Shown one piece after another: positions 1 through 50,348 of a stretch of DNA of 50,348 nucleotides. Below the pieces are notes generated by a model. The model saw only the letters and a list, made by a program, of their open reading frames with translations, had not been told where the DNA came from and ran no database searches. This stretch comes from Marinobacterium profundum (lineage in GTDB: Bacteria; Pseudomonadota; Gammaproteobacteria; Pseudomonadales; Balneatricaceae): contig NZ_BCNS01000107.1 in assembly GCF_001528745.1 (NCBI RefSeq), positions 1 to 50,348 of the forward strand, read 5' to 3'. Made by a program: the position numbers and the translations under genes. Each line of letters starts with the position of its first letter. Positions within the stretch are counted from its first letter, which is position 1.

Positions 1-83
1 AGTGGTTCTATTTAACGCAAAACAGCACAAAAAACAGCCAAACTCATGTGGCTCGCAGTAGGTTGAGTATTGTCGGACAGCCT
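1..83 (-). repeat. Truncated copy of the 161-bp inverted-repeat-ended element
   Basis: Read on the minus strand, this stretch begins with the element end (AGGCTGTCCGACAAT) and runs to the conserved core GTTAAATAGAACCACT at the window edge. It aligns with the first 85 bases of the full copy at 17631-17791, with clear divergence in between. The other half would lie outside the window. No coding potential is seen in it. Confidence 0.75.
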
Positions 84-205
84 CTTAGGAAGGCGCCCAT
101 GCACCCTCTACCTATGACCTCCAATTGTTGGATGGATCACCTGCATCGACGGGGGTGAACCTGTGTGCCGGTGGAATTTCAAAGTAGAGGATTTAATGTG
201 ACTTG

Positions 206-223
206 TATAATATCGTTTCGATA
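206..223 (+). promoter_or_regulatory. -10 box overlapping a LysR-type palindrome
   Basis: A perfect TATAAT (206-211) is followed at once by TATCGTTTCGATA (211-223). That is a perfect palindrome of the T-N11-A form bound by LysR-type regulators. It lies 26 bases before the LysR start codon, so the product probably represses its own promoter, as is common in this family. No good -35 box is seen at the normal spacing. The site and its ligand dependence are inferred. Confidence 0.5.
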
Positions 224-249
224 ACAAATGATGCTTTAGAGGTATCAGT

Positions 250-1143
250 ATGCGAATCGATCTGCGTCACCTGCGTGCCTTTGAGGCGGTGGCTGAAGAG
301 TTGCACTTTCGCCGCGCCGCCGAGCGTCTCAACCTGGCTCAGCCGGCGCTGAGCCGCACTATCCAGCAACTGGAAGAGGTCATAGGTGAGGCGCTGTTGC
401 TGCGCACCAACCGCCGTGTCGAACTGACGGAAGCCGGTCGGGTCTTTCTGGCCGAGAGTAAAGTCATCTTCGCGCACCTGGACAGCGCTGTGCAGCAGGC
501 CCGCAAGGCAGCCGCCGGGCATATAGGCCAGCTGCGCATTGGTTACACCGACTTTGCTGTATCAGGTCAGCTGCCCCCCATACTGGACGGTTTTCACCGC
601 AGCTATCCCGACATCCGTACCGAACTGATTTATGGCTCCACCCGGCAGCAGCTGGAAAAGCTCAAGGAAGGCGCTATTGAGTTTGGTTTTGTGACGGGGC
701 CGCTGCTGGAGCCGGATCTGGATCGTGCCCTGGTACAGCGCGACCGCTTTGTCGCCGTGCTGCCACTGCGCCACCCCCTGGCAGGGCAGGCAGAGGTGGA
801 GCTGGCGGACCTTGCCAAGGAGCCCTTTGTGCTCGGCATCATGCGGCGCTGGTCCCATTACCGGCGCCAGCTCGATGCACTCTGCATTGAGGCAGGCTTC
901 CTGCCCAATGTCGCCCAGGAGGCTTATAACAGCGAGGGTGTGTTCGGCTTTGTGGCGGCCAATATTGGTGTGACTGTGCATCTTGAAAGTGCCGGCAGCT
1001 TCAGCCGCAAAGGGGTGGTGTTGCGCCCGCTCAAGGGGGTGACGGCTCGGGTCTGCACCGAAGCGGTCTGGGTCAGGGCCGGTGTTACGCCGGTGCAGCA
1101 GAAGTTTATCGATTTCCTGCAGGCCTGGTCACCGCCGGACTGA
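250..1143 (+). CDS. LysR-family transcriptional regulator
   Basis: A 297-residue protein of normal length for the LysR family. The N-terminal winged helix-turn-helix (about residues 3-62) contains FRRAAERLNLAQPALSR, close in style to the CatM/BenM/CbbR branch. The rest is a periplasmic-binding-protein-like effector domain. The ATG follows a TAGAGGT ribosome site. The gene points the same way as the five catabolic genes starting at 1411 and lies 267 bases before them, so it is the likely activator of that set. The upstream palindrome suggests autoregulation. The effector, perhaps ethanolamine or a pathway intermediate, cannot be read from sequence. Confidence 0.93.
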   Translation: MRIDLRHLRAFEAVAEELHFRRAAERLNLAQPALSRTIQQLEEVIGEALLLRTNRRVELTEAGRVFLAESKVIFAHLDSAVQQARKAAAGHIGQLRIGYTDFAVSGQLPPILDGFHRSYPDIRTELIYGSTRQQLEKLKEGAIEFGFVTGPLLEPDLDRALVQRDRFVAVLPLRHPLAGQAEVELADLAKEPFVLGIMRRWSHYRRQLDALCIEAGFLPNVAQEAYNSEGVFGFVAANIGVTVHLESAGSFSRKGVVLRPLKGVTARVCTEAVWVRAGVTPVQQKFIDFLQAWSPPD

Positions 1144-1194
1144 GGCCCGCACCTGCAACAGAACCTGTACTCTGCGTCGAAAACCCTCCTCTCT

Positions 1195-1252
1195 ACTTGT
1201 ATAACCTTCTGATAGTAAAACTAAAAAACATAGTATTAAAAAATACGATACT
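1195..1252 (+). promoter_or_regulatory. AT-rich putative control region of the catabolic operon
   Basis: This AT-rich patch in a GC-rich genome contains ACTTGTATAA (1195-1204), which is identical to 201-210 in front of the LysR gene. It also holds an inverted repeat with arms AGTAT and ATACT (1232-1252). It is the obvious place for the regulator and polymerase to act on the permease gene. Exact promoter boxes are not clear. Confidence 0.35.
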
Positions 1253-1410
1253 AACCTATTGGTCGCCATTAACCTGTCTAGGTGCTGCGGCCCGGCCGGG
1301 GCTAAAGTAGCTGGCGTACCCGCTTTGCCGGGCTGGCCCGCGGGCTTCCGAGCGATGCAAACAATAACAACAGGCCGACCCGGACTTCGGGATCGCAGAG
1401 GGTTTTTTCG

Positions 1411-2844
1411 ATGACAGAGATGACGACCACTTCGGTGGGGTATGAGTCCGTTTCCAGCGACTACCTCGACAAACGCCAGCTCAAAAAAGGTGCCGCCGGC
1501 TGGATATTGCTGGCGAGCCTTGGAGTGTCTTATGTGATTTCCGGCGACTTTGCCGGCTGGAACTTTGGTCTCGGGCAGGGCGGCTTTGGCGGTATGCTGA
1601 TCGCCACTATCCTGATGGCGATCATGTACAGCTGCAAGGTGCTGGCGCTGGCCGAGTTGTCGGCCTCACTGCCCACCGCTGGCGGCGGCTACAGCTTTGC
1701 CCGCCGGGCCCTGGGCCCCTGGGGCGGCTACCTGACAGGCACCGCGATTCTGCTGGAATATGCCATTGCACCGGCCGCCATCGCGATCTTTATCGGTGGT
1801 TATGTCAACGAGCTGTTCGGGCTCGACGGCCCGTTGGTCTATGCCGCCTTCTACGCGGTCTTTATCGGCATTCATCTCTGGGGCGCGGGTGAGGCGCTGA
1901 AAATCATGATGGTGATTACAGGCCTGGCCGTGGCCGCCATTCTGGTGTTTATCATCGGCACCCTGCCGTATTTCAGCGTCGATAACCTGTTCGATGTCAG
2001 CGTCAATACTGCCGCGGCCGGTGCCAGCAGCTTTTTGCCCGAGGGCTATATAGGTATCTGGGCGGCGCTGCCCTTTGCCATGTGGCTGTTTCTGGCGGTA
2101 GAGGGCGTGCCCCTGGCGGCGGAGGAGTGCAAGAACCCGGCGAAGGACATGCCCCGCGGCATCATCACCGCCATGGCCGTGCTGCTGGTGTTCGGCATTC
2201 TGGTGCTGTTTCTGGCGCCCGGTGTGGCCGGTGCCGATCTGATGAAGGATCACGGCGCACCGCTGGTGGGTGCGCTCCAGGCGGTTTACGGTGAAGACTC
2301 AGGGGCGGCTACCTTCGTTAACGTGGTGGGGCTGTTCGGCCTGATCGCATCCTTCTTTTCCATTATCTATGCTTATTCACGTCAGGTGTTCGCACTGTCC
2401 CGCGCAGGCTATCTGCCGCGCTGGCTGTCGGTGACCGGCAAGAACAAGGTGCCGACCCTAGCGCTGGTGGTACCGGGCCTGATCGGTTTTGGGCTGTCCC
2501 TGACCGGCGAGGGGGATCTGATGATTACCATGGCGGTGTTCGGTGCGACCATTTCCTATGCGCTGATGACGCTGTCCCACATGATCCTGCGCCGCAAGGA
2601 GCCGAATCTGGAACGCCCCTACAGGACGCCGGGCGGCTCTGTGACTTCGGGAATCGCCTTTGTTCTTTCTATTGCGGCTTTCGCCTCCACCTTTCTGGTG
2701 AGTATCGAAGCGGCCATCTGGAGTGGTGTCTTCTATGCGGTGATGGTGGCCTATTTCGCCTTTTACAGTCGCCATCGTCTGGTGGCCCGGGCGCCTGAGG
2801 AAGAGTTTGCAGCCATTGCCCGGGCTGAATCCGAACTGAGCTGA
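1411..2844 (+). CDS. eat: Ethanolamine-type amino acid/amine permease (APC superfamily)
   Basis: A 477-residue inner-membrane protein with about 12 hydrophobic segments. The N-terminal stretch (LKKGAAGWILLASLGVSYVI, then SGDFAGWNFG and PTAGGGYSFARRALGPWGG) matches what I know of the ethanolamine permease branch of the APC family. Such proteins import ethanolamine or similar small amines by cation or proton coupling. It is the first gene of a five-gene set that could capture the amine by gamma-glutamylation. No ethanolamine ammonia-lyase genes (eutBC), the usual partners of this permease in pseudomonads, are present nearby. The substrate could also be another amino alcohol or short amine. Confidence 0.85.
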   Translation: MTEMTTTSVGYESVSSDYLDKRQLKKGAAGWILLASLGVSYVISGDFAGWNFGLGQGGFGGMLIATILMAIMYSCKVLALAELSASLPTAGGGYSFARRALGPWGGYLTGTAILLEYAIAPAAIAIFIGGYVNELFGLDGPLVYAAFYAVFIGIHLWGAGEALKIMMVITGLAVAAILVFIIGTLPYFSVDNLFDVSVNTAAAGASSFLPEGYIGIWAALPFAMWLFLAVEGVPLAAEECKNPAKDMPRGIITAMAVLLVFGILVLFLAPGVAGADLMKDHGAPLVGALQAVYGEDSGAATFVNVVGLFGLIASFFSIIYAYSRQVFALSRAGYLPRWLSVTGKNKVPTLALVVPGLIGFGLSLTGEGDLMITMAVFGATISYALMTLSHMILRRKEPNLERPYRTPGGSVTSGIAFVLSIAAFASTFLVSIEAAIWSGVFYAVMVAYFAFYSRHRLVARAPEEEFAAIARAESELS

Positions 2845-2851
2845 TAACTGT

Positions 2852-2881
2852 TGCCACGCAGGCCGCACCGGCCTGCGGGCA
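2852..2881 (+). promoter_or_regulatory. Intercistronic hairpin between permease and ligase genes
   Basis: The arms CGCAGGCC (2857-2864) and GGCCTGCG (2870-2877) pair perfectly around a five-base loop. The stem extends by TGCC/GGCA across one bulged A. No T-run follows, so it is more likely an RNA-stability or partial read-through structure than a full terminator. Confidence 0.5.
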
Positions 2882-2933
2882 TGACAATAAAAAATGGGGG
2901 CTGATGCGCTCAGCCTTCCCCGAGGACAGGCAG

Positions 2934-4313
2934 ATGATGAATCCCAGAGATGTAAAAACGGTCGCCGATGCCAAACGTATAGTGGAAGAGCGCGGCCTGC
3001 GCGACGTCAAGGTGGGCCTGTATGATGTCGATGGCATCATGCGTGGCAAGTACATGTGCAAGGACAAGTTCTTCAGTGCGCTGGAGAGCGGCTTTGCCTT
3101 CTGTGATGTGGTGCTGGGCTGGGACTCGAATGATCAGCTGTACGAGAATGTCGGCGTTAAATACACCGGCTGGCACACCGCCTACCCGGATGCACCGGTG
3201 CGGGTACTGCCCCAGACCTGCCGCGAGCTGCCGTTCGAGAAAGACATGCTGCTGTTTATCTGCGAATTCGATACCCCGGCCGACAGCATCTGCCCGCGCA
3301 ACCTGCTGCAGCGGGTGCTCAAGCGGGCCGACAAGCTGGGCTTTGAGCCCTACGCGGCCTTCGAGTACGAGTTCTTTCTGTTCAACGAGACGCCTGATTC
3401 GATTCGCGAAAAGGGCTACCGCGATCTGAAACCCATTACACCGGGCTTTCACGGTTACTCGATGCTGCGCAACTCAGTGCATGCCGAGCTGTACCATGAT
3501 CTGCTGGAGTTCTCGCGGCAGATGGATTTCCCCATCGAGGGACTCCATACCGAAACCGGCCCGGGTGTGCTGGAAGCCGCGCTGGTGGTGGATAACGCCT
3601 CTGATGCCGCCGACAAGGCGGCGCTGTTCAAAACCTTCACCAAGGTCTGGGCGCAGCGCAACAACATGATGGCCACCTTTATGGCCAAGTGGTCCAACGA
3701 CTACCCGGGCCAGTCCGGACATATCCACATGTCCCTGCGCTACAAGGACGGTTCGGGGTCGGTCTTCCACGACCCCAGTCAGCCACGCAACATCAGCCGC
3801 CAGCAGCGCCACTTTATCGGCGGCCAGCAGAAGCTGATGCCACAACTGCTGGCCATGATGGCGCAGACGGTGAATGCCTATTCGCGCCTGGTGCCGGGTG
3901 CCTGGGCGCCGACCGATGCGACCTGGGCGGTGGAAAACCGTACCACGGCGCTGCGGGTGATTCCGGGCTCCGAGAAATCCCAGCGGGTGGAATTCCGTCT
4001 CGGCTCCGCCGATGCCAACCCCTATATCGCCCTGGCCGCAGCCTTGGGTGCCGGGCTCTGGGGTATCGAGAACGAGATCGAACCCGAAGACGAAGTGGTG
4101 GGCAATGCCTATACCCAGCAGCATCCCGACAGCCTGGCGTTGCCGCTTTCCCTGCATGAAGCCGCCGTGGCGCTGCGCGAATCCGAGACGGCGAAAGAGC
4201 TGTTTGGCGAGGCCTTTGTCGAGCACTACGCCGCCACCCGGGTGTGGGAGTGCCAGGAGTTTCGCAAGCATGTGACCGACTGGGAACTGCAGCGTTACTT
4301 TGAAATTATCTAA
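2934..4313 (+). CDS. Glutamine-synthetase-like gamma-glutamyl-amine ligase
   Basis: A 459-residue member of the glutamine synthetase superfamily (GlnT/PuuA/IpuC/GmaS type rather than housekeeping GlnA). It has the beta-grasp start (VGLYDVDGIMRGKYM), the catalytic-domain signature around HTETGPGVLEAAL, the GHIHMSL segment and the NRTTALRVIPG substrate loop. Enzymes of this group join glutamate to an amine using ATP, giving a gamma-glutamyl amide. I chose the ATG at 2934 because GAGGA lies seven bases before it; an ATG at 2904 is possible but has poor spacing. With an ethanolamine-type permease upstream and two dehydrogenases downstream, gamma-glutamylethanolamide synthesis is the best guess. 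The substrate is inferred only. Confidence 0.85.
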   Translation: MMNPRDVKTVADAKRIVEERGLRDVKVGLYDVDGIMRGKYMCKDKFFSALESGFAFCDVVLGWDSNDQLYENVGVKYTGWHTAYPDAPVRVLPQTCRELPFEKDMLLFICEFDTPADSICPRNLLQRVLKRADKLGFEPYAAFEYEFFLFNETPDSIREKGYRDLKPITPGFHGYSMLRNSVHAELYHDLLEFSRQMDFPIEGLHTETGPGVLEAALVVDNASDAADKAALFKTFTKVWAQRNNMMATFMAKWSNDYPGQSGHIHMSLRYKDGSGSVFHDPSQPRNISRQQRHFIGGQQKLMPQLLAMMAQTVNAYSRLVPGAWAPTDATWAVENRTTALRVIPGSEKSQRVEFRLGSADANPYIALAAALGAGLWGIENEIEPEDEVVGNAYTQQHPDSLALPLSLHEAAVALRESETAKELFGEAFVEHYAATRVWECQEFRKHVTDWELQRYFEII

Positions 4314-4349
4314 GCCTGAAATTATCCCGGCCCGACCATATCCGATGAA

Positions 4350-4369
4350 GCACCCGGTCTGACGGGTGC
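4350..4369 (+). promoter_or_regulatory. Intercistronic hairpin between ligase and ALDH genes
   Basis: Perfect seven-base arms, GCACCCG (4350-4356) and CGGGTGC (4363-4369), flank a six-base loop in the 78-base gap. No T-run follows. It is probably a processing or stability element. Confidence 0.45.
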
Positions 4370-4391
4370 ATGAATTGAGACGAGTACTGCA

Positions 4392-5783
4392 ATGAGCAAA
4401 CAGCTGATAACCCTGTCACCGATCGATGGCTCCGAATACGTGGTGCGCGACTACGCCAGCGCCGCCCAGATAGAGGCGACGCTTGCCCGCGCTGCCGCTG
4501 CCCAGAAAGCCTGGAAACGCACCTCGCTTGAAGAACGCATTGTGCTGTGCAGCCGCATGGTGGATGCCTTTGTCGCCCGCAAGGACGAGATTGCGCTGGA
4601 ACTGTGCTGGCAGATGGGGCGGCCCATTCGCTATGCCGCCGGCGAAGTAGGCGGCCTCGAGGAGCGGGCTCGCTACATGATTTCGGCCGCTGCCGAGGCG
4701 CTGCAGCCCATTCAACTGCCGGAAAAACCGGGCTTCAGCCGTTATATCACCCGTGAAGCCCTGGGTGTGGTATTCGTGATTGCGCCCTGGAACTTCCCCT
4801 ACATGACGGCGGTGAACGCCATCATTCCGGCGATTCTGGCGGGCAACAGTGTGATTCTGAAGCATTCCGCCCAGACACCGCTCTGTGCCGAACGCTTCGC
4901 CGAAGCCTTTGCCGCCGCCGGCCTGCCGGAGGGTGTGTTCCAGTACCTGCACCTGGCCCACGCCGATACCCAGGGCCTGATCCAGGATGGGCGTATCAGC
5001 CATGTCTGCTTTACCGGTTCAGTGCCGGGGGGCGAAATGGTGGAGAAGGCTGCGGCGGGGCGCTTTATTGGCGTGGGGCTGGAGCTCGGCGGCAAGGACC
5101 CGGCCTACGTGCGGGCCGATGCGGATCTGGATCATGCGGTGGAAACCACCGTTGATGGGGCTTTTTTCAACTCCGGCCAGTCGTGCTGCGGCATTGAGCG
5201 CATCTACGTACATGAGTCGGTATATGAGCGTTTCGTTGAGCAGGCGGTAGCGCTGGTCAAGACCTACAAGCTGGGGCGCTCCGATGATCCTGACACCACC
5301 CTGGGCCCGGTGGTTCGAGCCCGTGCCGCCGACTTTATCCGTGCTCAGGTGAACGAGGCGGTAGCTGCAGGAGCAGTGGCTCATATCGATGCCGCCGACT
5401 TTCCGCTCGACGCCCCCGGCAGTGCCTACCTGGCGCCCCAGGTGCTGACCCATGTGAACCACGGCATGCGGGTCATGACGGAGGAAACCTTTGGGCCTGT
5501 AGTCGCCATCCAGAAGGTCAGCTCGGATGAAGAGGCCGTAGCGTTGATGAATGACTCCGAGTTCGGCCTGACCGCCTCGGTGTTCACCCGTGACATTGAT
5601 GCAGGCGTGGCCATCGGCGAGCAGCTCGAGACAGGTACCTTCTTCATCAATCGCTGCGATTATCTGGATCCGGCCCTGGCCTGGACAGGCGTAAAGAACT
5701 CAGGCCGTGGTTGCACCCTGTCGAGCGTCGGTTTCGAACATCTTACAAGGCCCAAGTCGTTCCATCTCAAGACCGGGATCTGA
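4392..5783 (+). CDS. NAD(P)-dependent aldehyde dehydrogenase
   Basis: A 463-residue aldehyde dehydrogenase of normal length. Visible landmarks are the oxyanion asparagine in APWNFP (about 131-136), the general base Glu231 in LELGGKDP, the catalytic Cys265 in NSGQSC, and the EETFGPV motif near the C-terminus. It oxidises an aldehyde to the acid in the cytoplasm. In this operon the natural substrate would be a gamma-glutamyl amino-aldehyde made by the neighbouring alcohol dehydrogenase, giving for example gamma-glutamylglycine. The C-terminal end reads SGRG followed by a normal ALDH tail. The substrate is inferred from context. Confidence 0.9.
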   Translation: MSKQLITLSPIDGSEYVVRDYASAAQIEATLARAAAAQKAWKRTSLEERIVLCSRMVDAFVARKDEIALELCWQMGRPIRYAAGEVGGLEERARYMISAAAEALQPIQLPEKPGFSRYITREALGVVFVIAPWNFPYMTAVNAIIPAILAGNSVILKHSAQTPLCAERFAEAFAAAGLPEGVFQYLHLAHADTQGLIQDGRISHVCFTGSVPGGEMVEKAAAGRFIGVGLELGGKDPAYVRADADLDHAVETTVDGAFFNSGQSCCGIERIYVHESVYERFVEQAVALVKTYKLGRSDDPDTTLGPVVRARAADFIRAQVNEAVAAGAVAHIDAADFPLDAPGSAYLAPQVLTHVNHGMRVMTEETFGPVVAIQKVSSDEEAVALMNDSEFGLTASVFTRDIDAGVAIGEQLETGTFFINRCDYLDPALAWTGVKNSGRGCTLSSVGFEHLTRPKSFHLKTGI

Positions 5784-5815
5784 ACGCCAGGCGCATACTG
5801 AATACAGCAGAGAAT

Positions 5816-6991
5816 ATGACCATGAACTATGAAAACCTGAGCGGCAACTGGAACTACCCCAACAGCATTCGTGCCGGTGCCGGTCGTATCAGCGAACTGG
5901 CCGAGTGCTGCAAGGCGCTGGGCATGCAGGCGCCATTGCTGATCACGGATCCTGGCCTGGCGGCGCTGCCGATGGTGGCTGAGGCCGAAGCGCAGTGCCG
6001 GGCTGCCGGGTTGCGTATTGGCCTGTTCAGCGAGATCAAGGGCAATCCCACCGGCAGGAACGTCGATGATGGCCTGGTGGCCTATAGGGCAGGCAAGCAC
6101 GACGGTGTTATCGCCTTCGGTGGCGGTTCTGCGCTGGATGCCGCCAAGGCGGTGGCGCTGATGGCTGGCCAGACGCTGGAGCTGTGGGATTTTGAGGATG
6201 TGGGCGACAACTGGACCCGCGTCAATGCCGAGGGTGTCGCCCCCATAGTGGCGGTGCCGACCACCGCCGGGACCGGCTCCGAAGTGGGCCGTGCCTCTGT
6301 GATCACCGATGACGCGCAGCACATCAAGAAGATCATCTTCCATCCCAAAATGCTGCCGGGCATCGTGATTCTGGACCCGGTACTGACCGTTGGCCTGCCG
6401 CCCAAAGTCACCGCAGCCACCGGCATGGATGCGCTGTCCCATAATCTGGAAGCGCTCTGCTCGCCGTTCTGGCATCCCATGGCCGAGGGCATCGCCAACG
6501 AAGGCATTCGCCTGGTGCACGATTATCTGCCCCGTGCCGTGGCCGATGGCCAGGATCTTGAGGCCCGCATGCAGATGATAGTGGCGTCTTCCATGGGGGC
6601 GACGGCCTTTCAGAAAGGCCTGGGTGGCATGCACGCCCTGGCACATCCGCTGGGGGCCCTGTTCGATGCCCACCACGGCATGCTCAACGCCATCCTGATG
6701 CCCTATGTTCTCAAGGCCAACCGTGAGGTTATTTGTGAGCGTATTGAGCGCAGCGCCCGTTACATTGGCCTGGCGGATACGAGTTTCGAGGGTTTTCTTG
6801 ATTGGGTACTGCAGCTACGCGCCCAGGTTGGCATTCCCCACAGCCTGGGCGAGATCGGCATAGACGCGAGTCAGCTTGAAAAAATTGGTCGCATGGCCGT
6901 TGCCGACCCATCCGCCGGTGGCAACCCGATTCAGTTCAGCGCCGAGCAGTACAGTGCACTCTGCGGTCGCGCTATTCGTGGCGAACTCTGA
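5816..6991 (+). CDS. Iron-type (group III) alcohol dehydrogenase
   Basis: A 391-residue iron-containing alcohol dehydrogenase. It shows the nucleotide motif FGGGSALDAAK and TTAGTGSEV, and the metal-binding pattern GMHALAHPLGALFDAHHG with its spaced histidines (the usual PHG is AHHG here). It interconverts an alcohol and an aldehyde with NAD(P). ATG codons at 5816 and 5822 are both possible; the AGAGA before them suits the second better. It starts 32 bases after the ALDH gene, so the two are co-transcribed. The likely job is to oxidise the hydroxyl group of a gamma-glutamyl amino alcohol. Confidence 0.9.
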   Translation: MTMNYENLSGNWNYPNSIRAGAGRISELAECCKALGMQAPLLITDPGLAALPMVAEAEAQCRAAGLRIGLFSEIKGNPTGRNVDDGLVAYRAGKHDGVIAFGGGSALDAAKAVALMAGQTLELWDFEDVGDNWTRVNAEGVAPIVAVPTTAGTGSEVGRASVITDDAQHIKKIIFHPKMLPGIVILDPVLTVGLPPKVTAATGMDALSHNLEALCSPFWHPMAEGIANEGIRLVHDYLPRAVADGQDLEARMQMIVASSMGATAFQKGLGGMHALAHPLGALFDAHHGMLNAILMPYVLKANREVICERIERSARYIGLADTSFEGFLDWVLQLRAQVGIPHSLGEIGIDASQLEKIGRMAVADPSAGGNPIQFSAEQYSALCGRAIRGEL

Positions 6992-7009
6992 ACATCGCGG
7001 CCAATGCGA

Positions 7010-7094
7010 GCCCTTGAAAACCAAGGTATTTCACAAAATTCAGCCCGGTTTTCAAGGGCGACAATCAAATAGGCAGGGACGCCTAATTGATTGT
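7010..7094 (+). promoter_or_regulatory. Two consecutive strong inverted repeats before the amidotransferase gene
   Basis: The first has perfect 13-base arms, GCCCTTGAAAACC (7010-7022) and GGTTTTCAAGGGC (7047-7059). The second, starting two bases later, has arms ACAATCAA (7061-7068) plus TAGGC (7070-7074), and GCCTA (7081-7085) plus TTGATTGT (7087-7094), with a single A-A mismatch. They fill most of the 123-base gap. They may weaken read-through into the last gene, protect the upstream message, or bind a protein. Confidence 0.5.
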
Positions 7095-7114
7095 TATGTT
7101 AATAGGAGAGTGCA

Positions 7115-7819
7115 ATGAAGATTGGCATTCTGCAGTGTGACGATGTGCAGGAAAAACTGCAGCCGGAGTTCGGCAACTATCCGCAGATGTTCCGCGACAT
7201 GATGCTGCAGATAGACCCGCAGCTTGAGTTTGCGGTCTACGATGTGAGGCTTGGTGAGTTGCCGGCTGATATCGATGACTGTGATGCCTATATCACCTCC
7301 GGCAGTCGGCACGGTGTGCTCGATGGTCTGGCCTGGGTGGCGGAGCTGGAAGACTTTATCCGCCGCCTGGATGCGGGCAAGAAAAAATTCGCCGGTATCT
7401 GTTTTGGGCATCAGCTTCTGGCCCAGGCGCTGGGCGGAGCCGTTGAAAAGTCGGAGCGGGGCTGGGGGGTGGGGATGTCGTTCAATCAGATCGATGTCCG
7501 CAAAGCCTGGATGGAGCCGTTCAAGCCTGCTATTGATTTGGTGGTGAGTCATCAGGATCAGGTGAGCGCGCTGCCAGAGGGTTTTGAGGTGCTGGCCAGC
7601 AGCGCTTTCTGCCCCTACTACATGCTGCAGTACCAGAACCATTTGCTTAGCGTGCAGGGCCATCCGGAATTTTCCAGAGACTATTCCCGTGCACTGACTA
7701 TCAGCCGGCAGAACCGGATTCCACCCAGTCGAGTACGTGAAGCGCTGCATTCACTCAGCGCCGACGTCGATGATCTGCTGGTGATGCGCTGGATTATTAA
7801 TTTCTTTTACGACCGCTAG
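7115..7819 (+). CDS. Class I glutamine amidotransferase-like gamma-glutamyl hydrolase
   Basis: A 234-residue stand-alone class I GATase domain resembling the amidotransferase part of GMP synthase, with no synthetase part. The nucleophile Cys96 sits in GICFGHQ, and His183 and Glu185 sit in QGHPEF, completing the triad. TAGGAGAG lies before the ATG. Free-standing proteins of this type are often called GMP-synthase-like but are not purine enzymes. At the end of a gamma-glutamylation operon its role is probably to hydrolyse the gamma-glutamyl bond of the oxidised intermediate, as PuuD does in putrescine breakdown, returning glutamate. That role is inferred. Confidence 0.82.
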   Translation: MKIGILQCDDVQEKLQPEFGNYPQMFRDMMLQIDPQLEFAVYDVRLGELPADIDDCDAYITSGSRHGVLDGLAWVAELEDFIRRLDAGKKKFAGICFGHQLLAQALGGAVEKSERGWGVGMSFNQIDVRKAWMEPFKPAIDLVVSHQDQVSALPEGFEVLASSAFCPYYMLQYQNHLLSVQGHPEFSRDYSRALTISRQNRIPPSRVREALHSLSADVDDLLVMRWIINFFYDR

Positions 7820-7834
7820 GGGCTGGAAGCCATC

Positions 7835-7865
7835 GCCCGCTGCAGCTCTGCAGTGGGCCTTTTTG
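7835..7865 (+). terminator. Rho-independent terminator of the catabolic operon
   Basis: GCCC-G-CTGCAG (7835-7845) pairs with CTGCAG-T-GGGC (7848-7858) with one internal mismatch, followed by CTTTTTGG. It lies 16 bases after the amidotransferase stop codon and closes the five-gene set. Confidence 0.85.
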
Positions 7866-7866
7866 G

Positions 7867-7908
7867 TTCGTGATTGGTAATTCGTGATTGGTAATTCGTC
7901 ATTCGTTA
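7867..7908. repeat. Three tandem 14-base units
   Basis: TTCGTGATTGGTAA occurs twice head to tail (7867-7880, 7881-7894), followed by a worn third copy, TTCGTCATTCGTTA (7895-7908). A pyrimidine-rich stretch follows up to the LysR stop codon. It looks like slippage-type intergenic repeat DNA lying between two converging genes. Confidence 0.8.
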
Positions 7909-7975
7909 TTCGCGGCGTAGATCGTCTTGTGCTTGTTCTTTCCCCTTTCCCCTCGCACCTCGCCCCTGCTTTTCC

Positions 7976-8926
7976 CTATTCCAGCTTGATTTGCGGTAGC
8001 AGCCAGCTGTATTCGGCGCCGATTTCGGCCACAAAGCTGTCCTGCAAAATGCGTCGGCAGTCGCGGGCAATCATGCCGGGCAGGTCACCCAGTTCGCCCT
8101 TGCGGGTGGTAAGGGTTATTTCACGGGCAAAGCCGTGGCCCAGTGGCAGCAGCGTCACCTGGTGCTGACGAATGCCGCTCTGGAACAGGCACAGCGGCGT
8201 GGTGATGGTGCAGCCAATATCACTGGCCACGGCGGAAACCACGGCGAAAGAGTTGTCCAGCTGCAGCCGCAGGGGGGGCTCCTGGCGCGCCAGGCGCAGA
8301 AAGCGCTCCACGTCCTGACCGATCAGTGAGCTGGTGCTGTAGCGGATAAAATCGAGCCGGCGCAATACTTCGGCCAGAGTCTTGGGCCCGGTGTAGTTGT
8401 TGGGCACCGCCAGCACAAAGGGTTCCTTCAGAATACGATGGCGGTCCAGGTCGGAGTGATCGGACAAAGGATCATCGGAAATAATGATATCCGCCTGGCG
8501 CGACAGCAGCATATGGGCGTGCAGGTGCGACTGACCCGTGATGGCGGCCCAGCTCTGGGTGCGCTGGCGCAGCACATCGATCAGGGGCTTGCCCACGGCA
8601 GCGATAATGGAGTCCACCAGGGCGACTTTTACATGGCGCAGCAGCTTGTAATCGGCCTTGCGCATTTTCTGACTGGTGAGGCGGGCTTCCTGCAAAAGGC
8701 TTTGGGCGCGGTCGTACAGGTAGCGCCCGGCGGTGGTGATCTCCATGGGCCTGACGCTGCGATCCATCAGTTCGACGCGCATCTCGGCTTCCAGGTTGGT
8801 AAGAATCTGCGACAGAGACGACTGGCTCATGCCCAGGCGCTGGCCAGCCAGGGTCAGGTTGCCGGTTTCGGCGATCTGGACGAAAGCCTCCAGGGTACGC
8901 AGGTCAAAGCCGAAAGAAGACGACAT
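7976..8926 (-). CDS. LysR-family transcriptional regulator
   Basis: A 316-residue LysR-type regulator with an N-terminal helix-turn-helix (about residues 8-68, containing GNLTLAGQRLGMSQSSLSQ) and an effector domain. It lies downstream of, and on the same strand as, the racemase, FAD oxidoreductase and TAXI-TRAP genes, 115 bases after the racemase. It may be part of that transcription unit and regulate it, but another LysR gene at 14789 diverges from the same unit, so the division of work is unclear. The ligand is unknown. Confidence 0.9.
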   Translation of the reverse strand: MSSSFGFDLRTLEAFVQIAETGNLTLAGQRLGMSQSSLSQILTNLEAEMRVELMDRSVRPMEITTAGRYLYDRAQSLLQEARLTSQKMRKADYKLLRHVKVALVDSIIAAVGKPLIDVLRQRTQSWAAITGQSHLHAHMLLSRQADIIISDDPLSDHSDLDRHRILKEPFVLAVPNNYTGPKTLAEVLRRLDFIRYSTSSLIGQDVERFLRLARQEPPLRLQLDNSFAVVSAVASDIGCTITTPLCLFQSGIRQHQVTLLPLGHGFAREITLTTRKGELGDLPGMIARDCRRILQDSFVAEIGAEYSWLLPQIKLE

Positions 8927-9041
8927 GAAAGCCCTTTATGGGTGGGTTCAGGCATTCATTATCGACGTGTCAGCGCCGCTGGCAACCATTGGGGCGCTGC
9001 AATTTCTTTTTGTTTTCAATTGATTGGGAATTCAGATGTGC

Positions 9042-9773
9042 TCAGGGGCGCCAGGCGGGTTGGCCTGCATGGGTCACAGTGCTGGCCACCATGCGGGTCA
9101 GGCTGCTGAGATCGAATACCGGCAGGGCGAAACGGGCCTGCAGTTGCTGCGAGAAACAGGACAGATCAGTGCATTCCAGCACCAGGGCGCCAACGTCGGG
9201 GTGCTCGGCCAGCATTCGGCTAACAACGCCCGTCAGCTCGGCCTCGAACAGCGCCATGTCGAGATCCTGACCGGTGCCCTCAAGTATCACAGTGCGGAAT
9301 TGAGGCTGGTCCTGCATGCCGGCGATGGCAATGCGCTCAGTACCAATGCCGGCACCGCGCAGGTGGTCTTCGCTAAGGGCATCGCTGTTGGCGACTATGA
9401 CGCCCACCTGGCGTTGGGGTCCCAGCATGCGCGAGACCAGCGGCACCTGAATCAGGCTGGAAAGAAACACCGGCACCGATACCGCCGCGGCTATGGTCTG
9501 CTGGTGCAGCGCCAGAAAGCCGCAGCTGCCGGTAATCGCCTTTACGCCTTCACGTTCCAGCTCCTGTGCCGCATCGATAAAGGGTTGCAACAGGGCCGGG
9601 TCACGCTGGCGGATCAGCCGGTCGACGGTGGCGCCCTGTACCGTCTTGTACAGCAGCGGGAAGTCGAAGCCCGCCGGGTTTTTGATGTGTCCCAGGGGCT
9701 TGGGAAAGCGGGACTCCAGGCTGAGCACGCCGATGGGAATACCGTAATAGTTTTGGCCGCCGTGCAGAATCAT
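9042..9773 (-). CDS. Aspartate/glutamate racemase family protein
   Basis: A 243-residue member of the Asp/Glu/hydantoin racemase superfamily. Two cysteines in the expected contexts, TGSCGF (about residue 84) and LECTDLS (about 197), are the usual acid-base pair that moves a proton at the alpha carbon. AGGAAG lies in front of the ATG. Its neighbours upstream are a DadA-like oxidoreductase and a TAXI-TRAP transporter, so it may convert an imported amino acid to the enantiomer that the oxidase accepts. Maleate isomerase or hydantoin racemase activity cannot be ruled out. Directly upstream lies a broken copy of its own first codons. Confidence 0.85.
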   Translation of the reverse strand: MILHGGQNYYGIPIGVLSLESRFPKPLGHIKNPAGFDFPLLYKTVQGATVDRLIRQRDPALLQPFIDAAQELEREGVKAITGSCGFLALHQQTIAAAVSVPVFLSSLIQVPLVSRMLGPQRQVGVIVANSDALSEDHLRGAGIGTERIAIAGMQDQPQFRTVILEGTGQDLDMALFEAELTGVVSRMLAEHPDVGALVLECTDLSCFSQQLQARFALPVFDLSSLTRMVASTVTHAGQPAWRP

Positions 9774-9815
9774 GTGATCTTCCTAATGTGTGTGCAGGGA
9801 TTGTGAGCTGTGCCT

Positions 9816-9941
9816 TTAGCAGGCAAGCGCGCCTGTAACGGCGGTGGTCTTGATGTGCTTCAGGGTCTTGATACATCTGGATTTCAGGCTGAGTACGCCG
9901 ATGGGAATACCACAATCTATGTGGCCGCCGTGCAGCATCAT
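9816..9941 (-). pseudogene. Truncated duplicate of the 5' end of the racemase gene
   Basis: A 41-codon frame starting MMLHGGHIDCGIPIGVLSLK closely copies the start of the adjacent racemase (MILHGGQNYYGIPIGVLSLE). DNA similarity extends through the start region: CGATGGGAATACC, GGCCGCCGTGCAG and the bases around the start codon recur about 170 bases apart. It keeps its own AGGAG ribosome site but then runs into unrelated codons and a TAA. It is best explained as a partial tandem duplication that has decayed. Translation as a short peptide is possible but has no known role. Confidence 0.75.
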
Positions 9942-9999
9942 GGTGTAGCTCTCCTGTGTGCAGTGTTTGAATGCGATTGAGTGTCCGGTTCTGAATATT

Positions 10000-11268
10000 T
10001 CAGGAGAAGCGCTCAGGCGCAAAGGGCGCCAGATCGATGTCCGTGGGCTGATCCGAGATCAGTTGCGAGACCAGCTTTCCGGTAATGGCGGCCAGCGTCA
10101 GGCCCAGATGGCCATGGCCGAACGCCAGCGTCACACGGGGCTGCGCTTTGAGCGTGCCTATTACCGGCAGTGAGTCCGGTGTTGAAGGGCGGCTTCCCAT
10201 CCAGCTGGATTTCACCTGGGTGTGCCGTCCGAGCATTCTGTCGGCATGGGTGTGCATCAGCGCACTGCGGCGCTCATCTGGAGGCGCCTGACAGGCGGCA
10301 AACTCGGCGGTGCCGGCCACCCGTATGCCATCGCTCATGGGGGTCAGGAAAATGCCCTGATCCAGCCACCCCACCGGGCGCGTAAGGGTATCGCTGGGCA
10401 GATCCAGCGTCAGGTGATAACCGCGCTCGGATACCAGGGGTACCCGCACGCCACACTGATTCGCCAGGGCCTTGGAGGCGGCACCTGTGGCGATCACCAG
10501 GCGATCAAACCGCAGGCGTTGCAGAGCGCAGCGCAGTACAACTGCGTCGGTATCGGCGTGGATCGAATCCACTTTCTGTTGCACAAAGCGCCCGCCCTGG
10601 TCACAAAAATGGGCAAACAGGGCGCGGCTGAGTGCCACCGGGCTGATGGTATGGCGCGTTTTTGGGTAGTAGACGCCGCCGGCGTGAAAACCGTTGAGGC
10701 TGGGTTCCAGCTGTTGCACCTGCGCGGCGCTAAGGAACTCTAGCTCCACACCCTGTTCGCGCCGCTCCTGTAGCCCCTGGGTGCGTGCCTGGGCAAAGCC
10801 CTCGACGCTGCTAAATAACCCGAGGCAGCCATGGGACTGCACCAGAGACTCTGTACCGGTGAGGGCCAGCAGGCTGCGATCAGCCGCCGGAGCCAGCTCC
10901 TGCAGTGCGGTGAGCGCCTGCTTGCCGCGCCTGTAGCGGGATGGGAAGCAGGCCTTGAAGAAATGCCAGCCGTAGGGCATTAGCTGGGGCAGATAGCTCG
11001 GCTGCACCGACACCGGGCTCTGGGCATCGAGCAGCATGGCGGGCATCTTGCACAGCAGCGAAAAACTGGTGAAGGGCAGGCGGGCGTAGTCGGCGAAAAG
11101 ACCGGCATTGCCAAAGGAAGTGCCGAGCCCGGGTTGAGCCTGGTCGATCAGGGTCACCCGGTGGCCGGCCCGCTGCAGCCAGAGGGCGCTGCACAGGCCT
11201 ATGATGCCGGCGCCGATCACGGCGACTTGGCGGGCATTGCCGGCAGGCTGAATTGGATGGTCGGACAT
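10000..11268 (-). CDS. DadA-like FAD-dependent D-amino-acid oxidoreductase
   Basis: A 422-residue FAD protein of the DAO/DadA family. The ADP-binding fold is near the N-terminus (VAVIGAGIIGLCSALWLQ, about residues 15-32), VIATGAAS lies in the middle, and SWMGSRPSTPDSLPVIG plus GHGHLGLTLA form the C-terminal FAD site. Enzymes of this group strip hydrogen from D-amino acids, giving a 2-oxo acid and ammonia, and pass electrons to the respiratory chain. It follows the TRAP permease gene and precedes the racemase. Its ribosome site AGGTGACT (11270-11277) can pair perfectly with a copy just after the permease stop, suggesting translational coupling. Confidence 0.85.
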   Translation of the reverse strand: MSDHPIQPAGNARQVAVIGAGIIGLCSALWLQRAGHRVTLIDQAQPGLGTSFGNAGLFADYARLPFTSFSLLCKMPAMLLDAQSPVSVQPSYLPQLMPYGWHFFKACFPSRYRRGKQALTALQELAPAADRSLLALTGTESLVQSHGCLGLFSSVEGFAQARTQGLQERREQGVELEFLSAAQVQQLEPSLNGFHAGGVYYPKTRHTISPVALSRALFAHFCDQGGRFVQQKVDSIHADTDAVVLRCALQRLRFDRLVIATGAASKALANQCGVRVPLVSERGYHLTLDLPSDTLTRPVGWLDQGIFLTPMSDGIRVAGTAEFAACQAPPDERRSALMHTHADRMLGRHTQVKSSWMGSRPSTPDSLPVIGTLKAQPRVTLAFGHGHLGLTLAAITGKLVSQLISDQPTDIDLAPFAPERFS

Positions 11269-11269
11269 G

Positions 11270-11335
11270 AGTCACCTGCTGGCGCCCGTTATGGGCGCGT
11301 CTATAGGGGGCGGGTGTGATGGCGGCTAGGTGACT
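11270..11335 (-). promoter_or_regulatory. Hairpin able to hide the ribosome site of the dadA-like gene
   Basis: On the minus-strand message, AGTCACCT (from 11335-11328) comes four bases after the permease stop codon. It is the exact complement of the Shine-Dalgarno region AGGTGACT (11277-11270). An inner hairpin GCGCCC/GGGCGC (11282-11298) shortens the loop. Ribosomes finishing the permease would disturb the upstream arm, which is the classical layout for coupling. Confidence 0.55.
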
Positions 11336-11339
11336 GACG

Positions 11340-13421
11340 TCAGGAGTTGGCGCAGCGCGCCGGTGCCAGGGTTTCGTCCTGGCGCCGTGCCAGCAGCTGC
11401 TGCGCCAGTACCGGCAGCAGCAGGGCCAGACCGTAGAGGTCGGACTGCAGGCCCGGCGTGATCAGCGCTATGGCGGCGGCAAAGGTCAGCAGGCGGGGCA
11501 GCAGTGGCAGGTTGCGCAGGGCATAGCCGGTGATGGCGATACCGAACACGAAGATGCCCGCCATGCAGCTAAAGGTGGTGAGCAGGTATTCGGACCAGGT
11601 GAAGTAATCCTCCAGCACGATCAGCATGGCCGGCGAGTAGACGAACACGAATGGCATCATGATCTTGGCGTTGCCGAGCTGGAAGGCCGATATGCCGGTA
11701 CGAAACGGATTGGCATTGGCAATGCCGGCGGCGGCATAGGCCGAGGTGCACACCGGCGGAGTAATCTCCGACAGCACGCCGTAATAGAGCACGAACAGGT
11801 GCGCCGCGAGCGCCGGAACACCCAGGTTAGACAGCGCTGGCTGTGCCACGGCGCTGAGCATGATGTAGAGCGCGGCCGTGGGCAGGCCGGCCCCCATCAG
11901 GATGCAGGACAGCGCGATCAGCACCAGGGATACGAAGAGCGTTGCCTGATCCAGCGAGAACAGTTCGAACGGCAGCCAGGTGGTCATGGCCATCAGGGAC
12001 TCGCCTATATCCTGGGCGCCGCTGGTCACCAGAAAGCCGAGGCGAAAAGCCACGCCTGTGGTGGTGATGACACCCACCACTATGCCGACGGCCGAACAGG
12101 CCGCTCCCACCGCCAGGGCGTATTTGGCGCCTATCTTGAATGCATCGAAAATGTCGCCAAAGCCAATACGGTTGCGCGGGTTAAGCACCCCCACGGCCAG
12201 GCTGGCGGCGATACCGGAGAAGGCCGCCATATAGGGCGTAAAGCCGCTGAAGAGCACGCCGATCAGCACCACCAGTGGGAGCATGGTGGGCCAGCCGTCT
12301 TTCAGTACCGCCAGCAGATGGGGAATGTCCTCTTTGGCGCAGCCCTTGAGGCCGAGTTTCTTGGCCTTGAAGTGCACTATGGTCAGTACGCCAATGTAGT
12401 GCATGATGGCCGGTGTCATGGCGGCCAGCACTATGCTGCCGTAGGACATCTGCAGGTTCTCGGCCATGATAAAGGCTGCCGCGCCCATGATCGGCGGGGT
12501 AATCTGGCCACCGGCACTGGAAGCCGCCTCAACGCCGCCGGCAAAGTGGCCGGGGTAGCCGAGCTTTTTCATGTTGGGAATGGTCAGGGAGCCGGTCGAG
12601 ACCGTATTGGCCACGGCGGAGCCCGAAATGGTGCCGAAAAAGGCCGATGAGACCACGCTGACCTTGGCCGGGCCGCCGGAATAACGGCCGGCAACGATGG
12701 TGGCGATATCGATGAAGAACTGGCCCAGCCCCATGCGCTGGGCGATAACGCCAAAGAGCACAAAGTGGAACACCACGGTCGACACCACCCAGAGGGTAAT
12801 GCCGAAGATGCCCTCGGCCGGGAAATAGATATTGTTGATGAACTGATTCCAGCTCACGCCGGGGTGGCGCAGGATATCGAAGGGCAGGTACTGCCCGAAG
12901 AGCGCATAGCAGGCGAACAGAATGATGATCAGCGGCAGAACCGGGCCCAGGGTGCGGCGGGTTGCTTCCAGCACCAGAAACACCAGCAGGCTGCCAAATA
13001 TGATATCCAGCAGCGCCGGATTCCCCTGACGCAGCGCCTGTTCGTCAAGCATCAGGCCGACGAAGCTCAGGTCCAGCCCCATCCAGGTGAAACCTATATA
13101 AAGCGATGCGACCACGCTGAGGCCCGCCAGCACAAAATCGTACAGGGGTACGCGGCTGCTCTGGTCGGCGTTCTTGCGTTCCAGACACTTGAAACCGGCA
13201 TAGTAGATAAAGATCATCGACAGCACGCCGGACAGGTGAATGCCCATGTGCCAGTAATCGGCCGGCAGCCCGAAGCCCGCCGTGATGAAATGGTAGAGGG
13301 CGAACAGGGCTAGCAGCACGCCGCAGACCTGTTCCAGTTTGCGCGGGAGCTTGCGGGTTTGCAGTTCGGAGTCGTACTGCTCTTCCAGCTCCTGCATCTG
13401 TTCGATACTGATCTTGTCCAT
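11340..13421 (-). CDS. TRAP transporter, fused small and large membrane subunits
   Basis: A 693-residue inner-membrane protein of the 4TM/12TM-fused TRAP class, which is typical of TAXI-type systems. After a short charged N-terminus it is hydrophobic throughout. The DctM-like part contains GRYSGGPAKVSVVSSAFFGT, SGSAVANTVSTG and GGQITPPIMGAAAFIMAE, the loops that line the transport path in this family. A second PP-containing hairpin (SEITPPVCTSAYAAAGIA) lies near residue 590. GGGAGG lies five bases before the ATG. It works with the periplasmic binding protein encoded just upstream to import an anionic organic solute using a sodium gradient. Given its neighbours, an amino acid is likely. Confidence 0.93.
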   Translation of the reverse strand: MDKISIEQMQELEEQYDSELQTRKLPRKLEQVCGVLLALFALYHFITAGFGLPADYWHMGIHLSGVLSMIFIYYAGFKCLERKNADQSSRVPLYDFVLAGLSVVASLYIGFTWMGLDLSFVGLMLDEQALRQGNPALLDIIFGSLLVFLVLEATRRTLGPVLPLIIILFACYALFGQYLPFDILRHPGVSWNQFINNIYFPAEGIFGITLWVVSTVVFHFVLFGVIAQRMGLGQFFIDIATIVAGRYSGGPAKVSVVSSAFFGTISGSAVANTVSTGSLTIPNMKKLGYPGHFAGGVEAASSAGGQITPPIMGAAAFIMAENLQMSYGSIVLAAMTPAIMHYIGVLTIVHFKAKKLGLKGCAKEDIPHLLAVLKDGWPTMLPLVVLIGVLFSGFTPYMAAFSGIAASLAVGVLNPRNRIGFGDIFDAFKIGAKYALAVGAACSAVGIVVGVITTTGVAFRLGFLVTSGAQDIGESLMAMTTWLPFELFSLDQATLFVSLVLIALSCILMGAGLPTAALYIMLSAVAQPALSNLGVPALAAHLFVLYYGVLSEITPPVCTSAYAAAGIANANPFRTGISAFQLGNAKIMMPFVFVYSPAMLIVLEDYFTWSEYLLTTFSCMAGIFVFGIAITGYALRNLPLLPRLLTFAAAIALITPGLQSDLYGLALLLPVLAQQLLARRQDETLAPARCANS

Positions 13422-13456
13422 GTGAACCTCCCATGGCCAGGTGAGTCCGGGTGCAT

Positions 13457-13483
13457 GCCGGCGGCGACAATAATGCCGCCGGC
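13457..13483 (-). promoter_or_regulatory. Intercistronic hairpin between binding-protein and permease genes
   Basis: Perfect nine-base GC-rich arms, GCCGGCGGC (13457-13465) and GCCGCCGGC (13475-13483), flank a nine-base loop in the 115-base gap. No T-run follows on either side. In binding-protein transporters such a structure usually stabilises the upstream message, so that more binding protein than permease is made. Confidence 0.6.
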
Positions 13484-13536
13484 AACCGGTGCCGAGCAGG
13501 CTCAGACCGGGTGCGCGCTTAGTGTTGGGCGGTGGT

Positions 13537-14544
13537 TTAGTGCAGTACGCCGGCTTCGCGGTAGAACTTTTCGGCGCCCGGATGCAGCGGAATGGTGACG
13601 CCGCTCAGAGCCGTGTTCAGCTTGATCATGCGGGCCTTGGGATGGCCGCTTTCGAACAGCTGGCGGGTGCTGTCATTCCACAGCGCCTTGGTGATGTCGT
13701 ACACGAGCTCTTCCGGGACATCGGCATTGGTCATCCACTGGGCACCGCCGGCGAGGGTTTTGACGTCATAGTCCACGCCCTCGTAGGTGCTGGCGGGAAT
13801 GGTTTCGGAGTAGTAATAGGGCAGTGCCTGCTGGATGGTGGCTCTTTCTGCATCACTGAAGGAGTACAGCTCCATGCCCCGGGTCGCATCCAACTGCACA
13901 ATGGCGGCTATAGGCGTGCCGGCAACATAGAAGTAGGCATCGAGCTGGCCGTCGGCCAGATGCTCGGCACTCTGGGTATTGTTGAGTTCGGCTTCATCAA
14001 TGTTGGAGCGATCAAGGCCAAACTGGCTCAGCAGCTGCAGCACTGCCACCTGGGTACCGGAGCCGGCCTGGGCAATGCCGACACGCTTGCCCTTGAGGTC
14101 TTGCAGCGAATTCAGTTTGGCCCCCTTGGGCAGCACCAGGTGCATTTCTTCGGGAAACAGGTTGGCTATCACGCGCAGCTTGTCGTATTTGGCCTGACCT
14201 TCAAACTTGCCGCCGCCGTTGTAGGCGGTATGGACTATGCCGGCAATCGCCAGGCCCGACTCCATCTGCCCTGTCTGCACGCCTGTAGCATTGGCCACCG
14301 AGGCATTGGATGACTGAGCAATAGCGACCAGGCCCGGAACGCCGCAGCTGCCGCCATCTTCACAGGCCCGGGAGCCCGGCGGGCTGCTGATGGCGTTGGC
14401 GATCAGGCCGGCAATGGGGAAGTAGGATCCACCGGCGCTGCCGCTGCCAATGCGAAAGAACTGCATTTCGGCGGCCTGGCTGAAGCCGGACAGGGCGGTG
14501 GTGGCGGCCAGTGCGGTACCGGCGATAAGGGTCTTGAGGCGCAT
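13537..14544 (-). CDS. TAXI-family TRAP solute-binding protein
   Basis: A 335-residue periplasmic protein. The signal peptide (about residues 1-24) has a basic start MRLK, a hydrophobic core and an SQAA cleavage context. The mature part begins with FFRIGSGSAGGSYFPIAGLI, the hallmark of TAXI proteins (TRAP-associated extracytoplasmic immunoreactive). KLNSLQDLKGKRVGIAQAGSGTQ forms the hinge and ligand loop. Four cysteines are absent, but a CEDGGSC pair may form a disulphide. AGGAG lies six bases before the ATG. It is the first gene of the minus-strand set and would capture the substrate for the fused permease. Glutamate and related acids are known TAXI ligands. Confidence 0.93.
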   Translation of the reverse strand: MRLKTLIAGTALAATTALSGFSQAAEMQFFRIGSGSAGGSYFPIAGLIANAISSPPGSRACEDGGSCGVPGLVAIAQSSNASVANATGVQTGQMESGLAIAGIVHTAYNGGGKFEGQAKYDKLRVIANLFPEEMHLVLPKGAKLNSLQDLKGKRVGIAQAGSGTQVAVLQLLSQFGLDRSNIDEAELNNTQSAEHLADGQLDAYFYVAGTPIAAIVQLDATRGMELYSFSDAERATIQQALPYYYSETIPASTYEGVDYDVKTLAGGAQWMTNADVPEELVYDITKALWNDSTRQLFESGHPKARMIKLNTALSGVTIPLHPGAEKFYREAGVLH

Positions 14545-14712
14545 GTTGAGCTCCTGGATTGTTGTTTTTGGTGCTGCAGGATCGGGTGCGGCACGGGGCC
14601 GCCGGATGTTATTCGCTACGGGGGCTGGCGTGGGTTGAGCGGCGGGGCGGGTCGAATAGGTCCATGGGGTCTCCGTTGATCTGTTGTTGTGAGAGAACCT
14701 GATGTGTGCATT

Positions 14713-14755
14713 ATTCGATCAGATGAATATAATAACAAATCGTATTTTTTTACGA
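14713..14755. promoter_or_regulatory. Divergent control region with two palindromes
   Basis: Between the TAXI gene and the divergent LysR gene lie ATTC-N8-GAAT (14713-14728) and a perfect TCGTA-N6-TACGA (14740-14755), in an AT-rich stretch. Both have the size of LysR-type half-site pairs. They could let the adjacent regulator control itself and the TAXI-TRAP set. Promoter boxes are not clear enough to assign. Confidence 0.4.
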
Positions 14756-14788
14756 CTTGATCAGATTTTTTTATATTAAGGAGTGGCC

Positions 14789-15712
14789 ATGAACCTGCGT
14801 CAGATGGAAGCATTTCGAGCGGTGATGCTCACAGGCTCCGTATCCCAGGCGGCCAAACAGCTGTTCAAGACTCAGCCGGCGGTGAGCATGTTGCTGAGTG
14901 CGCTGGAGCAGGAGATCGGCTTTCAGCTGTTTGAACGGCGCAAGAAACGGCTATATCCAACGCCCGAGGCCAAATACCTGTTCGACGAGGTGGAGTCGAT
15001 TTTTTCGCGCATCCACGATGTTTCCCAGACAGTGCGTGATATTCAGAACAAGCAGTTCGGCTACCTGCGTATCGGCTGCATGCCGGGGCCGTCCACCTTC
15101 TTTGTGCCGGATCTGGTGGCGGATTTTCTCGAGGCGCACCCGCGGGTGCAGGTGTCACTACAGACACGCACTTCGCCCTCGGTCATCGAATGGGTTGCGT
15201 CCAACCAGTACGACATTGGCCTGGCGGAGATCACCAGTCGGGATCAGGGGATCGATACCGACAGCGTTTCCCTGCCGTGCCTCTGTGCGCTGCCGGCGGC
15301 TCATCCGCTGGCGGCACAGGAGCTGATCACGCCCGCGCTGCTCGATGACGAGGCCATGATTACACTGCACCCGGACCACATGACCTTTCATGATCTGCAA
15401 AAGCATTTTGAACAGGCGGGTGTGCGCATGAATGTGCGCCTGCAGACGCGATTTTTCATTCCGGCGCTGCGTTTTGTCGAACGCGGGCTCGGTGTCTGCA
15501 TCATGGATCCGATCTCGGTGGCCAGTTATTGCAGCTATGCGGCGCCCGGCAAGGTGGTATTCCGGCGTTTCGAGCCCGAGATACGGCTCAAGTTCGGTAT
15601 CATGTATCCGGCGGATCTGCCGCGCTCCGGCATTACCCAGGTATTTGCCGAACAGCTGCACGGGCGGATACTGGATTTGCAGGAGAGCCCGCAGCGTTTA
15701 ACGCTCTGGTAA
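14789..15712 (+). CDS. LysR-family transcriptional regulator
   Basis: A 307-residue LysR-type regulator with the usual N-terminal helix-turn-helix (SVSQAAKQLFKTQPAVSMLL within residues 1-62) and effector domain. The ATG at 14789 is preferred because AAGGAG (14778-14783) sits five bases before it; a GTG at 14783 would overlap that site. It diverges from the TAXI-TRAP set and is followed 50 bases later by a sodium:solute symporter gene. It could therefore control either or both transport systems. The effector is unknown. Confidence 0.92.
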   Translation: MNLRQMEAFRAVMLTGSVSQAAKQLFKTQPAVSMLLSALEQEIGFQLFERRKKRLYPTPEAKYLFDEVESIFSRIHDVSQTVRDIQNKQFGYLRIGCMPGPSTFFVPDLVADFLEAHPRVQVSLQTRTSPSVIEWVASNQYDIGLAEITSRDQGIDTDSVSLPCLCALPAAHPLAAQELITPALLDDEAMITLHPDHMTFHDLQKHFEQAGVRMNVRLQTRFFIPALRFVERGLGVCIMDPISVASYCSYAAPGKVVFRRFEPEIRLKFGIMYPADLPRSGITQVFAEQLHGRILDLQESPQRLTLW

Positions 15713-15718
15713 CGGATC

Positions 15719-15738
15719 AAAGCCAGCGAGCTGGCTTT
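15719..15738 (+). promoter_or_regulatory. Small hairpin between LysR and symporter genes
   Basis: Eight-base arms AAAGCCAG and CTGGCTTT surround a CGAG loop four bases after the LysR stop codon. The T-run is too short for a strong terminator. It may reduce read-through from the regulator into the symporter gene. Confidence 0.4.
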
Positions 15739-15762
15739 CATTAAATAGATCGGAGTTGTCGC

Positions 15763-17169
15763 ATGCATCTGTACGATATGCTGGGTCTGGCCGGGTACTT
15801 TGTGCTGCTGATCTACATCGGTTACAGCAGCGCAAAAAAGGTGAAATCCAGCGCGGATTTTGCGGTGGCGGGCAACCGGATCATCTGGCCCATACTGTTT
15901 GCTACCCTGGCGGCGTCTTTCCTCGGCGGCGGCGCTTCCATGGGGCGCGCCAGCAAGGCGTTTGAAGATGGCTATGCCTTCATGTTTGCCGCCACTGCCT
16001 TCCCCATTGCCACGGTACTGTCGGGGCTCTATATAGCACCTCGGCTCAAGCGCTATGTGAACGCCCAGACCATCGGCGACATCATGGAGCATCATTTCGG
16101 GGCGCCGGCGCGGCTCTTCACCGGGCTGTTTTCACTGGTCTTCTGTGTCGGCATTCTGGGTGCCCAGGCGCTGGCGGTGGGTACGGTGTTCAATGCAGTG
16201 CTCGGCATCGAAGTCAGCAGCGGCATTCTGCTGGGCATGGCCGTGGTGCTGATCTACTCCACCCTCGGTGGCCTCTGGGCGGTGATTCAGACCGATGTGG
16301 TGCAGTTTCTGCTGCTGGCCATCTTCCTGCCGGTAACCATGGTGGTGGGTGTGCAGGCTGTTGGCGGCCCCGCCGAGCTGATCAGCCGGCTGCCCGAAGG
16401 CCACTTCAGCCTGATGGGCGACTATAGCGCCGCCATGTTTATCAGCATTTTCATTGCCTTCCTGCTGGGTGAAACCCTGGTGCCGCCCTATACCCAGCGT
16501 GCGCTGGCGGCCCCGGATGCAGGCAATGCCCGGCTCGGTTACAGCCTGGCGGGGGTCTTCGGTTTTCTGTTCTATTTTGTCACTACCACCATTGGCCTGA
16601 TCGCGCTGGTGCTGTACCCGGATATAAGCCCGGATCAGGCGCTGCCTGCGCTGATCCGCAGTCTGCTGCCGGTGGGAGTCACGGGTCTTGTGCTGGCGTC
16701 GCTGCTGGCGGTGGTGATGTCGACCGCCGACTCCTACCTGAATTCCGCCGCCGTCATTTTTGTCCGCGATATTTACCAGCGCTTTATCGACCCCGGGGTG
16801 ACGGAGCGGCGGCGTTTGCGCATCGAGCGCTGGGTTAACCTGCTGATCGGCATAGGGGCGGTGATCTTCGCGCTCTATGCCAGTTCCATTATCGATGCGC
16901 TGCTGCTGAGCTACAGTCTCTGGGCGCCGACGGTACTGATTCCCTTTGTCGCCGGCGTACTGTTTGATCTCAAATGCAGCCGCTCGGCCATCAGCGCCAT
17001 GCTGGCCGGAGCCCTGGTGACGCTGATCTGGCAGAGCGCGCCCCAGGATCTGCAGGCGCTCACCGGTGTAAGTGCACTTATGGCCGGGGTGCTGGCCAAT
17101 GGCCTGGTCTTTACGCTGGTGTACCGTTTAAACCGCGCCGCAGGCGCGACTCCTGAACCCAGCTTTTAA
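15763..17169 (+). CDS. Sodium:solute symporter (SSS family)
   Basis: A 468-residue inner-membrane protein with about 13 hydrophobic segments. The family marks are the early Na+ site region SSADFAVAGNR, a GGASMGRASKAFEDGYAF segment, and the signature MSTADSYLNSAAVIFVRDIY near residue 330. It uses the sodium gradient to import an organic solute. The nearest relatives by feel are the panF/putP-like uncharacterised group, so the substrate cannot be named. Its stop codon lies inside the ribosome site of a 34-codon frame, which is probably a companion subunit. The LysR gene upstream may regulate it. Confidence 0.92.
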   Translation: MHLYDMLGLAGYFVLLIYIGYSSAKKVKSSADFAVAGNRIIWPILFATLAASFLGGGASMGRASKAFEDGYAFMFAATAFPIATVLSGLYIAPRLKRYVNAQTIGDIMEHHFGAPARLFTGLFSLVFCVGILGAQALAVGTVFNAVLGIEVSSGILLGMAVVLIYSTLGGLWAVIQTDVVQFLLLAIFLPVTMVVGVQAVGGPAELISRLPEGHFSLMGDYSAAMFISIFIAFLLGETLVPPYTQRALAAPDAGNARLGYSLAGVFGFLFYFVTTTIGLIALVLYPDISPDQALPALIRSLLPVGVTGLVLASLLAVVMSTADSYLNSAAVIFVRDIYQRFIDPGVTERRRLRIERWVNLLIGIGAVIFALYASSIIDALLLSYSLWAPTVLIPFVAGVLFDLKCSRSAISAMLAGALVTLIWQSAPQDLQALTGVSALMAGVLANGLVFTLVYRLNRAAGATPEPSF

Positions 17170-17179
17170 GGAGGCTGCA

Positions 17180-17284
17180 ATGCACTGGTTTGGTTTTGTG
17201 GTCTACGGCGTGGCGGGCCTCTGTATCCTTACGGCCCTGGTTGTCGGTATCAAGGCGTGGATCTTCTATCGCGACGGCGATTGA
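17180..17284 (+). CDS. 34-residue single-span membrane peptide linked to the symporter
   Basis: A very short frame with an exceptional ribosome site, AAGGAGG (17168-17174), five bases before the ATG and overlapping the symporter stop codon. The product starts MHWFGFVVYG, has one hydrophobic span (about residues 4-29) and ends in the polar tail FYRDGD. That architecture fits an inner-membrane helix. Very small accessory proteins encoded directly behind SSS symporters are known, so this is probably a subunit or stabiliser. It does not obviously match any named family I recall. It is too short for most gene finders. Confidence 0.75.
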   Translation: MHWFGFVVYGVAGLCILTALVVGIKAWIFYRDGD

Positions 17285-17497
17285 TCCTGAGCTACCTGAT
17301 GTAATTTCAGCTTTGGCGCTAGAAAACTGATGTAAAAGTCGCTTTGTTAGTGACTAAATTGTGGTCATTGATTTTATGTTGCATTAATTGACTATAAATT
17401 TACAAATTGTTGGGCTTAATCATCAATAGTGCCGGTTATTGATGCTGCCTTTGCACACATTAACCCCCGGGTCCCCGCTAGAATGGCTCTACGAAAT
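17285..17497. other. AT-rich intergenic stretch upstream of the leuA leader
   Basis: This 213-base stretch is clearly richer in A and T than its surroundings. CTGATGTAA occurs twice (near 17296 and 17326). A TAGAAT box (17479-17484) could be a -10 element, but its best -35 candidate, TTGCAC (17451-17456), is 22 bases away, which is too far for a standard promoter. No supported gene lies in it apart from the start of the leader frame noted at 17442. Confidence 0.4.
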
Positions 17498-17611
17498 CGC
17501 TGATCTCCTCAGCGGTGCCGGCAACCGGAGCTCCCAGCAGATGACCCGGTGACCGTCACTCTCCACAAGAGAGTCGGACCCGCCCGCGCCGCCTGGGTCC
17601 CACAAGGACCC
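17442..17611 (+). promoter_or_regulatory. Structured leader candidate upstream of leuA
   Basis: A 36-codon frame (17442-17552) has seven leucine codons, including the uncommon TTG, TTA and CTA. It overlaps and is followed by a run of perfect hairpins: CGCTGA/TCAGCG (17498-17514), CCGG/CCGG (17518-17528), ACTCTC/GAGAGT (17558-17574) and GGGTCC/GGACCC (17595-17611). The last two share the loop CACAA. A second GGACCC (17576-17581) competes for GGGTCC. No good ribosome site precedes the frame and no T-run follows the last hairpin, so leucine attenuation is only a possibility. A separate small RNA is an alternative. Confidence 0.4.
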
Positions 17612-17630
17612 GAAATTCAGGGCGACGGGG

Positions 17631-17791
17631 CAGCCTGCCGGACTTAACACTGATCTACTGCGGCAAAGCCGAATTTGTTCATTTGTTGTCTTCTTTTTTG
17701 TTAAATAGAACCACTATTTGCCTCAAAAAAACTCAACAACTGGCTCAAAACGGCCTTCTCCTCGCTACGATCGGCCAAGTTCGACAGGCTG
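17631..17791 (+). repeat. Full copy of the 161-bp inverted-repeat-ended element
   Basis: The ends are CAGCCTGCCGGACTT and AAGTTCGACAGGCTG, near-perfect inverted repeats. The inside has the conserved core TTAAATAGAACCACTATTTG with arms AAATAG and CTATTT around AACCA, and the right-hand segment CTCGCTACGATCGGCC. Length and order match the copy at 38186-38346 exactly. It has no frame of its own and sits between the hairpin-rich leader and leuA. It resembles a MITE or REP-type element. Confidence 0.85.
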
Positions 17792-17943
17792 CGAGCCCTG
17801 CGGAGCTGTTCAGCGTTTCATCCCTCTTTTTTTGATGATCAGGATCAGACCATGACGTTTTTCAGGGTGTTATCGATACGACTTTGACGCGGTTGCCGGG
17901 CCAGGAGTTTCTGTGGCGCCCGGGAGCCAGGCCTCAGCCACCT

Positions 17944-17961
17944 TCGCGCCTTGAAGCGCGA
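17944..17961 (+). promoter_or_regulatory. Hairpin just upstream of the leuA ribosome site
   Basis: Six-base arms TCGCGC and GCGCGA surround a six-base loop, 15 bases before the GGAG ribosome site of leuA. Between the 161-bp element and this hairpin (17792-17943) I see no gene. Its effect on leuA translation is unknown. Confidence 0.35.
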
Positions 17962-17987
17962 CCCGTATTGATAGCTGGAGAAACCGC

Positions 17988-19676
17988 ATGAGTTCCTTTG
18001 ATCACCGCAAGTACCGCCCCTTTGCTCCCATTCGCAAGTCCGACCGCCGCTGGCCGGATCAGATCATTGAGCGTGCGCCCCGCTGGTGCAGTGTTGATCT
18101 GCGCGATGGCAATCAGGCGTTGATTGAACCCATGAACGTGGTGCAGAAACGCCGCATGTTCGAGTTGCTGGTAAAGCTGGGCTTCAAGGAAATCGAAGTG
18201 GGTTTCCCCGCGGCCTCCCAACCGGATTTTGACTTTGTTCGCTCCCTGATCACCGATAACCTGATTCCCGATGATGTCACTATCCAGGTGCTGACCCAGG
18301 CGCGGGATGAGCTGATTGCGCGTACCTTTGAGTCTCTGCGCGGCGCACGTCGGGCCATAGTGCATCTGTACAACTCCACTTCTACGGTCCAGCGCGAACA
18401 GGTGTTCGGGCTGGATAAAGAGGGGATCAAGGCGATTGCCGTCAAGGGTGCCCACACGGTGGCACGGCTGGCCTCAGAGAGACCGGAGACCCAGTGGGTC
18501 TTCCAGTATTCCCCCGAGAGCTTCACCGGCACCGAGCTGGATTACGCGGTGGAGGTCTGTGATGCGGTAACGGCTGTGTGGCAGCCGACACCGGACAACA
18601 AGGTCATTATCAACCTGCCGGCGACGGTGGAAATGTCGACGCCCAATGTCTTCGCCGATCAGATCGAGTGGGTCTGCGATCATATAGCCAGGCGCGACTC
18701 CCTGATCATCAGCCTGCATACGCACAACGATCGTGGCTGCGGTGTGGCGGCGGCGGAGCTGGGTGTCATGGCCGGTGCTGACCGTATCGAAGGCACCTTG
18801 CTGGGCAACGGCGAGCGCACCGGCAACATGGATATCGTCACCATGGCGCTGAATTTATACAGCCAGGGGGTGGACCCTGAGCTGGATCTGGCCAACATGG
18901 ATGAGATCGTTGAGTGTGTGAAAGCCTGTACCCAGTTGCCGGTACATCCGCGCCATCCTTATGCCGGTGAGCTGGTGTTTACGGCCTTTTCGGGCAGCCA
19001 TCAGGATGCCATCCGCAAGTGCCTGGCCCGGCGCCAGAGCGATGCTCCCTGGGAGGTGGCCTATCTGCCGATCGACCCCGAAGACCTGGGGCGTGATTAC
19101 CAGGCCGTGATCCGCATCAACAGCCAGTCCGGCAAGGGCGGCGTGGCCTATGTGCTGGAGCGTGAATACGGCATTCAGATGCCGCGCTGGCTGCAGATCG
19201 AATTCAGCGCCCGGGTACAGCAGGCCACCGAAGCCTCGGCCACCGAGCTGAATGGCGAGCAGATCTGGAAAATATTCAATGAGACCTACCTGAGTCCGGC
19301 CGACAGCGGCGCCCGTATTCTGGGCTACCAGCTCAGCCGTGATAACGGCCAGGACAGCCTGAGCGCCAAAATACACTGGCAGGGCGAAACCCGCTCGGTA
19401 ACGGGTACTGGTACTGGCGTGGTCGGCGCCTTTGTCGATGCGCTGAACCGTGAGATGAGAGAAACAGTACTGTTGGTGGAATACAGCGAACATGCTCTGG
19501 GTGACACCCACGGCGAAGGCGCCGAGGCGATCAGTTTCGTGCAGATGGGCATTAATGGCAGCCGTTACAGCGGCGTGGCGGTGAGCGAGGATATAGTGAC
19601 CGCATCCCTGAATGCGATCCTTGATGCACTGGCCAGGGGCGGCAGTGAGATGCGGGTGGCGGTGGCCTGCGCTTGA
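17988..19676 (+). CDS. leuA: 2-isopropylmalate synthase
   Basis: A 562-residue enzyme of the longer LeuA form found in pseudomonads and actinobacteria. It condenses acetyl-CoA with 2-oxoisovalerate, the committed step to leucine. The TIM-barrel start DLRDGNQALIEPM carries the metal-binding aspartate (about residues 37-49). LHTHNDRGCG holds the metal histidines, and GNGERTGNMD follows. The last 130 residues form the leucine-sensing allosteric domain. GGAG lies seven bases before the ATG. It stands alone, with a structured leader upstream that may sense supply. End-product inhibition by leucine is expected. Confidence 0.96.
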   Translation: MSSFDHRKYRPFAPIRKSDRRWPDQIIERAPRWCSVDLRDGNQALIEPMNVVQKRRMFELLVKLGFKEIEVGFPAASQPDFDFVRSLITDNLIPDDVTIQVLTQARDELIARTFESLRGARRAIVHLYNSTSTVQREQVFGLDKEGIKAIAVKGAHTVARLASERPETQWVFQYSPESFTGTELDYAVEVCDAVTAVWQPTPDNKVIINLPATVEMSTPNVFADQIEWVCDHIARRDSLIISLHTHNDRGCGVAAAELGVMAGADRIEGTLLGNGERTGNMDIVTMALNLYSQGVDPELDLANMDEIVECVKACTQLPVHPRHPYAGELVFTAFSGSHQDAIRKCLARRQSDAPWEVAYLPIDPEDLGRDYQAVIRINSQSGKGGVAYVLEREYGIQMPRWLQIEFSARVQQATEASATELNGEQIWKIFNETYLSPADSGARILGYQLSRDNGQDSLSAKIHWQGETRSVTGTGTGVVGAFVDALNREMRETVLLVEYSEHALGDTHGEGAEAISFVQMGINGSRYSGVAVSEDIVTASLNAILDALARGGSEMRVAVACA

Positions 19677-19693
19677 AAAAACTGACCTGAAAC

Positions 19694-19728
19694 AAAAAAT
19701 CCCGTGCATCACTGCACGGGATTTTTTT
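19694..19728. terminator. Bidirectional terminator between leuA and dsbB
   Basis: CCCGTGCA (19701-19708) pairs with TGCACGGG (19713-19720) around TCAC. AAAAAAT precedes the stem and ATTTTTTT follows it, so it can end transcription from both converging genes. Confidence 0.92.
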
Positions 19729-19750
19729 GTTTAGAGGGTGTCGGTGACTG

Positions 19751-20266
19751 TCAGAAAAAGCTTCTGCGCCTTGCTCGGGAGATCAAAACTAATCCGGTCA
19801 GCAATACCATAAAGGCGGAAAAGACCAGCAGGACTTCGGCCATGGTGAAGCCAAAGGGCATCTCCGGCGTATAGCCACAGGGTTCCCAAATTTCGAACAC
19901 CTGGGGCAGCCATTTTTCCGGTGTCAGCCAGGCGGGCAGGCCCGATTCCATGCTGCAGCTGCCTTCTATCCAGCCACGCTCAACGCCGAGCGTTTGCCAG
20001 CTGCGCTCCAGCATCCCCAGCATGCTGACAAAGCCAAGCAGCTGAGCCAGTTTGCGGGTAAAGGTCCAGCCGCAGCCGAGCAGGCCCAGTACGCAGGCCA
20101 GAATAAAGCCTGCCAGCCAAAGCCTGATATGCACGCAAAGTACGCAGGGACCATAGCCCAGTTCGTACTGGTAGTAGAGCGCGATACCTTCGACGGTCAG
20201 GCCGATCAGAATCATCGCCAGCCAGTACCAGGCGCTGCGCCCGAGGGTCGATAGCTGGTTGAGCAT
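19751..20266 (-). CDS. dsbB: Disulfide bond formation protein B
   Basis: A 171-residue inner-membrane protein with four hydrophobic spans. It has both cysteine pairs of DsbB: Cys41/Cys44 in GPCVLC facing the quinone side, and Cys104/Cys130 in the second periplasmic loop. It reoxidises DsbA and passes electrons to ubiquinone. The ATG at 20266 follows AAGGA at good spacing; an upstream in-frame start at 20353 would add 29 residues unlike the family. It converges with leuA and shares its terminator. No dsbA is nearby. Confidence 0.93.
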   Translation of the reverse strand: MLNQLSTLGRSAWYWLAMILIGLTVEGIALYYQYELGYGPCVLCVHIRLWLAGFILACVLGLLGCGWTFTRKLAQLLGFVSMLGMLERSWQTLGVERGWIEGSCSMESGLPAWLTPEKWLPQVFEIWEPCGYTPEMPFGFTMAEVLLVFSAFMVLLTGLVLISRARRRSFF

Positions 20267-20429
20267 GGGGGCGTCCTTAAACAAAGTGATTGCGCTATCT
20301 GAACACAAAACCACAGTAGGATTCCAGCGGTCTTGCCATAGTAATGACGCCAATTGGCGACATCATACCGTCCTGGCTGCATCACCCCGTATCATTGGGC
20401 TCTGTAGCACGCTTCTTTTCCTTTATACG

Positions 20430-21341
20430 TCAGGCATTGCGGTGAGTGTCCGGTGCCCTGCGCAAGGCCAGCCAGGTGTTGACGCTGATGGCACCGAGAA
20501 TCGCAGTACCGCCTATCAGGGTATGAATCGACGTGGTTTCACCCAGGATGAGCCAGACCCAGACAGGTCCCAGCACTGTCTCCAGCAACAGGAACAGGCT
20601 GACCTCTGTGGAGGGGAGATAGCGTGGCGCCGTCATGATCAGAATGGTGGCCAGCGGGATTTGAATCAGTCCCATGAGTGCGAGCCAGCCATAGCTGGCT
20701 GGCTCCAGTGTCAGTGGGGTCGCCAGGGGCCAGCTGATCAATGCCGCAATGGCACCGGCCAGAGCGATGATGGGCAGACGCGGCAGGTCACCGAAGCGGC
20801 GCAACAGAGTGAACATCATGCCCATGCTGGCGGCCAGCAGCAGGGCGGCAAGATCGCCCATCCCCTGGCTGTTGCCGCTGTCGGAACCGGCAAACACGAC
20901 CATTACCCCGAGCACCGATACGCCTATGGCGACCAGGGTTCGGCGCAGTACCCGTTCGCCCAGTAGCAGGCGGGAAAAGAGTGCGGCGAACAATGGTGAA
21001 CTCGCCAGAATGACAACCGTATTGGCGGTGCTGGTATGGCTGATGGAAAACACAAATAGCCAGGTATTCACGCCATAGAGGCTTGCGATGGCGATGCCTG
21101 CGAGCCAAAGCGCAGGGGTTATGGGCCAGCGCTGTCGCCAGACCATAGACAACAGAGCCGTGGTCAGAAAAGTCAGGGCACCGCGCCAGAAAGTAACGTT
21201 ATCAGACGTGCTGTCAGCCAGCCGGATCAACAGAGCATCAAAGCTCAGCACCAGTACGCCACAGGCGGCAATCAGCATGCCCTTGGCGTGATCATCGTAG
21301 TGCCCCAGAGGAACACTGGCAGTTTTGCTTGTTACTGACAT
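20430..21341 (-). CDS. EamA-family (DMT superfamily) transporter
   Basis: A 303-residue inner-membrane protein built of two EamA repeats with about ten spans. The marks include FWRGALTFLTTALL and the second-repeat motif around PLATILIMTAPRYLPSTEVSLFLLLETVLGPVW. Such proteins usually export metabolites or amino acids. The ATG at 21341 is preferred because GAGAG precedes it; the frame could begin at 21356. It follows the related gene at 21391 by 49 bases on the same strand, so the pair is probably one unit. The substrate is unknown. Confidence 0.9.
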   Translation of the reverse strand: MSVTSKTASVPLGHYDDHAKGMLIAACGVLVLSFDALLIRLADSTSDNVTFWRGALTFLTTALLSMVWRQRWPITPALWLAGIAIASLYGVNTWLFVFSISHTSTANTVVILASSPLFAALFSRLLLGERVLRRTLVAIGVSVLGVMVVFAGSDSGNSQGMGDLAALLLAASMGMMFTLLRRFGDLPRLPIIALAGAIAALISWPLATPLTLEPASYGWLALMGLIQIPLATILIMTAPRYLPSTEVSLFLLLETVLGPVWVWLILGETTSIHTLIGGTAILGAISVNTWLALRRAPDTHRNA

Positions 21342-21390
21342 GGTACAAACTCTCATTGGCCGGGACCGCAGCCCCGGGCATTAACACAAA

Positions 21391-22278
21391 TTATAAAAGC
21401 AGCCGAACGGGCCTGAGCCGGTGGCCCCAGAAGAATATGGCCAGGCCCGCCATAATGAGGGCGGTTCCACTCCAGACACTCAGGCCCACATTCTCGTGAT
21501 TCAGCAGACTGCCCAGCAGTAGCGCGAACACCGGAGTGATCAGTGTAACCAGAGCCACAGTGCTCGGAGGCAGCTTGCTGAGAATATGGAAATAGCAGAC
21601 AAAACCGATCAGCGAGCCGAACACCGCCAGATACAGAATGGCCCAGGGTGAGTGGCTGCCAAAGTCAAAAGTCGGTGCTGTGCCATCAAGTAGCAACCAC
21701 AGCAGGCCGTAGCAGGGCAGGCTGAGCAGTAGCGCACCCACGGTATGGGGCAGCGGATGAATTGCCAGGGCCTCGCGCTTGACCATCACCGCGCTGAGGC
21801 TGAACAGCAGTACCGCCAGCAGTAACAGCGCAATGCCAGGCCAGGTCTCAAGGCTCAGGGTGGCATCATCCATAAAGATCCAGCCCAGGCCCGACAGCGC
21901 GATCGCACAGGCCAGCCAGCGATGCGGCGCCATCGGGGCCTCGCGCAGCAGTACCTGGGCGAGCAGGGCCGAGAGCACAGGTGACAACCCAAAAATCACC
22001 GAAATCAGGCCGGACGGCACGAAACGCACCGCCAGGTAGGTGGAGCTCATGGCGCCGAAAATTCCCAGGGTTGCGAAGGCGTAGGACCTGAGTGCCTGGC
22101 GGTGCCAGGGCATGTCCAGTCGCAGTGTCCGTACCAGCAGCCAGCCCAGCACCGCGGCTATACCCATGCGCAGCCATGCGGCCATCAGGGGGTTAACGGT
22201 TTCGCTGCTCCAGGCAATTCCCAGCGGGGTGGTGGCCCAGATCGCCAGTACGGCCAGATAGGCACTTGGCACGGACAT
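21391..22278 (-). CDS. EamA-family (DMT superfamily) transporter
   Basis: A 295-residue, ten-span membrane protein with two EamA domains: a first repeat including NPLMAAWLRMGIAAVLGW and FGLSPVLSALLAQVLLRE, and a second with FGSLIGFVCYFHILSKLPPS and VTLITPVFALLLG. AAAGGAG lies in front of the ATG. It is only distantly similar to the downstream EamA gene, so this is probably not a recent duplication, although a paired transporter is possible. A metabolite exporter role is likely; the substrate is not readable. Confidence 0.9.
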   Translation of the reverse strand: MSVPSAYLAVLAIWATTPLGIAWSSETVNPLMAAWLRMGIAAVLGWLLVRTLRLDMPWHRQALRSYAFATLGIFGAMSSTYLAVRFVPSGLISVIFGLSPVLSALLAQVLLREAPMAPHRWLACAIALSGLGWIFMDDATLSLETWPGIALLLLAVLLFSLSAVMVKREALAIHPLPHTVGALLLSLPCYGLLWLLLDGTAPTFDFGSHSPWAILYLAVFGSLIGFVCYFHILSKLPPSTVALVTLITPVFALLLGSLLNHENVGLSVWSGTALIMAGLAIFFWGHRLRPVRLLL

Positions 22279-22381
22279 CGCTCTTACTCCTTTTCAGTGA
22301 TGGACGGAAAACATCCTGTTTCCGGTTGCTTTGGGACATTGCTTATCCCATCAGCTTTGGCTCTTGCGTCGCTCTACCGCC

Positions 22382-22449
22382 TACATCCATGTACAAACCC
22401 TGCTCTTGCGCATCCCTGCGCTCGCAGGATACGTACATCCATGTACAAA
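22382..22449. repeat. Short hairpin cluster with ATCC centres
   Basis: TACATCCATGTACAAA occurs twice (22382-22397 and 22434-22449). The second copy lies in a perfect GTACAT-CC-ATGTAC palindrome. Between them is GCGCATCCCTGCGC (22408-22421), another small hairpin with the same ATCC centre. The three units form a compact array in the gap between the EamA genes and the efflux operon. Similar short ATCC-hairpin repeats are dispersed in some marine gammaproteobacteria, as far as I recall. Confidence 0.55.
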
Positions 22450-22480
22450 AAAGGCCGCAGGCGGTGAGCGCTGCGGCCTT
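22447..22480 (-). terminator. Minus-strand rho-independent terminator
   Basis: Perfect ten-base arms AAGGCCGCAG (22451-22460) and CTGCGGCCTT (22471-22480) flank a ten-base loop. On the minus strand the stem is followed by a run of six T. It is too far upstream of the EamA genes to serve them, which implies a transcript coming from the right, where only a 28-codon frame is seen. Confidence 0.75.
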
Positions 22481-22506
22481 GGGAAAACCGAACATTGCAG
22501 GACCGG

Positions 22507-22593
22507 CTAACGTTTGACCGCACGGGGCCACATCCAGCGGGCCGGGATGGCCTGTCGGTTGCGGTGTGCGCTAATAAGAGTCGGGACGTTCAT
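22507..22593 (-). CDS. Possible 28-residue basic peptide before a terminator
   Basis: A short minus-strand frame beginning MNVPTLISAHRNRQ and ending PRAVKR. It is rich in arginine and tryptophan and its stop codon lies 27 bases before a strong same-strand terminator. A weak TTGACC box with a CAAGAT 18 bases further lies upstream (about 22619-22649). The ribosome site is poor. I do not recognise the peptide. The terminator shows that a minus-strand transcript probably ends here, but whether the frame is translated or the RNA itself matters is open. Confidence 0.35.
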   Translation of the reverse strand: MNVPTLISAHRNRQAIPARWMWPRAVKR

Positions 22594-22864
22594 GCAGCGG
22601 ATCCGGCGTGGTGAGCCGACATCTTGCGTCATTTTTGATCATCTGGTCAACCCTGGAAGGGACTCTGCGCACCAAAGCTGTGCATCACTATAGTGGCGCC
22701 AGCATAGCGCCGAAAGTCGGGCCCGGTAATGCCCTGCACGACACTGGCGAAGCTGTTCGCGCCCGCAGGCTGCAGGGCGTTGTGGCAAAGGGGGTACTTC
22801 GCGCCCATGCTTGAGTACAAGGTGGCTGTGTTGTTGATCTTAGGTGGCGACAAGGGAGGTATGG
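22594..22864. other. Non-coding remainder between EamA genes and efflux operon
   Basis: There is no convincing intact gene here. The minus strand from about 22740 to 22647 can be read as RRYAGATIVMHSFGAQSP followed by a stop, a faint echo of the C-terminal end of transketolases, but the preceding codons do not fit. CACTATAGTG, a ten-base palindrome, lies near 22685-22694. AAGGGAGG at the end is the ribosome site of the efflux operon. Confidence 0.4.
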
Positions 22865-23821
22865 ATGTTGCGTGTTGTGCTTGGTTGGGCGCTCTTTATT
22901 CTGGCCGGATGTCAGTGGCCGCAGGAGACGGGTATCAATGGTGTACTGGCCTGGGATCGGGTGGAGTTGATTGCCGAGCTGAACGAGCCCATCCTGCAGA
23001 TAGATGCTCGGGAAGGCCAGCGTCTGAGCGCGGGGGACCTGATTTTGCAGCAGGATGATCGGCTGGTGCGTGCGCGCCTGTCCGAGGCAGAGGCTGTACT
23101 GAAAGAGGCCAGCGCACGGCTGGCAGAACTGCGTCGGGGGCCCAGACCTGAGCATATAGCGGCGGCCCGGGCTCGCCTGGCAGGAGCTGACGCCGAGGCG
23201 GACAATGCGGCGGCGGAGCTGCAGCGTCTGGAAAAACTGCAGCGCCAGCGTCTGACCAGTGTTGAGGCGCTCGATCTGGCCCGCACTCGGGCCAGCAGCA
23301 GCCGGGCGCGCTCCCGGATGAACCGTGCAGAGCTGGATGAATTGCTGCACGGTAGCACGGCAGCAGAACTGCTGCAGGGCGAAGCCCAGGTACAGCAGGC
23401 CGAGGCGCGCCTGGCGCAGGTCGATATTCAGTTGCAGCGACTGCAACTACGCGCCCCCCGGGACGGTCTGCTGGATGAGCTGCCCTTTGAGCAGGGCGAG
23501 CGTCCGCCGGCGGGCAAGGTAGTGGCGGTGCTGCTGGCAGGCAACGGGCCCCATGCCAGGGTCTATGTGCCCGAACCGCTGCGGGCGCGGCTGCAACAGG
23601 GCAGCCGCGCCCAGGTGCGGGTGGATGGTATCGATGGCGTCTTCGCTGGAGAGATTCGCTATATCAGTGCGGATGCCAGTTTTACGCCCTTTGATTCTCT
23701 CACCGAGCGGGATCGGTCGCGGCTGAGCTATCTGGCGGAGGTGCAGCTCAGTGGCACCGGTGTTGAGACCTTGCCGGGCGGTCTGCCGGTGCAGGTCAGT
23801 TTCGAGGGTTTGAGCCTGTGA
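22865..23821 (+). CDS. HlyD-family efflux adaptor, predicted lipoprotein
   Basis: A 318-residue membrane-fusion protein. A short hydrophobic start ends in the lipobox LAGC (about residues 14-17), so it is probably lipid-anchored in the inner membrane. Then come a biotinyl-lipoyl half, a long coiled-coil arm rich in Glu, Arg and Ala (about residues 75-190), the second lipoyl half around LQLRAPRDGLLDEL, and a beta-barrel. The ATG at 22865 follows GGGAGG by five bases. It overlaps the ATPase gene by four bases. With the next two genes it forms an export system like E. coli YbhGFSR. The substrate, perhaps a drug or hydrophobic compound, is unknown. Confidence 0.88.
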   Translation: MLRVVLGWALFILAGCQWPQETGINGVLAWDRVELIAELNEPILQIDAREGQRLSAGDLILQQDDRLVRARLSEAEAVLKEASARLAELRRGPRPEHIAAARARLAGADAEADNAAAELQRLEKLQRQRLTSVEALDLARTRASSSRARSRMNRAELDELLHGSTAAELLQGEAQVQQAEARLAQVDIQLQRLQLRAPRDGLLDELPFEQGERPPAGKVVAVLLAGNGPHARVYVPEPLRARLQQGSRAQVRVDGIDGVFAGEIRYISADASFTPFDSLTERDRSRLSYLAEVQLSGTGVETLPGGLPVQVSFEGLSL

Positions 23822-24804
23822 TCGGTGTCGCCAATGAGGCTGCCGAAGTCGGTGACCTGGCGATTGAGGCGCGGGGGCTGAGTCGGCGCTTTGGTGATCT
23901 GGTGGCGGTTAGCGGGCTTGATCTGCAGGTGCCCAGAGGCATGGTGTATGGGTTTCTTGGCCCCAATGGTTCCGGCAAGTCCACCACCATTCGCCTGCTC
24001 TGTGGCCTGCTGCTGCCCAGCGCCGGCAGCGCCCGGGTACTTGGCCACGAGGTGCCAGGCGATGCCGAGCGGCTCAGGCACAAGATCGGCTACATGACCC
24101 AGCGTTTCTCGCTCTATGAAGACATGACGGTGCTGGAAAATCTCGATTTTATTGCCCGTATTTATGGGCTTTCTCGCATGCTGCGCCAGCAGCGTATCCA
24201 GGAGGCCTTGCAGCAGTATCAGCTCGGCGAGCTGGCACGGCAGTTTGCCGGACGTCTCAGTGGCGGCCAGCGCCAGCGTTTGTCCCTGGCGGCAGCAACA
24301 CTGCACCGGCCGCAATTGCTACTGCTGGATGAGCCAACCAGTGCGGTGGATCCCCAAAGCCGCCGCGACTTCTGGGAAGCGCTCTTTGCATTGGTGGAAC
24401 AGGGCACCACTATTCTGGTGTCGACCCATTACATGGACGAGGCCGAGCGCTGTCACCGGCTGGCGATTCTGGATCGTGGCGTGCTGGTGGCCGATGGCGC
24501 ACCGCTGCAACTGATGGCCGACATTGACTGTGCGGTCGTGCTGGTGGAATCCGCCGTGCCACGGGCGGTACAGCGGGCCCTGAGCGGCCTGGATAGCGTG
24601 CGCAGTATTACTCAGCTGGGCATGCGCCAGCGTGTGCTGCTGCCTCGCAGTGTCGAACAGCCCGCCGAGCAGGTGCGTCGCCTGCTGCACGCAGCCAGCA
24701 TTAAGGCGCTGTGTCACGACACCACGCCGAGTCTGGAAGATGTGTTTGTGGCGGTGACACAAAGCGGTCGCGGCAAGGCCAGCGGATCGGAGCTGAGGCC
24801 CTGA
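23818..24804 (+). CDS. ABC transporter ATP-binding protein (drug-exporter type)
   Basis: A 328-residue ATPase starting at GTG within the stop codon of the adaptor gene (GTGA overlap). It has Walker A GPNGSGKSTT (about 48-57), the signature LSGGQRQ (about 147-153), Walker B LLLLDEPTS (about 167-175), and the H-loop STHYMDEAE. The C-terminal 80 residues are the extension typical of CcmA/YbhF-type exporters. It has one ATPase domain only, whereas YbhF has two, so it presumably works as a homodimer. It powers the ABC-2 permease encoded next. Confidence 0.95.
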   Translation: MIGVANEAAEVGDLAIEARGLSRRFGDLVAVSGLDLQVPRGMVYGFLGPNGSGKSTTIRLLCGLLLPSAGSARVLGHEVPGDAERLRHKIGYMTQRFSLYEDMTVLENLDFIARIYGLSRMLRQQRIQEALQQYQLGELARQFAGRLSGGQRQRLSLAAATLHRPQLLLLDEPTSAVDPQSRRDFWEALFALVEQGTTILVSTHYMDEAERCHRLAILDRGVLVADGAPLQLMADIDCAVVLVESAVPRAVQRALSGLDSVRSITQLGMRQRVLLPRSVEQPAEQVRRLLHAASIKALCHDTTPSLEDVFVAVTQSGRGKASGSELRP

Positions 24805-25901
24805 TGGCGCTGCAGCGGCTCTGGGCTATTCTGGCCAAGGAAATTCGCCAGCTCAGGCGCGATCGCCTGACCTTCGGCATGATCTTTGGAATTCCGATGC
24901 TGCAGATCATCATGTTCGGCTACGCCATCAACACCGATGTACGCCAGCTCAGCGCCGCGGTGGCGGATCAGGCGGGCAGCGCGTTATCTGTCCAGCTGCA
25001 ATCACAGCTGGAAGCGTCCCAGGTGCTGCACATAGTGGCTCGGGTCGATAGTGCCGCCTCGCTGCAGCAGCTGCTGGATCGCGGTCAGGTGCATGTGGGG
25101 GTGCTGATTCCGCCAGACTTCGAGCGCCGGCTACAGCAGTCGGCGCGCCCGGCGGTGCAGTTGCTGGTGGATGGCAGCGATCCCATCATACTGGCGTCGG
25201 TGCAACGGCTGTTGAACATGCGGCTGGGGATGGATACGGCCGCGCAGCTGGAGCCTGTCGGTCAATTGTTCGAGGTGCGCAATTTTTACAATCCCGAACG
25301 TCGCTCGGCGGTGTTTGTGGTGCCGGGGCTGATCGGCGTGATTCTGACCATGACCATGGTGATGTTCACCGCCGTGGCCATAGTGCGCGAGCGCGAGCGC
25401 GGCAATCTGGAGCTGCTGATCAATACGCCAGTCAGTTCGCTGGAACTTATGCTGGGCAAGGTACTGCCCTACATCCTGATTGGCCTGGTACAGGTCACGG
25501 TGATTCTGCTGCTGGGGGCACAGTTGTTCGATGTACCCCTGAATGGCTCGCTGCTGGAGGTATATGTGGCGGCGCTGCTGTTTATTGCCGCCAATCTTGG
25601 GCTGGGGCTGCTGATCTCAACCCTGGTGGGCACCCAGTTTCAGGCCATTCAGATGGCGTTTTTCTTCTTTTTGCCGTCTATTTTGCTGTCGGGATTCATG
25701 TTTCCGTTCGACGGTATGCCCCGTGCCGCACGACTGATCGCCGAGCTCTTGCCGCTGACCCATTTTATCCGGCTGATCCGTGGTCTGATGCTGCGCGGTG
25801 TCGAACTGGTTCAGCTCTGGCCGGATGTGCTGGCGTTGCTGGGTTTTTTTCTGCTCAGCATGACGCTGGCGGTACTGCGCTTTCGCAAGCGTCTGGATTA
25901 G
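24804..25901 (+). CDS. ABC-2 type permease of the efflux system
   Basis: A 365-residue inner-membrane protein. One N-terminal span (FGMIFGIPMLQIIMFGYA) is followed by a large periplasmic domain (about residues 45-170) and five C-terminal spans containing RERERGNLELLINTPVSSLELMLGK, the conserved ABC-2 loop. The ATG shares one base with the stop of the ATPase gene (TGATG), so the two are coupled. It is of the YhhJ/YbhS type. Only one permease gene is present, which suggests a homodimer. Confidence 0.93.
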   Translation: MALQRLWAILAKEIRQLRRDRLTFGMIFGIPMLQIIMFGYAINTDVRQLSAAVADQAGSALSVQLQSQLEASQVLHIVARVDSAASLQQLLDRGQVHVGVLIPPDFERRLQQSARPAVQLLVDGSDPIILASVQRLLNMRLGMDTAAQLEPVGQLFEVRNFYNPERRSAVFVVPGLIGVILTMTMVMFTAVAIVRERERGNLELLINTPVSSLELMLGKVLPYILIGLVQVTVILLLGAQLFDVPLNGSLLEVYVAALLFIAANLGLGLLISTLVGTQFQAIQMAFFFFLPSILLSGFMFPFDGMPRAARLIAELLPLTHFIRLIRGLMLRGVELVQLWPDVLALLGFFLLSMTLAVLRFRKRLD

Positions 25902-26019
25902 AATCAAAGGCAGGTCGCGGGTTGCTCTGCGGGTTTAAGCGTAACGGCAAGGTCCTGCAAGCTTGCAACTTCAGGTGCAGTCGTTAGTCTGATTGCTGGT
26001 CGAATCGAATGGAGTCCGT

Positions 26020-27564
26020 ATGAGTCTTGAAGATCTCAAGCTAGGTTTGCGCAATATCACCCACAGTGATTACCCTCAAATCCAGGAATTGATGGATCGG
26101 GTGTACCCGGATATCGGCGGTGCCTGGCCCGAATCCACTATCCACAAGCTGGTAGATGAATTTCCCGAAGGTCAGATTTGCGTGGTCGACAATGAGCGGG
26201 TGGTGGGTATCGCCCTGACCGCGCTGGTCAGTTACGAGAAGTTCAGCAACCCCCATACCTACGATGACCTGATTGGGCGTGGGCAGGAAATCCATGTAGA
26301 CCCAGTAGGCGATGCACTCTACGGGCTGGATGTGCTGATCAACCCCGAATACCGGGGCTATCGCCTGGGCCGGCGGCTATACGATGCGCGCAAGGAGTTG
26401 TGTCGCCAGTTCAACCTGCGCAGCATTCTGGCGGGCGGCCGCATTCCCAAGTACCACGAGTACAGCGACGAGCTGTCGGCCAAGGAATATATTGGCAAGG
26501 TGGCGCGCAAGGAAATATACGATCCAATACTGAGCTTCCAGTTGGCCAATGACTTTACCGTCAAGCGGTTGCTGCGACGCTATCTGCCTGAAGATGAAAA
26601 GTCCGCCGGCTATGCCACCCTGCTGGAATGGGACAACATCCTCTATGAGCCCGAGGCGCGGCCAATCAGTGTGCGCAAGACCCAGGTGCGGGTCGGTGTG
26701 GTGCAGTGGCAGATGCGTACTATCGAGTCGGTGGAGGACATACTGCAGCAGGTGGAGTATTTCGTTGATACAGTATCGGAGTATGAAAGCGACTTTGTGC
26801 TCTTCCCTGAGTTTTTCAACGGCGCCCTGATGGGGCTGACCAATCAGTCGCAGCGTACCGAGGCCATCCGTTATCTGGCCGGTTACACCGAGCAGTTCCG
26901 CGAAGCCATGCTGCAGATGGCAGTGAGCTACAACATCAATATTATTACCGGCTCCATGCCGCTGATTGAAAATGACCGCCTCTACAATGTGTCCTACCTC
27001 TGTCACCGCGACGGCACCTGCGAGGAACAGCGCAAGCTGCATATCACGCCCCATGAAAGGCGCGATTGGGTTATCGAAGGTGGTGAAGGTTTGCAGGTGT
27101 TCAATACCGATGCGGGCAAAATCGGCATTCTGATCTGCTACGATGTCGAATTCCCGGAGCTCGGCCGCCTGCTGGCCGAAGAGGGGATGGAGATTCTGTT
27201 CGTGCCCTTCTGGACCGATACCAAGAACAGCTATCTGCGCGTACGGCACTGCGCTCAGGCCAGGGCGATCGAGAACGAGTGCTATGTCTGCATCGCGGGC
27301 AGTGTTGGCAACCTGCCGAGTGTGGACAACCTGGATGTGCAGTACGCCCAGTCGGCGGTGTTTTCGCCGTCGGACTTCATGTTCCCCCACGATGCGGTGC
27401 TGTCCGAAACCACGCCAAATACCGAGATGATCATGTTCTCGGATCTGGATCTGGACAAGCTCAAGGTGGTGCGTGCCGAAGGCTCGGTGACCAACCTGCG
27501 CGATCGTCGACATGATCTCTATCAGGTGACGATGCGCAACAAGGGTGGCATGGCCGACAGCTGA
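26020..27564 (+). CDS. GNAT acetyltransferase fused to a carbon-nitrogen hydrolase
   Basis: A 514-residue two-domain cytoplasmic protein. The N-terminal part (about 1-210) is a GNAT-type acetyltransferase with the coenzyme A loop region YRGYRLGRRLY. The C-terminal part (about 222-500) is a nitrilase-superfamily amidase with the complete triad Glu264 (LFPEFF), Lys339 (QRKLHIT) and Cys373 (LICYDVEFPE). This domain pairing is known, for instance in Bacillus YhcX, but the reaction is not established. GGAG lies five bases before the ATG at 26020. It stands alone, and a strong terminator follows. It may repair or recycle an amide-containing metabolite. Confidence 0.9.
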   Translation: MSLEDLKLGLRNITHSDYPQIQELMDRVYPDIGGAWPESTIHKLVDEFPEGQICVVDNERVVGIALTALVSYEKFSNPHTYDDLIGRGQEIHVDPVGDALYGLDVLINPEYRGYRLGRRLYDARKELCRQFNLRSILAGGRIPKYHEYSDELSAKEYIGKVARKEIYDPILSFQLANDFTVKRLLRRYLPEDEKSAGYATLLEWDNILYEPEARPISVRKTQVRVGVVQWQMRTIESVEDILQQVEYFVDTVSEYESDFVLFPEFFNGALMGLTNQSQRTEAIRYLAGYTEQFREAMLQMAVSYNINIITGSMPLIENDRLYNVSYLCHRDGTCEEQRKLHITPHERRDWVIEGGEGLQVFNTDAGKIGILICYDVEFPELGRLLAEEGMEILFVPFWTDTKNSYLRVRHCAQARAIENECYVCIAGSVGNLPSVDNLDVQYAQSAVFSPSDFMFPHDAVLSETTPNTEMIMFSDLDLDKLKVVRAEGSVTNLRDRRHDLYQVTMRNKGGMADS

Positions 27565-27643
27565 GTGGCTGAAGAACCGGCTCTTTGGCAATGATGAGCA
27601 AAGGCCTAACGAAGGCCTAGTAAAGAGCAGGCAAAAGGAAAAA

Positions 27644-27674
27644 GGCGTGGCGCCGGCGCCACGCCATTTTTTTT
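27644..27674. terminator. Bidirectional terminator between GNAT-nitrilase and PiuC-like genes
   Basis: A 22-base perfect palindrome with arms GGCGTGGCGCC and GGCGCCACGCC (27644-27665) is followed by eight T on the plus strand. On the minus strand a T-rich tract also follows. A weaker nested stem made from GCTCTTT and AAAGAGC lies just before it (27579-27628). Confidence 0.9.
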
Positions 27675-27690
27675 GGTCGCTGCTGCGCGG

Positions 27691-28374
27691 TCAGCGCGGC
27701 GGGTCGACGATACCGCCCAAACTGTTGTTAACCCGGTACCAGCCGGTCAGGCTCAGGCGTTCGCGCTGTGCCGGCAGAACTTCGTGGGGAAAGCGGTCGC
27801 TGAGAAAGACCACCAGGGTGCCATAGCAGGGTTGAACCCGCTCGATGGGCGCCTGCGCCTGTTCATCGGCATAGATCAGCAGTTCACCGCCGTTGCCGGG
27901 TTGCCAGTCTGGGTTCAGGTAGCAGACCGTTGAGAGCACGCGGTTGGTGCGTCCCTGGAAGGCATCCAGATGGCGGCGGTAAAAGGCTCCTTGTGGATAA
28001 CGGGAGAAATGACACTCGTAGTCAAACAGCCCCATCATCAGGCGCCGGTTGATACCGATGCGCAGTTCTTCCATCCAGGCCAGGTAGGCGGATTCCTCGG
28101 GCCTTGAAGCCGACAGCCAGCGAATCTGATCGCCGCGTACCTGGCGGTTAAGCTGGTGCTCCTGATCCCGACCAATGCCTGCGCGGCGAAACTCCTCCTG
28201 CTCCAGATCCTGCATGTACTGGTACATGCGGTCGGTCAGCGAGTGAGGCAGTGCCTGTGGATAAATGCAGTAGCCGGTGGTCGCCAGGTCGTCGGCGATT
28301 CGATCAAGCAACAGGGTATTGTCGGGCAGGACTATGGCGTTCAAGTACGTGCTCAATGTTTGACCAAAGCGCAC
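27691..28374 (-). CDS. PiuC-like Fe(II)/2-oxoglutarate-dependent hydroxylase
   Basis: A 227-residue double-stranded beta-helix oxygenase. The iron ligands are His135 and Asp137 (FYRRHLDAF) and His197 (FPHEVLPA). Arg206 in the RERLSLTGW motif binds 2-oxoglutarate. It resembles SM-20/prolyl-hydroxylase-like proteins of pseudomonads more than classical PiuC, and may modify a protein such as EF-Tu. The start is probably the GTG at 28374, with AGG eight bases upstream; no ATG fits before residue 50. It follows dbpA on the same strand. The substrate is inferred. Confidence 0.85.
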   Translation of the reverse strand: MRFGQTLSTYLNAIVLPDNTLLLDRIADDLATTGYCIYPQALPHSLTDRMYQYMQDLEQEEFRRAGIGRDQEHQLNRQVRGDQIRWLSASRPEESAYLAWMEELRIGINRRLMMGLFDYECHFSRYPQGAFYRRHLDAFQGRTNRVLSTVCYLNPDWQPGNGGELLIYADEQAQAPIERVQPCYGTLVVFLSDRFPHEVLPAQRERLSLTGWYRVNNSLGGIVDPPR

Positions 28375-28478
28375 TGTTTACGCCTGAAAAGAGCCTTTGT
28401 CCATCAATATTGGCAGTTGAAAGCGTTTTATGGCGCCCTGGGGGGGATTCGCAGGGCGCTGTGGTGGCGGGTGCCGGC

Positions 28479-29855
28479 TCAGAACTTGCGGATGCGGTAC
28501 TTGCGGCCCTTGATAGTGCCGTTTTGCAGCTGTGCCAGTGCCTTGGCGGCTGCCGCGCGTTCGACGGCGACATAGGAGACGAAGTCGAAGATGAATATCT
28601 TGCCTACGCTACTGCCGGCGATACCGGAGGTGCCGGTGAGAGCACCGAGGATATCGCCGGGACGGATCTTGTTCTTGCGCCCGCCGTTAACCGCCAGGGT
28701 CACCATGGCTGCCGGGGCCGGACGCTCGCTGCTGAGTTCAGGCAGGGGCAGGAAATCCGGATCCGCAGCCTGCTGGGCTTCCATGATCGCATTGACCTTG
28801 TAGCCTTCGGACGGAATAACCAGGTTCAGAGCCAGACCTTCGCGCCCGGCACGGCCGGTACGGCCGATGCGGTGGGTGTGGGTGTCTGAATCACGGGTCA
28901 GCTCGTAGTTGATGACGCAGGGCAGATCGTCGATATCCAGGCCCCGCGCTGCTACGTCTGTGGCGATCAGAATCGGGCAGCTTCGGTTGGAAAACAGTAC
29001 CAGTACCTGGTCGCGGTCGCGCTGATCCAGCTCGCCGTGCAACACCGCAGCGCTGAAGCCTTCGTTGTTTAGGTAGGCGCCCAGTTCGTTGCAGCTTTGT
29101 CGTGTATTACAGAAAATCACCGCCGCTTCCGGACGATAATGCAGCAGCAGGCGCTCCAGCGACTGCATGCGCGACTCGCGGTCGGTTTCGAAGAAGTGCT
29201 GGGTAATCTTCAGCGGACTTTCGGTTTCTTCGAGGGAAATCATCTGCGGATCGCGCTGGAATTCGCCGCTGAGCGACTGGATGCCGTCCGGGTAGGTGGC
29301 CGAGAACAGCAGCGTCTGGCGGCTCGAGGGCGTGGTCTGGGCGATCTGCTTGATCTCGTCGCGAAAGCCCATATCCAGCATGCGGTCGGCTTCGTCCAGC
29401 ACCAGTGTCTTGATGCGATCGAGCTTGAGGGTGCCCTTGCTCAGATGGTCCCGGATGCGCCCGGGCGTGCCGACGACCACGTGGGCGCCATGCTCCAGCG
29501 AGCCGATCTGTGGGCCTATGGAAATGCCGCCCGACAGGGTGATGATCTTGATGTTGGCCTGGAAACGGGCCAGGCGGCGCAGTTCATTGGCCACCTGGGT
29601 CGCGAGTTCCCGTGTCGGGCACAGTACCAGCGCCTGGGGGCTGAAGCTGGTGGGCTCCAGCTTCAGCAGCAGGCCGATACCGAAGGCTGCCGTCTTGCCG
29701 CTGCCGGTTTTGGCGCGGGCAATCAGGTCACGGTTTTCCAGCAGCAGGGGCAGGCTCTGCTGCTGGATGGGCGTCATCTCGTGATAGCCAATGGCGCTCA
29801 GGTTATCGAGCATGGCCTGGGGCAATGGCAGGTCGGTAAATGGGAGTGACGTCAA
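28479..29855 (-). CDS. dbpA: ATP-dependent 23S rRNA helicase DbpA
   Basis: A 458-residue DEAD-box helicase. It has motif I AKTGSGKT, Ia PTRELA, Ib TPGR, motif II DEAD, motif III SAT and motif VI HRIGRTGRAG. The last 75 residues are the DbpA RNA-binding domain (VTLAVNGGRKNKIRPGDILGA) that recognises hairpin 92 of 23S rRNA during 50S assembly. I chose a TTG start at 29855: GAGG lies seven bases upstream and the length then matches E. coli DbpA (457). A TATAAT box (29889-29894) lies between this TTG and the upstream ATG at 29912, so the ATG would not be transcribed. Confidence 0.95.
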   Translation of the reverse strand: MTSLPFTDLPLPQAMLDNLSAIGYHEMTPIQQQSLPLLLENRDLIARAKTGSGKTAAFGIGLLLKLEPTSFSPQALVLCPTRELATQVANELRRLARFQANIKIITLSGGISIGPQIGSLEHGAHVVVGTPGRIRDHLSKGTLKLDRIKTLVLDEADRMLDMGFRDEIKQIAQTTPSSRQTLLFSATYPDGIQSLSGEFQRDPQMISLEETESPLKITQHFFETDRESRMQSLERLLLHYRPEAAVIFCNTRQSCNELGAYLNNEGFSAAVLHGELDQRDRDQVLVLFSNRSCPILIATDVAARGLDIDDLPCVINYELTRDSDTHTHRIGRTGRAGREGLALNLVIPSEGYKVNAIMEAQQAADPDFLPLPELSSERPAPAAMVTLAVNGGRKNKIRPGDILGALTGTSGIAGSSVGKIFIFDFVSYVAVERAAAAKALAQLQNGTIKGRKYRIRKF

Positions 29856-29888
29856 CGGGGAGCCTCGGTAGCCGGTCAGAAAGCGGCC

Positions 29889-29894
29889 ATTATA
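29889..29894 (-). promoter_or_regulatory. -10 box of dbpA
   Basis: A perfect TATAAT on the minus strand, 34 bases before the proposed TTG start of dbpA. No strong -35 box is visible at 16-18 bases. The position rules against the longer frame starting at 29912. Confidence 0.5.
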
Positions 29895-29960
29895 GCGGAA
29901 TCGGATCGCCAATGCTGTGTGGCGACATGCGCTTGTCCAGTGCTTTGGCAGGCCTGTCGG

Positions 29961-30806
29961 TTATGCGCCGAGACAAGCCTGCAGCAGCGGCCCCGCAGGG
30001 GCTTCGAGCTTGAGGCTGAGCAAATCATCGGCTCGGGTGCGGCCCAGGTTTACCGCAGCTATGGGTTTGCCCAGTGCTGCCGCCTGGCGGCAAAAGCGAA
30101 AGCCCGAATAGACCATCAGCGAGGAGCCGACTACCAGCATGGCATCGGCCTGTGCCAGCGCATCCATGGCCGTGCTGACGCGCTCCTTGGGCACCTGGTC
30201 GCCGAAGAAGACTACGTCGGGCTTGAGGATGCCGCCACACTGGTCGCAGTCATGCAGCCGAAAGTGGCTGAAATCGAGCTCAAGATCAGCGTCTCCGTCC
30301 GGTGCGGCTGGCGCCTGCAGTTTGGCGAAGTCCGGGTTGTCGTCGGCCAGACGCTGTTGCACCAGAGCGCGGCTGTAGCGTAGCTGGCAGCCCAGACAGA
30401 GCACGCTGTCGGAGCGGCCATGCAGATCCAGCACCCGGGTGCTGCCGGCGCGCTGATGCAGTCCATCCACATTTTGCGTGACCAGCAATTCGATCTGCTG
30501 GCGCCGCTCCAGTTCGGCCAGACCCTGATGAGCCGCATTGGGTCTGGCCCTGGCCATCAGGGGCCAGCCCACCAGGCTGCGTGCCCAGAAACGCTGGCGA
30601 CAGCTGTGCTGGGTGACGAAGTCACGGTGATCCACCGGGGGCGGGCGTTTCCAGTTGCCCTGGTGGTCACGGTAATCCGGGATGCCGGAGTCGGCACTGA
30701 TACCGGCGCCGGACAGTACGAACAGCCGTGGGTTATGGGTCAAAAAGACGTTGAGCTCGTCGCCGAGCTGTTGAAGAGTACTGTGGTGCCGCGTCGTATC
30801 AAGCAT
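29961..30806 (-). CDS. NAD-dependent protein deacylase (sirtuin, Sir2 family)
   Basis: A 281-residue sirtuin of the SIRT4-like class. It has the NAD motif GAGIS (33-37) with DSGIPDYR, TQNVDGLH (110-117), the catalytic His129 in LHGR, and a zinc site formed by Cys137/Cys140 and Cys187/Cys190. GSSLMVYSGF lies near the C-terminal NAD pocket. It removes acyl groups from lysines using NAD, or it may be an ADP-ribosyl-transferase. It lies upstream of dbpA and downstream of an unknown gene on the same strand, with gaps near 100 bases, so co-transcription is uncertain. Confidence 0.93.
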   Translation of the reverse strand: MLDTTRHHSTLQQLGDELNVFLTHNPRLFVLSGAGISADSGIPDYRDHQGNWKRPPPVDHRDFVTQHSCRQRFWARSLVGWPLMARARPNAAHQGLAELERRQQIELLVTQNVDGLHQRAGSTRVLDLHGRSDSVLCLGCQLRYSRALVQQRLADDNPDFAKLQAPAAPDGDADLELDFSHFRLHDCDQCGGILKPDVVFFGDQVPKERVSTAMDALAQADAMLVVGSSLMVYSGFRFCRQAAALGKPIAAVNLGRTRADDLLSLKLEAPAGPLLQACLGA

Positions 30807-30903
30807 GGCAGTGGCGTTGTCCGGTGTCTGTTCCAGAGTATTGCCAAGAGTACGTGCATGTCATGCGACCGGCCAGCACTTTAACCGGACGTTTGCTCTG
30901 CGT

Positions 30904-31398
30904 TCAGAGCGGTTCTATATCGTAGAGTTGCAGGGCTTCCAGCGGGCGAAACAGCAGTATGTGGCGGTAATGATTACCGCCCTGCAATGCCAGGGTGGCA
31001 AAGCCGTCCAGCCCACATGATGGACAATAGCGTTCCAGTGCAGTGCAGAGACGCTCCAGTCCCGGGCCTATATCTTCCAGACGGTTGGGTGTGGTGCTTG
31101 GCGGTGCAGTTGTCTCAGAGGCTTCAGGCGCTGTCGACGTTCGCAGTAGCGGGATTATGCCCTGGACCGGCAGAATGGCCAGGCGCAGTGCCGCCTTGGG
31201 CGTTGCTGTGATCATATAGCCGTGGCTTTGGTATTCCAGCAGGGTGGGGGAGTGGCTCCACAGGCTGGTACTGTTGCTGTAATAGCCGCGGTGATAAAAG
31301 TGGCTGGGTTGGCCATAGACTTCGATCTGGCTGGTCTCGATGGCCTGCTGCAACTGCTGATCCAGTTGCTGCAACAAATCCTGTTCCGGTGCTGGCAT
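30904..31398 (-). CDS. Hypothetical protein upstream of the sirtuin gene
   Basis: A 164-residue soluble protein I do not recognise. It starts with a glutamine-rich amphipathic helix (about residues 5-25), continues with a YHRGYYSNS segment, and has a low-complexity Thr/Pro/Ser linker (about 85-105). The C-terminal part holds a CPSC pair and ends acidic. Codon use agrees with neighbouring genes, and no long frame on the other strand competes. It lies 97 bases before the sirtuin gene on the same strand. A GAG ribosome site is weak. No function is assigned. Confidence 0.6.
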   Translation of the reverse strand: MPAPEQDLLQQLDQQLQQAIETSQIEVYGQPSHFYHRGYYSNSTSLWSHSPTLLEYQSHGYMITATPKAALRLAILPVQGIIPLLRTSTAPEASETTAPPSTTPNRLEDIGPGLERLCTALERYCPSCGLDGFATLALQGGNHYRHILLFRPLEALQLYDIEPL

Positions 31399-31570
31399 GG
31401 CGGTCTCGACGATATGTGGCGCTAGCGGTACGCAGCACGAACCCTTGAAGTCCTTGTCCGGGCTGGCGCGCCCTCTAACTTTAGTTCAGAGCCTCTGGGG
31501 CGGTGAGTCCGTTTTTTAAAAGAAGCCGGCACGATAGAGAAGGCGCGGGGAATAGCAGTGAGCAGACACA

Positions 31571-31608
31571 AAAAAGGGCCCACCAGAGTACCTGGTGAGC
31601 CCTTTTTA
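31571..31608. terminator. Bidirectional terminator downstream of glcB
   Basis: GGGC-C-CACCAG (31576-31586) pairs with CTGGTG-A-GCCC, with A-rich and T-rich flanks on both sides. It ends the minus-strand glcB transcript 35 bases after its stop codon. The 170 bases between it and the unknown gene at 31398 hold nothing I can identify. Confidence 0.9.
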
Positions 31609-31643
31609 TTCGTACATCTTATCTGTACATCAGTGGCACTCGA

Positions 31644-33824
31644 TTAGCCGGCGGCCTTGGCCTTGGCTTCGATGCGACGACGGTGCAGGACCGGTTCGGT
31701 GTAGCCGTTGGGCTGCTCACGGCCTTCAAGCACCAGCTCACAGGCCGCCTGGAAGGCGACACTGTCGGCAAAGTTGCCGGCCATTGGCTGATACAGCGGA
31801 TCATTGCTGTTCTGGCCATCCACCACGCCTGCCATGCGCTCCAGGGTTTCGACAACCTGTTCGCGGCTGCAGATGCCGTGGTGCATCCAGTTGGCAATGT
31901 GCTGGGCGGAGATACGCAGGGTTGCGCGGTCTTCCATCAGCCCCACATCATTGATATCCGGAACTTTGGAGCAACCTACACCCTGGTCAACCCAGCGCAC
32001 AACATAGCCGAGAATACCCTGGGCGTTGTTGTCCAGTTCCTGCTGAATCTCTTCAGCGGACCAGTTGGGGTTCTGCGATACCGGGATAGTCAGGATGTCG
32101 TCTATGCTGGCGCGCGGACGGCTCTTGAGTTCGTCCTGACGGGCGAACACATCTACCTGGTGATAGTGCATGGCGTGCAGGGTTGCGGCCGTGGGTGACG
32201 GAACCCAGGCGGTGTTGGCGCCGGCCAGCGGATGACCGATTTTGGCCTTGAGCATATTGGCCATCTGATCGGGAATGGCCCACATGCCCTTGCCTATCTG
32301 GGCGCGACCCTGGAGTCCACAGGCCAGACCGATGTCGACGTTGGAGTCTTCATAGGCCTGAATCCAGGAAGCGCCCTTCATGTCACCTTTGCGGATGACA
32401 GGACCTGCTTCCATGGAGGTGTGGATTTCATCGCCTGTGCGATCCAGGAAGCCGGTGTTGATAAACACCACGCGATCCTTGGCGGCGCGGATGCATTCCT
32501 TCAGGTTCACCGTGGTGCGGCGTTCCTCATCCATGATGCCCATTTTCAGGGTAAAGGGTGCCAGGCCCAGCGCCTGCTCAACGCGGCCGAAGAGTTCGTT
32601 GGCGAACGCCACTTCCTCGGGGCCATGCATCTTCGGCTTGACGATGTACATGGAGCCGGTAGTGGTGTTGCGCAGTGCGCCGTTGCCCTTGATATCGTGA
32701 ACGGAGATCAGGCTGGTGATCATGCCGTCCAGGATGCCTTCAGGCACTTCGTTGCCGTCTTTGTCGAGGATGGCGGTGTTGGTCATCAGATGGCCAACGT
32801 TGCGCACGAACATCAGGCTGCGGCCTTTCAGACTCAGGCTGCTGCCATCCAGGGCGCTGTAGTCTCGATCTGGGTTCAGGCTGCGGGTAACAGTGCCGTC
32901 ACCCTTCTTGACCGATTCGGTCAGGTCGCCCTTCATCAGTCCCAGCCAGTTGCGATAGATCAGCACCTTGTCATCGGCATCGACGGCGGCGACGGAGTCT
33001 TCGCAGTCCATGATGGTGGTAAGGGCAGACTCGAGTAGCAGGTCCTTGATCCCGGCGGGATCATCCTTGCCGACCAGGCTGCTGGCATCGATCTGGATTT
33101 CGAAGTGCAGACCGTTGTTCAGCAGCAGGATGGCGCTGGGCTCTGCTGCGTCTTCGCCACGGAAGCCGCGCAGTTGTTCCGGCTGCTGCAGGGCACTGGT
33201 GCTGCCATCGTTAAGGCTGACAACCAGCTGGGCGTTCTGAATGCTGTAGCCGACGGCGTCCTTGTGGGAGCCAGCGGCCAGGGGAACGGCCTGGTCGAGG
33301 AAGTTACGGGCAAAGGCGACAACTCGGGCGCCACGGGTGGGGTTGTAGCCCTTGCCGGCCTCGGCACCGCCGTCGCTGGGAATGGCGTCGGTGCCGTAGA
33401 GGGCGTCGTACAGACTTCCCCAGCGGGCATTGGCCGCATTCAGCGCATAGCGGGCATTCATGACCGGTACCACCAGCTGGGGGCCAGCCATGGTGGCCAT
33501 TTCCGGGTCGACATTGCTGGTGGTAACACTGAAGGCTTCGCCTTCGGGCAGCAGGTAGCCGATATCGCTCAGGAAAGCCTTGTAGTCGGAAAAGTTGAAA
33601 GCCTGTCCCTTGCGATCCCGGTGCCAGGTGTCAATCTGTGCCTGCAGCTGGTCTCGTTTGGTCAGGAGCTCACGATTGCGCGGTGCGAGATCGTGCACAA
33701 TCGAATCGAACGCAGTCCAGAATTGCTCGGATGTTACACCGGTGCCTGGCAGCGCTTCGTTATTGATAAAGTCATAAAGACTTGGGGTAACCTGAAGGTT
33801 ACCGCTCTGTACCCTGTTGTTCAT
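31644..33824 (-). CDS. glcB: Malate synthase G
   Basis: A 726-residue malate synthase of the G type (E. coli 723). It condenses glyoxylate with acetyl-CoA to malate. Visible family segments are [17 protein letters not shown], the long stretch around [47 protein letters not shown] with metal-binding acids, and [23 protein letters not shown]. The ATG at 33824 follows AGAGG by about eight bases; upstream frame extension to 33905 does not fit the family. It stands alone, without isocitrate lyase or glycolate oxidase genes. It feeds carbon from two-carbon compounds into the TCA cycle. Confidence 0.97.
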
Positions 33825-34018
33825 TATGTACTGCCTCTTGCTTATCTCAGTCCCGAACGGGGCGAGGCACCCGAAACCGGGCAGTATTAGTTTAGTTTTA
33901 GTCATTTTGTGCGACGCAGTAATTTACCCGATTTTTGGCAAACTGTCGCCCCCTGCGCCTCTAAAGTATTAGAAACCCGCGTATCTTCGCGGTTTGTGCA
34001 GGCCAAATGGACGACGAA

Positions 34019-34390
34019 TCAGAACAGCCAGCTGCCCGGATTGGCTGGTGCTTCACGCCGTTCAAGGCATTGCAGTCCCTTGACACAACGGATGATGAAC
34101 CAGATAGCGACAAACAGCAAAATCAGAAATCCGACACCAATTCCGGTCAACAAAGCGCCTAAAAGTGTATACAGGAGGCCGATCCAGAAAGTTCTTATTT
34201 GCCAGCGGTAGTGGGCCTTATTGCAGTCGGTTGCCTCGGATCTGTATACATAGGCCATGACCAGACCTACCAGTGCGGTGATGCCCACCACCAGACTGAC
34301 GAGGTACAGAACATAGATGATCTTGGCGTTGCTGCCATTCTGCGGTGGCGTCGAGGTATCGCGGTTGTCCGGTGCTAAATCCTGTGTCAT
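34019..34390 (-). CDS. Small DUF4870-like membrane protein
   Basis: A 123-residue protein with a polar N-terminus (about 22 residues) and three hydrophobic spans (about 25-48, 68-90, 85-102), ending LERREAPANPGSWLF. This layout resembles DUF4870-type small membrane proteins, which have no established function. AAGGGA lies six bases before the ATG at 34390; an ATG at 34396 would abut that site. It lies 44 bases after the thioesterase gene on the same strand, so it is probably the last gene of the mechanosensitive-channel unit. Confidence 0.75.
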   Translation of the reverse strand: MTQDLAPDNRDTSTPPQNGSNAKIIYVLYLVSLVVGITALVGLVMAYVYRSEATDCNKAHYRWQIRTFWIGLLYTLLGALLTGIGVGFLILLFVAIWFIIRCVKGLQCLERREAPANPGSWLF

Positions 34391-34434
34391 GTGCATTCCC
34401 TTATGCTGCTGTTATTGCTTGCTGTGAGCGTAGG

Positions 34435-34839
34435 TTACAACTGGGCCCGGATCGCGTCCGGCAGTGGCACTGAGCGGCCGCTGGCGTGATCCATCCATAC
34501 GACCTTGGAGTAACCCTCGCCGACCTGCACTTCGGGGCTGGAGTCAGCGTAGGCATGGTAATAGATCATAAAGCTTGAACGCCCGGGCTCGGCGACGAAG
34601 CAATCGATGCGCAGTGTCTCGGGATAGACCAGTGGGCGGAGGAAGGTATAGCCGACATTGATGATCACCGGAGCTTGGGCGGCGCCTTCGAGGCCGGCGC
34701 CGAGCTTGATCAGCAGCTGTACCCGGGCCTCTTCCAGATAGCGGATATATTGCACGTTGTTGATATGGCCATAGGCGTCCATGTCACCCCAGCGCAGGGG
34801 CAGGCTGCAGCTGTGCAGCAGTTTTCCGGTGTCAGTCAT
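34435..34839 (-). CDS. Acyl-CoA thioesterase, 4-hydroxybenzoyl-CoA type
   Basis: A 134-residue hot-dog-fold protein. The family signature RWGDMDAYGHINNVQYIRYL carries the catalytic aspartate (about residue 18). It hydrolyses acyl-CoA or aryl-CoA esters, though the substrate is not readable. The ATG at 34839 overlaps the last eight bases of the channel gene (ATGACTGA), so translation is coupled. An upstream in-frame ATG at 34896 lies inside the channel gene and is less likely. The pairing of a thioesterase with a mechanosensitive channel has no clear metabolic logic. Confidence 0.87.
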   Translation of the reverse strand: MTDTGKLLHSCSLPLRWGDMDAYGHINNVQYIRYLEEARVQLLIKLGAGLEGAAQAPVIINVGYTFLRPLVYPETLRIDCFVAEPGRSSFMIYYHAYADSSPEVQVGEGYSKVVWMDHASGRSVPLPDAIRAQL

Positions 34840-37800
34840 TGCGGCTATCTCCAGCGGTGGGTTCCTGGGTGCCTGCTCCGCGATGCAGGTGTACATCGAG
34901 TTGCGGGAAGGCGATTTCCAGCCCGGCTTGCTTGAATTTTCGATCGATGCTGGTGTTGACGTTGTGGGTCACCACCATGCGGTCGGACATGGTGCTGACA
35001 AACAGACGCAGCTCCAGATCCAGGGTGCTGACGCCAAAGCCGGTAAAGAAGGCTTCGGGGGCAGGGTCGCCCAGCACGCGCTCGGTTTCCCGTGCCGCTT
35101 CCACCATCAGTCCCCGGGCCTGTTCGGTATCGGAGCCATAGGCCACGCCCACCCGAACGACCACCCGGGTGGTTGGATCGGTGAGCGACCAGTTGATCAA
35201 CTGGTCGGTGATAAAGGTCTTGTTGGGGATTATGACTTCCTTGCGATCCCAGTCGACAATGGTTGTGCCGCGTATGTGAATGCGCGTCACTGTGCCGCTG
35301 ACCCCGCCAATGGTGACGGTATCGCCGATACGCATGGGCTTCTCGAACAGGATGATCAGGCCGGATACAAAGTTGGCGACGATCTCCTGCAGCCCAAAGC
35401 CCAACCCCACGCTAAGGGCCGCCACCAGCCACTGTAGCTTGGACCATTGCAATCCCAGTTCGCCGACGCAGACAAAGATGCCAATCACCACCAGGGCGTA
35501 CTTGATAAGGGTGGTTATGGCATAGCCTGTGCCTGGGTTCAGTGTCATGTGGCGCAGTACCAGCAATTCCAGCAGTCCCGGCAGGTTGGAGGCGGCAAAG
35601 ATACTCATCCCCAGCAGCAGGGTGGCAAACAGCAGGTTTTTGAGGGTTACACTGTTCAGCACATCGCCTTCGCTGGTGCTGCTGATATTGGACCAGAGCA
35701 CCAGCTTGTCGAATACATCCAGCGCCGGCAAAAAGTCACGCAGCACCAGCCACAATAGGCCCAGCAGCAGAATCAGACTGGTGGTCGCCAGCAGCTTGCG
35801 TGATTGCTCGGTGATGTCCTGCATGTCGAGGTAGTCGGCGCTCAGGGCCGGCTCGTCCTCGTTTTTCTCCCGCGCTGCGACGATTTCGGCCTGGCGTGCC
35901 TGGGCGCGGTCGAAGGCCAGCTTGCGCTCGGCGATCAGTAGCCAGCGCAATCCAAGGCCGTAGGCCACGAACACCGACAGGCAGACCACCATGACCAGTA
36001 GCAGCAGGACCATGAATACCTGGCTGGTAAAGACATAGCCCACCAGCATCATGACCAGCAGGATAAAGTTGAATCCCACCAGGCTACCCAGCCAGACCTC
36101 AGCCTTGAACCACCAGCGACTGCTTTGAGTCAGTCGGTTGAGCTCGGGGGCAACGGTCAGCAGGCTGCCCCACAGCAGGGTGATGAGGCCAGTGAGCGCC
36201 AGCATCAGCAGGCGCTCCAGGCCGGATTTCATCACCTCGGAGTCAAGGGTGGTGGCGTAAACATAGAGAAGACCCAGCATTAGCGGGCCGCAGCTCAGGC
36301 CGAGCAGCAGCAGGCGCTGACGCAGGACACGGGCGAGATTAGGCGCGACCCCGAAGTGGCCGACAAACAGGCCGTGGGGCGCCTGGAGCCAGATACGCAG
36401 GAAATGGATAACCCAGACGATCAGCGCGGCTATGTGCAGCATTAAGGCCAGTACATCGAAGTCGGGGTGGCCCGGGTTGAGTGCGTAGCGCGCGGTGATC
36501 AGCAGCAGTAATGGCAGTGGCAGGGCGGTGACCGGCGCCAGCACCAGCGGCAAGGCGGTATGGACGAAACGGTCCTGCAGCACATTGCCTATGTCCTGGT
36601 GCCAGAGTTGCTGTCGGGCGCGCTGGTAGCGCAGCAGTAGCAGCGCCAGGCCGCACAGCAGAACCAGCCCCAGCAGTGGCAGGGCGAGTTGGGACGAATA
36701 GCGCAGCAGCGGTTGAACGGAATTCTTCTGCCAGCGCTTGAGCAGCAGTCGGCGGCTTTCGGCCAGCTCGCCAAGCCAGTTGAGCTGTATAGGTGTGACG
36801 CTGGGCAGCCAGAGCAACTGTTCGCTGATCAGGGTACGGGCCTGGTTGATGCGTTCGTTTATGTTTTCCTGCACCGACAGCAGTGCCGACAGTTCGGCCA
36901 CCAGACTGAGACGGGCATCACGCAGTTTGCTGAACAGACTCAGGCGGTCGGTGAGCAGCTGGCGGTACTGCGTACGCGCTTCCTGCGGCAGTTGCAGGCC
37001 AGGGGAGGTTTCGTAACCGCCCAGTTCCTGCTCGGTGCCCAGCTGGTCACGATTGAGGCGGATATTCTGCAGCCGCAGCTGGTTGATGCGGGCGCGGGTG
37101 CTGGCGGTATTGAGTGGCCGGGTCAGGCCTGCCTGCAGTCGGTGAAGTTCAGTGCCAACGTACTGAATTTCCAGCTCCAGTTGCTGGGAGATGGTGCGGT
37201 AAGCCTCATCGACCCGCGTCAGGTGTGCGTCCTGCTGGCGACGCAGGTCGCTGGTCTGTTCGATGCCAGCCAGGGTGTCGCGCAGCTCAAGACTGAGGTT
37301 GCGGTTCTGCTCGCCGGCGGCCTGCAGCACAGGGTCGAGACCGCTGAGGCTGTTCTGCTGCAGTTCGTTAAGAGTCTTTTCGGTCTGGCTGCGCTGACGC
37401 CACTGGATCAGCTCTTCGAGTTGCTGCAATTGCAGGGTGCTGGCGCTGATATCACGGTTGAGCTGCTGCTGTTGCAATTCGTTGCGTTCGGCGCGTCCGG
37501 GCAGGGTCAGTAGCTCCAGTTCTAGGCTCTGAATCTGCGCGCTGCGCGCCTGCAGACGTGCGTTCTGCAGCAACTGGCCGGATGCACTGTTGGTTTTCAG
37601 GTTGACGCTGGGTTCACTGGCCTGTTTGAGCTGGGCCAGCTGGTCACGCAGACTGAGCCGTTTGCTTTCATTGCGGCTGATATCCTGTTGCAGCTGATCG
37701 CGGACCTTCTGTTGATCCAGCATGTTGGCTTTGAGCAGCGTCTGTTGCTGTTGCAGCTGCTCCAGTGTCTGGGTATCAGTCGCAGGGGGGAGGCTATCGG

Positions 37801-38134
37801 TCGCCTCGCTTGGGGTCTGTCGCAGACGACGAAGGTCATCCGGCAGGGTTTCCAGTTCCTGACGCAGCTTTGCGGCACTGGCCTCGTACTGCTTCAGATC
37901 CTGCAATGCGTCCAGGGCCTGCTGATAGCGGTCCTTTTCCGCCTGTTCATCGGGGCTCGGTGTTTTGCCCTCGTACTGTGCCAGGCGCTCGGTAATCAGC
38001 GCTATGTCTTCATCGGGCCCGGCCCAGGCGTTGTTGCCCAGCAGCAGGGCAAGTATCAGCAGGGCGGGGATTATGGCCTGCATGCAGCGGTACACTCGCG
38101 CTAAGGGATTGATATCCAATATAGACTTCAACAT
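34832..38134 (-). CDS. Large MscS-family mechanosensitive channel (MscK/MscM type)
   Basis: A 1,100-residue channel. After a signal peptide ending near NNAWA come a periplasmic region of about 440 residues rich in Gln, Leu and Arg (coiled coil), then about eleven inner-membrane spans. The C-terminal MscS core follows, with GLGFGLQEIVANFVSG lining the pore and EKPMRIGDTVTIGGVSGTV as the beta domain. It releases solutes when membrane tension rises. Length and layout match E. coli YjeP (MscM) and KefA (MscK). The start is uncertain: 38134 gives a long signal n-region, 38083 a tidier one, and neither has a strong ribosome site. Confidence 0.93.
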   Translation of the reverse strand: MLKSILDINPLARVYRCMQAIIPALLILALLLGNNAWAGPDEDIALITERLAQYEGKTPSPDEQAEKDRYQQALDALQDLKQYEASAAKLRQELETLPDDLRRLRQTPSEATDSLPPATDTQTLEQLQQQQTLLKANMLDQQKVRDQLQQDISRNESKRLSLRDQLAQLKQASEPSVNLKTNSASGQLLQNARLQARSAQIQSLELELLTLPGRAERNELQQQQLNRDISASTLQLQQLEELIQWRQRSQTEKTLNELQQNSLSGLDPVLQAAGEQNRNLSLELRDTLAGIEQTSDLRRQQDAHLTRVDEAYRTISQQLELEIQYVGTELHRLQAGLTRPLNTASTRARINQLRLQNIRLNRDQLGTEQELGGYETSPGLQLPQEARTQYRQLLTDRLSLFSKLRDARLSLVAELSALLSVQENINERINQARTLISEQLLWLPSVTPIQLNWLGELAESRRLLLKRWQKNSVQPLLRYSSQLALPLLGLVLLCGLALLLLRYQRARQQLWHQDIGNVLQDRFVHTALPLVLAPVTALPLPLLLLITARYALNPGHPDFDVLALMLHIAALIVWVIHFLRIWLQAPHGLFVGHFGVAPNLARVLRQRLLLLGLSCGPLMLGLLYVYATTLDSEVMKSGLERLLMLALTGLITLLWGSLLTVAPELNRLTQSSRWWFKAEVWLGSLVGFNFILLVMMLVGYVFTSQVFMVLLLLVMVVCLSVFVAYGLGLRWLLIAERKLAFDRAQARQAEIVAAREKNEDEPALSADYLDMQDITEQSRKLLATTSLILLLGLLWLVLRDFLPALDVFDKLVLWSNISSTSEGDVLNSVTLKNLLFATLLLGMSIFAASNLPGLLELLVLRHMTLNPGTGYAITTLIKYALVVIGIFVCVGELGLQWSKLQWLVAALSVGLGFGLQEIVANFVSGLIILFEKPMRIGDTVTIGGVSGTVTRIHIRGTTIVDWDRKEVIIPNKTFITDQLINWSLTDPTTRVVVRVGVAYGSDTEQARGLMVEAARETERVLGDPAPEAFFTGFGVSTLDLELRLFVSTMSDRMVVTHNVNTSIDRKFKQAGLEIAFPQLDVHLHRGAGTQEPTAGDSRND

Positions 38135-38185
38135 GTGACAGACAGGACTCAGGGGCGGATACTCGCTACAGTATGTTTGTATTAG

Positions 38186-38346
38186 CAGCCTGTCGGACTT
38201 ACCACTGATCTACTGTGGAAAAGCCGAATTTGGTCATTTTACGAGCTCTTTTTTGTTAAATAGAACCACTATTTGCCTCAAAAGAGCTCAAAAACTAACT
38301 CAAATCGGTCTTTCCCTCGCTACGACCGGCCAAGCCCAACAGGCTG
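38186..38346 (+). repeat. Full copy of the 161-bp inverted-repeat-ended element
   Basis: The ends are CAGCCTGTCGGACTT and AAGCCCAACAGGCTG, with the same core TTAAATAGAACCACTATTTG and right-hand segment CCCTCGCTACGACCGGCC as at 17631-17791, and exactly the same length. It fills most of the gap between two divergent genes and ends 17 bases before the alpha/beta hydrolase ATG, so it must affect the leader of that message. Confidence 0.85.
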
Positions 38347-38363
38347 CTAGGCCTGGAGATGCA

Positions 38364-39341
38364 ATGAAGGTCATTGATCCTCGACAAATCCGCGACGGGC
38401 TCGATGTGTTCGAGCCCAACGATATCACGCTTTGTACCCCGCATCTGCAGGCGTATCTGGAACATTATCGCCTGATCGAACTGATGCCGCTCTGTGATTA
38501 CAGTATCGGGCGGGAATGTGTCGATGGGCTAGATCTGGTGGTGCAGCAATATCGCCCCAAAGAGGCGGTCCGTGGCACCACAGTGTTGCTCCATGGCTAT
38601 ACCGATCATGCCGGGCTTTATCGCCACCTGATCGACTTTCTGCTGCAGCGGGGCTGGAATGTACTCATCTATGATCTGCCGGGGCACGGCTTGTCCGGAG
38701 GCGCAGCCCTGGGTATCGATCACTTCTCGACCTATGCGCGCCAGCTGTCGGTACTGCTAGAGCGCCACCAAGGCAGTTTGCCTGGCCCCTGGGTGCTGAT
38801 GGGACAGAGCACCGGGGCAGCCATCCTGATGGAGCAGCAGCGCGGCGGAGACCCCATTGCCGAGCGGGTAGCGGGTCGGGTGTATCTGGCGCCGCTGATA
38901 CGGCCGGTGATGATGGATGTGATTGCGCGCAAATACCGCTGGTTCGGGCGTTTTCTCAAACAGGTGAAACGCAACTATTCAGAAAACTCCGGCGATGCTT
39001 CCTTTGTGCGCTTTGTGCGTCTGTACGATCCGCTGCAGCATTCCCGCGTGGCAGTCAGCTGGGTCAGGGCCATGCTGGAGTGGGTCAAGCTGATCGAGGC
39101 CAGCGCACCGCTGGGGGGAACGCCGCTACTGTTGCAGGGACAGAAAGATGGCACTGTGGACTGGCGGCATAACATGGCGGTACTGCAGCGGCTCTATCCA
39201 TCACTGCAGCCGGTGCTGATCCCAGGCGCGCGGCATCATCTGGTGAATGAAACCCCGCCGCTGCGCCGCGAACTCTTCGGGCACATAGGCAACTATCTGG
39301 ACGCAATAGATCGGGCGGCTGGGGTGGAGCGGGGAATGTAA
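38364..39341 (+). CDS. Alpha/beta hydrolase, monoacylglycerol-lipase-like
   Basis: A 325-residue serine hydrolase. LLHGYTDHAGLY forms the oxyanion region, GQSTGA the nucleophile elbow, and GQKDGTVDW plus GARHHLVNE carry the acid and histidine of the triad. It belongs to the Hydrolase_4/PldB group acting on monoglycerides or lysophospholipids. The ATG at 38364 follows GGAG by six bases. The frame stays open upstream to 38253, but only because it runs through the repeat element, so the longer form is not credible. It diverges from the mechanosensitive channel gene. Confidence 0.88.
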   Translation: MKVIDPRQIRDGLDVFEPNDITLCTPHLQAYLEHYRLIELMPLCDYSIGRECVDGLDLVVQQYRPKEAVRGTTVLLHGYTDHAGLYRHLIDFLLQRGWNVLIYDLPGHGLSGGAALGIDHFSTYARQLSVLLERHQGSLPGPWVLMGQSTGAAILMEQQRGGDPIAERVAGRVYLAPLIRPVMMDVIARKYRWFGRFLKQVKRNYSENSGDASFVRFVRLYDPLQHSRVAVSWVRAMLEWVKLIEASAPLGGTPLLLQGQKDGTVDWRHNMAVLQRLYPSLQPVLIPGARHHLVNETPPLRRELFGHIGNYLDAIDRAAGVERGM

Positions 39342-39401
39342 AAACGCCCGCGGATCTGGCGATCAGCGGGCGCAGCTGTTGCCCGCAGTGCAGGCAACAG
39401 C
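39341..39401 (-). terminator. Terminator of serA with a second stem
   Basis: On the minus strand, CGCCCGC/GCGGGCG (39345-39372) with an inner GATC/GATC pair is followed by TTTTAC. Just before it lies a perfect nine-base stem, GCTGTTGCC/GGCAACAGC (39375-39401). The first also ends the converging hydrolase transcript weakly. Confidence 0.65.
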
Positions 39402-39414
39402 TTCAGGCGTTCTA

Positions 39415-40647
39415 TCAGAACAGACGACGTGCGCGGATGGTGCCTTCGATCTCGAGGATCTTTTCCAGCGCCATTTCCGAATAGTCGGCGTCTACATCCA
39501 CCACTACATAACCGACCTTGTCGTTGGTCTGCAGGTACTGGCCCGAGATGTTGACATTGTTCTCGGAGAACACGGTGTTGATCGCACTGAGGATACCTGG
39601 AATGTTGCGGTGTACGTGCAGCAGACGGTGTACCTTGGCGTGCGCCGGCAGGGCCACTTCCGGGAAGTTGACGGAGGTGATGGTCGAGCCGTTGTCGCTG
39701 TATTTCGCCAGCTTTTCCGCTACTTCGTAGCCGATGTTTTCCTGTGCTTCCATGGTGGAACCACCGACGTGGGGCGTCAGGATCACATTGTCGAATTCGC
39801 GCAGCGGCGAGATGAACTCGTCGTTGTTGCTGCGTGGTTCAACCGGGAATACATCCACGGCGGCACCCAGTACGCGGCCGCTTTCCAGTGCGCCACAGAG
39901 CGCGTCTATATCGACTACGGTACCGCGGGCGGCGTTGATGAAGATCGAGCCCTGCTTGATCTTCTCAAACTGGGCCACACCCATCATGTCCTTGGTGGAG
40001 CGGGTTTCCGGCACGTGCAGCGAGATCACGTCGCAGGTAGCCAGTAGTTCGTCCAGGGAGGCAATCTGACTGGCGTTGCCCAGCGGCAGTTTGGTCACGA
40101 CATCGTAAAAGTGGACAACCATTCCCAGGGACTCGGCCAGCACGCTCAGCTGCGAGCCTATGCTGCCGTAACCGACGATACCCAGCTTCTTGCCACGGAT
40201 TTCGTAGGAGTTGGTGGCCGACTTCTGCCACTCTCCGCGGTGGGCCTTGGCATTTTTCTCCGCCACGCCACGCAGCAGGATAATGGCTTCAGCCAGTACC
40301 AGTTCTGCTACGGAGCGGGTGTTGGAGTAGGGCGCGTTGAATACCACGATGCCAAGTTCGGTGGCGGCCTGGAGGTCAACCTGATTGGTGCCGATACAGA
40401 AGCAACCGACGGCGATCAGCTTCTCGGCAGCGCTCAGGACCTTCGCGGTCAGCTGCGTGCGGGAGCGAATACCGATGAAGTGTACGTCCTTGATCTTTTC
40501 GATCAGTTGTTCTTCCGGTATGGAACCGGTGACGTACTCGATGCTGTTGTAACCTTGTGCATTCAGGGTATCGACCGCCGACTGGTGGACGCCTTCCAGC
40601 AGCAAAATCTTGATCTTGCTTTTTTCCAGAGAAGTGGTCTTGCTCAT
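39415..40647 (-). CDS. serA: D-3-phosphoglycerate dehydrogenase
   Basis: A 410-residue enzyme, the E. coli length. It catalyses the first step of serine synthesis from 3-phosphoglycerate. It has the NAD motif VGYGSIGSQLSVLAES (about 157-172), the D-2-hydroxyacid signature around SLHVPETRSTKDM, the catalytic Arg/Glu/His region INAARGTVVDIDAL and TPHVGGSTMEAQ, and a C-terminal ACT domain (NVNISGQYLQTNDKVGY) that binds serine for feedback inhibition. It stands alone between an alpha/beta hydrolase and ppnP. Confidence 0.97.
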   Translation of the reverse strand: MSKTTSLEKSKIKILLLEGVHQSAVDTLNAQGYNSIEYVTGSIPEEQLIEKIKDVHFIGIRSRTQLTAKVLSAAEKLIAVGCFCIGTNQVDLQAATELGIVVFNAPYSNTRSVAELVLAEAIILLRGVAEKNAKAHRGEWQKSATNSYEIRGKKLGIVGYGSIGSQLSVLAESLGMVVHFYDVVTKLPLGNASQIASLDELLATCDVISLHVPETRSTKDMMGVAQFEKIKQGSIFINAARGTVVDIDALCGALESGRVLGAAVDVFPVEPRSNNDEFISPLREFDNVILTPHVGGSTMEAQENIGYEVAEKLAKYSDNGSTITSVNFPEVALPAHAKVHRLLHVHRNIPGILSAINTVFSENNVNISGQYLQTNDKVGYVVVDVDADYSEMALEKILEIEGTIRARRLF

Positions 40648-40853
40648 ACTGTACGACTCGTTTGGTGGTTAGCGGGCGGGTATTTCAGGGCGGCTATGGT
40701 AGCACAAAGTTACATGAATGAGTTTGACGGCTGAGCGCCAAACGCCGGATTTATATTCAGCTTTAGATGAGCAGATTTACACAACAGACGGCGCGCGTGG
40801 GTGCTGCATCGTCTGTTGTGGTTGCCGGCAACGAGGCTTCCGGCAGGGCGATA

Positions 40854-41135
40854 TCAGCCGTAGAAGCAGAGGTAGGCGGTGGCCTGTTTGACCTGCAGCT
40901 GGAATTTCTGGTCGGCATCGACGTTGAATTCAGTGCCGGAGGGGTAGCTGACAAAGCTATCGCTGCCCGGCAGTTTCACGATCAATTCGCCGCAGGTGAC
41001 GACCATGCGTTCTTTTTCGCTGGTGCCGAACTCGTACTCGCCGATGGCCATCACGCCCGTGGTTACACGGCCTTCGCTGTTATCGAAACCGATGGATGTG
41101 ACCTTGCCTTCAAAGTATTCATTAACGTGGAACAT
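40854..41135 (-). CDS. ppnP: Pyrimidine/purine nucleoside phosphorylase PpnP
   Basis: A 93-residue cupin-like protein of the PpnP (formerly DUF1255) family, with the typical start [16 protein letters not shown] and the middle segment [20 protein letters not shown]. It splits many nucleosides by phosphorolysis, giving the base and ribose-1-phosphate. Its length is normal. It shares its strand with serA but 206 bases separate them and nothing recognisable lies between, so it is probably a separate transcript. Confidence 0.93.
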
Positions 41136-41437
41136 GCAGAGATCCTCTGTGCTTTAAGCCAAAAAAGAGAGTTTTCGATCAGTTGGGAACAGGAAAGGCA
41201 GCATCATAGTGGCAGCGCTTGTTCTTGGCTATTAACCCGATGGAAAAATAGGTTCCCTCCCTATTTGTCCGTCACGCCAGAACTCTTTAGCCTAAAAGAA
41301 TGGGCGCAAGTGCATGGACTTGCTGGCCATCTTGGGGGCGAAGAGATGGCGTTCGCATTGGCCTTCGGCCAATGATGAAGCATCCCTGCTGCATGTATTA
41401 ACCCGCCGGGTTAATACATGCAACTGCCGCCGCATCT
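41136..41437. other. 302-base gap with two strong palindromes, no gene
   Basis: There is a perfect eight-base stem CATTGGCC/GGCCAATG (41356-41374). There is also a 33-base palindrome with perfect 15-base arms TGCATGTATTAACCC and GGGTTAATACATGCA around GCC (41390-41422), 15 bases from the LysR stop codon. Neither has a T-run, although the second may end or stabilise the LysR message. No supported gene is seen. Confidence 0.6.
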
Positions 41438-42334
41438 TCACCTCTGTCTTTTCGTCTCGTTCGCCGCTGAATGAGCCAGGACGAAGTCGACAAAAGCCCG
41501 GTTGGCACGGGACAGATAGCCCTGGCGGCGCCAGGCGATTGACAGGTCGAGCCAGACGGGCTCTTCAAACGGCACGGCCACCAGGTCCGGATCGTCACGC
41601 AGCACCATGGCCAGCAGCGTGGAGATGCCAAAACCCTGCTTGACGATCGACTTGATTAGCGGCAGCAGGTTGGTTTCAAAACCAATATTGGGTGTGTAGT
41701 TGCCGCGTTTGACGATCTGGTCAACCACTTTTCGGTGGAAATAGCCCTGCTGGAACAGCACCAGTTCTTCGCGAAAAAAGGCCTCATAGCTGATATGGGA
41801 CTGCTGCGCCAGCGCATGGTCCCGGGGCAGTATGACCATCATTTGCTGGCGCAAAAAGATGCCAGCCTCCAGTTCGTCGGGTACGGCATCGGCGACTATG
41901 ATGGCCAGATCCAGCAAGCCCTCCTGCAGCATCTCCCGCAGACGGCCGGTGCCTGCCTCCACCACCGACAGCCTGAGGTTGGGGTGCTGGTGACGAAATG
42001 CCATCAGGATGGGGGGGAAGTAATAGGAACCCAGCATGCCGGGAATGCCAACCCGCACTTCGCCGCGGGTGAGGCCACGTAGTTCCTGCATTTCGAGCTG
42101 GGCATCGTCCACCATCTGCAGAATGCGGCTGGCATGCTCAAGCAGTCGCTGACCTTCATCCGTTAGAACGACCTTGCGATCGTTGCGATGGAACAGTGTC
42201 AGCTCCAGTTCGGCTTCGAGTTTGCGAATGGCCATGCTGACGGCGGGCTGTGCGACATGCAGTACTTCGGCCGCGCGGGTAAAGCTGGCGTGGCGCGCCA
42301 CCTCGGTGAAATAGCGCAGCGGTTTGATATCCAT
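41438..42334 (-). CDS. LysR-family transcriptional regulator
   Basis: A 298-residue LysR-type regulator with an N-terminal helix-turn-helix (ARHASFTRAAEVLHVAQPAVS, about residues 11-31) and a full effector domain. It resembles CynR/YnfL-type proteins. The ATG at 42334 starts the conserved DIKPLRYFTEV region; the frame is open to 42457 but the extra residues overlap the divergent MFS gene. It is divergent from that transporter, with a palindromic operator between them, so it very likely controls the transporter gene. Confidence 0.92.
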   Translation of the reverse strand: MDIKPLRYFTEVARHASFTRAAEVLHVAQPAVSMAIRKLEAELELTLFHRNDRKVVLTDEGQRLLEHASRILQMVDDAQLEMQELRGLTRGEVRVGIPGMLGSYYFPPILMAFRHQHPNLRLSVVEAGTGRLREMLQEGLLDLAIIVADAVPDELEAGIFLRQQMMVILPRDHALAQQSHISYEAFFREELVLFQQGYFHRKVVDQIVKRGNYTPNIGFETNLLPLIKSIVKQGFGISTLLAMVLRDDPDLVAVPFEEPVWLDLSIAWRRQGYLSRANRAFVDFVLAHSAANETKRQR

Positions 42335-42346
42335 GGATAAGCACTC

Positions 42347-42363
42347 GTTATCAGTACGATAAC
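42347..42363. promoter_or_regulatory. LysR-type operator between regulator and MFS gene
   Basis: GTTATCAGTACGATAAC is a near-perfect 17-base palindrome containing TATC-N5-GATA, exactly T-N11-A. It lies 13 bases before the LysR start and 70 bases before the MFS start. A TA-rich stretch next to it (42365-42378) can supply -10 boxes for both directions. Confidence 0.6.
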
Positions 42364-42432
42364 AACTATATATTTTTATGATGCCAATGGTAGCGTTATG
42401 CTGCCCTCTGTTACTGGCAGCTGGGTACCAAA

Positions 42433-43626
42433 ATGATTGAAGCAGGCAGCAGGGCATTCTGGCGGGCGACTTTGGCCCTTTGCCTGGGGTCGGTGATGAT
42501 CTTTGCCAATGTCTACGTCACTCAGCCGTTGCTGCCGATGATCGCGGACTCCTTTGGCATTTCGCCGCTGCAGGCGGGCTGGAGCTTTACTGTGACCACT
42601 CTGACTCTGGGCCTGTCGCTGCTGTTTTATGGCCCGCTGTCCGATGCTCTGGGGCGGCGCGGTATTATCCTGCTGAGCATGGGAGGGGCGGCTCTGACCA
42701 CCCTGGCACTGTCCCAGGCTGAAAGCTACGCCATGCTACTGGGGCTGCGGGCGCTGCAGGGGTTGTTTCTCGGCGGGCTGCCAGCGATCGCCATTGCCTA
42801 TATGGGGGACGAGTTTAATCGCAAGGCGCTGATGCTGGCAGTGGGCTTTTACATTAGCGGCAATACCCTGGGCGGGGTGGGCGGGCGCCTGGTGGGAGGT
42901 TTTGTCGGAGACAGCTACGGCTGGTCCCAGGCCTTTGCGGTGATGGCCGCTATCAGTGTGCTGCTGCTGGGGCTGGTGATCTGGCTGTTGCCGGCTTCCA
43001 GCGGTTTCAGTCCGCGGGCATTGCGCCCGCGCATCATGCTGCGAGATCTGGCCGGGCATCTGCGTAACCCGTTGCTGCTGGGGGCCTATCTGGTAGGCGG
43101 GCTGAATTTCTTTATCTTCATCAATCAGTACAGCTATGCCACCTTTATGCTGGCAGACGAGCCTTATGGCCTGTCGGCGAAATTCCTCGGCATGCTGTTC
43201 CTGACTTACCTCAGCGGCACAGTGGGTTCGGCACTGTCGGGGCGCGCGGCGCAGCAGCTGCCACAGCCGGTCTGTTTAATGATCGGCATAGTGCTGCTGA
43301 TGCTTGGCTCTAGCGTGACTCTGATACCGACCTTGCCGGCCATAGTGGTGGGTTTTCTTATCAACAGCTTTGGCTTTTTCTTTGCGCATTCGACCGCCAG
43401 CAGCTGGGTGAGCCGCCATGCCGAGCAGGCAAGGGCCAGCGCATCGTCGCTCTATCTGCTGTTTTACTACCTGGGGGCCAGCGCCGGTGGCTTCTATCTG
43501 GCGCCTTTCTGGCACGCCCATGGCTGGTTTGGTGTTGTTGCGGCGTCCCTGCTGGTGTTCTGTCTGACGCTGTGGATAAGTTTCCTGCTGTTGCGGGCTG
43601 AGCGTCGCAGACCAGTGCTGGCCTGA
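42433..43626 (+). CDS. Major facilitator superfamily transporter (YnfM-like)
   Basis: A 397-residue, twelve-span inner-membrane transporter. YGPLSDALGRRGIILLSMGG is the classical loop 2-3 motif, and RALQGLFLGGLPAIAIAYM is typical of drug:proton antiporters. It resembles E. coli YnfM, which is also paired with a divergent LysR gene. Its role could be export of a drug or an aromatic metabolite. The start at 42433 lacks a clear ribosome site. It is followed by a solo repeat end and then the FAH-family gene. Confidence 0.92.
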   Translation: MIEAGSRAFWRATLALCLGSVMIFANVYVTQPLLPMIADSFGISPLQAGWSFTVTTLTLGLSLLFYGPLSDALGRRGIILLSMGGAALTTLALSQAESYAMLLGLRALQGLFLGGLPAIAIAYMGDEFNRKALMLAVGFYISGNTLGGVGGRLVGGFVGDSYGWSQAFAVMAAISVLLLGLVIWLLPASSGFSPRALRPRIMLRDLAGHLRNPLLLGAYLVGGLNFFIFINQYSYATFMLADEPYGLSAKFLGMLFLTYLSGTVGSALSGRAAQQLPQPVCLMIGIVLLMLGSSVTLIPTLPAIVVGFLINSFGFFFAHSTASSWVSRHAEQARASASSLYLLFYYLGASAGGFYLAPFWHAHGWFGVVAASLLVFCLTLWISFLLLRAERRRPVLA

Positions 43627-43633
43627 GGCTAGC

Positions 43634-43662
43634 CGCTACGATCGGCCAAACTCGACAGGCTG
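43634..43662 (+). repeat. Solo right end of the 161-bp element
   Basis: GCTACGATCGGCCAAACTCG followed by ACAGGCTGC matches the right end of the full copy at 17763-17792 except for two bases. The rest of the element is missing. It lies eight bases after the MFS stop codon. Confidence 0.8.
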
Positions 43663-43773
43663 CAGCGCAAGCGGCTGGATAGCGCCGTAGCTCGGGGTTA
43701 TTATTTGCGCTTTGAAATAATTCGTATCTGTGCAACCTGCGGTATAGCCCAGATCATTCGAGGGAATATGGCG

Positions 43774-44436
43774 ATGAACTACCAGCACCGTTTTATGGAT
43801 GGCACGGCGATGGATCTGCCGCTGGGCAAGATCGTCTGTGTTGGGCGCAACTATGCCGACCACGCCGCCGAGCTGAACAACCCGATTCCCACGGTCCCGA
43901 TGCTGTTTATCAAGCCTGCCAGCTCAGTGCTGCCGATGGCCGAGCCCTTTGCCATCCCGGCGGATCAGGGGCGGGTACACTTTGAAACCGAGATGTCGAT
44001 TCTGATTGGCAGCCGTCTTAGCAAGGCCAGCGAGAGCGAAGCCGCCCAGGCTATTGCCGGTATTGGCCTGGCACTGGATCTGACGCTGCGCGACCTGCAG
44101 GATGATCTCAAGCGCCAGGGGCATCCCTGGGAAAAAGCCAAGGGGTTTGATGGTGCCTGTCCGCTGTCGGATTTCGTCTCGCCGCATGCTGTCAGCAGTC
44201 TGCAGGATGTGCAGATCCGGCTGCGTGTTAACGGTGACACCCGTCAGGATGGCAACAGCCGTTTTATGCTGAATCCTGTACTGCCGCTGCTTAGCTATAT
44301 CTCGCAGTACTTCACCCTGGAACCCGGTGATGTGGTATTGACCGGCACGCCTGCGGGTGTTGGGCCTATTCAGTCCGGTGACCAGCTTGAAGTGGAACTG
44401 GTGGGGCTGTTGCAGGTGAGCACGGCTGTTGTTTAA
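43774..44436 (+). CDS. Fumarylacetoacetate hydrolase family protein
   Basis: A 220-residue protein of the YcgM branch of the FAH family. LGKIVCVGRNYADHAAELNN is the substrate and metal entry region. The metal acids lie in VHFETEMSILIG and GIGLALDLTLRDLQ. VVLTGTPAGVGPIQSGD is the C-terminal signature. Members cleave or decarboxylate small 2,4-dioxo acids such as fumarylpyruvate or oxaloacetate. The ATG at 43774 has GAGGGA at eight bases; the ATG at 43768 is too close. It lacks aromatic-degradation neighbours, so oxaloacetate tautomerase or decarboxylase activity is as likely as a ring-cleavage role. Confidence 0.93.
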   Translation: MNYQHRFMDGTAMDLPLGKIVCVGRNYADHAAELNNPIPTVPMLFIKPASSVLPMAEPFAIPADQGRVHFETEMSILIGSRLSKASESEAAQAIAGIGLALDLTLRDLQDDLKRQGHPWEKAKGFDGACPLSDFVSPHAVSSLQDVQIRLRVNGDTRQDGNSRFMLNPVLPLLSYISQYFTLEPGDVVLTGTPAGVGPIQSGDQLEVELVGLLQVSTAVV

Positions 44437-44545
44437 CGCCTGTTTTCTGCTGTGATCGGCGCGGTAGTGTTCCAGCGTATAAACTGAAAAAGCGTCGTGG
44501 CTTTTTGCCTGCGCCGCCCATTCAGTCTTGTGCGGGGAAGTTATT

Positions 44546-45289
44546 ATGGCGACGGCGTTGGTGGTGGGGGCTACCCGGGGAATCGGGCAGGGGTTCGTGC
44601 GGGCGTTGCTGCAGCGCGACTGGAATGTCTATGCCAGCTACCGGGACTTTGCCGGCACCGGTACTCTGAATGCTCTTACGACAGCCTTCCCGGGCCAGTT
44701 GCACCTGCTGCAGCTGGATCTGACGGATGAGTCGAGCATTGGCGCGGCCACCGGCATATTGCAACAGCATCTTGATGAACCCCTGGAGCTGGTACTCTGT
44801 TGTGCAGGCCTCTTGCATGAGGGTGATCGTCTGCCCGAAAAGAGCCTGTCCCAGCTGTCGGGCGACTGGCTGCAGCGCTCGATCTCGGTCAATGCGCTGG
44901 GTCCGCTGTTGTTGCTAAATCATGTACATCCGCTGCTGGTGCAGCACACTTCCAGTCAGTTCGCGGTTATTTCGGCGCGGGTTGGCAGTATCAGCGAGAA
45001 TCAGCTTGGGGGCTGGTACAGCTATCGAGCCTCCAAGGCGGCACTGAACATGCTGATGAAAACCGCTGCCATCGAGATGAAGCGTCGCTTCCCGCATCTG
45101 CAGTTGCTTTGTTTGCATCCGGGTACCACGTCCACCGATCTGTCAGCGCCCTTTAGCAAAAGAGTCGCGCCTGAAAAACTCTTTACGGTGGAGCGCTCGG
45201 TGCGCCAGCTACTGAAGGTGCTTGATGAGGCCCGCAATGGCCCCAGTGGCCGCTTCCTGAGTTGGGATGGTAGCGAAGTGCCCTGGTAG
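44546..45289 (+). CDS. Short-chain dehydrogenase/reductase (CsgA-like)
   Basis: A 247-residue Rossmann-fold SDR. It has the cofactor motif GATRGIG (about 8-14), the CCAG motif in place of NNAG (about 90-93), and the catalytic YSYRASK. It resembles the CsgA/YgfF-like SDRs, whose substrates are unknown. GGGGAAG lies before the ATG at 44546; upstream extension to 44528 is unlikely. It is preceded by a 109-base gap after the FAH-family gene and followed by a strong terminator. Confidence 0.88.
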   Translation: MATALVVGATRGIGQGFVRALLQRDWNVYASYRDFAGTGTLNALTTAFPGQLHLLQLDLTDESSIGAATGILQQHLDEPLELVLCCAGLLHEGDRLPEKSLSQLSGDWLQRSISVNALGPLLLLNHVHPLLVQHTSSQFAVISARVGSISENQLGGWYSYRASKAALNMLMKTAAIEMKRRFPHLQLLCLHPGTTSTDLSAPFSKRVAPEKLFTVERSVRQLLKVLDEARNGPSGRFLSWDGSEVPW

Positions 45290-45324
45290 GCCCTGGGGGA
45301 GCGAACAGCAAGAATGAACGAAGA

Positions 45325-45359
45325 AAAGGGGTACCAGTGAATGCTGGCGCCCCTTTTTA
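45325..45359. terminator. Bidirectional terminator between SDR and dihaem protein genes
   Basis: AAAAGGGG-TA-CCAG pairs with CTGG-CG-CCCCTTTTT, giving a stem with one internal loop. It is preceded by A and followed by T runs, so it serves both converging genes. Confidence 0.88.
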
Positions 45360-45394
45360 TTTTGTGGCGAGTTCAGAGCTATTGCACCTGTCAA

Positions 45395-47272
45395 TTAAAG
45401 CGTCTTGAGGTACTCGACCAGTGCAAGGCGCTGGGCTTCGCTCAGATAGGGGCCGATAGTGCCGGGGGCCTGGGTGTTATTGAACTCGTGCCCGTGGTTG
45501 GAATTACCGGCAAGGCGCGTGTCGAGCAGGGATACGCTGGGGTTGGGCTGGCTCAGATAGCCCACCTTGACGGGGTCGAACTCGCGCTGGCCCAGAGAGA
45601 ACTGTGCCGGGCGCTCGGCGACCGGGGACAGCAAGGCATAGAGATTGGGTACGGCGCCATTGTGCAGGAAGGGGGCTGTTGCCCAGATGCCGTTCAGCGG
45701 GCGAGCCTTGTAGCCGGCCCCGGCCTGCAGACAGTTGGGTCTGTTGCCGTTGAGGTTTTGCTGTTCGGCATCCCCGATGCCGTGCTGGCGATACCAGTAG
45801 TCGGTGGTTTCCTGCACCAGGGCGCCGAGGGAATAGGCGAATGAGGCATCTTTTGCTTCGGTGACGCGCAGCGGCGTGCAGTTCTCACCCTGGTAGACCG
45901 GCGTATCTATCCCCAGCCCCCGGGTGTCGACCGTGCGCTCAGCCAATACCCTGGACTGCATGGGGTCGGTGCCGATCTTCTCCAGCGGGATTATATTAAG
46001 GCGCAGTAGCCGCTCGCCGGCGCTGTTTTTGGTGGCCCAGTAACGTTCGCTCCAGAAGGCATCGGACTGCACCGGCGGCAGATGGCAGCCCTGGCACAGT
46101 TGCTGGTAGAGTCCGGCGCCTTCGCTGGCGAGAGATGCGTCAATCGGCGGCAGAATGTTCTCTGGCCATTTGGGAGCCCGCAGGCCATTAAATGACTTGT
46201 GCTCGAAGGGGGACTGGGTGCCGGCCAGTTGCTGTTCGATGCGGTGCAGCGTCTTTACCCGCACGCTGGATTCAAAGCGTGTGGGGCCTGCTTCCAGATT
46301 CACCAGAGCGGCAACACCCAGGGCTTCACCGGCGTTGCGTACCATGGGCTGCATGATTGAGGCATCGTACTGCACCCATTCAAACCAGGACGAGGTCCAG
46401 ATATGGGGGTAGTTTACCGGTGCGTTCACTGGCACAAAGTTCTGAGGCCGGTTGGCGTCCAGCGCAAATACCTGGTTGCCGATACGGTTCAGAGCGTCGA
46501 GACGGGTAAAACCCTCCACATTCTTGAGGTTGGCTTTTACGGTACGGGCTATGTCTTTCAGGATGCGGCTTTCAGTTCCCGCCTCTATATCACGCACTAT
46601 TACCTGCTGTTTCTGCGCCTCTATGGTCGCCAGTTGCTGGTCGATCAGCTCCATCAGAGTTTTGGAGAAGTCTTTTTTCAGCTGTTTGCGGTTGGCGTCG
46701 GTGTTGCGCTCGCCCAGCACGCGTGCGGCGAAGCGTTTGAAGCGCAGTTTGCTGTAGTTGTTCTCGAACATGGCCAGGAAGAGCACGTTGGTCAAACGGG
46801 TAATATCCGTCATGGCCGGGCCGCCATCGTAGCGAATGGCGGTGCCCTGATAGGTCATTTGGCCGGTGTGACAGGCGGCGCAGGTAAAGCCGATGGCGTT
46901 GTAGCGGCGTCCGTCTACCGGGCTGGTAACACCGTAATTGACGGCAAAGCCTACCGGCAGGCCGCTCTGGTTGAAGGGGGTGATATCGCTTTGGATAAAG
47001 CCCAGTCGGCCCAGAAAATCGGTGTCGGTCACCAGTTTTCCTTCGCCAAAGGGGTTGATGCCGGGCTGCTCCAGCGCCATAAACCATTCGAACGGAACCG
47101 GCAGTGTGGAGGTGCCCTGGCTGGCATGGTGATACCAGTCTCGGCTTTCGCTATCCCAGGCCGGCCCCTGATCGAGCCAGACAACGCGCTCTACCGGCTC
47201 GAAGGGCGGCAGGACGCTGCAGGCGCCAAACAGAATGGTGGAGCAGATAAGCGTGATTCGCAGGGCAGGCAT
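45395..47272 (-). CDS. RoxA-like dihaem c-type cytochrome, predicted lipoprotein
   Basis: A 625-residue exported protein. A lipobox LFGAC (Cys18) predicts a lipid anchor. Two haem c sites are visible: CAACH (131-135) and CQGCH (393-397). ARPLNGIWATAPFLHNGAVPNL, near the C-terminus, is the conserved segment of the cytochrome c peroxidase/MauG/RoxA group. Total length and the single large chain resemble the rubber oxygenase RoxA more than the 35-kDa CcpA peroxidases. A helical insert (about 180-255) lies between the haems. The ATG at 47272 has GAGGGA seven bases upstream. The reaction is unknown: peroxide reduction or oxidative cleavage of a terpenoid are options. Confidence 0.82.
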   Translation of the reverse strand: MPALRITLICSTILFGACSVLPPFEPVERVVWLDQGPAWDSESRDWYHHASQGTSTLPVPFEWFMALEQPGINPFGEGKLVTDTDFLGRLGFIQSDITPFNQSGLPVGFAVNYGVTSPVDGRRYNAIGFTCAACHTGQMTYQGTAIRYDGGPAMTDITRLTNVLFLAMFENNYSKLRFKRFAARVLGERNTDANRKQLKKDFSKTLMELIDQQLATIEAQKQQVIVRDIEAGTESRILKDIARTVKANLKNVEGFTRLDALNRIGNQVFALDANRPQNFVPVNAPVNYPHIWTSSWFEWVQYDASIMQPMVRNAGEALGVAALVNLEAGPTRFESSVRVKTLHRIEQQLAGTQSPFEHKSFNGLRAPKWPENILPPIDASLASEGAGLYQQLCQGCHLPPVQSDAFWSERYWATKNSAGERLLRLNIIPLEKIGTDPMQSRVLAERTVDTRGLGIDTPVYQGENCTPLRVTEAKDASFAYSLGALVQETTDYWYRQHGIGDAEQQNLNGNRPNCLQAGAGYKARPLNGIWATAPFLHNGAVPNLYALLSPVAERPAQFSLGQREFDPVKVGYLSQPNPSVSLLDTRLAGNSNHGHEFNNTQAPGTIGPYLSEAQRLALVEYLKTL

Positions 47273-47428
47273 TACAGATCCCTCTGTTACGGTAGTCGCT
47301 GGCGGCCTGATGCCGCGCTGAGTCCGGGGCATAATTATTTATATGGCCAGGCAACAGCATGGCTAATACAAGCGTTTTAACTGGCTAAAGTGTAGCCCAA
47401 CTGGCGTCCCTGCCAAGGCCGGATTCGG

Positions 47429-48262
47429 TTACGCGGTAAGGCGGTTGTCGCGATAATCGCGCAGCGCCTGCTCGATTTCCTCTTCTGTATTCATGACGAA
47501 AGGCCCGTACTGCACTATGGGCTCTCCGATGGGGCGGGCAGCCAGCAGCATCAGGGCGCTGTCTTCCAGGGCCTGCAACTGAACGGCATCGCCATCGCGC
47601 AGAACACCCAGTTCGCCCGTACCCAGAGTGTCTTCCCCCAGCTGAATCTGGCCGCGATAGACATAGACGAAGGCGCGGTGTCCGACCTTTACCGGGTGAG
47701 TCAGGCTGCTGCCGGCGGGCATGCGGATGTCCACCATTAGCGGGTCTACACCGATGCCGCTAACCGGACCTGTAGTGCCCAGTGAATCGCCGGCGATAAC
47801 ACGTCGCAGTATGCCCTGATCGTCGGTGGCCTCCCTAATGTCCTCTGGCAGCAGGTCCTGGTAGCGCGCCGGGCACATTTTTTCGGCCGCCGGCAGATTT
47901 ATCCACAGCTGGAAGCCCCACATCAGGCCTTCTTCCTGTTGCGGCATTTCGGAATGGATAATGCCCCGTCCGGCCGTCATCCACTGGGCGCCACCGGATT
48001 GCAGCAGGCCGACGTTGTCCAGATGATCGCGGTGTTCCATGCGCCCTGCCAGCATATAGGTGACGGTTTCAAAGCCCCGGTGGGGGTGGGACGGAAAACC
48101 TGCGATGTAATCGTCGGCACTGTCGGACTTGAATTCGTCCAGCATCAGGAAAGGATCCAGGTTACGCAGCGTCGGCGTACCTATGGCGCGGTTCAGGCGC
48201 ACGCCCGCGCCATCGGATGTGGGCATTGTGCGGGCACGGCGTTCAAGCGTACGCAGGGTCAT
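47429..48262 (-). CDS. Pirin-family protein (YhhW/YhaK type)
   Basis: A 277-residue bicupin. The metal ligands of the N-terminal cupin are His59, His61 (HPHRGFETVTYML), His103 and Glu105 (GRGIIHSEMP). Bacterial pirins can act as quercetin 2,3-dioxygenases or as redox-sensing partners of metabolic enzymes. The length is normal. It stands between the dihaem lipoprotein gene (same strand, 156 bases away) and the divergent hemJ. Nothing points to a specific substrate. Confidence 0.93.
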   Translation of the reverse strand: MTLRTLERRARTMPTSDGAGVRLNRAIGTPTLRNLDPFLMLDEFKSDSADDYIAGFPSHPHRGFETVTYMLAGRMEHRDHLDNVGLLQSGGAQWMTAGRGIIHSEMPQQEEGLMWGFQLWINLPAAEKMCPARYQDLLPEDIREATDDQGILRRVIAGDSLGTTGPVSGIGVDPLMVDIRMPAGSSLTHPVKVGHRAFVYVYRGQIQLGEDTLGTGELGVLRDGDAVQLQALEDSALMLLAARPIGEPIVQYGPFVMNTEEEIEQALRDYRDNRLTA

Positions 48263-48406
48263 GGAAGGCTCCTCTGTATTTGGGGGTCATGCTGTCATCC
48301 TAAAGCGATGTAGCGGGGGCTAATAGCGGAAATATTTGTCCAAACCCTTCAGTTTTTCCGCATGCTTTTTCGTATGATGAAGCCCAATCTGATCAGGGAG
48401 ATGACT

Positions 48407-48820
48407 ATGTTGTGGGTCAAGACCTTTCATATTCTGGCGATGACCAGCTGGATGGCGGGGATTTTCTATCTGCCGCGCATCTTTGTGCATTTTGTCGAGG
48501 GGCGTGCGGCGGGACAGGATGTCACCCGGCTGCAGATCATGGCGCGCAAGCTCTATGGCTTTATGAGCGTGATGGCGGTCTTTACCCTGGGACTGGGGCT
48601 CTGGCTCTGGTTGGGCTATGGTTTCAGCGGCGCCTGGCTGCATGCCAAGCTGCTGTTTGTGGTCTTGCTGATCGGCTATCACGGCTGGTGTCGGGTCTAC
48701 CTTAAACGCATGGCGAGCGGCGTTTTAAGTCAGAGTGGCCGCTACTTCCGGCTGTTTAACGAACTGCCATTGCTGATTTTCGTGCCGATTCTGATTCTGG
48801 TGGTGGTTAAGCCGTTCTGA
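48407..48820 (+). CDS. hemJ: Protoporphyrinogen IX oxidase HemJ (CopD-like membrane protein)
   Basis: A 137-residue protein with four membrane spans. It has the family pattern KTFHILAMTSWMAGIFYLPRIFV, the RKLYGFM segment, and WLHAKLLFVVLLIGYH with conserved histidine and lysine. It oxidises protoporphyrinogen IX in haem synthesis in bacteria lacking HemG or HemY. CAGGGAG lies six bases before the ATG at 48407, whereas the ATG at 48401 touches it. It converges with ubiJ and occupies the place where ubiB often lies. Confidence 0.9.
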   Translation: MLWVKTFHILAMTSWMAGIFYLPRIFVHFVEGRAAGQDVTRLQIMARKLYGFMSVMAVFTLGLGLWLWLGYGFSGAWLHAKLLFVVLLIGYHGWCRVYLKRMASGVLSQSGRYFRLFNELPLLIFVPILILVVVKPF

Positions 48821-48842
48821 GGTTACCCACAGGCGGAGGCTG

Positions 48843-49478
48843 CTAGCTTTGTTCCGGGTGCAATCGATGGAGCAGGCGCTGCAGCCGTGCGTCGAGACGA
48901 TCAGTCCGCTGGCGCAGCATATCCACATCGGCCATAAAACCTTCGAGCTCGGCCCTTGGTGGTAGCAGGCGGACTTCTTCCTGCAGGTATTCACCCAGGT
49001 TGTGGCTCAGGCTGCTGCCGGTCTGGCGCCAATAACGGCCCTGCTGACGCGCAATGCGTGCCGCCTGGTGGGCGGGAAGATCACCGATTTGATCGGCCAG
49101 CAGACCTTCCCAGTCGATATCGGTGTCGGCCAGTATGCTTTGCAGTCGGTTGGCCAGGCCACTGTCACCGCTAATGGTTACGCCCTTGCCAAAGAGTGCA
49201 GCGGCCTTGTCATTGCTGCTTACTAGGCGCAAGAGTGCGCTGGCGCTGCCGGCAATAACGGCATCGGCTTCGGTGCCGTAGTGTTGCTGCAGCTGCAGAC
49301 CTTCATTATTGGGGATCAGGAAGAGCGTCATGGCCACCGGTGAGCTGATGTCCAGCGCCACCACGCGGCCGCTGAGCTGGCCCAGCACCCGCAGGGTGAC
49401 CGGGTCACGGCTGAGCAGGCTGTTCAGGCCCTGCTCGGCCAGAGTGAGCAGGGCGGCATTGAGCATGTTCAGAGGCAT
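48843..49478 (-). CDS. ubiJ: Ubiquinone biosynthesis accessory factor UbiJ
   Basis: A 211-residue protein with an N-terminal SCP2 (sterol-carrier) domain (about 5-110), which binds the lipid intermediates of ubiquinone synthesis, and a C-terminal helical tail. It begins 22 bases after the ubiE stop codon on the same strand, which is the conserved ubiE-ubiJ order. In E. coli UbiJ with UbiK organises the soluble Ubi complex. An ATG five codons inside is an alternative start. No ubiB follows. Confidence 0.92.
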   Translation of the reverse strand: MPLNMLNAALLTLAEQGLNSLLSRDPVTLRVLGQLSGRVVALDISSPVAMTLFLIPNNEGLQLQQHYGTEADAVIAGSASALLRLVSSNDKAAALFGKGVTISGDSGLANRLQSILADTDIDWEGLLADQIGDLPAHQAARIARQQGRYWRQTGSSLSHNLGEYLQEEVRLLPPRAELEGFMADVDMLRQRTDRLDARLQRLLHRLHPEQS

Positions 49479-49500
49479 GGCGTGATTCTCGTGGATCGCT

Positions 49501-50259
49501 TCAGGGCTTGATGCCGGTGTGCAGCGCTACCACGCCGCCGGTCATGTTCTGATACTTGCACTGTACGAGCCCTGCGTCTTGCATCATCCCCTTGAGGGTT
49601 TCCTGATCCGGGTGCATACGAATGGACTCGGCCAGGTAGCGGTAGCTTTCGGCATCACCGGCAATCGCCTGACCCATTTTGGGCAGGATGTTGAAGGAGT
49701 AGAAGTCGTATAGCTTGGTAAGCGCGGGATTATCAGTTTTGGAAAACTCCAGCACCATGACCTTGCCGCCAGGTTTGAGTACCCGGGCCATGGAGCGCAG
49801 GGCTGCGTCCTTGTCGGTGACATTGCGCAGGCCAAAGGCGATGGTAATGACATTGAAGTAGTTGTCCGGAAATGGCAGGGCTTCGGCGTTGGCCTGAACG
49901 AATTCGATATTGCCGGCCGCGCCGCGATCGAGCAGCTTGTCGCGCCCGACCTTCAGCATGGAGTCGTTGATATCCGCCAATACAACCTTGCCCTGGGCAC
50001 CGACGAGACGGGAGAAACGCAGTGTCAGGTCACCGGTGCCGCCGGCGATATCCAGCACCCGGTGGCCAGCGCGCACGCCGCTCTGTTCGATGGTCAGGCG
50101 CTTCCACAGCCGGTGTACGCCACCGGACATTAGATCGTTCATGATGTCGTACTTGGTAGCGACCGAGTGAAACACGTCGGCCACGCGCTTGGCCTTGTCT
50201 TCAACCGGTACCTGCTGGTAACCGAAGTCAGTGGTGTTGTCTTGCTTGTGGTCGCTCAT
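49501..50259 (-). CDS. ubiE: Ubiquinone/menaquinone C-methyltransferase UbiE
   Basis: A 252-residue class I methyltransferase, the E. coli length. It has the start [20 protein letters not shown], the SAM-binding loop [24 protein letters not shown] and FGLRNVTDK, and the C-terminal [14 protein letters not shown]. It adds the C-2 methyl group to the demethyl quinol ring in ubiquinone (and menaquinone) synthesis. I chose the ATG at 50259; a GTG at 50265 would add two residues. Its promoter region is interrupted by the window end and a repeat copy. Confidence 0.96.
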
Positions 50260-50333
50260 GGTCACAGTTCACTAAGCCTTTGCGGAATCTGTGCGCATTG
50301 TAGCGCGCCACCCGGGGATTTGTCTGTTCTAGG

Positions 50334-50348
50334 AGGCTGTCCGACAAT
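50334..50348 (+). repeat. Truncated end of the 161-bp element at the window edge
   Basis: The last 15 bases, AGGCTGTCCGACAAT, are the exact reverse complement of the element end at 68-82. They mark the start of another copy that continues outside the window. Confidence 0.65.

Follow-up and report, generated by a model that had tools for sequence, protein, structure and literature searches.

A very probable gamma-glutamylation operon for ethanolamine in Marinobacterium profundum

Marinobacterium profundum very probably carries a complete operon for the gamma-glutamylation of ethanolamine. The five genes lie at positions 1411-7819 of a 50,348-nucleotide stretch (contig NZ_BCNS01000107.1), here called the window, and the reading given to them comes from comparison of sequences. 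The permease would take up ethanolamine, and the ligase, spending ATP, would couple it to the glutamate gamma-carboxyl group. The iron-type alcohol dehydrogenase (ADH) would oxidize the hydroxyl of gamma-glutamylethanolamide to an aldehyde, the aldehyde dehydrogenase (ALDH) would turn the aldehyde into gamma-glutamylglycine, and a hydrolase of the GATase fold would split the latter into glycine and glutamate, which could be reused. A convergent LysR gene (7976-8926) is probably in control of the operon.

The route itself is already published and is not new here. It was proposed for Streptomyces, in which the GlnA4 ligase makes gamma-glutamylethanolamide in vitro and the later steps are predicted (PMC6529630), and for C. 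salexigens (review, PMC9397018). In Phaeobacter MED193, proteomic support came from operon proteins that rose on phosphorylethanolamine, EtoX binds ethanolamine with a Kd of about 8 uM, and the genes were called closely related to genes with a demonstrated part in the use of ethanolamine by C. salexigens and A. tumefaciens (PMC10132767). What differs here is a ligase of a sister clade and a GATase standing in for the PF05013 hydrolase. We consider it likely that the window represents a second lineage of the pathway, one that retains the ALDH-ADH core but has a ligase from an uncharacterized sister clade, a last hydrolase of the unrelated GATase fold, import that switches between an APC permease and the TRAP protein EtoX, and often a LysR regulator of its own. 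The lineage would extend across Gammaproteobacteria, some Alphaproteobacteria, and a Desulfopila. If true, a stand-alone GATase family and a LysR family each gain a specific candidate function.

All five genes were found on the plus strand where the earlier note had placed them. The APC-type permease (1411-2844) is followed by the glutamine synthetase (GS)-like ligase (2904-4313; PF00120, 328 bits), the proposed gamma-glutamylethanolamide synthetase, with which the alignments of relatives begin at about residue 11. The ALDH (4392-5783; PF00171), which would convert the aldehyde to gamma-glutamylglycine, has Glu231 and Cys265 as the note had read them. The listed open reading frame of the ADH (5822-6991; PF00465), the proposed gamma-glutamylethanolamide dehydrogenase, opens at a TTG at 5711 and overlaps the ALDH gene, and the ATG at 5816 or 5822 is the likely start. 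The stand-alone class I GATase (7115-7819; PF00117), the proposed gamma-glutamylglycine hydrolase, has the full triad (Cys96, His183, and Glu185) ascribed to it. Directly past the GATase end, where a terminator had been claimed, lies a strong terminator-like hairpin (7835-7858, plus strand) of 10 pairs, 7 of them G-C, followed by the T-run CTTTTTGG. A scan for terminators gave no clear excess overall (11 found against a mean of 8.9 and a standard deviation of 2.7 in shuffles), and thus the call depends on how strong this single site is and where it lies. A scan ahead of the operon for a sigma-70-like promoter found none.

The five-family order, for which the earlier note had proposed other Gammaproteobacteria as a check, is widely conserved there. 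Apart from M. profundum, five of six genomes of the genus have the ligase. It is present in 14 of 38 relatives (own genome included), in 34 of 194 genomes of the order (a count that includes matches down to 46% identity and for which neighboring genes were checked in a few genomes), and in 12 of 229 genomes of the class. The count among the relatives leaves out G025, the 32% match of which is a type A ligase (see below). Gene neighborhoods were tallied in the 80 best of 570 confirmed candidates (L034 to L113, the named loci), a sample that leans to near relatives; L022/L034, L024/L048, and L028/L059 are probable same-genome duplicates. All five genes occur in 10 of these 80 best of 570, namely in kin of Endozoicomonas (L045 and L083), a gammaproteobacterial metagenome-assembled genome (MAG; L046), Balneatrix (L059), Oceanimonas (L084), and kin of Halomonas (L073, L078, L093, L096, and L097). 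Since all five are also found in four same-genus genomes (L019, L020, L021, and L023), the order exceeds chance. In 66 of the best 80 of 570 the sequence continued for 3.6 kb or more past the ligase; an ALDH was found in 60 (counted within 2.5 kb of the ligase, which leaves out L091 and L102, with an ALDH further off), an ADH in 62, a GATase in 38, and all three in 38, such that the GATase match was absent in 28. Some type B ligase genes also stand without partner genes nearby (L030, L031, and L076), and both these and the loci lacking a GATase match count against the ethanolamine reading. Among the matches listed, the ligase was found in Alphaproteobacteria (Pelagibius and Denitrobaculum), on a complete Desulfopila chromosome, and in MAGs labeled Akkermansiaceae and Myxococcales, the short contigs of which may be mislabeled.

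Two kinds of transporter connect the operon to ethanolamine. The permease scored 542.5 bits with the NCBIfam ethanolamine permease model TIGR00908, far above the curated cut-off of 381.75, and it takes the place of the TRAP transporter EtoVWX in the window. A 62% homologue of it begins 3.9 kb before eutB in one (L114) of six eutB loci examined; that only one of the six has it nearby counts against the reading. Only loci with at least 6 kb upstream were counted for transporters, 62 of the best 80 of 570, and among these a permease of at least 60% identity lies upstream of the type B ligase in 15, EtoX in 13, and both together in one (L073). The EtoX proteins of three type B loci matched PDB 4uab with E values of 3e-167 (L112), 4e-174 (L027, from relative G018), and 2e-156 (L063). 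PDB 4UAB is Csal_0678, which was crystallized with bound ethanolamine and in which the platform acid is Glu220 (PMC12410723). Thus, the type B ligase keeps company with two unrelated transporters, both of which point to ethanolamine. A Glu after Ile-Thr is invariant in nine of nine EtoX proteins, within the exact string GITED in seven, and Glu220 of Csal_0678 probably corresponds to it, by motif and not by numbering. A structure prediction of EtoX was poor (pLDDT 44) and was set aside.

The substrate of the same chemistry could be a primary amino alcohol other than ethanolamine, for example L-alaninol or 3-aminopropanol, and the product alanine or beta-alanine. The gene set suits any primary amino alcohol, and the sequence of the 4uab binding protein has a second entry, 4xf5, which we take to be an alaninol complex. 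Moreover, 35 of the 62 assessable loci (from the best 80 of 570) lack both transporters upstream (permease of at least 60% identity within 2.5 kb, EtoX within 6 kb), and thus some of the ligase family may act on a different substrate. The permease model, however, was named for ethanolamine by its curators, and ethanolamine is the common natural amino alcohol, which comes from phospholipids. Ethanolamine is also what EtoX was found to bind (PMC10132767, PMC12410723). We regard a different amino alcohol as unlikely and keep ethanolamine as the preferred substrate.

The window ligase scored only 207 bits against PDB 5dm3, which is Csal_0679, and is not of that type, whereas the ligase of L033, a locus from the same order, scored 638 bits and is called type A. 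A tree was built from 31 rows (30 of them different; 20 of type B and 7 of type A, two of which are the same gene). Types A and B each stood separate (100/100), and one branch divided them in all 200 bootstrap trees. Together they were set apart from PuuA, two GS-like proteins, and the GlnA-type protein of the genome (95/91), although several of those branches are long. Type B is by sequence a sister clade of the 5dm3/Csal_0679 type, is uncharacterized, and was the subject of no paper that we found in the open-access literature. Type B ligases are found in 34 of 194 genomes of the order, yet on the window ligase none of the four NCBIfam GS models that it matched, GlnA and gamma-glutamylputrescine synthetase included, reached its cut-off. 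At 33%, the identity of the window ligase to its type A counterpart in L033 is hardly above that to PuuA (31%), which counts against the ethanolamine reading.

Alternatively, the ligase might assimilate nitrogen as a paralogue of glutamine synthetase and have unrelated neighbors. A structure prediction (pLDDT 73) confirmed the glutamine synthetase fold, with archaeal glutamine synthetases as the closest solved folds, which favors a paralogue; the model is below pLDDT 50 in parts, including residues 67-95, 165-192, and 332-337, and serves here for the fold. The flap Glu of glutamine synthetase (E327 in the Salmonella enzyme), however, is lost. Trp334 takes its place in the window ligase, as Trp does in all 12 type B rows aligned, and the position is occupied by Phe in type A (the two rows displayed), Tyr in PuuA, and Glu in the GlnA-type protein of the same genome. 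In the published comparison, the corresponding residues are W296 in PauA7 and F331 in GlnA4 (PMC6529630). Moreover, a GlnA-type protein is already encoded on contig C124, and ligase, ALDH, and ADH remain together across the named loci (best 80 of 570). The paralogue was rejected on the lost flap Glu, and of the alternatives weighed here we give it the least credence.

A polyamine or monoamine operon of the Puu/Pau type is the other reading of a gamma-glutamylating ligase. The E. coli operon puuPADRCBE resembles the ethanolamine operon in import, gamma-glutamyl capping, ALDH, and hydrolase, the window ligase matched the gamma-glutamylputrescine synthetase model, and its identity to PuuA is the 31% given above. 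That match, however, reached 191.9 bits against a cut-off of 650, and in the tree the long PuuA branch does not include the ligase. In E. coli the oxidation falls to the amine oxidase PuuB, whereas the window operon holds an alcohol dehydrogenase instead, and the pairing of PuuB with a PuuA-type ligase was not found in it. Homologues of PuuA, PuuB, PuuC, and PuuD (48, 62, 38, and 42% identical) lie together on contig C144 of the same genome, and the PuuD homologue is a Peptidase_C26 protein. The polyamine reading was rejected on this separate puuABCD set, and we hold it to be very improbable.

The ALDH and ADH tie the ethanolamine operon to the published systems. Each is 57% identical to its counterpart in the EtoX operon of L033, and the ALDH is 31% identical to PuuC; hence both the PF00465 dehydrogenase and the PF00171 ALDH are kin of those in the operons of C. 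salexigens and MED193. The order in L033, formylglutamate amidohydrolase (PF05013)-EtoV-EtoW-EtoX-ligase-ALDH-ADH, is that given for Phaeobacter MED193 (PMC10132767). The operons of C. salexigens and MED193 (Csal_0678-0679; MED193_10021-10056) share with the window a GS-fold ligase, an ALDH, an iron dehydrogenase, a final hydrolase, and a dedicated transporter, a likeness drawn from sequence through L033 and the PDB entries of Csal_0678 and Csal_0679 and otherwise from description. They differ in that the window has a ligase from another clade, an APC permease instead of TRAP EtoVWX, a LysR gene where an RpiR regulator was given for Phaeobacter (PMC10132767), and a PF00117 GATase instead of the PF05013 enzyme listed for C. 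salexigens (PMC9397018, Table 2). A marine census that used EtoX as the marker for ethanolamine placed 1% of its hits in Gammaproteobacteria (PMC10132767), and such a census would miss permease-based operons like that of the window.

The last step also sets the window apart from those operons, as the PF05013 formylglutamate amidohydrolase is absent and the GATase takes its place. The best solved match of the GATase was gamma-glutamyl peptidase 1 (E value of 1.4e-23), with GMP synthases next at 1.5e-11. Two type B loci (L091 and L102) carry a PF05013 enzyme beside the ligase and no GATase match, and thus the two hydrolases look interchangeable. In the open-access literature we found no report of a GATase with proven activity in this final hydrolysis in Proteobacteria. 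There is precedent for a GATase in such clusters, however, as the legend to Fig. 2 of PMC6529630 lists a glutamine amidotransferase in the Streptomyces glnA4 cluster (SCO1610-SCO1615), together with a permease (in several species), a ligase, an ALDH, and a dehydrogenase, all alike to the window by description. The dehydrogenase in that legend is of the short-chain kind, in contrast to the iron ADH of the window, and the discussion of the same paper calls the hydrolase SCO1615 a relative of formylglutamate amidohydrolase, at odds with the legend (PMC6529630).

Whether the operon replaces eutBC, a check proposed in the earlier note, received a mixed answer. The short eut operon (eat-eutBC) also has an ethanolamine permease, but EutB, by which the Eut pathway was judged, gave 0 matches in the genome of M. 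profundum (G000, completeness 100). Among the 194 genomes of the order, the ligase was found in 34, EutB in 46, and both in one (G385; Fisher P = 0.0007). When the same sample was counted by genus, the ligase was found in 17 of 97 genera, EutB in 24, and both in one (two-sided P = 0.063). In the near sample of 38, EutB occurred in 2 of 14 genomes with the ligase and in 4 of 24 without it (P = 1.0), and thus no avoidance was seen. Replacement therefore stands in a loose sense only; strict replacement is weak, as the signal fades by genus and is absent near at hand. Types A and B were never found in one genome among the 194 (9 and 34 genomes, respectively), but the separation was not significant (P = 0.36).

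The gamma-glutamylation of ethanolamine that the note had proposed gained support from the comparison, as the order is conserved, the genome lacks EutB, and the polyamine alternative is weakened. The comparison drew on gene families, catalytic residues, gene order, the association of ligase type with TRAP transporters in relatives, the absence of EutB, and the separate putrescine set.

Two LysR genes flank the operon. One lies upstream (250-1143, plus strand), as had been described, but its link to the operon is doubtful. It is present in two of the four same-genus five-gene loci and, at an identity of at least 60%, in none of the named loci (0 of the best 80 of 570); it was rejected as the conserved regulator on the latter count and is unlikely to control the operon. 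The convergent LysR gene (7976-8926, minus strand), the proposed cognate regulator, is present in all four same-genus loci at an identity of at least 94%, as two matched pieces in L023, and its orthologue is also convergent in L026, L035, and L037. Moreover, in 13 of the best 80 of 570, the transporter genes are preceded by an orthologue of at least 40% identity that shares their strand, before the permease in nine, before a second APC permease (about 40% identity) in two, and before EtoVWX in two. From its sequence and neighborhood, the convergent gene is the better candidate of the two and probably the regulator of the operon, and it appears to have moved downstream in this lineage.

In the region 7976-15712, which begins with the LysR gene that converges on the operon and is its proposed cognate regulator, lies what looks like a separate cluster for uptake and oxidation. 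Past that LysR gene, the minus strand encodes, in order, an Asp/Glu racemase-like protein, a FAD protein resembling D-amino acid dehydrogenases, a TRAP DctM protein of 693 amino acids, and an NMT1-type binding protein, which we take to be TAXI-like. A plus-strand LysR gene (14783-15712) closes the region past the NMT1-type gene. The same gene order is found in the same-genus five-gene locus L019 as far as the DctM gene, where the L019 stretch ends.

The genome also encodes other GS-like ligases. Homologues of PuuA, PuuB, PuuC, and PuuD are grouped on another contig (L128, G000:C144, about 5032-10232), and they are a putrescine gamma-glutamylation set separate from the window operon. On a third contig (L129, G000:C91, about 5993-8760), a further GS-like ligase (33% identity to PuuA) adjoins a PuuB-like oxidase (42% identity to PuuB).

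In the locus neighborhoods compared, the usual partner genes were not found near the type B ligase, the clade of the window ligase, in L030, L031, and L076. At seven loci (L036, L039, L041, L042, L044, L052, and L058), the ligase gene is followed directly by the ADH gene without an intervening window-type ALDH gene, and the ALDH may be located elsewhere. Ligase, ALDH, ADH, and GATase are present in Legionella-type genomes (L050, L053, L054, L057, L065, L088, L089, and L098), and neither known ethanolamine transporter, the window-type APC permease (TIGR00908) or the TRAP system EtoX, was found within the locus stretches examined there. In L055, L071, and L081, the ligase is preceded by another APC permease, about 40% identical to that of the window.
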